From positions 1 to 37,619 of the forward strand of contig CAIXPS010000030.1 in assembly GCA_903921365.1 (NCBI GenBank): a stretch of 37,619 nt of DNA, written 5' to 3'. Positions 1-37,619 of this stretch are shown in pieces (position 1 is the first letter of the stretch; every line of letters begins with the position of its first letter). The notes beneath the pieces are model-generated. The model saw only the letters and a program-made list of their open reading frames with translations. It did no database searches and was not told the origin of the DNA. This DNA comes from an uncultured bacterium. GTDB lineage: Bacteria > Chloroflexota > Anaerolineae > J036 > Brachytrichaceae. The position numbers were made by a program, and so were the translations under genes.

Positions 1-1
1 C

Positions 2-532
2 ACGCTGCTCAAGGTGCTCGTCGGGCTGGAGCAGGCCGACAGCGGCCAGTTCGTGCAGGGGCGCAACACGCCGTACTGCTATTACAACGAGATATTTGAT
101 TCGCTCGATCTGAAGGATACGGTGACGCACGCGGCCAACGTCTTCGGGCTGGGGTACCTCGCGCCGCGCAAACAGGTCAACCGGCTGCTGGCGTTGTTGC
201 GCTTCAGCGAGATGGACCTCAACCAGCAAATCGGGACGCTCTCGGGCGGGCAGCGCGCCAGGCTGGCGCTTGCCAAATGCCTGCTCTCAGGCGAGCCGCT
301 GCTGATCCTCGACGAGCCGACCAACTATCTGGACATGACCAGCACGCAGGTGATGGAGCGCGCACTGGTGAACTTTCCCGGCGCAGTGATCGTCGCCAGC
401 CATGATCGCTTCTTCATCGACAAGATCGCCACGCAACTGATGGTGTTCGAGGGCAATGGTCGGGTGCGCCAGGTGCACAGCAACTGGACATTGTGGCAGG
501 CGTCGTTGAAGAATCCGGTTGTGCCGGAATAG
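2..532 (+). CDS. ABC-F family ATPase, C-terminal part (gene starts before the window)
   Basis: The open frame enters at the window edge, so the first ABC domain and the Walker A of this second domain lie upstream; the first visible residues (TLLKVLVGLEQADSG) normally follow GKS/T of Walker A. Visible in order are the ABC signature LSGGQ, Walker B LLILDEPTNYLD and the H-loop ASHDRFF. DEPTN-LD followed by SHDR is typical of ABC-F proteins, which are soluble, have no membrane domain, and mostly act on ribosomes as translation factors or in antibiotic resistance. After the H-loop only about 35 residues remain, so there is no long C-terminal extension of the Uup type. Which ABC-F subfamily it belongs to cannot be decided from this fragment. 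The stop is TAG at 530-532. Confidence 0.9.
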   Translation, partial: TLLKVLVGLEQADSGQFVQGRNTPYCYYNEIFDSLDLKDTVTHAANVFGLGYLAPRKQVNRLLALLRFSEMDLNQQIGTLSGGQRARLALAKCLLSGEPLLILDEPTNYLDMTSTQVMERALVNFPGAVIVASHDRFFIDKIATQLMVFEGNGRVRQVHSNWTLWQASLKNPVVPE

Positions 533-583
533 GCGGCGCGTGGAGAGGCTTGTTGGGCAGTGTTGGCACACGCCAGTCGCCCA

Positions 584-1099
584 TCAGCTATCGAATACCG
601 ACCAGCAGATGTCGTTTCGCAACCGCTGATCGTCCAGTACAAGATCGCGAATCGCATCCGGCAGCTGGTCGCGTTGCCAACGGCACTCGAGCCGGCCGGC
701 ACTTTCGCCCTCGCCTTCAGGCGCAGCGGCGCGAGCGGCTTTGATCGCGTAGGCTGCGGCGCCCAGCTCATGCGCGGCGACGTGCGCGACCACCCCAGCC
801 TGACCGGCAGCATAGGCGGCATGGCGCGCCGCCCCGCTCAGATCCCTGGCCGCCGCCATCGCGTGACCGCCCGCCGCGCGGGACTGGGACATCGTGATCT
901 CGCCGCGCGCCCATGCCCGAGCCTGCTCAATTGCGTGACGCGGCCGCGAGTCCGCAGGCTTCGCCGACTCGAAGTGATGTAGGACGTGCTCCGCACACGC
1001 GGCCGCCCATAGGGCGAGAAGGTAATGGTCTGAATCCGTAAGCGTCCCACCGCGGCGGATGGTGATAAAGCGAGGGTCGCGAACTTCGGGAAGGATCAT
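584..1099 (-). CDS. Imm5-like putative immunity protein (Ala-rich, helical)
   Basis: A 171-residue Ala-rich protein. After an N-terminal strand-like part come predicted helices with the pattern SRPRHAIEQARAWARGE, then AAYAAGQAGVVAHVAAHELGAAAYA, and a closing WQ...LP..IR segment. This resembles, from memory, the small helical family annotated as putative immunity protein (Imm5-like); no search was possible. Family members are presumed antitoxins of polymorphic toxin systems, mostly unproven. I chose the ATG at 1099 because AAAGG lies about six bases before it. An in-frame TTG at 1132 would add 11 residues but has no ribosome binding site and almost touches the divergent antitoxin gene at 1135. 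No toxin gene is visible beside it. It could instead be a housekeeping protein of unknown role. Confidence 0.6.
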   Translation of the reverse strand: MILPEVRDPRFITIRRGGTLTDSDHYLLALWAAACAEHVLHHFESAKPADSRPRHAIEQARAWARGEITMSQSRAAGGHAMAAARDLSGAARHAAYAAGQAGVVAHVAAHELGAAAYAIKAARAAAPEGEGESAGRLECRWQRDQLPDAIRDLVLDDQRLRNDICWSVFDS

Positions 1100-1134
1100 G
1101 CTGCACCTTTCATGAACACGGTAAAATTCCAACT

Positions 1135-1359
1135 ATGAAGACCACCGTTGATATCCCGGATGAGCTTTTCCGGGAAGCCAAATCACGCGCTGCGCTAGAA
1201 GGGATCAAGCTTAGGGAGTTGATTTCCGAAGCTCTGCGGGGAAAACTAAACACACCGGCGCCAAAGCCCCAGCGTCACCGCACAAAATTCCCGATCATCA
1301 CCAGTCAACGCACCGACCCGCTGGTAACCCTCGAACAGGTGAAACAATCCATTTGCTGA
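1135..1359 (+). CDS. VapB-type ribbon-helix-helix antitoxin, no toxin gene adjacent
   Basis: A 74-residue protein. Its start, MKTTVDIPDELFREAK, followed by a helix with RELISEALR, is the classical ribbon-helix-helix DNA-binding fold of VapB-like antitoxins. The strand TTVDIP would pair in a dimer and contact the operator. The C-terminal half (about residues 40-74) is basic and loosely structured, as in antitoxins that fold on their toxin. A PIN-domain toxin gene normally follows within a few bases, but only 42 bases separate this stop from the end of the next convergent gene. The short frame over 1356-1391 includes TWCF, which is reminiscent of the start of some PIN toxins, but it stops after 11 codons. 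The gene may be an orphan that now regulates only itself. No clear ribosome binding site is visible. Confidence 0.7.
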   Translation: MKTTVDIPDELFREAKSRAALEGIKLRELISEALRGKLNTPAPKPQRHRTKFPIITSQRTDPLVTLEQVKQSIC

Positions 1360-1401
1360 CCTTGACCTGGTGCTTCTCGGCGACGAGATAAATTAAAGCT
1401 G

Positions 1402-2004
1402 TTACGCCGTCCCTATCACCTTTCGCACAATGCGCCGGCCATTCGGCAACTCGCGCACAGTCACAAACCCCGCCTGCTCAAAGATGCCATAAGCGCCCAT
1501 ATAGGTATAAGACTTCGGCTGGACCACCGCACCCTCGGCGTCGATGTGCGGGCCAACTGGATACGCCTCGATGATCGCGGCGCCCTGCTCGCGCGCATAC
1601 GCAACCGCATCGCGCAACAACCACCCGCGTATCCCGCGCCCGCGCATGGCGCGCTTGATGAAGAAACACACAATCGACCACACAGGCTGGTCATCCACGC
1701 GCGACAAGGTTTTTGACCGCTCCAGCCGCGCATAGGTTTCGCGCGGCGCAATCGAGCACCACCCCACCGGCTCCTCATTGACATAGCCAATGACGCCGGT
1801 CGGCGTTCCTGACTGCACGGTGCATTCCAGCGCCTGCTTGCGCCCGGCGCTGTCAAGGTCGGTATAGTCCGCCGACAGCAGCCGCCACAGCATGCACCAG
1901 CAATATCCGGGATTGCCATGATGCTCAAACAGTGTCAGCAGGTCGGCCCAGCGCTCTGGCGTCAACGGGTGATAATTCCATTCGGACGGCGCTACGGCTG
2001 GCAC
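1402..2004 (-). CDS. GNAT family N-acetyltransferase
   Basis: A 200-residue protein with a GNAT fold. The acetyl-CoA loop appears as RAMRGRGIRGWLLRDAV (Q/R-x-x-G-x-G/A pattern) after the strand VWSIVCFFI, and the C-terminal half ends with GIFEQAGF, the usual beta6-alpha segment. The N-terminal CWCMLWR motif is shared by a GNAT subgroup of unknown substrate, so the acceptor cannot be named. The start is a GTG at 2004, supported by AAGGGG about five bases upstream. It lies 71 bases after the esterase gene on the same strand, so the two may be co-transcribed. Between them is a 22-codon frame (2006-2074) ending one base before this GTG; it could be a leader peptide or chance. Confidence 0.85.
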   Translation of the reverse strand: MPAVAPSEWNYHPLTPERWADLLTLFEHHGNPGYCWCMLWRLLSADYTDLDSAGRKQALECTVQSGTPTGVIGYVNEEPVGWCSIAPRETYARLERSKTLSRVDDQPVWSIVCFFIKRAMRGRGIRGWLLRDAVAYAREQGAAIIEAYPVGPHIDAEGAVVQPKSYTYMGAYGIFEQAGFVTVRELPNGRRIVRKVIGTA

Positions 2005-2075
2005 CTTACCCCTTCGCTACCTGCAACCGGCGCCATGCGCACAAGGCGTCGCACACTTCAAACGGGTAATCCATT

Positions 2076-2930
2076 TCATCGCAAACTCCTATCAAGAAAG
2101 TCCAGCACACGCTTGACATTGGCGGGCGTGTTGAACACAGGGTCAGCATGCCGAGCGCCTTCCATCAAATCCAGCAACACCTTATCCCGGCCAATCGCCA
2201 TCTCCAGCATCTCTGCGAAGTGGATCGACTGTAATGTTGGCACGAGGTCGTCTTTGGTCCCGTGTTGCAATAGAAACGGCGGGGCAGCGGGGGTGATATA
2301 CGTCTCCGGGTTAGCCATCTTGACGAGATCGGGCACGGCGCCTATCCGCGCGCCGAGGAGCAGCGATTCGGGCGAGTGGGCATCGGCGTGCAGCCCGTTG
2401 CCCGGCTTCAACCCGTATGCGCTCACCTGCTCATCCATCTTGAGGAAGTCGGTTACCGGGTACCACGCCACGACAGCCTGAACGTTGCTCGGTTGATCGG
2501 GGTTGCCCAGGCTCAGGTCCTCCAGTTCTCGCACGCCCGCGGACACGCCAGCGAACAGCGACAGGTATCCGCCGGCGGAATCGCCCCAACTGGCGATGCG
2601 CTGTGGGTCAAACCCATACTGCGCCGCATTTGCGCGTATCCAGCGCAGGGCAGCCTTTACATCGTGAATGAGCGCGGGGAACAATGCCTCAGGGCTCAGG
2701 CGGTAATTAATCGACACGACGGCATAGCCGCGTTTCAATCCTTCGAGCATCGGCAGATGCGACCCATCCGCCTTATCGCCAGACAGAAAAGCGCCGCCAT
2801 GAATACGCGCGATGACCGGGTAAGGGGCGTGTCCCGCGGTGGGGAGATAGATATCGAGCTTCTGTGCGGGCGAGTGATCGCCATACGGCACATCCAGCGC
2901 TGTGTGCTTGATTTGATCGGGGGTTACCAT
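2076..2930 (-). CDS. alpha/beta hydrolase, HSL / BD-FAE-like esterase
   Basis: A 284-residue cytoplasmic hydrolase with no signal peptide. The oxyanion-hole motif HGGAF (about residues 44-48), nucleophile elbow GDSAGG (about 117-122), acid in HGTKDDLVP and catalytic His in GARHADP follow the order of the hormone-sensitive-lipase/carboxylesterase-like group of alpha/beta hydrolases. Related enzymes cleave short acyl esters, including acetylated or feruloylated sugars, so carboxylesterase activity is likely, but the natural substrate is unknown. The start ATG at 2930 lies next to the divergent YdeI-like gene, leaving about 40 bases for two promoters. The stop TGA overlaps a possible ATG by ATGA (2076-2079). 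Confidence 0.88.
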   Translation of the reverse strand: MVTPDQIKHTALDVPYGDHSPAQKLDIYLPTAGHAPYPVIARIHGGAFLSGDKADGSHLPMLEGLKRGYAVVSINYRLSPEALFPALIHDVKAALRWIRANAAQYGFDPQRIASWGDSAGGYLSLFAGVSAGVRELEDLSLGNPDQPSNVQAVVAWYPVTDFLKMDEQVSAYGLKPGNGLHADAHSPESLLLGARIGAVPDLVKMANPETYITPAAPPFLLQHGTKDDLVPTLQSIHFAEMLEMAIGRDKVLLDLMEGARHADPVFNTPANVKRVLDFLDRSLR

Positions 2931-2971
2931 TGTTTAGTGCTCCAGCAGTACAGACGATAATACACCACAGA

Positions 2972-3433
2972 ATGGGCACACAAACGTTTGAGGCGACGGT
3001 TACTGTTATGAATGGCAAAGTGGTCATCGTGCTTCCCTTCGATCCCAATCAAGTCTGGAGCATCAAGGAGCGCCACCATATCAATGGGACGATCAACGAG
3101 CACGCTGTGCGCGGCCCGCTCGCGCGCACCGAGCGCGGCGACCAGTACTATTTCGTGCTTGGCCCCGCGTGTCTGCGCGACGCCAAAATAGAGGCCGGGC
3201 AGCAGGTGTCCGTCGCGCTTTCGCCCGAAGGCCCGCTGCAGAGCAACGTGGCGCCGGATATTGCCGTTGCGTTCTTAAATGCGCCCGACGCGCTCGCATT
3301 CTTCGAGGCGCTGCCCACGTATTATCGCAAGAATTACATGCGCTGGATCGACAGCGCCAAACGCCCGGAGACGCGCGCCGCGCGCATTGCCGAGATGATC
3401 GCCCTGCTCAAGGACGGCAAGCGCGAACGCTAA
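2972..3433 (+). CDS. YdeI/OmdA-like protein (DUF1905 plus bacteriocin-protection-like C-terminus)
   Basis: A 153-residue soluble protein. The N-terminal half (QTFEATVTVMNGKVVIVLPFD onward) is a small beta-barrel of the DUF1905 type. The C-terminal half (about residues 100-150) carries FFEALPTYYRKNYMRWIDSAKRPETRAARI, the signature of the YdeI/OmdA family. That family name comes from a Salmonella protein linked to cationic peptide resistance, but for most members the function is unknown. I placed the start at ATG 2972 because the DUF1905 domain begins there; an in-frame TTG at 2930 would add 14 unconserved residues overlapping the divergent esterase start. The DUF2721 gene follows after 17 bases, so they probably form a transcription unit. 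Confidence 0.8.
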   Translation: MGTQTFEATVTVMNGKVVIVLPFDPNQVWSIKERHHINGTINEHAVRGPLARTERGDQYYFVLGPACLRDAKIEAGQQVSVALSPEGPLQSNVAPDIAVAFLNAPDALAFFEALPTYYRKNYMRWIDSAKRPETRAARIAEMIALLKDGKRER

Positions 3434-3450
3434 CGCGCGCGGGGACAACC

Positions 3451-3966
3451 ATGCTGACTGTCACCACGGTAACCCAACTCATCCAGTTCATCATTGCGCC
3501 GGTAGTGATGATCAGCACGTGCGGCCTGATCCTCAACGGCATTGTGCAACAGTACGGGGCCGTTGACGAGCGTCTGCGCGGGATGATGCGCGAGCGACTG
3601 ACGTTGGTCAGCAGAATGGAACCCAATTCTTTTGAAATCGAACGCATCACCCAGATTGACACACAGGTGCCCATCATCGTGCATCGCCACAAACAACTCC
3701 ACAACGCGATCATGCTGCTCTACATCGCCATCGTCATCCTGGTCAGCAGTATGTTCGTCATCGCGATTTCCATAGGGCTGGATAACGCTCTTATTTCCAG
3801 CGCGGCGCTGGCCTTGTTTATGCTCGGAACGGCGGTGATGCTCGTCGCGGTGATTGTGACCATTTTCGAGGTGCGCCAGTCATTGCGCGCGCTGTACTAC
3901 GAAGTCGACCGCGTGATCAACCTGCACAGCCACGACGACAGACCCCCTTCCTCGCCGCAGGCATGA
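3451..3966 (+). CDS. DUF2721 family membrane protein
   Basis: A 171-residue protein with a hydrophobic N-terminal segment (about residues 9-28), a polar stretch with ERLRGMMRERLTLV and HRHKQLHNA, then two close membrane segments (about residues 88-108 and 115-140), ending in a polar tail. This layout and the LxxRHKxxxxAI-like element match DUF2721, a widespread bacterial inner-membrane family without a known function. Its last four bases overlap the start of the flavoprotein gene (ATGA at 3963-3966), so the two are probably translationally coupled. Coupling is the only clue to role; I would not assign one. Confidence 0.75.
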   Translation: MLTVTTVTQLIQFIIAPVVMISTCGLILNGIVQQYGAVDERLRGMMRERLTLVSRMEPNSFEIERITQIDTQVPIIVHRHKQLHNAIMLLYIAIVILVSSMFVIAISIGLDNALISSAALALFMLGTAVMLVAVIVTIFEVRQSLRALYYEVDRVINLHSHDDRPPSSPQA

Positions 3967-5387
3967 CAACCCGCTACGATGCCATCATCGTCGGATCAGG
4001 CCCAAACGGCCTGGCCGCTGCGATTACGCTGGCGCAAGCCGGGCGCAAGGTGCTGGTGCTCGAAGCCAAAGCAACCATTGGCGGGGGAATGCGCAGCCTC
4101 GAACTGACTCTGCCCGGTTTCGTCCACGATATGTGTTCGTCGGTGCACCCGCTTGGGCTGGCCTCGCCGTTCTTTCGCAGCCTGCCGCTCGCGCAGTTCG
4201 GGCTGGAATGGATTCACAGTCCGGCGGAACTGGCGCACCCATTCGACGACGGGACGGCGCTCACGGTTGAACGCTCCATCAACGCGACAGCCGCCCAACT
4301 GGGCAAGGACGCGGCAGCCTATCGCCGGTTGTTTACGCCGCTGGTTGCAAGTCACGAGCACATCCTCGCCGAGTTCCTCGGCCCGTTGCGCCTGCCGCAT
4401 CATCCGCTGGCGATGGCGCGCTTCGGGCTGCCAGCGCTGTTGCCTGCCACAATGCTGGCGCAGGGATTCTTCCACGACGAGCGGGCGCGCGGGCTGTTCG
4501 CCGGCCTCGCCGCACACAGCATCATGCCGCTGGAGCAGCCGGCCACCGCCGCTTTCGGGTTGATGCTCGGAATGCTGGCGCACGCCGTCGGCTGGCCGCT
4601 GGCGCGCGGCGGATCAGGGCAGATTGCGCGGGCGCTGGCTGACTATCTCGTCTCGCTGGGCGGCGAGATCGCTACCGGCGTCGAGGTTAAAGCGCTACGC
4701 GATATTCCAGCGGCGCGGGCGACGTTGTTCGACCTCGGTCCGCGCCAGATCGCGCGCATCGCGGGCGAACGCCTGCCGCCTGCCTATGTGCGCAGATTGG
4801 GTGGATACCGCTATGGCGCCGGCGTGTTCAAGATCGATTACGCCCTGAGTGCTCCCATCCCATGGCGCGCAGCTGAATGTTCGCGCAGCGCTACGGTGCA
4901 CCTTGGCTCCACGCTGGCCGAGGTCGCGGCAAGCGAACGCGCCGCGTGGCAAGGGCTACGCGCTGCACAACCCTACGTGATCGTGGTGCAACCGACGTTG
5001 TTCGATCCCACGCGCGCGCCCACCGGCAAACACATCGCCTGGGCCTACTGCCATGCGCCGCATGGTTCGAGCGAAGACGTAAGCGCATCCATCGAGGCGC
5101 AAATCGAGCGGTTCGCGCCCGGATTCCGCGATTGCGTGATAGGGCGCGCCAGGCGCCATTCCGCGCAGATGGAGGCATACAACCCGAACTATATTGGCGG
5201 CGACATCAACGGCGGGGTGCAGGACTTGCGCCAGCAATTCACGCGCCCGGTTCTGCGGGCTGTGCCCTATTCGACCCCCGCGCCGGACCTATTCATCTGC
5301 TCATCCAGCACGCCGCCGGGCGGCGGCGTGCACGGCATGTGCGGGTACTACGCAGCGCAGGCCGCGCTGTCATCGGCCTTGCGCTGA
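3963..5387 (+). CDS. FAD-dependent oxidoreductase, phytoene-dehydrogenase-like (PYROXD2/CrtI type)
   Basis: A 474-residue flavoprotein. It starts with the dinucleotide-binding motif IIVGSGPNGLAAAITLAQAG, followed by VLVLEAKATIGGGMRS, which binds the ADP-ribose part of FAD. It ends with a glycine-rich STPPGGGVHGMCGYYAA segment typical of the FAD-binding C-terminus in the carotenoid-desaturase-like superfamily. GPNGL, rather than the GAGxGGL of true CrtI, points to the PYROXD2-like branch, whose bacterial substrates are mostly unknown. No other carotenoid gene is nearby, so a role in carotenoid desaturation is not supported by context. The start overlaps the DUF2721 stop by four bases. Confidence 0.85.
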   Translation: MTTRYDAIIVGSGPNGLAAAITLAQAGRKVLVLEAKATIGGGMRSLELTLPGFVHDMCSSVHPLGLASPFFRSLPLAQFGLEWIHSPAELAHPFDDGTALTVERSINATAAQLGKDAAAYRRLFTPLVASHEHILAEFLGPLRLPHHPLAMARFGLPALLPATMLAQGFFHDERARGLFAGLAAHSIMPLEQPATAAFGLMLGMLAHAVGWPLARGGSGQIARALADYLVSLGGEIATGVEVKALRDIPAARATLFDLGPRQIARIAGERLPPAYVRRLGGYRYGAGVFKIDYALSAPIPWRAAECSRSATVHLGSTLAEVAASERAAWQGLRAAQPYVIVVQPTLFDPTRAPTGKHIAWAYCHAPHGSSEDVSASIEAQIERFAPGFRDCVIGRARRHSAQMEAYNPNYIGGDINGGVQDLRQQFTRPVLRAVPYSTPAPDLFICSSSTPPGGGVHGMCGYYAAQAALSSALR

Positions 5388-5425
5388 CTATTTGCTGGTA
5401 GCATCATCTCACGGAGGAATGGAGA

Positions 5426-5896
5426 ATGAACATTATTGGCGCAATCGTCGCGGGTATCGTGGCTACCGTGCTGATGAGCATGGCATTATCGGGCGCGCCG
5501 CGCATGGCGATGCCAAAGATTGATCTCGTCGGACTGCTGGGCACGCTGTTCAGCGCGCGTGAGAACCGCGTGTTGGGGTGGGTGCTGCACGTTGCATTCG
5601 GCATCGTCTTCGCGCTGATCTACGCCGCAGTGTGGTCGCTGGGCATCGTCTCGCCCGGCGTCACCGAAGGGCTGATCTTCGGCATCGCGCACTGGTTGAT
5701 CGCGGGCTTCCTGATCGGGCTGCTCTCAGCCGTGCATGCCGGCATTCGCGCCGGAGCGGTCAAAGACCCGGGACGCTACCTGCGCAACCTGGACGCCAGT
5801 ATGGGATTCTTCGGCGGGCTGATGTCGCACCTCGTCTACGGGCTGACGGTCGGGCTGGTCTATAACTTCTTCCAACTTGCATCAGGCGCTGTTTAG
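5426..5896 (+). CDS. small multi-pass membrane protein (DUF6789/YagU-like), function unknown
   Basis: A 156-residue integral membrane protein with about four hydrophobic helices: residues 3-22, 50-72, 80-103 and 125-150. The opening IIGAIVAGIVATVLMSMAL followed by AMPKIDLVGLLGTLF resembles a family of unknown-function proteins annotated as DUF6789 or YagU-like; this is recognition by eye only. Conserved-looking His residues fall in or near helices (VLHVAFG, IAHWLI, SHLVYG). A strong GGAGG lies shortly before the ATG. Its last 15 bases overlap the 3' end of the convergent sensor gene, so the two share their stop region. Confidence 0.6.
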   Translation: MNIIGAIVAGIVATVLMSMALSGAPRMAMPKIDLVGLLGTLFSARENRVLGWVLHVAFGIVFALIYAAVWSLGIVSPGVTEGLIFGIAHWLIAGFLIGLLSAVHAGIRAGAVKDPGRYLRNLDASMGFFGGLMSHLVYGLTVGLVYNFFQLASGAV

Positions 5897-8089
5897 CGGC
5901 GTCTCCGGGCTCTTTTCGTTGCGGCTGCGCGCCTCGCGTTCCATCTCCATCACGATGCGCGCCACTTCCTCGAATGCCGCGCGCTGCTTGCGATACAGGT
6001 CGCTCTCGCTCATCACCAGCTTGCGCGCCACGTCGCGCACCCGCTGCCCCTGCACAATCTTCATCTCGAGAATGTTATAGAGCAACCACTCTGTCGCCGT
6101 CAGGCTGCGCGTGCCGTCAGGCTTCAACCGCTCGATGGCCACAGTGAGCACCGCGCGCAGCGCTTTGGTGGCATTGCCGTTGTTAGCTTCCATTGCATCG
6201 GTGACCACGCGCAATTTCATCATCGGCGAACTGGTAAATTTCGGCCCGCCCCAGTACTGGCTCAATGCATCGCGCACCAGGTGAGTAAAGTCGTCGTACC
6301 CTTCGGGCACAAGCTCGAAGTCGGCGATGGTTGGCGCAGCGGGGTTGCGCGTCTCCGCGATGCGGCGCTGCATGTCGTCTGCCTCGGGGATGATGCGGGT
6401 GAGCGCTTCAAATGCGCGCCGCTGCATGATCGAGTCCTCCAGCGCGTGGGCCGCCTGTGCCACTAGCGTGGCCACGCCCTGACGTTCCTCATCGGTCAGC
6501 TCCGGCTCGGAGGCGCGCGCCACCAGCCCGATCACGCCAAGCACTTCGCCCGTCTCGCGCGATCGCAACGGGATCAGCCAGTAGCCTTCCCACAGGATGA
6601 AGTCGTGTTCAATCTCAAACATTGTGTGCGCGCCTGAGGACTCGGCGCTGTTTTCGTCGGCCTTGCCATTGACCGGCGTCCGCGCGTCGCCTGTCTGCAT
6701 TGCGGCCGGCCCCTCCGCCGCCGTAAGCGCCTCAGCCAGTTTCAGCGCTTCGGGCGGTTTTACAGCCTCGCCACCCTTGGCGTACTCGCCACCTTTGGCG
6801 TACTCGCCACCTTTGGCGTACTCGCCACCTTTGCCACTGGATGCCCGCGCCTGGATTACGCTGCGCACCAGCGCCGACTGCGGCGTGAGCTTGTCCACAT
6901 CAAGATTGCCTATCACGACAAGCACGGGTTCGGTTACTGGCAACGGGCTATTGGGGTCAGCATACAGCGTCTGTATCGGCAGATCACGGTCGGAAATCTT
7001 CATCACAAAAGCGGTGCGCGCGCGCAGCAGGTCGCACAATGCCGCCAGGATGTTTTCGAGGAACTGGCGCAGGTCAGAGGTCGTCATCAGGCGCTCGCTG
7101 AACTGCTGCAGATACGTCACTTCGCCGCTATCCTCGCCCGCAATCAGGCGATCCATCGTCGGTTGCAGCGTGACGATGAACAATTGCGCCAGCAGGATCA
7201 TCGTGGACGCGGTAATCAGCCCGACAAAATCACTGGGTAAACCGAAAAGCTTCTCCACGCGGGTGCTCATCACCAAGGCGGTGATGACGGCAGCGGCCAG
7301 AATGGGGCCGCGGAACAAATACTTGATCAGGCGGCGCTTGATCACGCGGTCAGGTGCGCTCGCGCCATAATAGGCAACGCTGTACCCCATCAACGTAAGT
7401 CCTGCGCCGATGGCGGTATTCACCAGCAGGATGCCCGTCCACGGAATGAGATCGGGGAGCGAGATCGGCCACCCCACAGGCAACAGATAAGGAAAAATGC
7501 CCAATGTGGGGAACAGGAACGACAGCGTGAAGTACGTCATACGGCGTTTACTCGTCGCCGTCAGCGAGCGGCGGCGCGACTCAATGACGTTATACATGGC
7601 CCAACCGACGCTGCTGAAGTAATACAGGCTGAACACGTAGAACAGCAGTCCCGGGTCAAGGTGCTGCAAGTGCACTGTTGGCACACCGTTGGACGCCACG
7701 AGATCAGTGAAGACCACCAGGAGGAATATGACGACGCCGGTGATATAGCCAACGCGCACGGCAATGCGGCGCACCGGGGATACTTCGCCGGTGGCGCGCA
7801 GCAGCGTATCCGACATGCCAAGCGCCGCAGCGGGCATCAAGGCAATGCCGATCCATTGGAAGCGCATCCACTCGAATGCAGGAGGGGTGGACAACTGTCC
7901 CAGCAAATCGCCCAGATATGCGCCGATGGCGCACAGCAGCAGCAATGCAAACGAGCGCGCAATCTGACTGCGCCGGTTATATAAGCCGATGTAGATCACC
8001 AGCGCAAACGCGGTGATGAGTATGCCGGCTGATATGATGCGGTTGAGCAGCGTAACAGCGCCAAGAAGTGTAGCTAAGATGTCAGTCAT
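5882..8089 (-). CDS. membrane sensor: multi-TM domain, GAF domain, C-terminal helix-turn-helix; no kinase domain
   Basis: A 735-residue protein counted from the ATG at 8089; an in-frame TTG at 8104 adds five residues, and neither start has a well-spaced ribosome binding site. Residues about 15-240 form some seven membrane helices like the 7TM sensor part of certain histidine kinases; two more hydrophobic segments lie at 262-307. A GAF-like domain spans about 335-410 and 490-555, split by a low-complexity insert (415-488) with three YAKGGE repeats. There is no phospho-acceptor His box and no N/G-box ATPase, so it is not a kinase. The end (about 600-715) contains EWLLYNILEMKIVQGQRVRDVARKL and then MSESDLYRKQR, which looks like a helix-turn-helix. 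I infer a one-component membrane-tethered regulator; the ligand is unknown. Confidence 0.7.
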   Translation of the reverse strand: MTDILATLLGAVTLLNRIISAGILITAFALVIYIGLYNRRSQIARSFALLLLCAIGAYLGDLLGQLSTPPAFEWMRFQWIGIALMPAAALGMSDTLLRATGEVSPVRRIAVRVGYITGVVIFLLVVFTDLVASNGVPTVHLQHLDPGLLFYVFSLYYFSSVGWAMYNVIESRRRSLTATSKRRMTYFTLSFLFPTLGIFPYLLPVGWPISLPDLIPWTGILLVNTAIGAGLTLMGYSVAYYGASAPDRVIKRRLIKYLFRGPILAAAVITALVMSTRVEKLFGLPSDFVGLITASTMILLAQLFIVTLQPTMDRLIAGEDSGEVTYLQQFSERLMTTSDLRQFLENILAALCDLLRARTAFVMKISDRDLPIQTLYADPNSPLPVTEPVLVVIGNLDVDKLTPQSALVRSVIQARASSGKGGEYAKGGEYAKGGEYAKGGEAVKPPEALKLAEALTAAEGPAAMQTGDARTPVNGKADENSAESSGAHTMFEIEHDFILWEGYWLIPLRSRETGEVLGVIGLVARASEPELTDEERQGVATLVAQAAHALEDSIMQRRAFEALTRIIPEADDMQRRIAETRNPAAPTIADFELVPEGYDDFTHLVRDALSQYWGGPKFTSSPMMKLRVVTDAMEANNGNATKALRAVLTVAIERLKPDGTRSLTATEWLLYNILEMKIVQGQRVRDVARKLVMSESDLYRKQRAAFEEVARIVMEMEREARSRNEKSPETPLNSA
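6767..6833. repeat. 18-bp in-frame tandem repeat, three full copies and a partial fourth
   Basis: The unit CTCGCCACCTTTGGCGTA occurs at 6767-6784 (one mismatch), 6785-6802 and 6803-6820, with 13 bases of a fourth copy. Read on the minus strand it encodes the hexapeptide YAKGGE three times within the insert of the sensor's GAF domain. Because the unit is a multiple of three, copy-number change would lengthen or shorten the loop without breaking the frame. Confidence 0.97.
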
Positions 8090-8115
8090 TCCTAAAGGAT
8101 TCAAAGCAATCTGCG

Positions 8116-8652
8116 TTAACGGATTTTATACGTAAAGAAGAGCGCGATATCGCGCGCCTGATAGTAGTTGTCGGCATAACCCGAGAAGTGAAAACCGAGC
8201 GTCTGGCACATCCGGGTGGCGGGATAGTTTTTAGTCTGCAAGTCAACCATCAGACCTTGCAGGCCGTCAGCTTTAGCCTGGGCCGCTGCGGTGCGAAACA
8301 ACTGGGCGCCGATCCCTTTGCGCCGTTCACGTGGCGCGACAGCCATACACGGCAGGGCGCCGCCATTCTGCCAGGGGTGCGTGGTCATTCCGATATAGCC
8401 CGCGATATCGCGCGAAGCCTCGCCTTCCGCAACCCACACAAGGTCGCAGCGGAGCAGGATGCGGCGCAACGTGGCCTTGTCGTGCTGATAGGGCGCCTGC
8501 ACCAGGCGCGGCAAGCGCACCAATCGAAAGACGGCGCTGGTCTCAGTGCTGGTGTCGCGACCACTCATCTGCCAGACGTGGTCTGTCATGTAACTGTGAT
8601 CCATATCCACAATCACATCGATATCGGAGAGTTCTGCCTGACGAATGTGCAT
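8116..8652 (-). CDS. GNAT family N-acetyltransferase
   Basis: A 178-residue protein beginning MHIRQAELSDIDVIVDMD, the usual first strand and helix of GNAT enzymes. The CoA pyrophosphate loop is MAVAPRERRKGIGAQLFRTA, and the tail NYPATRMCQTLGFHFSGYADNYY has the common asparagine/tyrosine region of the fold's second half. The ending with YYQARDIALFFTYKIR recalls protein or small-molecule acetyltransferases that act on amines, but the substrate cannot be named. It is followed within 26 bases by the membrane sensor on the same strand, so the two are likely co-expressed. Confidence 0.85.
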   Translation of the reverse strand: MHIRQAELSDIDVIVDMDHSYMTDHVWQMSGRDTSTETSAVFRLVRLPRLVQAPYQHDKATLRRILLRCDLVWVAEGEASRDIAGYIGMTTHPWQNGGALPCMAVAPRERRKGIGAQLFRTAAAQAKADGLQGLMVDLQTKNYPATRMCQTLGFHFSGYADNYYQARDIALFFTYKIR

Positions 8653-8686
8653 GATGTGCTACAACCGGAGGAACGCCTGCCCGGAT

Positions 8687-9412
8687 TTATTTGCCAATCG
8701 TGACTGGCATACGACAAGTTGCGCGAACCGCGCCATCCGAACCAATGATCTGCAGGCGGAACGGATAAATGCCTGGCGCAAATGCGGATGCGCCGAAACT
8801 CGCAAGCAACACGCCTGATATCACCGTCGCTTCGCCTCGGCCCACCTGAGTCCATGTGGATGCGCCGGGCGCCTGTATCTCTAATTTGTACCAGTCGCCT
8901 GTGGCCAACACAGCCGTCCCTTTGAAGGCCGCGTTGCCAGTTATCTTTTCTCCCTGCGCAGGGCTGATAATCTGCGCGTTGGCGTTCGAACAATCCGACA
9001 CAATCGCACCCGTTGTAGTGAGTGGATGCGCCGGGTCGGCAAAGGTAACAGTTGGCGTGAATGCCCTGCCGGCCGGGAGTTGCCCCGACTGAAGCGCCGC
9101 CGTCGGCATGGACGTAGGAATTACAAGGCCTGCTGGCGTGCTCGTGGCCGCCCCCAGCAGGGTGTTTGCCTTGGTGACGGGCGCAAGCGACGTGACGCCG
9201 TAGATGCCGACGCCGATGAGGACGCACAACACCGCCTTTAACAGGGCGCTCACCGCGCGCGACACCACTGCCCGGCGCTCCAGACGGAACACAGCCCGGC
9301 GCAATTCCCGCAACGACGCCACACCGGCAAGGAAAAAGTAAGCGCATGCAATTCCGCAGACAGCATAAAGCACGATGCTGTAGCGACTGATAAGCTGCGG
9401 AATTATCTCCAT
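8687..9412 (-). CDS. membrane-anchored protein with two N-terminal TM helices and a C-terminal beta domain
   Basis: A 241-residue protein of unrecognised family. Two hydrophobic helices lie at about residues 13-30 and 57-77, separated by a basic loop (SLRELRRAVFRLERR). A Thr/Pro/Ala-rich linker (about 85-125) follows, then a beta-rich domain (about 138-240) with IISPAQGEKITGNAAFKGTA and YKLEIQAPGASTWTQVG, which resembles the extracytoplasmic Ig-like domains of Chloroflexota surface proteins. The C-terminus is therefore probably outside the membrane. Two Cys (in VSDCSNA and RATCRMP) could form a disulfide. The ATG overlaps the end of the phosphorylase gene by 10 bases, implying translational coupling. 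I cannot give a function. Confidence 0.7.
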   Translation of the reverse strand: MEIIPQLISRYSIVLYAVCGIACAYFFLAGVASLRELRRAVFRLERRAVVSRAVSALLKAVLCVLIGVGIYGVTSLAPVTKANTLLGAATSTPAGLVIPTSMPTAALQSGQLPAGRAFTPTVTFADPAHPLTTTGAIVSDCSNANAQIISPAQGEKITGNAAFKGTAVLATGDWYKLEIQAPGASTWTQVGRGEATVISGVLLASFGASAFAPGIYPFRLQIIGSDGAVRATCRMPVTIGK

Positions 9413-10248
9413 TCGTTCAAAACACCCCTCACGATGGCCATCATTTTCGGCGCGATCTTTGGCCCGGCTTCAAGCACTTCCTGATGCGACGGCGGCTCAC
9501 CCTCATCGGATTGCAGCCGCGCCACATTAGTAATACCGCTGAATCCCAGCACCCGCATCCCGCCGTGGCGGGCGACGAGCACTTCATTCACTGTCGACAT
9601 GCCCACTGCGTCTGCGCCGATAGCGCGCAGAAAACGCAATTCTGCCGGCGACTCAAAGCTCGGCCCGGCCAGGCCAGCATACACGCCTTCCTTCAGTTCG
9701 ATGGATGCCGCACCCGCAACCTGTCGCGCGATTGCGCGCAGTTGCGTATCGTACGCGTCCGTCATGCTGGGGAAACGCGCGCCCAACGAATCATCATTCG
9801 GCCCGATCAGCGGGTTGTGCCCCGCCATCCCGATCAGATTGATGTGATCGCTCATCATCATCACATCGCCGACGGCGAAGCTGCGGTTGATGCCGCCCGC
9901 TGCGTTGCTCACGATCATGGCTGTCGCCCCGAGTGCGCGCGCCACGCGCACGGGCAGCGTGATCTGCCACATGGGGTAACCCTCATAGAAGTGGACGCGC
10001 CCCACCATGACGATGACGGGCACGCCGCACAGACCCCCTAGCAGGAATGCCCCGGCATGTCCGGGCACAGTCGACACGGCAAAATCCGGGATATCGCCGT
10101 ATGGCACGCGCACGGGGTCGGTGACTTCGTCTGCCAGCGCGCCCAGCCCGCTGCCCAGCACGACCAGGACGCGCGGTTGGAGATCGGATTTCGCCCGCAC
10201 TGCGTCAGCAGCATGTTGGATCAAGCTCGCGATGTCTGGGTTAGTCAT
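9403..10248 (-). CDS. punA: purine nucleoside phosphorylase (trimeric PNP)
   Basis: A 281-residue enzyme that splits inosine, guanosine and their deoxy forms with phosphate in purine salvage. Visible family motifs, in order, are LGSGLGALAD (phosphate binding), PGHAGAFLLGG, GRVHFYEGY (His of the phosphate/ribose site), VSNAAGGIN, AGPSFESPAE (the Glu that contacts N1/N2 of the base), GMSTVNEVLVARHGG and GITN, whose Asn specifies 6-oxopurines. Length fits the trimeric class. I set the start at ATG 10248, which overlaps the TGA of the DUF4058 gene as ATGA; a longer frame would run 45 bases into that gene. ndk lies three genes upstream, so the run combines purine salvage with nucleotide phosphorylation. 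Confidence 0.93.
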   Translation of the reverse strand: MTNPDIASLIQHAADAVRAKSDLQPRVLVVLGSGLGALADEVTDPVRVPYGDIPDFAVSTVPGHAGAFLLGGLCGVPVIVMVGRVHFYEGYPMWQITLPVRVARALGATAMIVSNAAGGINRSFAVGDVMMMSDHINLIGMAGHNPLIGPNDDSLGARFPSMTDAYDTQLRAIARQVAGAASIELKEGVYAGLAGPSFESPAELRFLRAIGADAVGMSTVNEVLVARHGGMRVLGFSGITNVARLQSDEGEPPSHQEVLEAGPKIAPKMMAIVRGVLNEWR

Positions 10249-11027
10249 GTGGTGATTGGGTATCCTTTTTCTCGTAAGAGGTTCAGTGTCCACGTCGCTT
10301 CGACAACAGACATCGGCGCGCGCGCCGGTTTTGTGTAGTCAATCATACCGGTATAACCACCCGTGTCGTAAGCGTGGATCAGGATGGCGCGCAAGTCCAA
10401 GGTCACATCCGGGTCTGGCGAGCGTAACGGGATGCGAAATGTCGGCAGGACACTGCTCAATACAATCGGGTATGTTTCACAACGGGTGCGATCCCCGTCG
10501 TCCGCGCGATTCACACAAATGATGTAACGATACTCCACCAGCTTGCCGGCCTGATTGCGCAATTCAGGCGTCACGCGCGCCCCGGAACTCAACAGGTCAA
10601 TCTCAACCAGATTCACATTGCTACTAAGAAGCTCATCCTGCTTGCGAAGATACTGCCGCCGTCCTTCGCCTTCCAGCTTGTTTGCTGGACTGAGCAGCTC
10701 AATCGCCGTAACAACCTCGCCACTGGCAGAATGGATGATCTCGATATATGGTTCGCGACGCCGTTCAATCGGCGAAGTGACGATGTAGGGCTCAGCAACA
10801 CCAGCAGGGGCATACGCTGCCACATCCTCGTGCACGACGGTTACATCGGGGTAGATGTTTCGGTTCGATCTTGCTACATACAGGCGCAGATCCATGCGGG
10901 CGCGATAGCGCGGTTGCAAGACAGGCTGAAGCGCATCACGGATGTAGGTGATCAAACTGATATGAAGATCCGGCCACAGTTCCGGATCTTCAAGGTGCGG
11001 GTCCATGCCAGGGAATGGACTAGGCAT
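10245..11027 (-). CDS. DUF4058 family protein
   Basis: A 260-residue soluble protein. The beginning MPSPFPGMDPHLEDPELWPDLH is the hallmark of DUF4058, common in cyanobacteria, planctomycetes and Chloroflexota. The middle part (TAIELLSPANKLEGEGRRQYLRKQDELLSSNVNLVEIDLL, about residues 107-147, quoted here only in outline: E-L-S-P-x-N-K, G-R-x-x-Y, K-x-x-x-L, L-V-E-I-D-L-L) resembles the core of PD-(D/E)XK or Uma2-like folds, but no activity is established. It starts six bases after gltX and overlaps punA by four, so it sits inside a tightly packed operon of housekeeping genes, which is unusual for a family often found scattered. Function unknown. Confidence 0.85.
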   Translation of the reverse strand: MPSPFPGMDPHLEDPELWPDLHISLITYIRDALQPVLQPRYRARMDLRLYVARSNRNIYPDVTVVHEDVAAYAPAGVAEPYIVTSPIERRREPYIEIIHSASGEVVTAIELLSPANKLEGEGRRQYLRKQDELLSSNVNLVEIDLLSSGARVTPELRNQAGKLVEYRYIICVNRADDGDRTRCETYPIVLSSVLPTFRIPLRSPDPDVTLDLRAILIHAYDTGGYTGMIDYTKPARAPMSVVEATWTLNLLREKGYPITT

Positions 11028-11033
11028 AAGCGG

Positions 11034-12551
11034 TCATCGGTTCAGGACGTCGATCGCCCGATCCAGTCGCTCCAGCGTCATCTCGCGCCCCATGACGCTG
11101 ATGGTTCCAAACAGCGGCGGCGTCACACTCTTGCCTGTCACAACATTGCGCACAATTGTGAACAACGCTCCGGGCTTCACCGTCAGACGCTCAGCCAACT
11201 GGCGCATAGCCTGCTCCATAATCGTTGGGTCGAAGTCGGGCAGTTGCGCCAGCAACTCCCTGGTCTCGCGCAATACTTTCAACGAAGCAGCCTGATCCAT
11301 CTTCTTATCAATGAGTGAGGCGGCAGTCACCGGGGGGATATCGGTGAACATGAAGTCGATCAGCCCGGCAGCATCCTTGAGCGTCTTGATGCGCTCTTGA
11401 ATCAGCGGGACAGCGCGCAAAAAGCGTTCCATCCGCTCCGGCGTATCCAGCGCGATGCCTGCTTTCTGTGCGAATGGAATCAGGTGTTGCGCCAGTTCGG
11501 CGGGCGGCAGCCGGCGAATGTGCATCCCGTTCAACCAATCGAGCTTGGTGTAGCTGAACACGGCAGGCGAAGTGCCAATGTGATCCTCTGAGAACTTTTC
11601 GATGAGTTCAGGGATCGTAAACACATTCTGCTCGTCGCCCTCGCCGGGCGCCCAGCCCAGCATGGCGAGGAAGTTGATCACCGCCGTCGGCAGGTAGCCC
11701 TGATCGCGAAACTCGAACACGCCAGTCGCGCCATGGCGCTTGCTCAGCTTGCGCCCATCCTCGCCGAGGACATTGGGCACGTGAGCAAACTTCGGCATTT
11801 CCCAGCCGAAATATTTGTACAACAATACATGCTTGGGTGCGCTCGACAACCAGTCGTCGCCGCGGATGACGTGCGTCACACCCTGCAGATGGTCGTCCAC
11901 GACGTTGGCGAGGTGATAGGTGGGATATCCATCGGCCTTAAGCAGCACGGTGTCGTCGACGTTGGCGTTCTCGAAGCACACATCGCCCTTGACCAGATCG
12001 TGCAGATGCGTGGTTCCGTCGCGCGGATTCACGCGCAAGCGGATCACGTGGGGCTGGGATGAATCCACATCTGTGCGCAGGCGCATCTCCTCGCGGAAGC
12101 TCCACACCTCTTTGCGCGCGATCACGTCGGCGCGCATATGCTCCAGCTCCTCCGGGGTCTCATTGGCGCGATAGGCGCAGCCATTTGCAACCAGCCATTC
12201 AGCCCACTCCCGGTAATGGGGCAGGCGCTGCGACTGGATGAATGAGCCCGGAATGCCCCGGCTGCTGCCGTCCTCCAGCGCGCCGGGATAGTCTTCATCA
12301 CTGCTCATCAACTGCAACGACGCGTGATCGGGGCCGCCGTCGAGTTCGATACCGAGCCAGTCAAAGGTTTCGAGGATGCGCCGGCATGAGCCGGGGACGC
12401 GGCGGTCCTGATCAGTATCCTCGATGCGGATGAAGAACAGTCCATCATGGCGCTTCGCTGTCAGCCACGAAAAGATGGCCGTGCGAACGCCCCCGATATG
12501 CATGTCTCCGGTGGGGGAAGGAGCAAAGCGTGTGCGAACAGATGTGGTCAT
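11034..12551 (-). CDS. gltX: glutamyl-tRNA synthetase
   Basis: A 505-residue class I aminoacyl-tRNA synthetase that charges tRNA-Glu. It begins TTSVRTRFAPSPTGDMHIGGVRTA, where HIGG is the bacterial GluRS form of the HIGH motif, and has KLSKRH as its KMSKS counterpart after DGR. The helical anticodon-binding part fills the last third. Compared with typical GluRS, about 20 extra acidic and Ser/Gly-rich residues lie between the IEDTD segment and the FIQSQR segment. The start was set at ATG 12551, where the conserved domain begins; a GTG at 12575 inside ndk is the alternative. It overlaps or abuts ndk upstream and lies six bases before the DUF4058 gene. Confidence 0.95.
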   Translation of the reverse strand: MTTSVRTRFAPSPTGDMHIGGVRTAIFSWLTAKRHDGLFFIRIEDTDQDRRVPGSCRRILETFDWLGIELDGGPDHASLQLMSSDEDYPGALEDGSSRGIPGSFIQSQRLPHYREWAEWLVANGCAYRANETPEELEHMRADVIARKEVWSFREEMRLRTDVDSSQPHVIRLRVNPRDGTTHLHDLVKGDVCFENANVDDTVLLKADGYPTYHLANVVDDHLQGVTHVIRGDDWLSSAPKHVLLYKYFGWEMPKFAHVPNVLGEDGRKLSKRHGATGVFEFRDQGYLPTAVINFLAMLGWAPGEGDEQNVFTIPELIEKFSEDHIGTSPAVFSYTKLDWLNGMHIRRLPPAELAQHLIPFAQKAGIALDTPERMERFLRAVPLIQERIKTLKDAAGLIDFMFTDIPPVTAASLIDKKMDQAASLKVLRETRELLAQLPDFDPTIMEQAMRQLAERLTVKPGALFTIVRNVVTGKSVTPPLFGTISVMGREMTLERLDRAIDVLNR

Positions 12552-12559
12552 TAATATTA

Positions 12560-13009
12560 TTACTCTTTCAGCCACTTATCAGCGGCGCGCTCGTAACTGA
12601 TCAATTCGTCATCGGTGAAATACAACGCGAGTTCGCGGATAGCGGTCTCAGGCTTGTCGGCCCCGTGCACCAGGTTGCGCGAGATATTCATGCCGAAATC
12701 GCCGCGAATGGTGCCAGCGGCGGCATTCAACGGGTTCGTGGCGCCCATCGTGGCGCGCGCAGCCGCAACGGCGTCCGGCCCTTCCAGGCACAACACAACT
12801 ACCGGGGCAGACGTCATATAGGCCACAGTGCCCTCATAGAAGCCCTTGCCCTTGTGTTCCGCGTAATGCTGCTCAGCCGTCTCGCGCGAGATGCGCATCA
12901 GCTTCATGCCCGCGATGCGCAAGCCGCGAGCTTCAAATCGTTTGATGATTTCTCCGACCAACGCGCGTTGCACGCCGTCAGGTTTGATGATTGCCAGTGT
13001 TCTTTCCAT
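12560..13009 (-). CDS. ndk: nucleoside diphosphate kinase
   Basis: A 149-residue enzyme that moves the gamma phosphate of ATP onto other nucleoside diphosphates through a phospho-histidine. MERTLAIIKPDGVQRALVGEII is the canonical N-terminus, with the Lys of KPD contacting phosphate. The catalytic His is in SRNLVHGADKPETAIREL, where most enzymes have HGSDS; the DKPE variant is a conservative oddity. RATMGATNPLNAAAGTIRGDF is the usual nucleotide-binding region. Length is normal for the family. A possible gltX start lies within its 3' end, so the two genes are probably one transcript. Confidence 0.95.
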   Translation of the reverse strand: MERTLAIIKPDGVQRALVGEIIKRFEARGLRIAGMKLMRISRETAEQHYAEHKGKGFYEGTVAYMTSAPVVVLCLEGPDAVAAARATMGATNPLNAAAGTIRGDFGMNISRNLVHGADKPETAIRELALYFTDDELISYERAADKWLKE

Positions 13010-13044
13010 GTTCTTTCTGTATATCTCCGATATTCGATATCCAA

Positions 13045-13090
13045 TCTCTAACTTCTAATCTCTAGTCTCTAGTCTCTAGTCTCTAGTCTC
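13045..13090. repeat. heptamer tandem repeat (TCTCTAG), four perfect copies plus degenerate ones
   Basis: Perfect units TCTCTAG occur at 13059-13086, flanked on the left by degenerate copies (TCTCTAAC, TTCTAA). The repeat contains the stop codon of the TPR gene (13076-13078 on the minus strand), so that protein's last residues (ETRD) are read from the repeat. Its other part fills the gap before ndk. Confidence 0.95.
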
Positions 13091-14779
13091 CGCCGTCGCC
13101 AGCGCCCGATGATACGCTATTAATGCGGCATCGATATCGCCCTTGCGCTTGTGGACATCGCCCAGCAGCGTGTAGAAGTGCGGCACCCTTGGATAAGCTT
13201 GCGCGGCCGCATCGAGTTCAGCCAGCAGGGTGTCAAGCTTCTTTCCAGCCCTCACCAGAGTCGCGTAATGATCTGCGGCGACTTCATAGTCGCCCGTTTC
13301 GAGCGCCTTGTGCGCCATATCCAGCAGATCCTCGGTTGAAAGCTTAGGCTTTGCAACCCTCGCCTTGCGCGCCTTCTTACGCGCCGGGAACGATGAGCCG
13401 ATCTCCGGGATATCAGACACAGGCGTGAACTCCGGCGCGGGCGTGGGCGACGGTATCACGGGCGCCAGACTCTCATCAGTTGCGACGTCGCCCTGTAGTT
13501 CGAGTAGGGGAGCCTGCGGCGCCGGGATCACAGGCGCCGGCACTGGCGCAGTACCACTCGCCGCCGACGCCAGGGTGAGCGTTACCGTCGGCGGCGGTTC
13601 GGGCAACCACTTCGTCACGCTGCCAGTTCGCATTGAGCGGTGCAGCGCGTCATCCACATCAGCAGCGCGCTCGATGGGTTGATCCGGGTCCGTCTCGGAA
13701 ACGGTCTCTGGCGCTTTCTCTGTTCGCAGTGCGGTCAACCACGCGGGGATATCCTCGGCCTGATCCTCAGCGTGCACGGGCGACCACTCCAGCGGCGTCG
13801 TGCCGATGACGCCATCGCCCTCGGCGGACGCTTCAGCATCGGCGTCTGGGTCTGCCTTGGAATCCAATAGGTCGGGCGCGCGGTTCTCTGTGGGTGGCAG
13901 CGCCGGCGCCTCTGGTGTGGGCGCAACCGGGCTGGCCGCAGCGATCAACTCGTCGACCCACGCGGAGCGATCCAGCTCGCTGTCGACACCTTGTTCCAGC
14001 GGCTGATCGACCTCCTCGCGCGGTATGGGCTGCGGGTAGGCAGCCACATCACGCACAACAAACGGCGACGCCTCTTCCAGCCACTCGCGAGCGGCGCGAT
14101 AGTCAGGGTCGAGTCGTTCGACAGCCGCCTGATGCACCCCGGCGATATCCATGTTTCCTATTTGCGCCCACAGTGCCGCCAGGATGATGTGCGCATTCAG
14201 GCAATCGGGTTGCGCATCCAGAATGCTCTGGCAAAGTTCAACCGTCGACACCTTGAACCCGCTGCGCCATAGCATTTCAGCCAGCGCAATCTGCACATCG
14301 GCGCGATCCGGCACTGTGGTGATCATGCGCCGCATAGAGGCAAAGGCCCGGTTGATAATCCCACCCCTGAACAGCGAGCGCGCCATCGCAATCTCCCCGC
14401 GCGCCACCGGGCCATCCTCGATATTGCCGGCGATATGCAACGCATCGGGGTCGTTGGGCAGAAAGGCCAGCGCCTGGAGCGCATTCACTGTAGATTCGGC
14501 ATGCTGGCCGGCATTAGCCTGGCAACGCGCCAACCCGACCATCGCGCGCGCATCCGCTGGCGTGATATCGACAATGCGACAATAATTGTCGCTGGCGCGC
14601 GCCATGTCGCCCAACAACTCATACGCCCGGGCGCGCGCCCACAATAGCCGGACAGCATCCGGGTAGAACGCGGCCATCTCGTCGCAGCGCTCAATCGCCT
14701 GCTCGTAGCTGGAACCTGCGATCCACCCGCCAACCTCCGACAGGGCGTCCTGGAGCGTAAGCGTCGTCACCTCAGTCAT
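13076..14779 (-). CDS. TPR-repeat protein with acidic/proline-rich middle
   Basis: A 567-residue protein. Residues about 1-240 form several tetratricopeptide helices (YEQAIERCDEMAAFYPDAVRLLW, LGDMARASDNYCRI, ADARAMVGLARCQANAG and similar), suited to protein-protein binding. Residues about 265-470 are low complexity, rich in Pro, Glu, Ala, Asp and Ser. A final TPR block lies at about 480-560 (ALETGDYEVAADHYATLV, GDIDAALIAYHRAL). No signal peptide or membrane helix is seen, so it is probably cytoplasmic. The frame is open to 15118, but I start it at ATG 14779 because the upstream part overlaps the divergent gene and has shadow-like composition. No specific function can be assigned. Confidence 0.8.
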   Translation of the reverse strand: MTEVTTLTLQDALSEVGGWIAGSSYEQAIERCDEMAAFYPDAVRLLWARARAYELLGDMARASDNYCRIVDITPADARAMVGLARCQANAGQHAESTVNALQALAFLPNDPDALHIAGNIEDGPVARGEIAMARSLFRGGIINRAFASMRRMITTVPDRADVQIALAEMLWRSGFKVSTVELCQSILDAQPDCLNAHIILAALWAQIGNMDIAGVHQAAVERLDPDYRAAREWLEEASPFVVRDVAAYPQPIPREEVDQPLEQGVDSELDRSAWVDELIAAASPVAPTPEAPALPPTENRAPDLLDSKADPDADAEASAEGDGVIGTTPLEWSPVHAEDQAEDIPAWLTALRTEKAPETVSETDPDQPIERAADVDDALHRSMRTGSVTKWLPEPPPTVTLTLASAASGTAPVPAPVIPAPQAPLLELQGDVATDESLAPVIPSPTPAPEFTPVSDIPEIGSSFPARKKARKARVAKPKLSTEDLLDMAHKALETGDYEVAADHYATLVRAGKKLDTLLAELDAAAQAYPRVPHFYTLLGDVHKRKGDIDAALIAYHRALATAETRD

Positions 14780-14846
14780 CAGTGTTATTATCGCGCAAGT
14801 TACGGCATCCCAGATTGAGGTCTGGAAACACAACAGTATTTGAACT

Positions 14847-15977
14847 ATGAAACCATTTGAACGCGACCTGGAGTGGGTGTCTGAGCACATGCCGATCACC
14901 CGCGCAACTATTGCAGCGTTGCCAGACTTGAGCGGCGTGCGGCTGGCCTGCTCGATGCACCTCGACATCAAGATGATCGTGGCGATCGACGGCCTCCTCG
15001 CGCGTGGCGCACACGTGTTCATGACCACCTGCAACCCCGCCACCGTGCGCGATGAGGTCGTGGCACACTGTGTGGCGCGCGGCTCACGCAACGTAGAAGC
15101 GCATGCGTGGCACGGCATGTCGAGCGCGGACTACAGCGCGGCGGTTGAGCGCGCCATTGCGTGGTCGCCCACCCATCTGTGCGAAATGGGAGCGGAAATC
15201 ACGAGCGCGCTAGCCTCCGGCGCCCGCGCGACACAACCTCCAGTCCAGGCGAGCCTTGAGGCAACCGGCTCCGGCATCACGCGTCTCGGCAAGCTCACAC
15301 CTGCCTATCCGATCTTTAACTGGGACGACATCGCGGTGAAGGAAGGGCTGCACAATCGCCACATGGTGGGGATTACCGCCTGCCATGCCTTCTTTAACCG
15401 CACGCGGCTGACCTTCCACAACAAACGCGTGCTCGTCGTGGGCTATGGGCTGGTCGGGCGTGGGGTGTGCGACGCGGCGCGCGCGTATGGCGGGCGCATC
15501 AGCGTGGCCGAAATCGACGCGGGGCGGGCGCTGGAGGCGACATTCGCGGGCTTGCAGGTCATCAAACTCGAAGACGGGCTTCCCGCCGCAGACGTGATCA
15601 TCACCGCGACTGGCGCGCGCCACGTCATCAACGCGCGCCACTTCGGGCTGTTGAAATCTGGCGCGTTCGTGCTGAATGTGGGACACTTGAATGAAGAAAT
15701 CGACATGCTGGCGCTGTATGCCAACCCACACAACACCGCCCTGCCATTCGTCGAGCGCGTCACGCTGGGCGAACGGCACATCTACGTGCTCGCGGATGGC
15801 GGGATGGCCAATTTGAGCGCGGGCGAGGGCGACAGTCTCAATGCGTTCGATGTCACGCTCGCCGTCATGGTCGCAGGCATCGGTTTTATCGTGGAATCGG
15901 GCGGCGAGTACGCGCCCGGCATTCACACATTGCCGAAACGGGCCTGGACGCCCGTGGCACAAAGAGCTCTTCTATAA
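14847..15977 (+). CDS. S-adenosylhomocysteine hydrolase-like NAD-binding protein, divergent
   Basis: A 376-residue protein with the AdoHcyase layout: a substrate-domain start with ACSMHLDIKMIVAIDGLLARGA, a hinge segment NWDDIAVKEGLHN, a Rossmann motif VVGYGLVGRG (about 198-206), AEIDAGRALEA, and VLNVGHLNEEID. Compared from memory with human SAHH, the His of the substrate site (H38), Glu (E138), Lys (K165), Asn (N170) and His (H280) are kept. The positions of Asp131 and Asp190 hold Met and His, and Thr57/Glu59 are Asp/Lys. The protein also ends early, lacking the C-terminal tail that reaches the neighbouring subunit's NAD. It may use a different adenosyl or nucleoside thioether. An RNA methyltransferase gene follows 40 bases downstream. 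Confidence 0.75.
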   Translation: MKPFERDLEWVSEHMPITRATIAALPDLSGVRLACSMHLDIKMIVAIDGLLARGAHVFMTTCNPATVRDEVVAHCVARGSRNVEAHAWHGMSSADYSAAVERAIAWSPTHLCEMGAEITSALASGARATQPPVQASLEATGSGITRLGKLTPAYPIFNWDDIAVKEGLHNRHMVGITACHAFFNRTRLTFHNKRVLVVGYGLVGRGVCDAARAYGGRISVAEIDAGRALEATFAGLQVIKLEDGLPAADVIITATGARHVINARHFGLLKSGAFVLNVGHLNEEIDMLALYANPHNTALPFVERVTLGERHIYVLADGGMANLSAGEGDSLNAFDVTLAVMVAGIGFIVESGGEYAPGIHTLPKRAWTPVAQRALL

Positions 15978-15979
15978 CT

Positions 15980-16002
15980 CGAGCGCTTTTATAAAGCGCT
16001 CG
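15980..16002. promoter_or_regulatory. perfect inverted repeat (10-bp arms, 3-base loop)
   Basis: CGAGCGCTTT, loop TAT, then AAAGCGCTCG. It lies just after the stop of the SAH-hydrolase-like gene and 15 bases before the methyltransferase ATG. There is no T-run after it, so it may be an operator or an RNA hairpin that partly separates expression of the two genes rather than a standard terminator. Confidence 0.6.
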
Positions 16003-16017
16003 CCTGAATAACATACT

Positions 16018-17133
16018 ATGGCAAAAAACCAACCCCGCACCCCTTCGCGGCCGCAGACCTACTATATTGAGGCCGATGTAGCCGAAGGGCTGGCAGCCGT
16101 CTCCACCGCGGAGATTCGCTTCCGCTTCCAGAAGTTCGTGAATTTTTACTCAACGATCAAACCCGGTAAAGAGGATGCGACAGACGACGCGGGCGGCGTC
16201 GTCCTGTTCAGCTACGACAATGCGTTGAGCGAATTGCTCAAACTGCAGACGGTTCAATCGCTCTATCTGTTGCAGCGATATCCAATCGCGCGCCCGAAGG
16301 CCCTTCTGGGCGACGAACACTTGCGCAACGTGCGCGCGCAGATCGCGACGGTGCGCGCCTTGTATCCCGACGGCGTGTTCAAGACGCTGCGCCTGAACGC
16401 CGCCGGATCCGATTCATCGGTAATGATGCGATTGAAGACCGAACTGGCTGAGTCGGAAGGACTGGCAATCAGCGAGGACGAGGCCGACCTGTTGATCCGC
16501 GTTCGCCCGACGCCGTCGATCCATGAAGACGATATCGGCTGGGACGTGCTTGTGCGCCTGTCGCCGCGCCCGCTGGCCACGCGCGCGTGGCGCGTGTGCA
16601 ACTTCGAAGGCGCGCTAAACGGCGCGGTGGCGCATGCGCTCGTGCGACTGACGCACCCGAACCCGCGCGACGTGTACTTGAATATCGCGTGTGGGTCAGG
16701 GACGCTCATGATCGAGCGGCAGTTGGCAGGGCCGGCGCGTCAGATCATCGGGGTCGACATCGATCCTGCGGCATTGGCATGCGCGCAACAGAACGTGATT
16801 GCAGCGGGCGCGAAGCAACACGTCACACTGCATCGCGGCGACGGACGCGCACTGCCGCTGCCGGATCACAGCGTCAACGCGATCACCGCGGACCTGCCGT
16901 TCGGGCATCTGGTCGGATCGCACGCGGAAAACGTGCGACTGTATCCGCTCATCCTGCAGGAGGCGGCGCGAGTGGCGCGGCCGCACGCGTTCTTTGGCAT
17001 CATCACCCACGAAGTGCGCCTGATGGAACAACTGCTCGCAGCCGAAGACTGCGCATGGACGGTGGAAAAAACGCTTAAGGTCGAACTCGGCGGCCTGCAT
17101 CCGCGCATGTACGTATTACAGAAGAACCCTTAA
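16018..17133 (+). CDS. THUMP/Trm14-like RNA methyltransferase (SAM-dependent)
   Basis: A 371-residue protein. The N-terminal half (about 1-190) has the loose alpha/beta character of a THUMP-like or ferredoxin-like RNA-binding region. The C-terminal half is a class I methyltransferase: YLNIACGSGTLMIE (SAM-binding motif I), IIGVDIDPAALACAQQN (motif II), LHRGDGRALPLPDHSV and the catalytic ITADLPFGHLVGS, equivalent to the (N/D)-P-P-(Y/F) box of N2-guanine methyltransferases. This fits the UPF0020/Trm14/TrmN group that makes m2G in tRNA or rRNA; the target cannot be told. The SAM product, SAH, would be a substrate for a true SAH hydrolase, and an SAH-hydrolase-like gene stands directly upstream. 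The ATG has only a weak ribosome binding site. Confidence 0.8.
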   Translation: MAKNQPRTPSRPQTYYIEADVAEGLAAVSTAEIRFRFQKFVNFYSTIKPGKEDATDDAGGVVLFSYDNALSELLKLQTVQSLYLLQRYPIARPKALLGDEHLRNVRAQIATVRALYPDGVFKTLRLNAAGSDSSVMMRLKTELAESEGLAISEDEADLLIRVRPTPSIHEDDIGWDVLVRLSPRPLATRAWRVCNFEGALNGAVAHALVRLTHPNPRDVYLNIACGSGTLMIERQLAGPARQIIGVDIDPAALACAQQNVIAAGAKQHVTLHRGDGRALPLPDHSVNAITADLPFGHLVGSHAENVRLYPLILQEAARVARPHAFFGIITHEVRLMEQLLAAEDCAWTVEKTLKVELGGLHPRMYVLQKNP

Positions 17134-17145
17134 CCCTGCACACAT

Positions 17146-17196
17146 CCTTGCGAAGGTTGCCTTGAGGCGCATCATTCAAGTTCAACCTTCGCAAGG
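17146..17196. promoter_or_regulatory. long inverted repeat in the methyltransferase-glnS spacer
   Basis: Arms CCTTGCGAAGGTTG (17146-17159) and CAACCTTCGCAAGG (17183-17196) pair perfectly over 14 bases. Inside them CTTGA/TCAAG adds five more pairs after a small bulge, leaving a ten-base loop. It lies 63 bases before glnS. No T-run follows, so it may be a leader hairpin, an operator, or a terminator of the gene before it. Confidence 0.75.
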
Positions 17197-17259
17197 AGAA
17201 CTGATCGTCTCGTGCTATAGTAAATTCTTTAATATTGCGAGAAAGGATATCTGCGACTT

Positions 17260-18963
17260 ATGCCCACCGACGAGACCGTCGTTTCCAAAGACTTCATCCG
17301 CGACCTAATTGATGAGGACATGCGCTCCGGCCGATTTGGCGCGCGCGTCCACACGCGCTTCCCGCCCGAGCCAAATGGCTACCTGCATATCGGCCATGCC
17401 ATGTCGATCAACCTGAACTATGGCATCGCCCGCGACTACGGCGGCAAATTCAACCTGCGCTTCGATGATACCAACCCCACCAAAGAGGAACAGGAATATG
17501 TCGACTCCATCATGGCCGACGTGCGCTGGCTAGGCGTCGACTGGGAAGACCGCTTGTTCTTCGCCTCAGATTACTTCGACCAGCTCTGCGAATGGGCCAT
17601 CCAGCTCATCAAGACGGGCAATGCTTACGTATGCGACCTGAACGCAGACGAGATGCGCCAATATCGCGGCACGCTGACCGAGCCCGGCCGCGACAGCCCG
17701 TATCGCAACCGCACTATCGAGGAAAACCTCGACCTGTTCGAGCGCATGCGCCAGGGCGAGTTTCCCGATGGGACGCGCACGCTGCGCGCCAAAATCGACA
17801 TGGCATCGCCGAACTTGAACATGCGCGACCCGGTGATGTATCGCATCCTGCACGCCACCCATCACCGCACCGGCGACAAGTGGCACATCTATCCGATGTA
17901 CGACTACGCGCACGGACAGTCGGACTCGATCGAGGGCATCACTCATTCGATCTGCACTCTCGAGTTCGAAGATCACCGCCCGCTCTACGATTGGTGCCTG
18001 GATACGCTGGGCATCTATCACCCACAACAGATCGAGTTTGCGCGCAAGGCGCTTACCTACACGGTGTTAAGCAAACGCAAGCTAATCGAGCTGGTGAAAA
18101 ATAACTACGTGAACGGCTGGGACGACCCGCGCATGCCGACTATCTCCGGGCTGCGCCGGCGCGGATACACGCCCGAAGCGGTGCGCGAATTCTGCGCGCG
18201 CCTGGGCGTCTCCAAGGCCAACAGCATCGCCGATTTCCAGCAATTGGAAGCGTGCGTGCGTGAAGACCTGAACAAGCACACCGCGCGCGTGATGGTAGTG
18301 CTGAAACCTGTCAAGGTCGTGATCGAGAACTATCCGGAAGGAGAGGTCGAGTGGATTGACGCCGACAACAACCCTGAAGACCCGGCCGCCGGCACGCGCA
18401 AGCTGCCGTTCTCGCGCGAGTTGTACATCGAGGCCGATGACTACCGCGAGGATGCGCCGAAGGGCTGGTTCCGCATGAGTCCGGGGCGCGAGGTGCGATT
18501 GAAGCACGGTTACTTCATCAAGTGCCACACTGCGGTGAAGAACGCGCAGGGCGAGGTCGTCGAGCTGCGTTGCACCTACGACCCCGCCTCCGCCGGCGGC
18601 AGCACCCCCGACAATCGCAAAGTTCAGGGCACGCTGCACTGGGTGAGCGCCACGCACGCCGTCGACGCCGAGGTGCGGCTGTATGAGCAACTGTTCAACA
18701 AGCCCAACCCCGACGATGTGCCGCCAGGCGGCGACTACAAGGCCAACCTCAACCCCAACTCGCTGACCGTGCTGGCTGGCGCCAAGGCTGAGCCCGGCCT
18801 CGCGACTCTTAACGGTGGCGAGCGGTTCCAGTTCATGCGCCAGGGCTACTTCTGCGCCGACCCCGACTCACGTCCGGGCAAGCCGGTCTTCAACCGCACC
18901 GTCACGCTCAAGGACACGTGGGGCAAAGCCGAGAACAAGCCACAAGGAAAGAAGAGCGGGTAG
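17260..18963 (+). CDS. glnS: glutaminyl-tRNA synthetase
   Basis: A 567-residue class I synthetase that charges tRNA-Gln directly. [21 protein letters not shown] holds the HIGH motif with the PPEPNG lead-in specific to Gln[20 protein letters not shown] is the GlnRS/GluRS signature, and VLSKRKL is the KMSKS equivalent. The last 240 residues (from about [20 protein letters not shown]) form the two beta-barrels that read the anticodon. Length and domain order match bacterial GlnRS. Most bacteria make Gln-tRNA by amidation instead, so this suggests direct charging here. It stands alone on the plus strand, converging with the atp genes. AAGGA lies about 12 bases before the ATG, a rather long spacing. 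Confidence 0.97.
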
Positions 18964-18983
18964 ACTTTACAATACGAAAAACA

Positions 18984-19025
18984 AAAGGGGCGTTACTGTT
19001 CAGATCTGAACAGTAACGCCCCTTT
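18984..19025. terminator. perfect 42-base palindrome, likely bidirectional terminator
   Basis: Each half is 21 bases, from AAAGGGGCGTT to the centre AGATCT and back, without mismatch. It lies 20 bases after the glnS stop and 26 bases after the atpF-H stop, between convergent genes. On the minus strand the stem is followed by TTTTGTTTTT, so an intrinsic terminator is best supported for the nuo-atp transcript; on the plus strand only TTT follows. Confidence 0.9.
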
Positions 19026-19051
19026 GAGAGCGCCTAACGAAAAGATAAGTG

Positions 19052-19837
19052 TTACGCGTTCAACGACTGGCGCAACGAGTTCAATTTGCCGGAGACACTG
19101 CCGTCGACGACCTTGTCACCGACGCGGACAACGAGTCCACCCAGGATGCCTGGGTCGACATCAAAGCTCACTTCTCCAAGCTGGCCGACCTGCTTGCTCA
19201 AGTCGGCAGTGACCACGGCCTGCTCATCGGCATTCAACGGTAACGCTGAAGTGACGGTAACGTTGGCTGGGCCGCTGACTTCCACGCCCGAGAGCAACGT
19301 GGCGGGAACCTTGGCGAAAAAGTCTTCGATCAAAGCCTGCTGGCGCTGCGCGTCCAGCGAATCACCGATGATCTTGTTGGCAACCGCCATTGCGAGTGCG
19401 CTGACTTGCGGACGCAAGCCGGCCAGCATCTGGTTGCGCTCGGCGGTCGCATCGATGCGCGCCTGCGCCTTGATGCGCTCGGCATCGGCCTGGGCATCCT
19501 TGCGGACGCGCTCCAAGTCGGCCTGGGCGCTCTGCAACGTGTCGGCGCGCAGTTTTTGCGCTTCGACCGCGGCTTCGCTCAAGCGGGCCTGATAGTCTTT
19601 CTCGACGTTGGACAGGCGCTCGTCGGCCTTGCGCGCGTTCTCAAGGCTTTCATCGATGCGCGCGCGGCGATTCTCCAACCCCTTCAAGATTGGCTTGATA
19701 ATCAACCCATTCAGGAACAGGAGCAGGAAAATGAAGTTAACGATCTGTGCGATGATCAGAAAGGCGTTGATGCCCAGTCCGCCAAAAGCGTCGCCGCCGC
19801 CGCCGGCCATCACGCGGGTAAGTGCTAGAAACTCCAA
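19052..19837 (-). CDS. atpF: ATP synthase b subunit fused to the C-terminal domain of delta
   Basis: A 261-residue fusion. A short N-terminus, one membrane helix (about 24-44, INAFLIIAQIVNFIFLLLFL) and a long charged coiled coil (about 55-160) make up the b subunit stalk. After a hinge, residues about 188-261 match the C-terminal domain of the delta/OSCP subunit, ending PGILGGLVVRVGDKVVDGSV. The helical N-terminal domain of delta, which normally binds the tip of F1 alpha, is not visible. The start is a TTG at 19837, chosen because GGAGG lies six bases upstream; the longer frame reaches back into atpE. No F1 genes follow: the next feature is the palindromic terminator. Confidence 0.85.
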   Translation of the reverse strand: MEFLALTRVMAGGGGDAFGGLGINAFLIIAQIVNFIFLLLFLNGLIIKPILKGLENRRARIDESLENARKADERLSNVEKDYQARLSEAAVEAQKLRADTLQSAQADLERVRKDAQADAERIKAQARIDATAERNQMLAGLRPQVSALAMAVANKIIGDSLDAQRQQALIEDFFAKVPATLLSGVEVSGPANVTVTSALPLNADEQAVVTADLSKQVGQLGEVSFDVDPGILGGLVVRVGDKVVDGSVSGKLNSLRQSLNA

Positions 19838-19865
19838 TGCAAACCTCCAATCCCTAATCTCTCTG

Positions 19866-20108
19866 TTAGATGGCGAACAATAGAAGGAACGCGATAACCA
19901 GCGCGAAAATGGCGAGTGACTCGGCAAACGCAATGACAAGAATCATGTACGTCTGCAGCGTCGATGTCACTTCGGGATTGCGCCCGATTGAGATCAACGC
20001 GCCCAGGCCGGCCAGACCGATGCCAATGCCGGGGCCAATCATGCCTGCGCCGCCCGCGATGCCTGCGCCAACAAGTTTACCAAGTTGTTTTGCTGCTTCT
20101 GGATCCAT
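19866..20108 (-). CDS. atpE: ATP synthase c subunit (rotor ring)
   Basis: An 80-residue hairpin of two membrane helices that forms the rotating ring of Fo. The first helix has the glycine-rich packing pattern (GAGIAGGAGMIGPGIGIG). The polar loop is GRNPE, and the ion-binding Glu63 lies in the second helix (AFAESLAIFAL). The position that is Gln in sodium-binding rings (GxGQG) is Ile here, which argues for protons as the coupling ion; this is inference by comparison. It lies between atpB and atpF-H, in the usual Fo gene order. Confidence 0.95.
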   Translation of the reverse strand: MDPEAAKQLGKLVGAGIAGGAGMIGPGIGIGLAGLGALISIGRNPEVTSTLQTYMILVIAFAESLAIFALVIAFLLLFAI

Positions 20109-20159
20109 TCAACCTTCTCCCTTTTTGAAGTCGTGACTAAGTAATGTGTAATTCTTGTT

Positions 20160-21251
20160 TTAGTGTTCGGTGTGCGCCACTGCGAGTGACGTAAACACAA
20201 CGATCAACATCATGAACACGAAGGCCTGGATGATTGCAATAGCAAACTCCAGAGCCAGGAACAATGTCGGCAGCACCATCGGCATAATGAACGCCATGAC
20301 GAACACGAGGATCGAACCGGCGAACATGTTGCCGAAAAGTCGGAACGAGAACGAAATGATGCGGATGAACTCCGACAACAATTCGAGGAAGCCGACACCG
20401 AACTGAATGTAGTTAATCAAGCCGGTCATGCCGGAACCGGCATGGCGCAACGTGCTGAACCTGAAGAAGTTCCCAAAGTAGCGCACGCCGTTAGCGCGCA
20501 CACCCTGGATTTCAATAAACAGGAAAGCGATTATCGCCATCGCCAACGTGGTGCTCAGGTCAGAGGTGGCGCGCCGCAGGAACGGCACCACGATCACGCC
20601 GCCCTGGGACGTTTGTGCAGAGGGCGAATCAGAAGTGATCGAGGCCACGGCCGCATTTCCTCCCGCAGCCTCGGGCTTGAAACCGCAGTCCTTGGCAAAA
20701 TCGGTATTGATCTTCTGGCCGGTCACAAGCGTGACGCCGCCTGTATTCACCGAACAGAACCCGCCTGTGGCGACGCGTTCAACCACGCCGATAGACTCAA
20801 CGCCCGGGAGCAATTCAAACAACCCGGCGATCATGATGAATGTGAATGCAGTGACGGCAATCGGAACAACTGCGCGGGCGCGCGCGCCCAGCGTCGGCAC
20901 GATGTACTGCTTGTACAGCATCTCGATATAGGCTTCCCACGCGTTGGTGAACCAGTTCTTTGGCTTTTCGCCGATGCCGCGCCGCCCAAGAATAACCAGG
21001 ACGATGATGACCGCATCAACGATCAGTGTGGTGAAGAGCGTGTTATACAGGCCAACCTTCATGCCGAAGATCATGATGGCGGGTTGCACGATCAATTCGG
21101 AAGGAACTGAAATTGTCGGGATGAATGCCTTGAATGTGACATCCTGGCCGTTGATGGGGAACGCAATGCCCTGGCCAAAGTTGCCCAGCATGCACCCGAT
21201 CACGCACGCGAAGATCATAAACGCGAGAAGCAATATGGTTCTTGGTTTCAT
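20160..21251 (-). CDS. atpB: ATP synthase a subunit with long inserted loop
   Basis: A 363-residue membrane protein forming the ion half-channels next to the c ring. The essential Arg is R304 in SFSFRLFGNMFAG, and the RRATSDLSTTLAMAIIAF helix (about 226-243) matches the usual TxDLNxTLAL segment. It is far longer than the common 220-290 residues. About 65 extra residues (about 155-222), Gly/Thr/Ser-rich with Cys166 and Cys189, separate the LFELLPG helix from that segment and probably form an extracytoplasmic loop. An N-terminal hydrophobic segment (about 4-22) may be an extra helix or signal anchor. It follows the AtpZ-like gene, as in standard operons. Confidence 0.93.
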   Translation of the reverse strand: MKPRTILLLAFMIFACVIGCMLGNFGQGIAFPINGQDVTFKAFIPTISVPSELIVQPAIMIFGMKVGLYNTLFTTLIVDAVIIVLVILGRRGIGEKPKNWFTNAWEAYIEMLYKQYIVPTLGARARAVVPIAVTAFTFIMIAGLFELLPGVESIGVVERVATGGFCSVNTGGVTLVTGQKINTDFAKDCGFKPEAAGGNAAVASITSDSPSAQTSQGGVIVVPFLRRATSDLSTTLAMAIIAFLFIEIQGVRANGVRYFGNFFRFSTLRHAGSGMTGLINYIQFGVGFLELLSEFIRIISFSFRLFGNMFAGSILVFVMAFIMPMVLPTLFLALEFAIAIIQAFVFMMLIVVFTSLAVAHTEH

Positions 21252-21309
21252 GTGTCTTTATTCGTTAATCCAACTACGATCTTAGTTCCAAGTTTACTGG
21301 CAATTCCGG

Positions 21310-21654
21310 TCAAACGCTAGTGATCGGCGGGCGCATGGGCCCATCCGTCTGTTTCTCTGGCGCAGGTGCGCGCTGGCTCTCAAGATAGGCCTCATACTCC
21401 GCGCGGGCTTTGGCCGATGCGCGCATGGCGATGCGGTAAGTCAACCACACAGACAATGGCAGCGCAATAAACGCAAGTCCCAGTGTAAAAAGCGGCTTTG
21501 TCGCAAGCCGCGCGTCAATAAACAGCCCGAGTGCCAGCGAACCGATCATCAGGCCGCCAATCACAAGTCCCACCTGAACGACCATTCCCGCGAGAACCGC
21601 CGGCGGCAGTGCGCGTGTCAATATGACGATAGGTGATTCCTTCCGAGTGCTCAT
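21310..21654 (-). CDS. AtpZ/AtpI-like small membrane protein of the ATP synthase operon
   Basis: A 114-residue protein with two membrane helices (about 18-45 and 52-72), joined by the short loop GLFIDARLATKP. The pattern GGLMIGSLALGLFID...LGLAFIALPLSVWLTYRIA matches the AtpZ/AtpI families, which help assemble the c ring or carry magnesium. A charged C-terminal tail (about 76-114) follows. It sits directly before atpB, where atpI or atpZ is normally found, and 26 bases after nuoN, so it links the nuo and atp parts of the cluster. Confidence 0.75.
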   Translation of the reverse strand: MSTRKESPIVILTRALPPAVLAGMVVQVGLVIGGLMIGSLALGLFIDARLATKPLFTLGLAFIALPLSVWLTYRIAMRASAKARAEYEAYLESQRAPAPEKQTDGPMRPPITSV

Positions 21655-21680
21655 GAGCTTGTGAATTTTAGCACAACGCG

Positions 21681-23201
21681 CTAATTCAATATAGTCTGTA
21701 ACGATTTGGCCGCCGCCAACGCCAGATCCCAGAACGGCGTTGAGACAAGGGTGATAATCAACACGGCTGCGGATGTGATCAGCACCACCCAGCCCGTCAC
21801 CGCAGGTATTGGGAATGGACGGCTTTCGTTCGGGCTGCGCTCCACGTACATGGCCCGAACCACGCCTAGATAGTAGAACACTGAGATCAGGACATTGATG
21901 ACGCCGACCACGACCAGCCCGATCAGGTTCTCATCGACGGCCGAGCGGAACAGGAACAGCTTGCCGACGAAACCGACCAGCGGCGGCGCGCCAGTCAGGC
22001 TCAACAACACTGCCACCATTGCAAGCGCCAGATAGGGCGAGCGCCGCGCCAGTCCGCTGAAATCCTTTAAGTTATCGCCGCCCGCGCGTTGCGCCACCAG
22101 CCCGACGATGGCGAAGGCGCCGATGTTGGTGAACATATAGGTGGCGATGTAAAAAATTACGCCCGCAATCGCGTTGGGCTCAGCGCCGTTGACCTCGCCA
22201 CGGCTGGCTGCATACGCCAGCGCAGTGACGCCAATCATGATGTAACCGGCCTGCGCAATGCTGGAATATGCCAGCATCCGCTTGACACTCGTTTGCGTGA
22301 TCGCCAACAGGTTGCCGAGGAACATGGTCAGGATCGCCACGGGTTGCATCATCGCCACCCACACCTGCGTCGCGGGTGTAGGCGCCAGAGGAGAGAACGC
22401 GTAGAGCAGAAAGCGGATCATGATGGCGAACCCGGCCGCCTTGGACGCGGTGCTGATGAAGCCCGTGACTGGCGTCGGTGCGCCGTCATACACATCCGGC
22501 GCCCAGAAGTGGAACGGCACGGCTGTGGTCTTGAATGCAAAGCCGATCATCACGAGCAGCAGAGCGAACACGCCAACCATGTGCGGCGACTCCGGCGCGG
22601 TGAGGGCTGCGGCGATCTTTTCATAACCGGTCTGACCGCTCAAGCCATAGACCAAGCTCAAGCCATACAGCATGATGGTCGAGCTGACGGCCCCGAAGAT
22701 GAAGTACTTCATGCCTGCTTCGGCGCTGCGCGGTGTGTCGCGCATGAAGCCAGCCAGCAGGTACAACGCCATGCTGGAGGTTTCGGTGGCGAGGAACAGG
22801 AGGATGATGTCGTTGGCAGAAGCCATCAGGCACATGCCCATCGTGGCCAGGATCACGAGCGCAAAAAACTCGCCGCCCGCGCGCACAGGTTTGAAGTCAA
22901 TGGAAAGGAGACAGGTGAGCGCGCCAGCGACAATGAAGACAGCGTCGAAGACGTAGGCATACAAGTCGTGGCGGATCATGCCGCCGAGCAATACCGCGCC
23001 TTTATCGGCGGGAGGCGCAAGCACGGTCGCCAGCACCATCACCACCAGCACGCCAATCGCCGAGAGCATGCCAAGCACGCGCCGGTTTAACTGCGGCAGT
23101 TTCAGGAAGTCCAGCGACAGGATGAAAAATGCCCAGAAGGTCAGGCCGATCTCTGGCGCAACTGCGAGTAAATCAGATGGGTTGAATTGTGTACCGAACA
23201 T
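21681..23201 (-). CDS. nuoN: NADH-quinone oxidoreductase subunit N
   Basis: A 506-residue membrane protein with about 14 helices, one of the three antiporter-like proton-pumping subunits of complex I. Key residues are kept: Glu140 in FLATETSSMALYLL (TM5), Lys165 in GMKYFIFGA, and Lys224 in GFAFKTTAVPFHFWAPDVYDGAP, the broken-helix motif. This is the last nuo gene before the ATP synthase genes, in the usual terminal position of bacterial nuo operons. It starts 19 bases after the second nuoM. No strong ribosome binding site precedes the ATG. Confidence 0.95.
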   Translation of the reverse strand: MFGTQFNPSDLLAVAPEIGLTFWAFFILSLDFLKLPQLNRRVLGMLSAIGVLVVMVLATVLAPPADKGAVLLGGMIRHDLYAYVFDAVFIVAGALTCLLSIDFKPVRAGGEFFALVILATMGMCLMASANDIILLFLATETSSMALYLLAGFMRDTPRSAEAGMKYFIFGAVSSTIMLYGLSLVYGLSGQTGYEKIAAALTAPESPHMVGVFALLLVMIGFAFKTTAVPFHFWAPDVYDGAPTPVTGFISTASKAAGFAIMIRFLLYAFSPLAPTPATQVWVAMMQPVAILTMFLGNLLAITQTSVKRMLAYSSIAQAGYIMIGVTALAYAASRGEVNGAEPNAIAGVIFYIATYMFTNIGAFAIVGLVAQRAGGDNLKDFSGLARRSPYLALAMVAVLLSLTGAPPLVGFVGKLFLFRSAVDENLIGLVVVGVINVLISVFYYLGVVRAMYVERSPNESRPFPIPAVTGWVVLITSAAVLIITLVSTPFWDLALAAAKSLQTILN

Positions 23202-23220
23202 ATTGACGTTTTCCCGTTTG

Positions 23221-24765
23221 TTAGCTGCCGACTCCGCTCAATGCCTTGACGATGAGTTGCACACCGCTCTGAACAACCGACATGATTGTGTTGGGCATGA
23301 TTCCAACCACAATCAGAACCGCGCTCATGAAGACGATGGCCGTCTTCTCAAGCGCATCCAGCCCCGGCAGCCGCTGCCATTCGGGGTTGGTCGGTTCGGT
23401 GAAATACACGCGATAGACGGCGCGCAACGTCCACGCAGCGGTGATCAGGACGATCAGCACGGCCGCAATCGCGATCCAGGCATACCACGAATTGAGCATC
23501 CCCGGGAACATCAGGCTGTTGGTCTGTGCCGCATTCCACAATCCCATAAAAATCTGAATCTCGGCCAGGAAGCCCGGCAAACCAGGCATGCCCATAGCGG
23601 TAAGCGCGGCAATGACAAACCCGACCGCAGCCAGCGGCATCACCTTTACAAATCCGTTCAATTCGTCGATGTTCCGGTTGTGCGCGCGGCCATAGACGAT
23701 GCCGACCAGTGCGAACATGAGCCCGGTCATCACACCGCCTGCAAACAGCTCCAGCCCGGCGCCGTTCAGGCCAAACTCATTCATCGCCGTAATGCCAAGC
23801 AGCACCAACCCAAGGTGGCTGACGGATGCAAACCCGACAATGTACTTCAGGTCCTTCTGGTTAAAAGCGATCAGACCCGCGTATAGCACGTTGGCCAGCG
23901 ACAGGAAGGCGATGACGGGCAGGAAATACTTGGCGGCATCGGGCATCAATTGCACCCCGAAGCGCAACGCGGCATACGCGCCTGTAGCCTTCAACACGCC
24001 GCCATGCAGCATCGAAACAGCAGTGGGTGCGGCAGCATATCCATCCGGTGACCAGTTATGCAACGGCCACAGGCTGGCCAGCACGCCGAAACCGACGAAG
24101 ATTGCCAGGAACCACGGCCGAATGGCCTCGAATTCTGTCGTAGATAGTTTGCGGACGTTCTCTGCCAGCACCACAAAGTCAAAGGTGCTGCCCGCCTTGA
24201 AATAGACGATCAGCAGGCCAATGATCGCCACGAGCGAGCCGATAAACAAGTAAATCGTCAGCTTCATGGCCGCATACTCGCGCCGAGTGCTGCCCCAGCC
24301 CGCGATGAGCACGTACACTGGGAAGAGCACCATCTCGTAGAAGATCAGGAACAGGAAGATGTCCAGCGACATGAACGCGCCGAACACACCTGCTACCAGC
24401 AGGAGCAGGAAACCGAAATACGAGCGCGGACGATCGTTTTCACGCCATGAGACCAGCACTGCGCCAAAAAAGACGATGCCGGTCAACAGAAGCATTGGCG
24501 CGCTGAATCCGTCGATGGCGACGTGATAGCCGATACCAAGCGAGCGAATCCACTCGCTTTGCTCGGTGAACTGGAAACCGCCCAGGTCGCGGTTGTAGCC
24601 AACAAATACCAGGAACGACAACAGCAGCGAGACCAGTGCGGCAGCGGCAGCGACGGTCTTGATCGCATCGGTTTTGTCTTTCGGCAGGAGTGCAATCACT
24701 ACCGCGCCAATCACGGGCGAGAGCATGATTAATGTAAGAACGGGGATTGAGAAAGTGTTCACCAT
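23221..24765 (-). CDS. nuoM: NADH-quinone oxidoreductase subunit M, second copy (divergent)
   Basis: A 514-residue antiporter-like subunit, second of two in tandem. TM5 Glu144 (FLIFYEMVLFPVYVLIAG), Lys259 (GGVLKATGAY) and a TM12 Glu (GFLAEIQIFMG) are present. The broken-helix segment reads VGFGVLASLWPLHNWSPDGYAAAPT: the Lys found there in other NuoM proteins (E. coli Lys234, Lys239 of the neighbouring copy) is Leu229, and the LP before it is AS. That Lys is considered essential for proton transfer, so this copy may pump differently or play a structural part. The partner nuoM lies 16 bases upstream. Tandem NuoM complexes are known, for example in Nitrospira. Confidence 0.92.
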   Translation of the reverse strand: MVNTFSIPVLTLIMLSPVIGAVVIALLPKDKTDAIKTVAAAAALVSLLLSFLVFVGYNRDLGGFQFTEQSEWIRSLGIGYHVAIDGFSAPMLLLTGIVFFGAVLVSWRENDRPRSYFGFLLLLVAGVFGAFMSLDIFLFLIFYEMVLFPVYVLIAGWGSTRREYAAMKLTIYLFIGSLVAIIGLLIVYFKAGSTFDFVVLAENVRKLSTTEFEAIRPWFLAIFVGFGVLASLWPLHNWSPDGYAAAPTAVSMLHGGVLKATGAYAALRFGVQLMPDAAKYFLPVIAFLSLANVLYAGLIAFNQKDLKYIVGFASVSHLGLVLLGITAMNEFGLNGAGLELFAGGVMTGLMFALVGIVYGRAHNRNIDELNGFVKVMPLAAVGFVIAALTAMGMPGLPGFLAEIQIFMGLWNAAQTNSLMFPGMLNSWYAWIAIAAVLIVLITAAWTLRAVYRVYFTEPTNPEWQRLPGLDALEKTAIVFMSAVLIVVGIMPNTIMSVVQSGVQLIVKALSGVGS

Positions 24766-24781
24766 GTCTATTCAGCCAGCA

Positions 24782-26329
24782 TTATTGGAACAGTCGCACC
24801 ACGCCGACGTTGATCAGGTTCAAGACAACCGACGGGAAGATGCCCAGCACCAGCATCGCAATCATCAGCGGCGCCACCGCAACAATTTCTGTGATCGAGA
24901 TATCGGTCAATGGGTGGTGGCGCCACTCTTCACCAAGCGGCCCATGCAGCACCTTCTGCAGCGCCTTCAAAATGTAGATGCCTGTGATGAGCAGTCCAGC
25001 CATCGACAGGATCGTCAGCAGCGTGAAGGCTGGCCATGCGCCTCGCGTCACCATAAACTCGCTGACAAAGCCCGCCAGCCCAGGCAAACCGAGCGACGCC
25101 ATCGAGCAGAAGATCAGGATAGCGCCGTACTTGGGCATGATCGCCCACAACCCGCCATACTTGGTGAGATCGCGCGTGTGTGTGCGCTCGTAGACTACGC
25201 CGACCAGAGCGAACATTGCAGCAGAGGACAACCCGTGCGTCACCATCTGGAACACCGCGCCACTGGCGGCGATATTGGCATCCAGGTTTTTGACGCCATT
25301 GGTGAAGTACAGCGCGGCGGATGCAACGCCCAGCGCAACGAACCCCATGTGGTTAATAGACGAATACGCCACCAGTTTCTTGAAGTCAGTCTGGCCCCAG
25401 GCTGCGAAAGCGCCCAGCACGATGCTGATGAACGCCAGCACCGCCAGCACCGGCGCAAATTGCGCCGCCGCATCCGGGAACAGCGGGATGACTAGCCGGA
25501 TGAAACCGTAACCGCCCAGCTTCAACAGGATGCCCGCCAGCATCATCGAACCTCCCGTAGGCGCTTCGGTGTGTGCGTCAGGCAGCCAGGTGTGAAACGG
25601 CCAGATCGGCAGCTTCAGCGCGAAGGCCAGGCTGAACGCGAAGAAGGCGATGCCTTTCCATATTTTTGGATCTTGCACGAGCAGATTGACCTGATTATTC
25701 GTGTTATCCCCAAATGGCCGTCCCACTGCTGAGAACAGATAGGGCAGGTCAAAGCTCTTCGAGGCCAGCCCGACCACCTGGATCGCCAGCAGTAGACCGA
25801 GGCTGGCCGCCATCGTGTACAGGATGAATTTGAATGACGCGTATTTCCTGTTCTGGCCGCCCCACTGGTTGATCAGGAAAAACATCGGCACGAGGCTGGC
25901 TTCAAAGAAGATGAAGAATAAGATGAGGTCGAGCGAGATGAAACAACCAACCACTGCCGCTTCGAGCAGGAAGAACAGCGCAAAGAACGCCTTCACGCCT
26001 TTCTGGATCGACAGGGACATGAGCATCGATAGCGGCGTCAGGAAGGCGCCCAGCACGATCAGCGGTATGCTGATGCCGTCGACACCGACGTGATAGCTCG
26101 AGTTGATCTGCGGGAACCACGGCGCCTGTTGTTCAAACTGGAACCCGGCCTGCGTCTGGTTATAGCTGACCCACATGATGATCGACAACCCGATCGGCAC
26201 AAGGCTGAAGGCAATCGAGCCCCATTTGATCAGTCCCGTTCGCTCAGACGGCGCCAGCAGAACCAGCAGCATACCGAGCGCCGGCGCCAATAGAAGCAGT
26301 GTGAGAATGTTACTTTGTATAAATTCCAT
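24782..26329 (-). CDS. nuoM: NADH-quinone oxidoreductase subunit M, first copy (canonical)
   Basis: A 515-residue antiporter-like subunit of the complex I membrane arm. All expected pumping residues are visible: Glu143 in FFIFFEASLVPMFFLI, Lys239 in FALKLPIWPFHTWLPDAHTEAPT, Lys270 in GILLKLGGYGF, and Glu in GLAGFVSEFMVTRG. Thus it is a normal proton-pumping NuoM, unlike its downstream paralogue. It lies 25 bases after nuoL, and its order L-M-M-N fits a membrane arm lengthened by one pump module. No strong ribosome binding site is visible before the ATG. Confidence 0.95.
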   Translation of the reverse strand: MEFIQSNILTLLLLAPALGMLLVLLAPSERTGLIKWGSIAFSLVPIGLSIIMWVSYNQTQAGFQFEQQAPWFPQINSSYHVGVDGISIPLIVLGAFLTPLSMLMSLSIQKGVKAFFALFFLLEAAVVGCFISLDLILFFIFFEASLVPMFFLINQWGGQNRKYASFKFILYTMAASLGLLLAIQVVGLASKSFDLPYLFSAVGRPFGDNTNNQVNLLVQDPKIWKGIAFFAFSLAFALKLPIWPFHTWLPDAHTEAPTGGSMMLAGILLKLGGYGFIRLVIPLFPDAAAQFAPVLAVLAFISIVLGAFAAWGQTDFKKLVAYSSINHMGFVALGVASAALYFTNGVKNLDANIAASGAVFQMVTHGLSSAAMFALVGVVYERTHTRDLTKYGGLWAIMPKYGAILIFCSMASLGLPGLAGFVSEFMVTRGAWPAFTLLTILSMAGLLITGIYILKALQKVLHGPLGEEWRHHPLTDISITEIVAVAPLMIAMLVLGIFPSVVLNLINVGVVRLFQ

Positions 26330-26354
26330 AGTTCAGGTTCTCTGTAAAAACGCC

Positions 26355-28547
26355 CTACTGCGCCAGCACAAGGAAGAAGACCATCAGGACGACGGCGGCG
26401 ATCAGCGCCGAGAGCAGATAATTCTGCACCTGCCCGCTTTGCAGTTCGCGCCCCTCACGACCGATGCTGCGCACCGTGTTGCCGATCAGATCGGAACCGC
26501 CGGTGATAATCACGCGATCAAATTCCTTGAGCGCCCCGGCAATGCCCACGCCGAGTTTGTACAGGCCTTCCAGCGCCCAGTCGATGACACCCTTGTCGAT
26601 GACGCGGCTGTAGTTGTCCGCAATGGCCTGCAATGGCTTGATGAAGATGACGCGATACAGTTCGTCAAAGTACCAGCGGTTGTGCAGGAAAGTGAACAAC
26701 CCGCCCAGTTTTTCGACTGGGTCCGTCTGCCCTGCTTTGAGCGGCTTTTGACCATAGACCAGCCATCCCAGGCCGAGGCCGCCCAGCGCCACGACCAGCG
26801 AGGTCAGCAGCGGTATTGCATTAAATACCTGGGCTTCCTCTTTGAACGCCTGAAGCTCGACCAGTTGCGTGCTGATAAAGCTCTTGAGCCAGCCGGCTGC
26901 CGGGCCAAACAGCGCGCCCAGCACCGGAAAGTCCTTGGGCACATTGACAAATCCAAAGAAGATCGCGAAGACGGCCAGCACGATCAACGGGAAGGTCATC
27001 GCCGGCGCGGATTCAGTCGCGTTTGCAGCTGCTTCAGTGCGCGCCTCGCCAAGGAAGGTCATCGAAATCTGACGCGCGGTGTAGAACGCGGTCAGCAAAG
27101 CTGAGAAGGCCAGCACGATGAACACAATCGTTGAAATCAAGCTGCCGGTGCTCAAACCATGGAAGGCATCGGCCAGAATTTCGTCCTTGCTCCAGAAGCC
27201 CGCGGTGATGAACGGGAAGCCGGCCAACGCCAGCCCGCCCGCCAGGAACGTGTAGAAGGTGATCGGCATGCGCTTGCGCAGCCCGCCCATATTGCGCATG
27301 TCCTGCGGATCAAACGCCGGTGCTGCTGACGCCGTTTCGGCGCCGTGATCGTGGTCGAGCTCTTCCGCATTGCCATGCTCGTCGCCATGCGCATGCGCGA
27401 CATGCTCGTGACCATGCTCCACGCCATGGATCACCGAACCGGAACCCATGAAGAGCAACGCCTTGAAGAACGCATGCGAAAGCAGATGGAACACCGCTGC
27501 GCCATATGCGCCGATGCCAATCGCCGCCACCATGAAGCCAAGCTGGCTGATGGTGGAGAACGCCAGCACACGCTTGATGTCATATTGCGCCACTGCGATG
27601 GTTGCGCCGAGCAGCGCCGTGATCGCGCCAATAAGGCCAACGACCATAAAGGCAGTGTTATCAGGCCCGCCCACTTGCAACAACGGGAAGAAGCGCAGCA
27701 GAAGGAAGATGCCCGCGCTGACCATCGTTGCAGCATGGATCATCGCGCTGACGGGTGTGGGACCTTCCATCGCGTCGGGCAACCACACATGCAGAGGGAA
27801 CTGCGCGCTCTTGCCCACAGTGCCGCCGAAGATCAGAATGGCGATCAGCCCTGCCGCCGAAATGCCCAGCCCCAGCACGGCGGGAGTCGCCGCGAGTGTT
27901 TCCAGCACTTTGGCGTTGTGCAGGACATCAAAGAAGTTGAGCGTGCCCGTCTGCGTATACAAGTACACGATGCCAAGCAGCAACAGCATGTCGCCGACGC
28001 GCGTGGTCATGAACGCCTTGACGGCTGCTTTATATGCGGAGGGCTTGCGATAGAAGAAGCCGATCAGCGCATACGAGCAGAAACCCATCAACTCCCAGAA
28101 CACGAACAGCGACAGCAGGTTGTCCGAGACGACCAGCCCCATCATCGCCCCGCCGAACAGGCTGAGAAACGCGAAGAAACGCGTGTACAGGGGATCAGAG
28201 GCCATGTAGGACGTGCTGTAGATGAAGATCAGCGAGCAGGCCAGCGGCACCATGAACATGAAGGTGGCGCCGAGGGGATCGACCGCCACGCCAATGTTGA
28301 AGGTGCTGCCTGCGGTGGGAATGAAGCTATAGGCGATGCCGCGAATCGGATCTTCGCCCAGATTGCCAATCCCTACCGCGTTAAAAAATACAACAAAGGA
28401 CAGGACGCACGACGTCAGCATTGCGACCACTGCGATAGCCGAGCTGATCTGGCGGTAACGATTCGTAAAGAGCACGATTACCGCAAACGACAGCAGCGGC
28501 GGCAGCGGCGCCAGCCAGGTGAGTGTACCGAGTAGTTCTCTGCTCAT
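26355..28547 (-). CDS. nuoL: NADH-quinone oxidoreductase subunit L with His-rich insertion
   Basis: A 730-residue membrane protein, the distal pump of complex I with a C-terminal lateral helix. Key residues are kept: Glu152 in FVFWELMGFCSYALIGF, Lys246 in TVGKSAQFPLHVWLPDAMEGPTPVSA, His/Lys362 in HLLSHAFFKALLFMGSGSVIH, and Lys454-Asp455 in GFWSKDEI. It is about 100 residues longer than the E. coli protein. Part of the excess is an insertion at about 375-412 between SVIH and DMRNMGGL, with nine His among residues 374-401 plus many Asp/Glu, possibly metal-binding. The rest lies in the C-terminal lateral-helix region. The ATG overlaps the nuoK stop as ATGA. Confidence 0.95.
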   Translation of the reverse strand: MSRELLGTLTWLAPLPPLLSFAVIVLFTNRYRQISSAIAVVAMLTSCVLSFVVFFNAVGIGNLGEDPIRGIAYSFIPTAGSTFNIGVAVDPLGATFMFMVPLACSLIFIYSTSYMASDPLYTRFFAFLSLFGGAMMGLVVSDNLLSLFVFWELMGFCSYALIGFFYRKPSAYKAAVKAFMTTRVGDMLLLLGIVYLYTQTGTLNFFDVLHNAKVLETLAATPAVLGLGISAAGLIAILIFGGTVGKSAQFPLHVWLPDAMEGPTPVSAMIHAATMVSAGIFLLLRFFPLLQVGGPDNTAFMVVGLIGAITALLGATIAVAQYDIKRVLAFSTISQLGFMVAAIGIGAYGAAVFHLLSHAFFKALLFMGSGSVIHGVEHGHEHVAHAHGDEHGNAEELDHDHGAETASAAPAFDPQDMRNMGGLRKRMPITFYTFLAGGLALAGFPFITAGFWSKDEILADAFHGLSTGSLISTIVFIVLAFSALLTAFYTARQISMTFLGEARTEAAANATESAPAMTFPLIVLAVFAIFFGFVNVPKDFPVLGALFGPAAGWLKSFISTQLVELQAFKEEAQVFNAIPLLTSLVVALGGLGLGWLVYGQKPLKAGQTDPVEKLGGLFTFLHNRWYFDELYRVIFIKPLQAIADNYSRVIDKGVIDWALEGLYKLGVGIAGALKEFDRVIITGGSDLIGNTVRSIGREGRELQSGQVQNYLLSALIAAVVLMVFFLVLAQ

Positions 28548-28861
28548 AGTTTCATTGAATCGATTTTCTCTGGGTCAACACTGCGCGTGTTGCGGTAGAT
28601 CGAAATAATCAGCGCCAGCCCCACTGCCGCTTCCGCTGCGGCCACGACAAAGATAAATGCCGCGAAAGTGATGCCGGATATCGAGGTGGGTGTGATATAG
28701 CGCCAGAAAGCGATCAGGTTGATATTGACCGCATTCAACATCAACTCGACGCCCATTATCACAGCAATGACGTTTTTGCGCGCCATCACGCCATATAGCC
28801 CGATGCAGAACAATGCAGCGGACACAATCAAATACCAGTAAAGTGGAATTCCATTGATCAT
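28544..28861 (-). CDS. nuoK: NADH-quinone oxidoreductase subunit K
   Basis: A 105-residue protein with three membrane helices. The two conserved membrane Glu residues of NuoK are Glu39 (IMGVELMLNAVNINLIAF) and Glu77 (VVAAAEAAVGLALI), both needed for proton transfer along the central axis. Length and motifs are those of ordinary NuoK. It starts 15 bases after nuoJ and overlaps nuoL by four bases, so translation of the two is likely coupled. Confidence 0.97.
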   Translation of the reverse strand: MINGIPLYWYLIVSAALFCIGLYGVMARKNVIAVIMGVELMLNAVNINLIAFWRYITPTSISGITFAAFIFVVAAAEAAVGLALIISIYRNTRSVDPEKIDSMKL

Positions 28862-28876
28862 TGTTGAACTCCTTTG

Positions 28877-29572
28877 TCAGTGCTTCTCGGTGGCAGCCGC
28901 GTTGCGCGAGTCATGTGCTTCATGGGTTTCAGTTTCAATCAGCGGCAAAGGCTCCTGCACCGGCTGATTGGCGTCCATATCCGCGTCGTCAACTGCGGTT
29001 TCGGCTGCTGCGCGCTCTGCTTCACGACCGCGCAGTTCGCGCGCCACCCAGATCGCGCCGACCATCGCCACAAGCAGCAGCACTGCGGCCAGCAGGAAGG
29101 GCACGCCGTACTGATTGAGATCCACCAACCCCGTGCCGAGGATGCCGACAAAGTTTCCTGGCGCGGCCTTGATCGCGTTGCCGTCCATGGCAAAAGGCCA
29201 GTTGGCATTGCCAAACTCGCGCCCGCGGATAGTGACCGAGAACGGTCCAAGTAACAGAGCCATGATCAGGAATATCACGCCAGCGACGATTGCGGCAGCC
29301 TGCCACTGCGAATTTCCGCGTTGGGCGGTAATCACGTCGCGGGTGAGCATCACCGCAAATATGAAGAGGATTGAGATGGCGCCGATGTAAACCAGCACCT
29401 GTGCGGCGGCAAAAAAGCCTGCATCAAGCAGCACGTAGAACCCGGCGACGCCAAAGAACGACACAACCAGAAACAGCGCAGCGTGAAACAGGTTGCGCGT
29501 GGTGACTACCAGAACGGCGGAGCCCAGCACAACGAGGGAGATGACAATAAAAAGGATCTGCTGTAATGTCAT
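28877..29572 (-). CDS. nuoJ: NADH-quinone oxidoreductase subunit J with acidic tail
   Basis: A 231-residue protein with five membrane helices in its first 170 residues. VLVYIGAISILFIFAVML contains the GA(I) bulge helix typical of NuoJ TM3, which changes shape during catalysis. The last 60 residues form a charged tail (REAERAAAETAVDDADMDANQ and on), making it longer than the common 165-200 residues. The ATG overlaps the nuoH TGA as ATGA (29569-29572). Its place between nuoH and nuoK is standard, except that nuoI, usually between H and J, is absent. Confidence 0.95.
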   Translation of the reverse strand: MTLQQILFIVISLVVLGSAVLVVTTRNLFHAALFLVVSFFGVAGFYVLLDAGFFAAAQVLVYIGAISILFIFAVMLTRDVITAQRGNSQWQAAAIVAGVIFLIMALLLGPFSVTIRGREFGNANWPFAMDGNAIKAAPGNFVGILGTGLVDLNQYGVPFLLAAVLLLVAMVGAIWVARELRGREAERAAAETAVDDADMDANQPVQEPLPLIETETHEAHDSRNAAATEKH

Positions 29573-30840
29573 TGAGCCACCACCTTGGCCGCCGCAACCT
29601 TGTTCTGTGCAACGCGCTTCTCAATGTCCTCAGCTTCGACCAGGCGCAACTGGCGCGCCTGACGCGCGACGAGGAGCAGGCTGGCCAACAGCAACGCAAT
29701 ACTGGAAGTGAATAAAATGAGCGCCTGCACGATCGGCGGCACCGCGATCCCACCGTTCGACTGTGCCAGCACTGCATCTGCCACAAACACCTTGCCGATC
29801 ACCATGACGAGGATGACATTGACGATCGACATCGGAACGAGAAACTTCCAGTTGAAGCTCATCAGTTGGTCGACGCGCACGCGGGGAAGCGTGCCGCGCA
29901 ACCACATGAGAAGGGTGAACACCGCAGCCACCTTCAGCAGCAACCACACATAAGGGGGCAGGATCGGGCCGGCATAGCCGCCCAGGAAGAGGACGGTGAA
30001 CATGATCGAAACGGCCAGCGCATTCACGTATTCGCCCAGGAAGAAGAGGGCGAATTTCATGCCGCTGTACTCGACGTGGAAACCCGCCACGATTTCAGAT
30101 TCAGCTTCGAGCAGGTCAAAAGGCGAACGCCCGGTTTCGGCGATACCGCTGATGAGGAAGATCAGCGCAGAGAGCGGCGCCATCAGGATGAACGGGATGC
30201 CGTTGCCGCCGTTGCTCAGCGTCTGGCGCTCGACGATGTCGACCAGGCTCATCGAGCCCGCGAGCATCACAACCGGCAATACGTTGAGCAGCATGGGGAC
30301 TTCATAACCGACCAATTGCGCCACCGTGCGGAACGCGCCGAGCAGCGAGTACTTATTATTGCTGCCCCAACCCGCCATCAGGATGGCGACGGTGCTGCCC
30401 GAACCCACTGCGATGACGTAGAACACGCCGATGTTCAGATTGGTGCCAACGACGCCGGGGGCAAAAGGAATCACCGCATAGGTGAGCAGGGCAAACACTG
30501 CAATCACCAGCGGGGCAAGGTTATAAACCCAGCGGTCGGCCTCAGCCGGCGTGGTGTCTTCCTTGGTGAACATCTTGATGCCGTCTGCGATCGGCTGCAA
30601 CAAACCGTAAGGGCCTGCCTGATTTGGGCCAATACGATCCTGGATGCGGGCGACGATCTTGCGTTCAGCGTAGGTCAGCCCCATAAACGCCACGGCGCAA
30701 ATCGAGCAGATGATGAGCGCCGCCAGCAACATGATCACAAAATCGGCGAGGCCGCCTGCGCCCAGGATGCTGATAATAAATGCGGCGACAGCATCTCCGA
30801 CGATCTTCAGTATGTTGTTGATAACCTCAAAGACTGTCAT
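29569..30840 (-). CDS. nuoH: NADH-quinone oxidoreductase subunit H
   Basis: A 423-residue membrane protein that forms the heel of complex I and part of the quinone chamber. The cytoplasmic loops carry the expected signatures: YAERKIVARIQDRIGPNQAGP and GLLQPIADGIKMFTKED, GWGSNNKYSLLGAFRTVAQLVGYE, and SPFDLLEAESEIVAGFHVEYSG. I set the start at ATG 30840, preceded by GGGAG at a good distance; an upstream frame to 30885 overlaps nuoA. It directly follows nuoA, whereas bacterial operons usually have nuoBCD(EFG) in between. Its Q-site partners NuoB and NuoD must be encoded elsewhere. Confidence 0.97.
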   Translation of the reverse strand: MTVFEVINNILKIVGDAVAAFIISILGAGGLADFVIMLLAALIICSICAVAFMGLTYAERKIVARIQDRIGPNQAGPYGLLQPIADGIKMFTKEDTTPAEADRWVYNLAPLVIAVFALLTYAVIPFAPGVVGTNLNIGVFYVIAVGSGSTVAILMAGWGSNNKYSLLGAFRTVAQLVGYEVPMLLNVLPVVMLAGSMSLVDIVERQTLSNGGNGIPFILMAPLSALIFLISGIAETGRSPFDLLEAESEIVAGFHVEYSGMKFALFFLGEYVNALAVSIMFTVLFLGGYAGPILPPYVWLLLKVAAVFTLLMWLRGTLPRVRVDQLMSFNWKFLVPMSIVNVILVMVIGKVFVADAVLAQSNGGIAVPPIVQALILFTSSIALLLASLLLVARQARQLRLVEAEDIEKRVAQNKVAAAKVVAQ

Positions 30841-30854
30841 ATTACTCCCTATCC

Positions 30855-31211
30855 CTAGTCCCACTGCAGGACGCCCTTGCGCCACGCATACAGCAATGAA
30901 CCGAGCAAAGTCAGGATAAATAAAATCACGATAACGATGGCATATAGAGGAAGCGAGTTATAGGCAACGGCAAAGGGGAAGAGGAATATACCGCCGACAT
31001 CGAACAGCACGAAGATAAGCGCGAAAATGTAATACTGCACTCGGAATTGCACCCACGCATCGCCCACGGTCTCCATACCGCACTCATAGGTCTCAAGCTT
31101 GGCTTTGCTGGGCTTCTTAGGCCGCAAAATAGAAGCGCCTACCAGTGCGAAGCCCATTAACAGGACGGCAGCCAGCATCATTACAGCTACAAAGGCAAAA
31201 TCGGTTCTCAT
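30855..31211 (-). CDS. nuoA: NADH-quinone oxidoreductase subunit A
   Basis: A 118-residue protein with three membrane helices. TYECGMETVGDAWVQF is the NuoA loop near the quinone site, with Glu43 and Cys44 (the Cys is the one whose exposure changes in mitochondrial ND3). The second helix reads FVLFDVGGIFLFPF: Asp71 is kept, but the Glu two residues later (Glu81 of E. coli) is Gly73. This is the first gene of the long minus-strand cluster. AAGGTGG lies six bases before the ATG, and a promoter candidate lies about 100 bases upstream. Confidence 0.93.
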   Translation of the reverse strand: MRTDFAFVAVMMLAAVLLMGFALVGASILRPKKPSKAKLETYECGMETVGDAWVQFRVQYYIFALIFVLFDVGGIFLFPFAVAYNSLPLYAIVIVILFILTLLGSLLYAWRKGVLQWD

Positions 31212-31306
31212 TAACTACCACCTTCATCCAATCCCCGTGTTACACGCGCGCCAATCCGCATCGCGTATTCAAGGGGCTATTTGCGACAGACTTCACAAAC
31301 AGCCGG

Positions 31307-31335
31307 ATTATACCGGATGGAGATAGCCCACGCAA
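31307..31335 (-). promoter_or_regulatory. sigma-70-type promoter candidate for the nuo-atp cluster
   Basis: On the minus strand TTGCGT (31335-31330), a 17-base spacer and a perfect TATAAT (31312-31307) lie about 95 bases before nuoA. The -10 box is bracketed by CCGG on both sides (CCGG-TATAAT-CCGG), a small symmetry where a repressor might bind; that is inference. Confidence 0.55.
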
Positions 31336-31368
31336 GGAAAACCGGCAAGCCTGATTTGGTTTTGCAAA

Positions 31369-32709
31369 TCACGGCAGGGTCTGCTGCGTCCACGGGAGCC
31401 CATCGACAGTCACGCCGCCCACCGCAAGTTCCCAGTGCAGATGCGGCCCTTCGCTGCGCCCGGTGTTGCCCGAGTAGGCGATCAACTGCCCGGCGTCCAC
31501 CGCATCACCCACTTTCACCCGGGTGCTCGACAGGTGGCAGTACATGGTAAAGACGCCGCGACCGTGATCGATGATGATGGCGGTTCCGCGCACCTTGAAG
31601 TCCTGGACGGCGGCGACGCGGCCGGCGGCGACAGCATATACAGACGTTCCAACCGGCGCCACCAGATCGGTGCCGCTGTGATAGGTGTGTAAAATGCCGC
31701 CGTTGAAACTGCGCCGCGCGCCATAGTATGACGCAATGCGGCTGCCCTGCACCGGCAGCTTGAACGTCCCGTCCCAGTATTGCGTGGGCGTCCACTGACT
31801 TTCGATGGTCTGGAGTTGCTCCCCTTCGTCTGCGTTCACTTGCGGATCGAGCAAAGGCACCAGGCGTTGGTTGATCGTCAGGTTTTCATAGCCAAACCCG
31901 CCCGCCTGAATCTGGATGCGCCCGCTGACTTCGGATGTCGCACCCGTCGCGGCGATGGCGCGCAGCGTCATCGGATAGATGCCTGGATCTTGCAGGGCGC
32001 CGACTCCCGTCAACGCAGTATATGAACCTTCCTGCAACACGAAGTGCAATGTGCGCCCGGCAAATGCGCCCGCAATGGCCTCCAGGTGCGCCGAACTGGT
32101 CACGCGGATAACAACCACGTCACCCTGTCGCGGCACAGGGGGCCACACATCGATAGAGTTGAACGGCTCTGGCAGGTTGGTGGTGACGCTGGACTGGGGG
32201 ATGCGCAGAAGTTGGCCGACGATCAGGCAGTCGGAGCAGGCCAGCTTGTTGGTCTGGCGCAGAAGATAGGGCGAAATGCCATACTGCGCAGCGAGCGCGG
32301 TAATCGTCTCACCCGCGGCGACGCGGTGTAACCGGATGTGTTCCGACACCGGAGCAGGCAGACTCACCTTCTGCCCAGCCACCAGCAAATACGGCTGCGT
32401 CAGGTCATTGCGTTGTGCCAGATCGGTGACTAGAAAGCCTGATTGCGCCGCCAGCGACATCAGCGATTCGCCGACTGCAACGATATGCACGAGCGGATCT
32501 CCCGAATAGCGCGGCGGCGGGGAAGGCGTGGGAATCGATGTCGCCACCACTTCCACCTTTGGCTGGTATGGATCGAGCGTTGCCGTCGGCCCCGGGTCCT
32601 GTGCATGCACCCCGCTGATACCGAGAAACGGTATGCACAGTGCTGCAAGAAGCATGACGATGAGGCATGCTCCGATATATCTCTTTCGGTGCGTTTTTAA
32701 TGGATTCAA
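31369..32709 (-). CDS. secreted LysM and M23 (LytM) peptidoglycan endopeptidase
   Basis: A 446-residue exported protein. Residues about 1-36 look like a signal peptide (KTHRKRY, then a hydrophobic stretch ending GVHAQ). A Thr/Pro-rich linker is followed by two LysM domains (about 72-118 and 124-170; VHIVAVGESLMSLAAQSG and HRVAAGETITALAAQYG), which bind glycan strands. The C-terminal 110 residues are an M23 domain with HSGTDLVAP and the zinc site HLHWEL. It probably cleaves cell-wall peptides, or activates another hydrolase. The start is TTG at 32709, as no upstream ATG exists; the next Met would cut into the signal peptide. It follows the PIG-L gene by eight bases. Confidence 0.88.
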   Translation of the reverse strand: MNPLKTHRKRYIGACLIVMLLAALCIPFLGISGVHAQDPGPTATLDPYQPKVEVVATSIPTPSPPPRYSGDPLVHIVAVGESLMSLAAQSGFLVTDLAQRNDLTQPYLLVAGQKVSLPAPVSEHIRLHRVAAGETITALAAQYGISPYLLRQTNKLACSDCLIVGQLLRIPQSSVTTNLPEPFNSIDVWPPVPRQGDVVVIRVTSSAHLEAIAGAFAGRTLHFVLQEGSYTALTGVGALQDPGIYPMTLRAIAATGATSEVSGRIQIQAGGFGYENLTINQRLVPLLDPQVNADEGEQLQTIESQWTPTQYWDGTFKLPVQGSRIASYYGARRSFNGGILHTYHSGTDLVAPVGTSVYAVAAGRVAAVQDFKVRGTAIIIDHGRGVFTMYCHLSSTRVKVGDAVDAGQLIAYSGNTGRSEGPHLHWELAVGGVTVDGLPWTQQTLP

Positions 32710-32717
32710 AGCAACAC

Positions 32718-33473
32718 TTACTCGCGCTCCCAGTAACGTTCTCCGCCGGTGTTGGCGATGTATTCTCTCACAAGCCCGGGCATATCCTCGGCGCTCCCGA
32801 ACACAGCAGCCAGTTGCGACGCGTAGTTGCCAATTGCCGCGATGCGCATCTCGATTTCTTCGCCGGTTAATTCAATCAGGCTGGAGCGCCAGTTGTCGGC
32901 GTCAGCGAGCGCCCTGGTGATGGCGGCAGGGTCCTTCTGCGCGTATGGGTAATCTTCATAGTAGACGATGTGATCGGCAGAGCACCGCTGCTCTACGGCG
33001 CGCCGTGTGATGACGTGATCGACGTGACCGCCCGCGGCCAGGGGACAATACACCCGGCCAGGCGCGAACGTCTCGATCAGGTCTTCCAACCGGGAAACCA
33101 GCGCCGGCAACTGACTGAGCCAGTCCGACGGATGCACCTGACCGCCCATAAAACCCTTGCCCGAATACAGCGGCGCGCTGTTCTCGTCGTAGCGGTAAAT
33201 CGCATCCAGCAGCCCCATGTGAACGTATGAGGCGCCCAGCAACCCGGCCACGTAGTCATCTTCGATACAGCGTTGCTCGTAAGGTCGGTCGCCCAGCTTC
33301 CATTGCCAATGCTCATGCTGCGCAGAAGGCGACAGTTCAGCGTCAGGCGCTGCATCGGCCGTGCATACCGTCGCGATCATAACGTCTTCACCCAATTGAC
33401 TCAGACGATGCGCGTATCCGCCGCATGAGAGTGCGATGTCATCCAGATGTGGAGAAATGAATAGATGTAACAA
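32718..33473 (-). CDS. PIG-L family deacetylase
   Basis: A 251-residue enzyme of the zinc-dependent LmbE/PIG-L family. The metal-binding motif is FISPHLDDIALSCGGYAHRL near the N-terminus, with the partner His in AAGGHVDHVITRRAV (about residues 146-160). Members remove acetyl groups from GlcNAc derivatives, for example in bacillithiol or mycothiol synthesis, or from antibiotics and cell-wall sugars. The next gene encodes a peptidoglycan endopeptidase, so a cell-wall sugar is one reasonable substrate, but this is only context. It lies 29 bases after clpS on the same strand. Confidence 0.9.
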   Translation of the reverse strand: MLHLFISPHLDDIALSCGGYAHRLSQLGEDVMIATVCTADAAPDAELSPSAQHEHWQWKLGDRPYEQRCIEDDYVAGLLGASYVHMGLLDAIYRYDENSAPLYSGKGFMGGQVHPSDWLSQLPALVSRLEDLIETFAPGRVYCPLAAGGHVDHVITRRAVEQRCSADHIVYYEDYPYAQKDPAAITRALADADNWRSSLIELTGEEIEMRIAAIGNYASQLAAVFGSAEDMPGLVREYIANTGGERYWERE

Positions 33474-33502
33474 GTTTTTGTGCCCCGTAAATCATACCGC
33501 AA

Positions 33503-33823
33503 TCACCGTTCCGGTTCCAAGGTAAACGTCAACGGATAATCCTCCATGCGCGCGGCAAAGTGTGCCTTCGCCGCCAGCATCTCGGCCTCGCGCTTCGGGC
33601 GTGTGACCACCAGTGCTTGTCCGGTGACGTGCGCGGTCAGTGCAATGTGATCGGCCAGCTCGTTCGAGAGCTTGAAGATGCTCATCAAGAGTTGCACGAC
33701 AAAATCATACGGTGTGACGTCATCATTGTGAATGATCACGCGCCACAGGGGTTCGAGCGCCGTCATCTGATCGGTGACGGTCTCGATATCCGGGGTAGCC
33801 ACTCGGCCAGTAATGTTACTCAT
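33503..33823 (-). CDS. clpS: ATP-dependent Clp protease adaptor ClpS
   Basis: A 106-residue adaptor that binds proteins with bulky hydrophobic N-termini and hands them to ClpA or ClpC. The core WRVIIHNDDVTPYDFVVQLL (NDD-TP motif of the substrate pocket) and the ending MEDYPLTFTLEPE match ClpS. The middle, HIALTAHVTGQALVVTRPKREAEMLAAKAH, keeps the usual helix-strand-helix order. The N-terminal 25 residues form the flexible arm. It stands at the head of a minus-strand run with the PIG-L and M23 genes and is divergent from mazG. Confidence 0.9.
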   Translation of the reverse strand: MSNITGRVATPDIETVTDQMTALEPLWRVIIHNDDVTPYDFVVQLLMSIFKLSNELADHIALTAHVTGQALVVTRPKREAEMLAAKAHFAARMEDYPLTFTLEPER

Positions 33824-33891
33824 GGTTATGATACTTGATCAGTTCGTGTTCCATCTATCAGGAGTAAAGTGTAATCGCATATGATTACGAC
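33824..33891. promoter_or_regulatory. divergent clpS/mazG spacer with a small inverted repeat
   Basis: The 68-base AT-richer spacer must hold the promoters of both genes. It contains GTAATC (33871-33876) and GATTAC (33883-33888), perfect six-base arms around GCATAT just before the mazG ATG. No clear -35/-10 pair was identified. Confidence 0.35.
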
Positions 33892-35412
33892 ATGCTAACG
33901 ATATTAGGTTTAGGCCCTGGCGATCCGAAACACCTCACGCGTGAAGCGTGGGAAGTGCTAAGCGCCGCGCGCGAGGTGTATCTGCGCACGCGCATACACC
34001 CCACTGTCGCCGGATTGCCCGGCCACTTGATCCTGCGCGATTTCGACGACATGTACGAGAACGGCGCGGCATTTGAAGATGTGTACGCGCGCATCACCGC
34101 GGCGGTGATCGCCGCTGCCCAAAAAGGCGATGTGATCTACGCTGTTCCGGGCCACCCGCTCGTCGGCGAGGCCACGGTGCACGCCATCCTGGCGCGCGCG
34201 AAAGAGGCGCATATCGAGACGCGCATCGTCAGCGGGTTGAGCTTTATCGAGCCCACGCTCGAAGCCATGGGGCGATTGCTTCCGACCTCGGTCGACCCGC
34301 TCGACGGGCTGCAGATATGCAACGCGCTTGAACTAGCCGGGCTGCACCATCCCTCGCTCAACCCGGACAAACCCGCGCTGATTGCGCAGGTCTATTCGCG
34401 CGCCATTGCCTCCGACGTGAAGCTCACGCTGATGAACCAGTATTCACCCGATCATCCCGTCTGGATCATTGGAAGAGCAGGGGAGAAAAGGAGCAGAGGT
34501 GAAAAGGAGATCGGAACAATCACCTCCTCTCCTCCTCCCCTCCTCTCCTCCGCTCCCCTGCGGGAGCTCGACCATCGCGACCTGTTCGATCACCTCACCT
34601 CGCTCTACCTCCCGGCGCTGCCGGTTGTCGGCGGGTTCGAGGGATTACAGGAGACGGTAGCCTATCTGCGCGCGCCCGAGGGTTGCCCGTGGGATCGTGA
34701 ACAGACTTACGAGACGTTGCGCAAGGACCTTCTCGAAGAGGTGTATGAGGTTCTGGCCGCAATTGACGAGGGCGACATTAACGGGCTGCGCGAGGAACTG
34801 GGCGACGTGTTGCTCAACGTAATCATGCTGGTGCAGATTGCCACCGAGGGCGAGGAGTTCCGCATGATCGACGTGATCGGCGAGGTCGACGCCAAACTCA
34901 AGCGCCGCCACCCGCACGTGTTCGGAGACGTGGTCGTCAACAATGTCGGCGATGTGCTGACGAACTGGAACGCGATCAAACAGCAGGAGCACAGCAAGGG
35001 CGGCAAGCCCGCGCGCGAGTCAGCCATCGATGGCGTTCCTCCCGCGTTGCCCGCGCTGGCGCAGGCGCAAAAACTGGCGCACAAAGCCGAGCGCGCCGGC
35101 TTCCGCTTCGACAACCACGAACAACGCCTGGCCAAGTCGCACGAGGAGATCGATGAAGTGCTCACCGCGCGCGACAACAATCACCGCAAAGAGGAGTTTG
35201 GCGACCTGCTGTTCACCATCGCCGACCTCGCGGATGGCTACGATATCGATATCGAAACGGCGCTGCGCGAGGCTAACCTCAAGTTCTCGCGGCGCTTCCG
35301 CGCGATGGAAGCCATCGTGCGCGAGCGCGATCTCGACATGAAAGCCATGAGCGGCGTGGAATTGCAGGCCGTCTGGCGCGAAGTGAAACTAGCTGAGCAC
35401 TCACCATCGTGA
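33892..35412 (+). CDS. mazG: tetrapyrrole-methylase-like / MazG nucleotide pyrophosphohydrolase fusion (YabN type)
   Basis: A 506-residue two-part protein. Residues about 1-190 form a tetrapyrrole (corrin/porphyrin) methylase-like domain starting TILGLGPGDPKHLT, with VIYAVPGHPLVGEATV. Residues about 240-500 are MazG, with CPWDREQTYETLRKDLLEEVYE, REELGDVLLNVIM and a second KEEFGDLLFTIADLA block; the E-x-x-E...E-x-x-D residues bind magnesium. MazG hydrolyses nucleoside triphosphates, cleaning the pool or damping stress signals. Residues 195-224 come from an inserted purine/pyrimidine inverted repeat lying in the linker between the domains. The metallophosphoesterase gene follows after 14 bases. 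Confidence 0.93.
   Translation: MLTILGLGPGDPKHLTREAWEVLSAAREVYLRTRIHPTVAGLPGHLILRDFDDMYENGAAFEDVYARITAAVIAAAQKGDVIYAVPGHPLVGEATVHAILARAKEAHIETRIVSGLSFIEPTLEAMGRLLPTSVDPLDGLQICNALELAGLHHPSLNPDKPALIAQVYSRAIASDVKLTLMNQYSPDHPVWIIGRAGEKRSRGEKEIGTITSSPPPLLSSAPLRELDHRDLFDHLTSLYLPALPVVGGFEGLQETVAYLRAPEGCPWDREQTYETLRKDLLEEVYEVLAAIDEGDINGLREELGDVLLNVIMLVQIATEGEEFRMIDVIGEVDAKLKRRHPHVFGDVVVNNVGDVLTNWNAIKQQEHSKGGKPARESAIDGVPPALPALAQAQKLAHKAERAGFRFDNHEQRLAKSHEEIDEVLTARDNNHRKEEFGDLLFTIADLADGYDIDIETALREANLKFSRRFRAMEAIVRERDLDMKAMSGVELQAVWREVKLAEHSPS
34477..34561. repeat. purine-rich/pyrimidine-rich inverted-repeat insertion inside mazG
   Basis: Terminal arms GCAGGGGAG (34477-34485) and CTCCCCTGC (34553-34561) are perfect inverted repeats. 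The left part is almost all purine (34479-34510) and the right part almost all pyrimidine (34522-34559), with inner arms GAGGTG/CACCTC. The 85-base stretch is read in frame as low-complexity residues about 196-224 of the MazG protein. Confidence 0.8.
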
Positions 35413-35426
35413 CGGATTGAAACATC

Positions 35427-36380
35427 ATGAAGCTCGCAGTACTCTCCGATATTCACTCCAACTACGCCGCTTTGCGCGCGGTCGCAGAACACATCGAGGC
35501 GTGGGGGGCCGATGCGGTCGTCGTCGCAGGCGATCTGGTTAACCGCGGCCCGCGCCCGCTGGAGTGCCTGCGCTTTGTGCAGGAGAAGCAGCAATCGCGC
35601 GGATGGCTTACGCTGATCGGCAATCATGAAGAGTATGTGATCAATAATGCCGCAAATAGCGAGCCTCAGAGCGGCATACGGTTCGAGATGCGGCGCAGTT
35701 CGCACTGGACGTACCAGAAGCTTAACCGCGATGTGTCGGCATTGCAGGCCATGCCGTTCAAGCTCAGCCTGACGGGGCCCGACGGCGCGGAGATACGGCT
35801 GGCGCACGGTTCGATGCGCGGAACGCGCGTGGGGGTGTACTGGCATACCTCTGATGACGAGTTGCCGGAATTGATCGGCGACCCGCCCCCGGCGCTGTTC
35901 TGCGTCGGCCACACCCACATGCCGCTGGTGATCCGCTCGCGCGGCACGCTGGTGGTCAATGCCGGCTCGGCCGGGCTGCCGTTCGACGGCGACACGCGCG
36001 TGAGTTATGCGCAGATGACGTTCCGCAAAGCCAAGTGGGAGGCAAAGATCGCGCGGCTTGACTACGACCGGGCGCAGGCCGAGCGCGACTTCAGCGACAA
36101 CGGTTTCCTCGACGAGGGCGGGCCGCTGGCGCTATTGATACTCGCCGAGTTGCGCACCGCGCACTCGCAACTGTATCAGTGGAATGCGCGGTACGAGAAG
36201 GCGCTGCTGGCTGGCGACATCACAATGGAGGAGTCGGTGCGCGAATACAGCCGCACCAACCGCGACTCCCGCATGTACGCGCTGGGGCGCTACATCAGCT
36301 ACCTGCCCATGCCGGCCAAGCGGGCTATCGCAACCCGACTCGTGGCAAAGCGAAACCAGCGCGCACAATCGGGAGACTAA
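35427..36380 (+). CDS. calcineurin-like metallophosphoesterase
   Basis: A 317-residue enzyme. The two-metal site is complete: LSDIHSN (D, H), VVAGDLVNRGP (D), IGNHEEY (N, H), LAHGS (H) and VGHTHMPL (H-x-H). The MJ0936/YfcE-like order of motifs covers about 190 residues; the rest forms a helical C-terminal extension (from about KWEAKIARLDYDRAQAERDF) ending in a basic stretch. Members hydrolyse cyclic nucleotides, dinucleotides or phosphodiesters; the substrate is unknown. Being 14 bases from mazG, it may act with it in nucleotide cleanup, which is inference from position. Confidence 0.88.
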   Translation: MKLAVLSDIHSNYAALRAVAEHIEAWGADAVVVAGDLVNRGPRPLECLRFVQEKQQSRGWLTLIGNHEEYVINNAANSEPQSGIRFEMRRSSHWTYQKLNRDVSALQAMPFKLSLTGPDGAEIRLAHGSMRGTRVGVYWHTSDDELPELIGDPPPALFCVGHTHMPLVIRSRGTLVVNAGSAGLPFDGDTRVSYAQMTFRKAKWEAKIARLDYDRAQAERDFSDNGFLDEGGPLALLILAELRTAHSQLYQWNARYEKALLAGDITMEESVREYSRTNRDSRMYALGRYISYLPMPAKRAIATRLVAKRNQRAQSGD

Positions 36381-36466
36381 ACCGGTTAAAATCAAATCAC
36401 CTATGCGCCCGGATATTTCAACCGCAGTCGACACCATCATGTAAGATAACGCTGGAGGTTGGCTTT

Positions 36467-36670
36467 ATGGACACACCTATTGTCAATGAAGTTGTTGAGA
36501 ATATGAGGGATATGCCTCACGAATTGCAGTGGCGGGTACTAGAGTTCGCGCGCGCGCTGGCTCAATCCACGCCCCATGGTCTTCCAGGCAAGCAAATGCT
36601 GCGCTTTGCCGGGACGATATCATTAGCTGACATTGATCTAATGCGCGCTGTGATTGAAAAGAGGGATTGA
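36467..36670 (+). CDS. small antitoxin-like protein (DUF2281/VapB-like), no toxin adjacent
   Basis: A 67-residue protein with a good GGAGG ribosome binding site before its ATG. MPHELQWRVLEFARALAQ resembles the helix ELPEELQxEVLDFVxFL of DUF2281-like antitoxins, and LRFAGTISLADIDLMRAVIEKRD resembles the toxin-wrapping tail (FAGTIxxED...M..AIE) found next to PIN-domain toxins. The normal following gene, a PIN toxin, is missing: only 146 bases with a hairpin separate it from the next convergent gene. It may be an orphan antitoxin or a remnant of a lost pair. Confidence 0.65.
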   Translation: MDTPIVNEVVENMRDMPHELQWRVLEFARALAQSTPHGLPGKQMLRFAGTISLADIDLMRAVIEKRD

Positions 36671-36756
36671 GAACCATTCTTTGGTAGCAAAGGCGCCAAG
36701 CAGCAACCGTCTTAACGCAACAATGGGTGCTAATGGAATGAAACGGCGCTCCTTAG

Positions 36757-36804
36757 ATCGTTGTTCGTCCGCCAGGCAGAGCACAACACCGGACGAACAA
36801 CGAT
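36757..36804. terminator. 15-bp perfect stem with 18-base loop between convergent genes
   Basis: ATCGTTGTTCGTCCG (36757-36771) pairs exactly with CGGACGAACAACGAT (36790-36804). It lies 12 bases after the stop of the minus-strand glycosidase and 86 bases after the antitoxin-like gene. No T-run follows on either strand, so it could be a factor-dependent terminator or mRNA 3'-end stabiliser rather than an intrinsic terminator. Confidence 0.6.
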
Positions 36805-36816
36805 ATCGGTGATGTG

Positions 36817-37619
36817 TCAGTGCCCGGTCATCTTACCCTTGTCGGCAGCGTCGGCGTTGGCGCGCGCGGCTGCGGCCTCAAGCGTCATTTCCTCAACTGT
36901 CTTCGTGTGCAACCGCGCCGCGCCCTGCGTGTCGATCAAATGCGCGCGCGTTCCATTCTTCACAGCCTCGTCCAGGCGACTCCTGGCAGCCGGTATCTCA
37001 AAGGCGTACTGCGGCAGCCAATTCGCCTGTGCCACCAGCATCTCATCCGTCATCTGCCACACCTCTTCGGGGTCGCATACCGCGCCGACGAGTGGGTCGT
37101 GCAGCATGGCTTGCTTGAGCAGCGTCACATCGCCATGCACTGCCGCTTCCATACCCATCTGTTGAACGCGGGCGCTCGCTGAGCACGTCGCCGCGCAAGC
37201 CATCGGCAGATCGCCAACCACGGGCATGTTGATGCCAGTCTTGTCGACATAGCCGGGGATCTCGACCACGCACCCGTTGGGCAGGTTGGTGATGTGACCG
37301 TTGTTGACGATGTTGAAGTGACCGCGATAAGTGCGGCCAGTCTGGAGCGCCTCGATGATGAATGAGCCATGTTCCTCAGAGCGCTTGTCGGCGCTCCGAT
37401 CCCACGGCGTTTCCTTCATCCAGTTCGGGAAGTCCGTCTCGAACCAGTTGCGCCCCTCGGTGCACACGCGCAGGTAACCGCCCGTTTCACCATTGATCCA
37501 CGAAGAGAGATCGATCCATTTGCCGATGTCGTTGGGGCGTTTGCGATACCAGGCCACATACTCGCTCAGGTGCCCGTTTGATTCCGTGCTGAAGTACCCG
37601 AAGCGGCGCAGCATATCGA
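36817..37619 (-). CDS. glycoside hydrolase family 4 (alpha-galactosidase/alpha-glucosidase-like), C-terminal part
   Basis: The frame runs off the right edge, so the NAD-binding N-terminus and the catalytic Cys/His metal ligands lie outside. The visible 267 or so residues carry MLRRFGYFSTESNGHLSEYVAWYRK, then NIVNNGHITNLPNGCVVEIPGYVD and LPMACAATCSASARVQQMGMEAA, a series diagnostic of GH4 enzymes. These use NAD and a divalent metal to open alpha-glycosidic bonds by an oxidation-elimination path, in the cytoplasm. The MLRRFGYFSTES segment is closest to the alpha-galactosidase (MelA-like) branch, but the sugar is not certain. The last 25 residues are Ala-rich and charged, ending KGKMTGH. Confidence 0.9.
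   Translation of the reverse strand, partial: DMLRRFGYFSTESNGHLSEYVAWYRKRPNDIGKWIDLSSWINGETGGYLRVCTEGRNWFETDFPNWMKETPWDRSADKRSEEHGSFIIEALQTGRTYRGHFNIVNNGHITNLPNGCVVEIPGYVDKTGINMPVVGDLPMACAATCSASARVQQMGMEAAVHGDVTLLKQAMLHDPLVGAVCDPEEVWQMTDEMLVAQANWLPQYAFEIPAARSRLDEAVKNGTRAHLIDTQGAARLHTKTVEEMTLEAAAARANADAADKGKMTGH

Follow-up and report, generated by a model that had tools for sequence, protein, structure and literature searches.

How might a complex I work when one of its NuoM subunits has no TM7 lysine? Mutants of E. coli and Paracoccus have led to the pair formed by a TM5 glutamate and this lysine being described as essential, and in the two leading coupling models each antiporter-like subunit relies on it (PMC9802314, PMC10212512, PMC11496545). 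We analysed a 37,619-nucleotide stretch of a draft Chloroflexota genome (the window), whose nuo operon encodes two NuoM proteins in tandem. An earlier note on this DNA had claimed that the second copy, NuoM2, carries a leucine in place of the lysine, and had offered three explanations: that the additional module is a non-pumping spacer, that it uses another residue, or that it carries a different ion.

A NuoM without the TM7 lysine

The operon runs on the minus strand, as do all features given below, in the order nuoA (30855..31211), nuoH (29569..30885), nuoJ (28877..29572), nuoK (28544..28861), nuoL (26355..28547, 730 residues), nuoM1 (24782..26329), nuoM2 (23221..24765) and nuoN (21681..23201), with nuoA, H, J and K assigned from their translations and from synteny and homology across loci. 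The nuoM2 gene has an ATG start and encodes 514 residues that score 422 bits against TIGR01972 (NDH_I_M; cut-off 263.8 bits), and it therefore passes as a NuoM. NuoM1 scores 520 bits with the same profile and possesses Lys239, Lys270, Glu143 and Glu424, and NuoN (TIGR01770, 369.8 bits) has its E/K/K/K key residues intact. Immediately downstream, on the same strand, lie ATP synthase genes (an ATPase_gene1/AtpI-like gene and AtpB; 20160..21654; Pfam PF09527 and PF00119). No NuoB, C, D or I gene adjoins the nuoA-N operon, and a NuoD family match is found on a different contig of the same genome.

In NuoM2 the TM7 segment reads FVGFGVLASLWPLHNWSPDGY. A motif alignment around P-x-H-x-W-x-P, free of gaps and with E. 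coli NuoM as the reference, places Leu229 (codon CTG, 24079-24081) in the column of E. coli NuoM Lys234, the column that also holds Lys239 of NuoM1. In the AlphaFold model of NuoM2 the TM7a helix ends exactly at residue 229, where the lysine normally sits at the helix break. The leucine is present in 22/22 sequences of the window's family, and every other orthologue likewise lacks the lysine, which confirms the substitution claimed in the earlier note; orthologues keeping the lysine, which would have been a sign of local error, were not found.

The tandem NuoM pair is located between nuoL and nuoN, and the window's NuoL carries a lateral-helix insertion (26508-26585, approximately residues 655-680): the segment aligned to E. 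coli 520-590 comprises 98 residues compared with 71 in E. coli, an insertion of ~26 residues. The same segment is 96-101 residues long in 12/12 other two-NuoM Chloroflexota loci and 98 residues long in 10/10 Nitrospirota tandem loci. In one-NuoM loci it is 71-74 residues long, with a sole exception (L096, genome G283), a Dehalococcoidia-like locus with one Lys-type NuoM and no second NuoM adjoining, whose NuoL has an insertion of ~30 residues at the site used by the 2M complexes but of a sequence unrelated to theirs. The insertion in the window resembles an internal repeat of the adjacent helix (RVIDKGVIDW / EFDRVIITGGSD). By its anatomy, the window's complex is of the 2M type, a four-pump complex I.

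Such 2M complexes were reportedly described by Chadwick et al. (2018) and have been known since then. In later accounts they have a tandem NuoM, the order nuoL-M1-M2-N and a lengthened NuoL lateral helix (PMC7117926, PMC9040806, PMC6606698), and the order L-M1-M2-N with detached B, C, D and I genes is reported to be peculiar to the 2M complexes of Chloroflexi (PMC7117926). The window shares the gene order, the NuoL extension and the detached NuoB/C/D/I genes with these complexes, as do its nearest relatives. The rhizobial 'green' complex I and the Manganitrophaceae Complex_I_3 likewise have more than three antiporter-like subunits, but their extra units are MrpD-like proteins that replace NuoL, or hybrids (PMC9040806). 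According to the later 2M accounts, one more proton is moved by the second NuoM; the absence of the lysine is not mentioned in them (PMC7117926, PMC9040806, PMC6606698). Across the searchable literature, a body that excludes the text of Chadwick et al. (2018), we found no report of TM7 lysine loss in any NuoM lineage; the loss is new to that literature, and an earlier mention in the original 2018 description is possible. A sequence search of the PDB retrieved no solved 2M or Lys-less NuoM structure, its best matches being ordinary NuoM subunits.

Distribution and descent of the Lys-less NuoM

When tandem NuoM copies from other phyla were aligned, the loss of the lysine proved to be clade-wide and not local. 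All Chloroflexota NuoM2 sequences examined have leucine at this position, or threonine in one lineage, and all of their NuoM1 partners have lysine. The NuoM2 of the Nitrospirota tandem loci, that of N. moscoviensis included, has isoleucine in 10/10 cases, again with a lysine in every NuoM1. For a wider sampling, we searched with a 61-residue signature and read the TM7 residue in the matches. All 30 Nitrospirota loci examined have isoleucine, the 20 examined in Planctomycetota have leucine or isoleucine, and in Gemmatimonadota the Lys-less type was found in 2/121, with leucine. Among 398 sampled Pseudomonadota the best 15 matches were all Lys-type, and the lineage looks absent or rare in that phylum. 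A search of 'Deferribacteres' centred on G445 drew on Nitrospirota again and adds no phylum, and a scan of viral contigs for NuoM2 gave no match. The Lys-less NuoM lineage thus spans at least four phyla of bacteria and is not a local quirk. Its signature is a Leu, Ile or Thr in TM7, a WSPxG(H/Y) motif, usually a TM8 histidine and membership in one clade, and the window's NuoM2 fits it.

The Lys-less protein does not occur only as the second of two copies. In 15 Chloroflexota loci its cluster has no other NuoM, and these clusters contain a full A-B-C-D-H-I-J-K-L-M-N set wherever the extent of the contig allows; all but one of the checked Chloroflexota genomes also encode, in a separate cluster, another complex I whose NuoM is of the Lys type. 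It is also the cluster's single NuoM in Gemmatimonadota and in Planctomycetota, where several clusters contain NuoF and/or NuoG. In three Planctomycetota draft genomes (G607, G618 and G758) the NuoM profile matches three antiporter-like proteins each and no more, of which only the Lys-less protein exceeds the NuoM cut-off. If the lysine were mandatory for every complex I, these three organisms would be without a working complex I.

In a tree of 102 NuoM sequences (48 Lys-less, 54 Lys-type), built with the TM7-TM8 columns excluded, all 48 Lys-less sequences fall on one side of a single branch (SH-aLRT 100), so that one change suffices; an old NuoM lineage appears to have lost its TM7 lysine once. 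Within this clade the Chloroflexota NuoM2 sequences form one subclade and those of Nitrospira are nested among Planctomycetota, and the NuoM1 sequences of Chloroflexota and Nitrospirota are not grouped together. Whereas the 2M accounts cited above describe a convergent origin, the M2 units of the two phyla thus belong to one Lys-less clade and their M1 units are separate. In the NuoN tree, Nitrospira 2M sequences group with Planctomycetota Lys-less complexes (support 90) and those of Chloroflexota group weakly with canonical NuoN (support 87); the tree of NuoL places each of the two 2M groups with complexes of the canonical Lys type (supports 90 and 98). At these moderate supports, the trees suggest a composite 2M arm in which N-M2 is one half and M1-L the other. 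As the NuoN of Nitrospira sides with the Lys-less complexes, and its NuoL and M1 with the canonical type, the unit that was added could just as well be the lysine-bearing M1, and the earlier note's description of NuoM2 as the 'extra' module is doubtful.

Channel residues retained, shifted and gained

The NuoM2 model, built from an alignment of 29 sequences (pLDDT 91.2, pTM 0.92), has the 14-TM antiporter-like fold, with TM7 broken after residue 229 and TM12 broken at 392-396. It superimposes on E. coli NuoM (3rko_C) with a Z of 49.8 and an rmsd of 1.9 over 486 aligned residues, and on the NuoM structures of Mycobacterium, Paracoccus and E. coli with Z ~50 and rmsd 1.7-1.9 over 486-490 residues. 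Relative to same-genus genomes, the dN/dS of NuoM2 (0.059 and 0.081) equals that of NuoM1 (0.058 and 0.079), which rules out NuoM2 as a decaying copy. The 2M genes of N. moscoviensis are transcribed above the median (PMC6606698) and those of C. aggregans are expressed (PMC8004040).

Most of the remaining channel is in place. Glu144 in TM5 (24334..24336), the usual partner of the TM7 lysine, and the terminal glutamate of TM12, Glu402 (E. coli Glu407; 23560..23562), are both present, as the earlier note had said, and His317 (E. coli NuoM His322; 23815..23817) is retained as well. Across the Lys-less set the TM5 glutamate is kept in 46/48 sequences, and the TM10 histidine and the TM12 glutamate in 48/48 each. 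The note's further statement that Lys259 remains was inexact: the lysine is there (23989..23991), but the canonical NuoM position in TM8 (E. coli Lys265) is occupied by Ala260, and Lys259, one residue earlier, is in the column of the TM8 lysine of NuoN. A one-residue TM8 register difference of the same kind separates mouse ND4 from ND2 (PMC10396290). The canonical TM8 lysine is kept in 40/48 Lys-less NuoM sequences, and the window's family is not among them. Specific to this family is a TM11 pair, Glu339 and Gly343 in place of E. coli Gln344 and His348 (23737..23751). Its TM7b residue is Tyr243 in place of the usual histidine of NuoM, as in NuoN. Two related Chloroflexota families (L035 and L036) have the shifted TM8 lysine and yet keep the TM11 histidine, an indication that the changes in the window's family arose stepwise. 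Key NuoN and NuoL residues are intact at nearly all loci.

When the 48 Lys-less sequences were compared with the 54 Lys-type sequences column by column, only two columns had acquired a basic residue in half or more of the Lys-less sequences, positions 259 (TM8) and 465 in E. coli NuoM numbering, and position 465 is far from the channel. At position 259 histidine is found in 42/48 Lys-less sequences and 0/54 Lys-type sequences, an association that is not statistically independent, as the gain of the histidine and the loss of the lysine fall on one branch. In the window this residue is His254 (24004..24006), which shares its column with E. coli NuoL His254. Position 263 carries the titratable residue instead in four Lys-less sequences (His in three from Planctomycetota, Glu in one from Chloroflexota), and neither TM8 position is titratable in 2/48 (L039 and L087). 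The comparison found no gain of lysine or arginine in the membrane core of the Lys-less set. The charged and histidine residues in the modelled TM4-TM8 helices of NuoM2 are R114, E144, R161, R162, E163, K168, K190, H254, K259 and R268; a compensating Lys or Arg, which the earlier note had named as a finding that would overturn its claim, was rejected, since no conserved one has been gained near TM5 and TM7. An acidic residue that 80% of the Lys-type sequences have in TM4 has been lost in the Lys-less clade.

Compared with canonical NuoM/Nqo13/ND4, NuoM2 thus has the same fold, TM5 Glu, TM10 His, TM12 Glu and broken TM7 and TM12, but it is without the TM7 lysine and the TM4 acidic residue and has an additional TM8 histidine; in the window's family the TM8 lysine is also shifted by one residue and the TM11 histidine is lost. 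In MrpD, NuoM and NuoN no TM8 residue other than lysine is protonatable; MrpA adds a histidine, and NuoL retains only the histidine (PMC7419157). NuoM2 therefore resembles MrpA in having both TM8 residues and shares its histidine column with NuoL/Nqo12/ND5 and MrpA, but unlike NuoL and MrpA it has no TM7 lysine, its TM12 residue is Glu and not Lys, and it has no lateral helix.

Losses of other residues were seen at several loci. In the Nitrospirota 2M complexes (L212-L221) NuoM1 has lost the TM11 histidine (Leu at E. coli His348) and NuoM2 retains it, and the two NuoM copies there have lost different channel residues. The Lys-less NuoM of L087 (G279) has Asp for the TM5 Glu and no TM8 His, and no other NuoM in its draft genome exceeds the profile cut-off. 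In L092 (G390) the TM5 Glu of the Lys-less NuoM is replaced by Gly, and of the four key residues of the adjoining NuoN two are replaced, by Arg and Ser; the L092 complex is possibly degraded.

Proposed coupling without the TM5-TM7 pair

Of the three explanations offered in the earlier note, the use of another residue fits best, the TM8 histidine being the only basic gain in the membrane core. We put the probability at roughly 0.6 that NuoM2 is a proton-translocating NuoM in which the TM5-Glu/TM7-Lys switch has been replaced, probably by this histidine. In such a mechanism His254, which adjoins the TM8 lysine, would become a titratable relay and the group for proton uptake from the N side; the proton would be stored on Lys259 and would pass by His317 to Glu402. 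Glu144, freed from its own TM7 lysine, would be gated by Lys414 in TM12 of NuoN, the preceding subunit, and/or by His254. In the 2M arm NuoM2 adjoins NuoN and NuoM1 adjoins NuoL in gene order, and the longer NuoL lateral helix would span four modules. In the window's family the TM8/TM11 part has been altered further, with Lys in the NuoN register, Tyr in TM7b, the TM11 histidine lost and a TM11 glutamate gained; having changed more channel residues than its relatives, this family could have a lower activity than 1M members of the lineage. The chances are about even for the wider proposition that a multi-phylum complex I is fully coupled without the TM5-Glu/TM7-Lys switch, whose role would have moved to the TM8 histidine and TM8 lysine.

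The essential role that the earlier note ascribed to the TM7 lysine in E. coli NuoM is borne out by mutants that are inactive there (PMC3046159) and in P. denitrificans (PMC9802314), and the domino model requires TM7 as a stop, which counts against Lys-less pumping. In Nqo13 the main proton path runs ~14 Angstrom away from the ion pair, which tunes the barrier of that path (PMC11496545); this makes another tuning device conceivable.

NuoM2 might instead pump without help from the TM8 histidine, with Glu144 paired to NuoN Lys414 to form a gate across the subunit interface and the histidine merely improving proton uptake from the cytoplasm. Glu144 has been retained despite the loss of its lysine and the NuoN TM12 lysine is invariant; moreover, the TMH8 histidine of mouse ND5 is the matrix-side uptake residue (PMC10396290), and the replacement of the TM7b histidine by Tyr243 leaves His254 as the likely uptake histidine in the window's family. 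However, the NuoN lysine is just as present in ordinary complexes and bears no sequence mark of a new pairing, and we consider this arrangement a possible but distinctly less probable one.

NuoM2 is unlikely to be a passive conduit in the 2M arm, or a spacer that pumps weakly or not at all. The abolished function of the E. coli and Paracoccus mutants speaks for such a role, as do the displaced TM8 lysine and lost TM11 histidine of the window's family, but no NuoM other than the Lys-less one was detected in complete clusters of three phyla and in some draft genomes, other members of the clade conserve the channel residues, and purifying selection is equal to that on NuoM1. A useless fourth module would also leave the retained 26-residue NuoL extension unexplained. 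Transport of another ion, such as Na+, is very improbable: homologous Mrp subunits take part in Na+/H+ exchange, but they keep the TM7 Lys/TM5 Glu pair (PMC7419157), and the Lys-less clade, in which we found no support for this proposal, has no added acidic cluster in its membrane core and has instead lost an acidic TM4 residue. A sequencing, assembly or alignment error, conceivable in a draft genome of 603 contigs, is ruled out by the orthologues, more than 100 independent sequences from four phyla having the same residue class in a gap-free motif alignment.

The textbook rule for NuoM pumping may therefore not be universal. If NuoM2 does translocate protons with its switch replaced, the Glu-Lys pair of the electrostatic-wave and domino models would be dispensable in some modules. 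The Lys-less lineage, found in four phyla with most of the channel kept and with no other NuoM in some genomes, is a ready-made natural experiment that could show whether TM7 is a mandatory proton stop, as some models have it, or only tunes the gate, as others do. A further question on which it bears is how 2M complexes meet the extra work asked of them, the proposed role in Nitrospira being reverse electron transport to ferredoxin.
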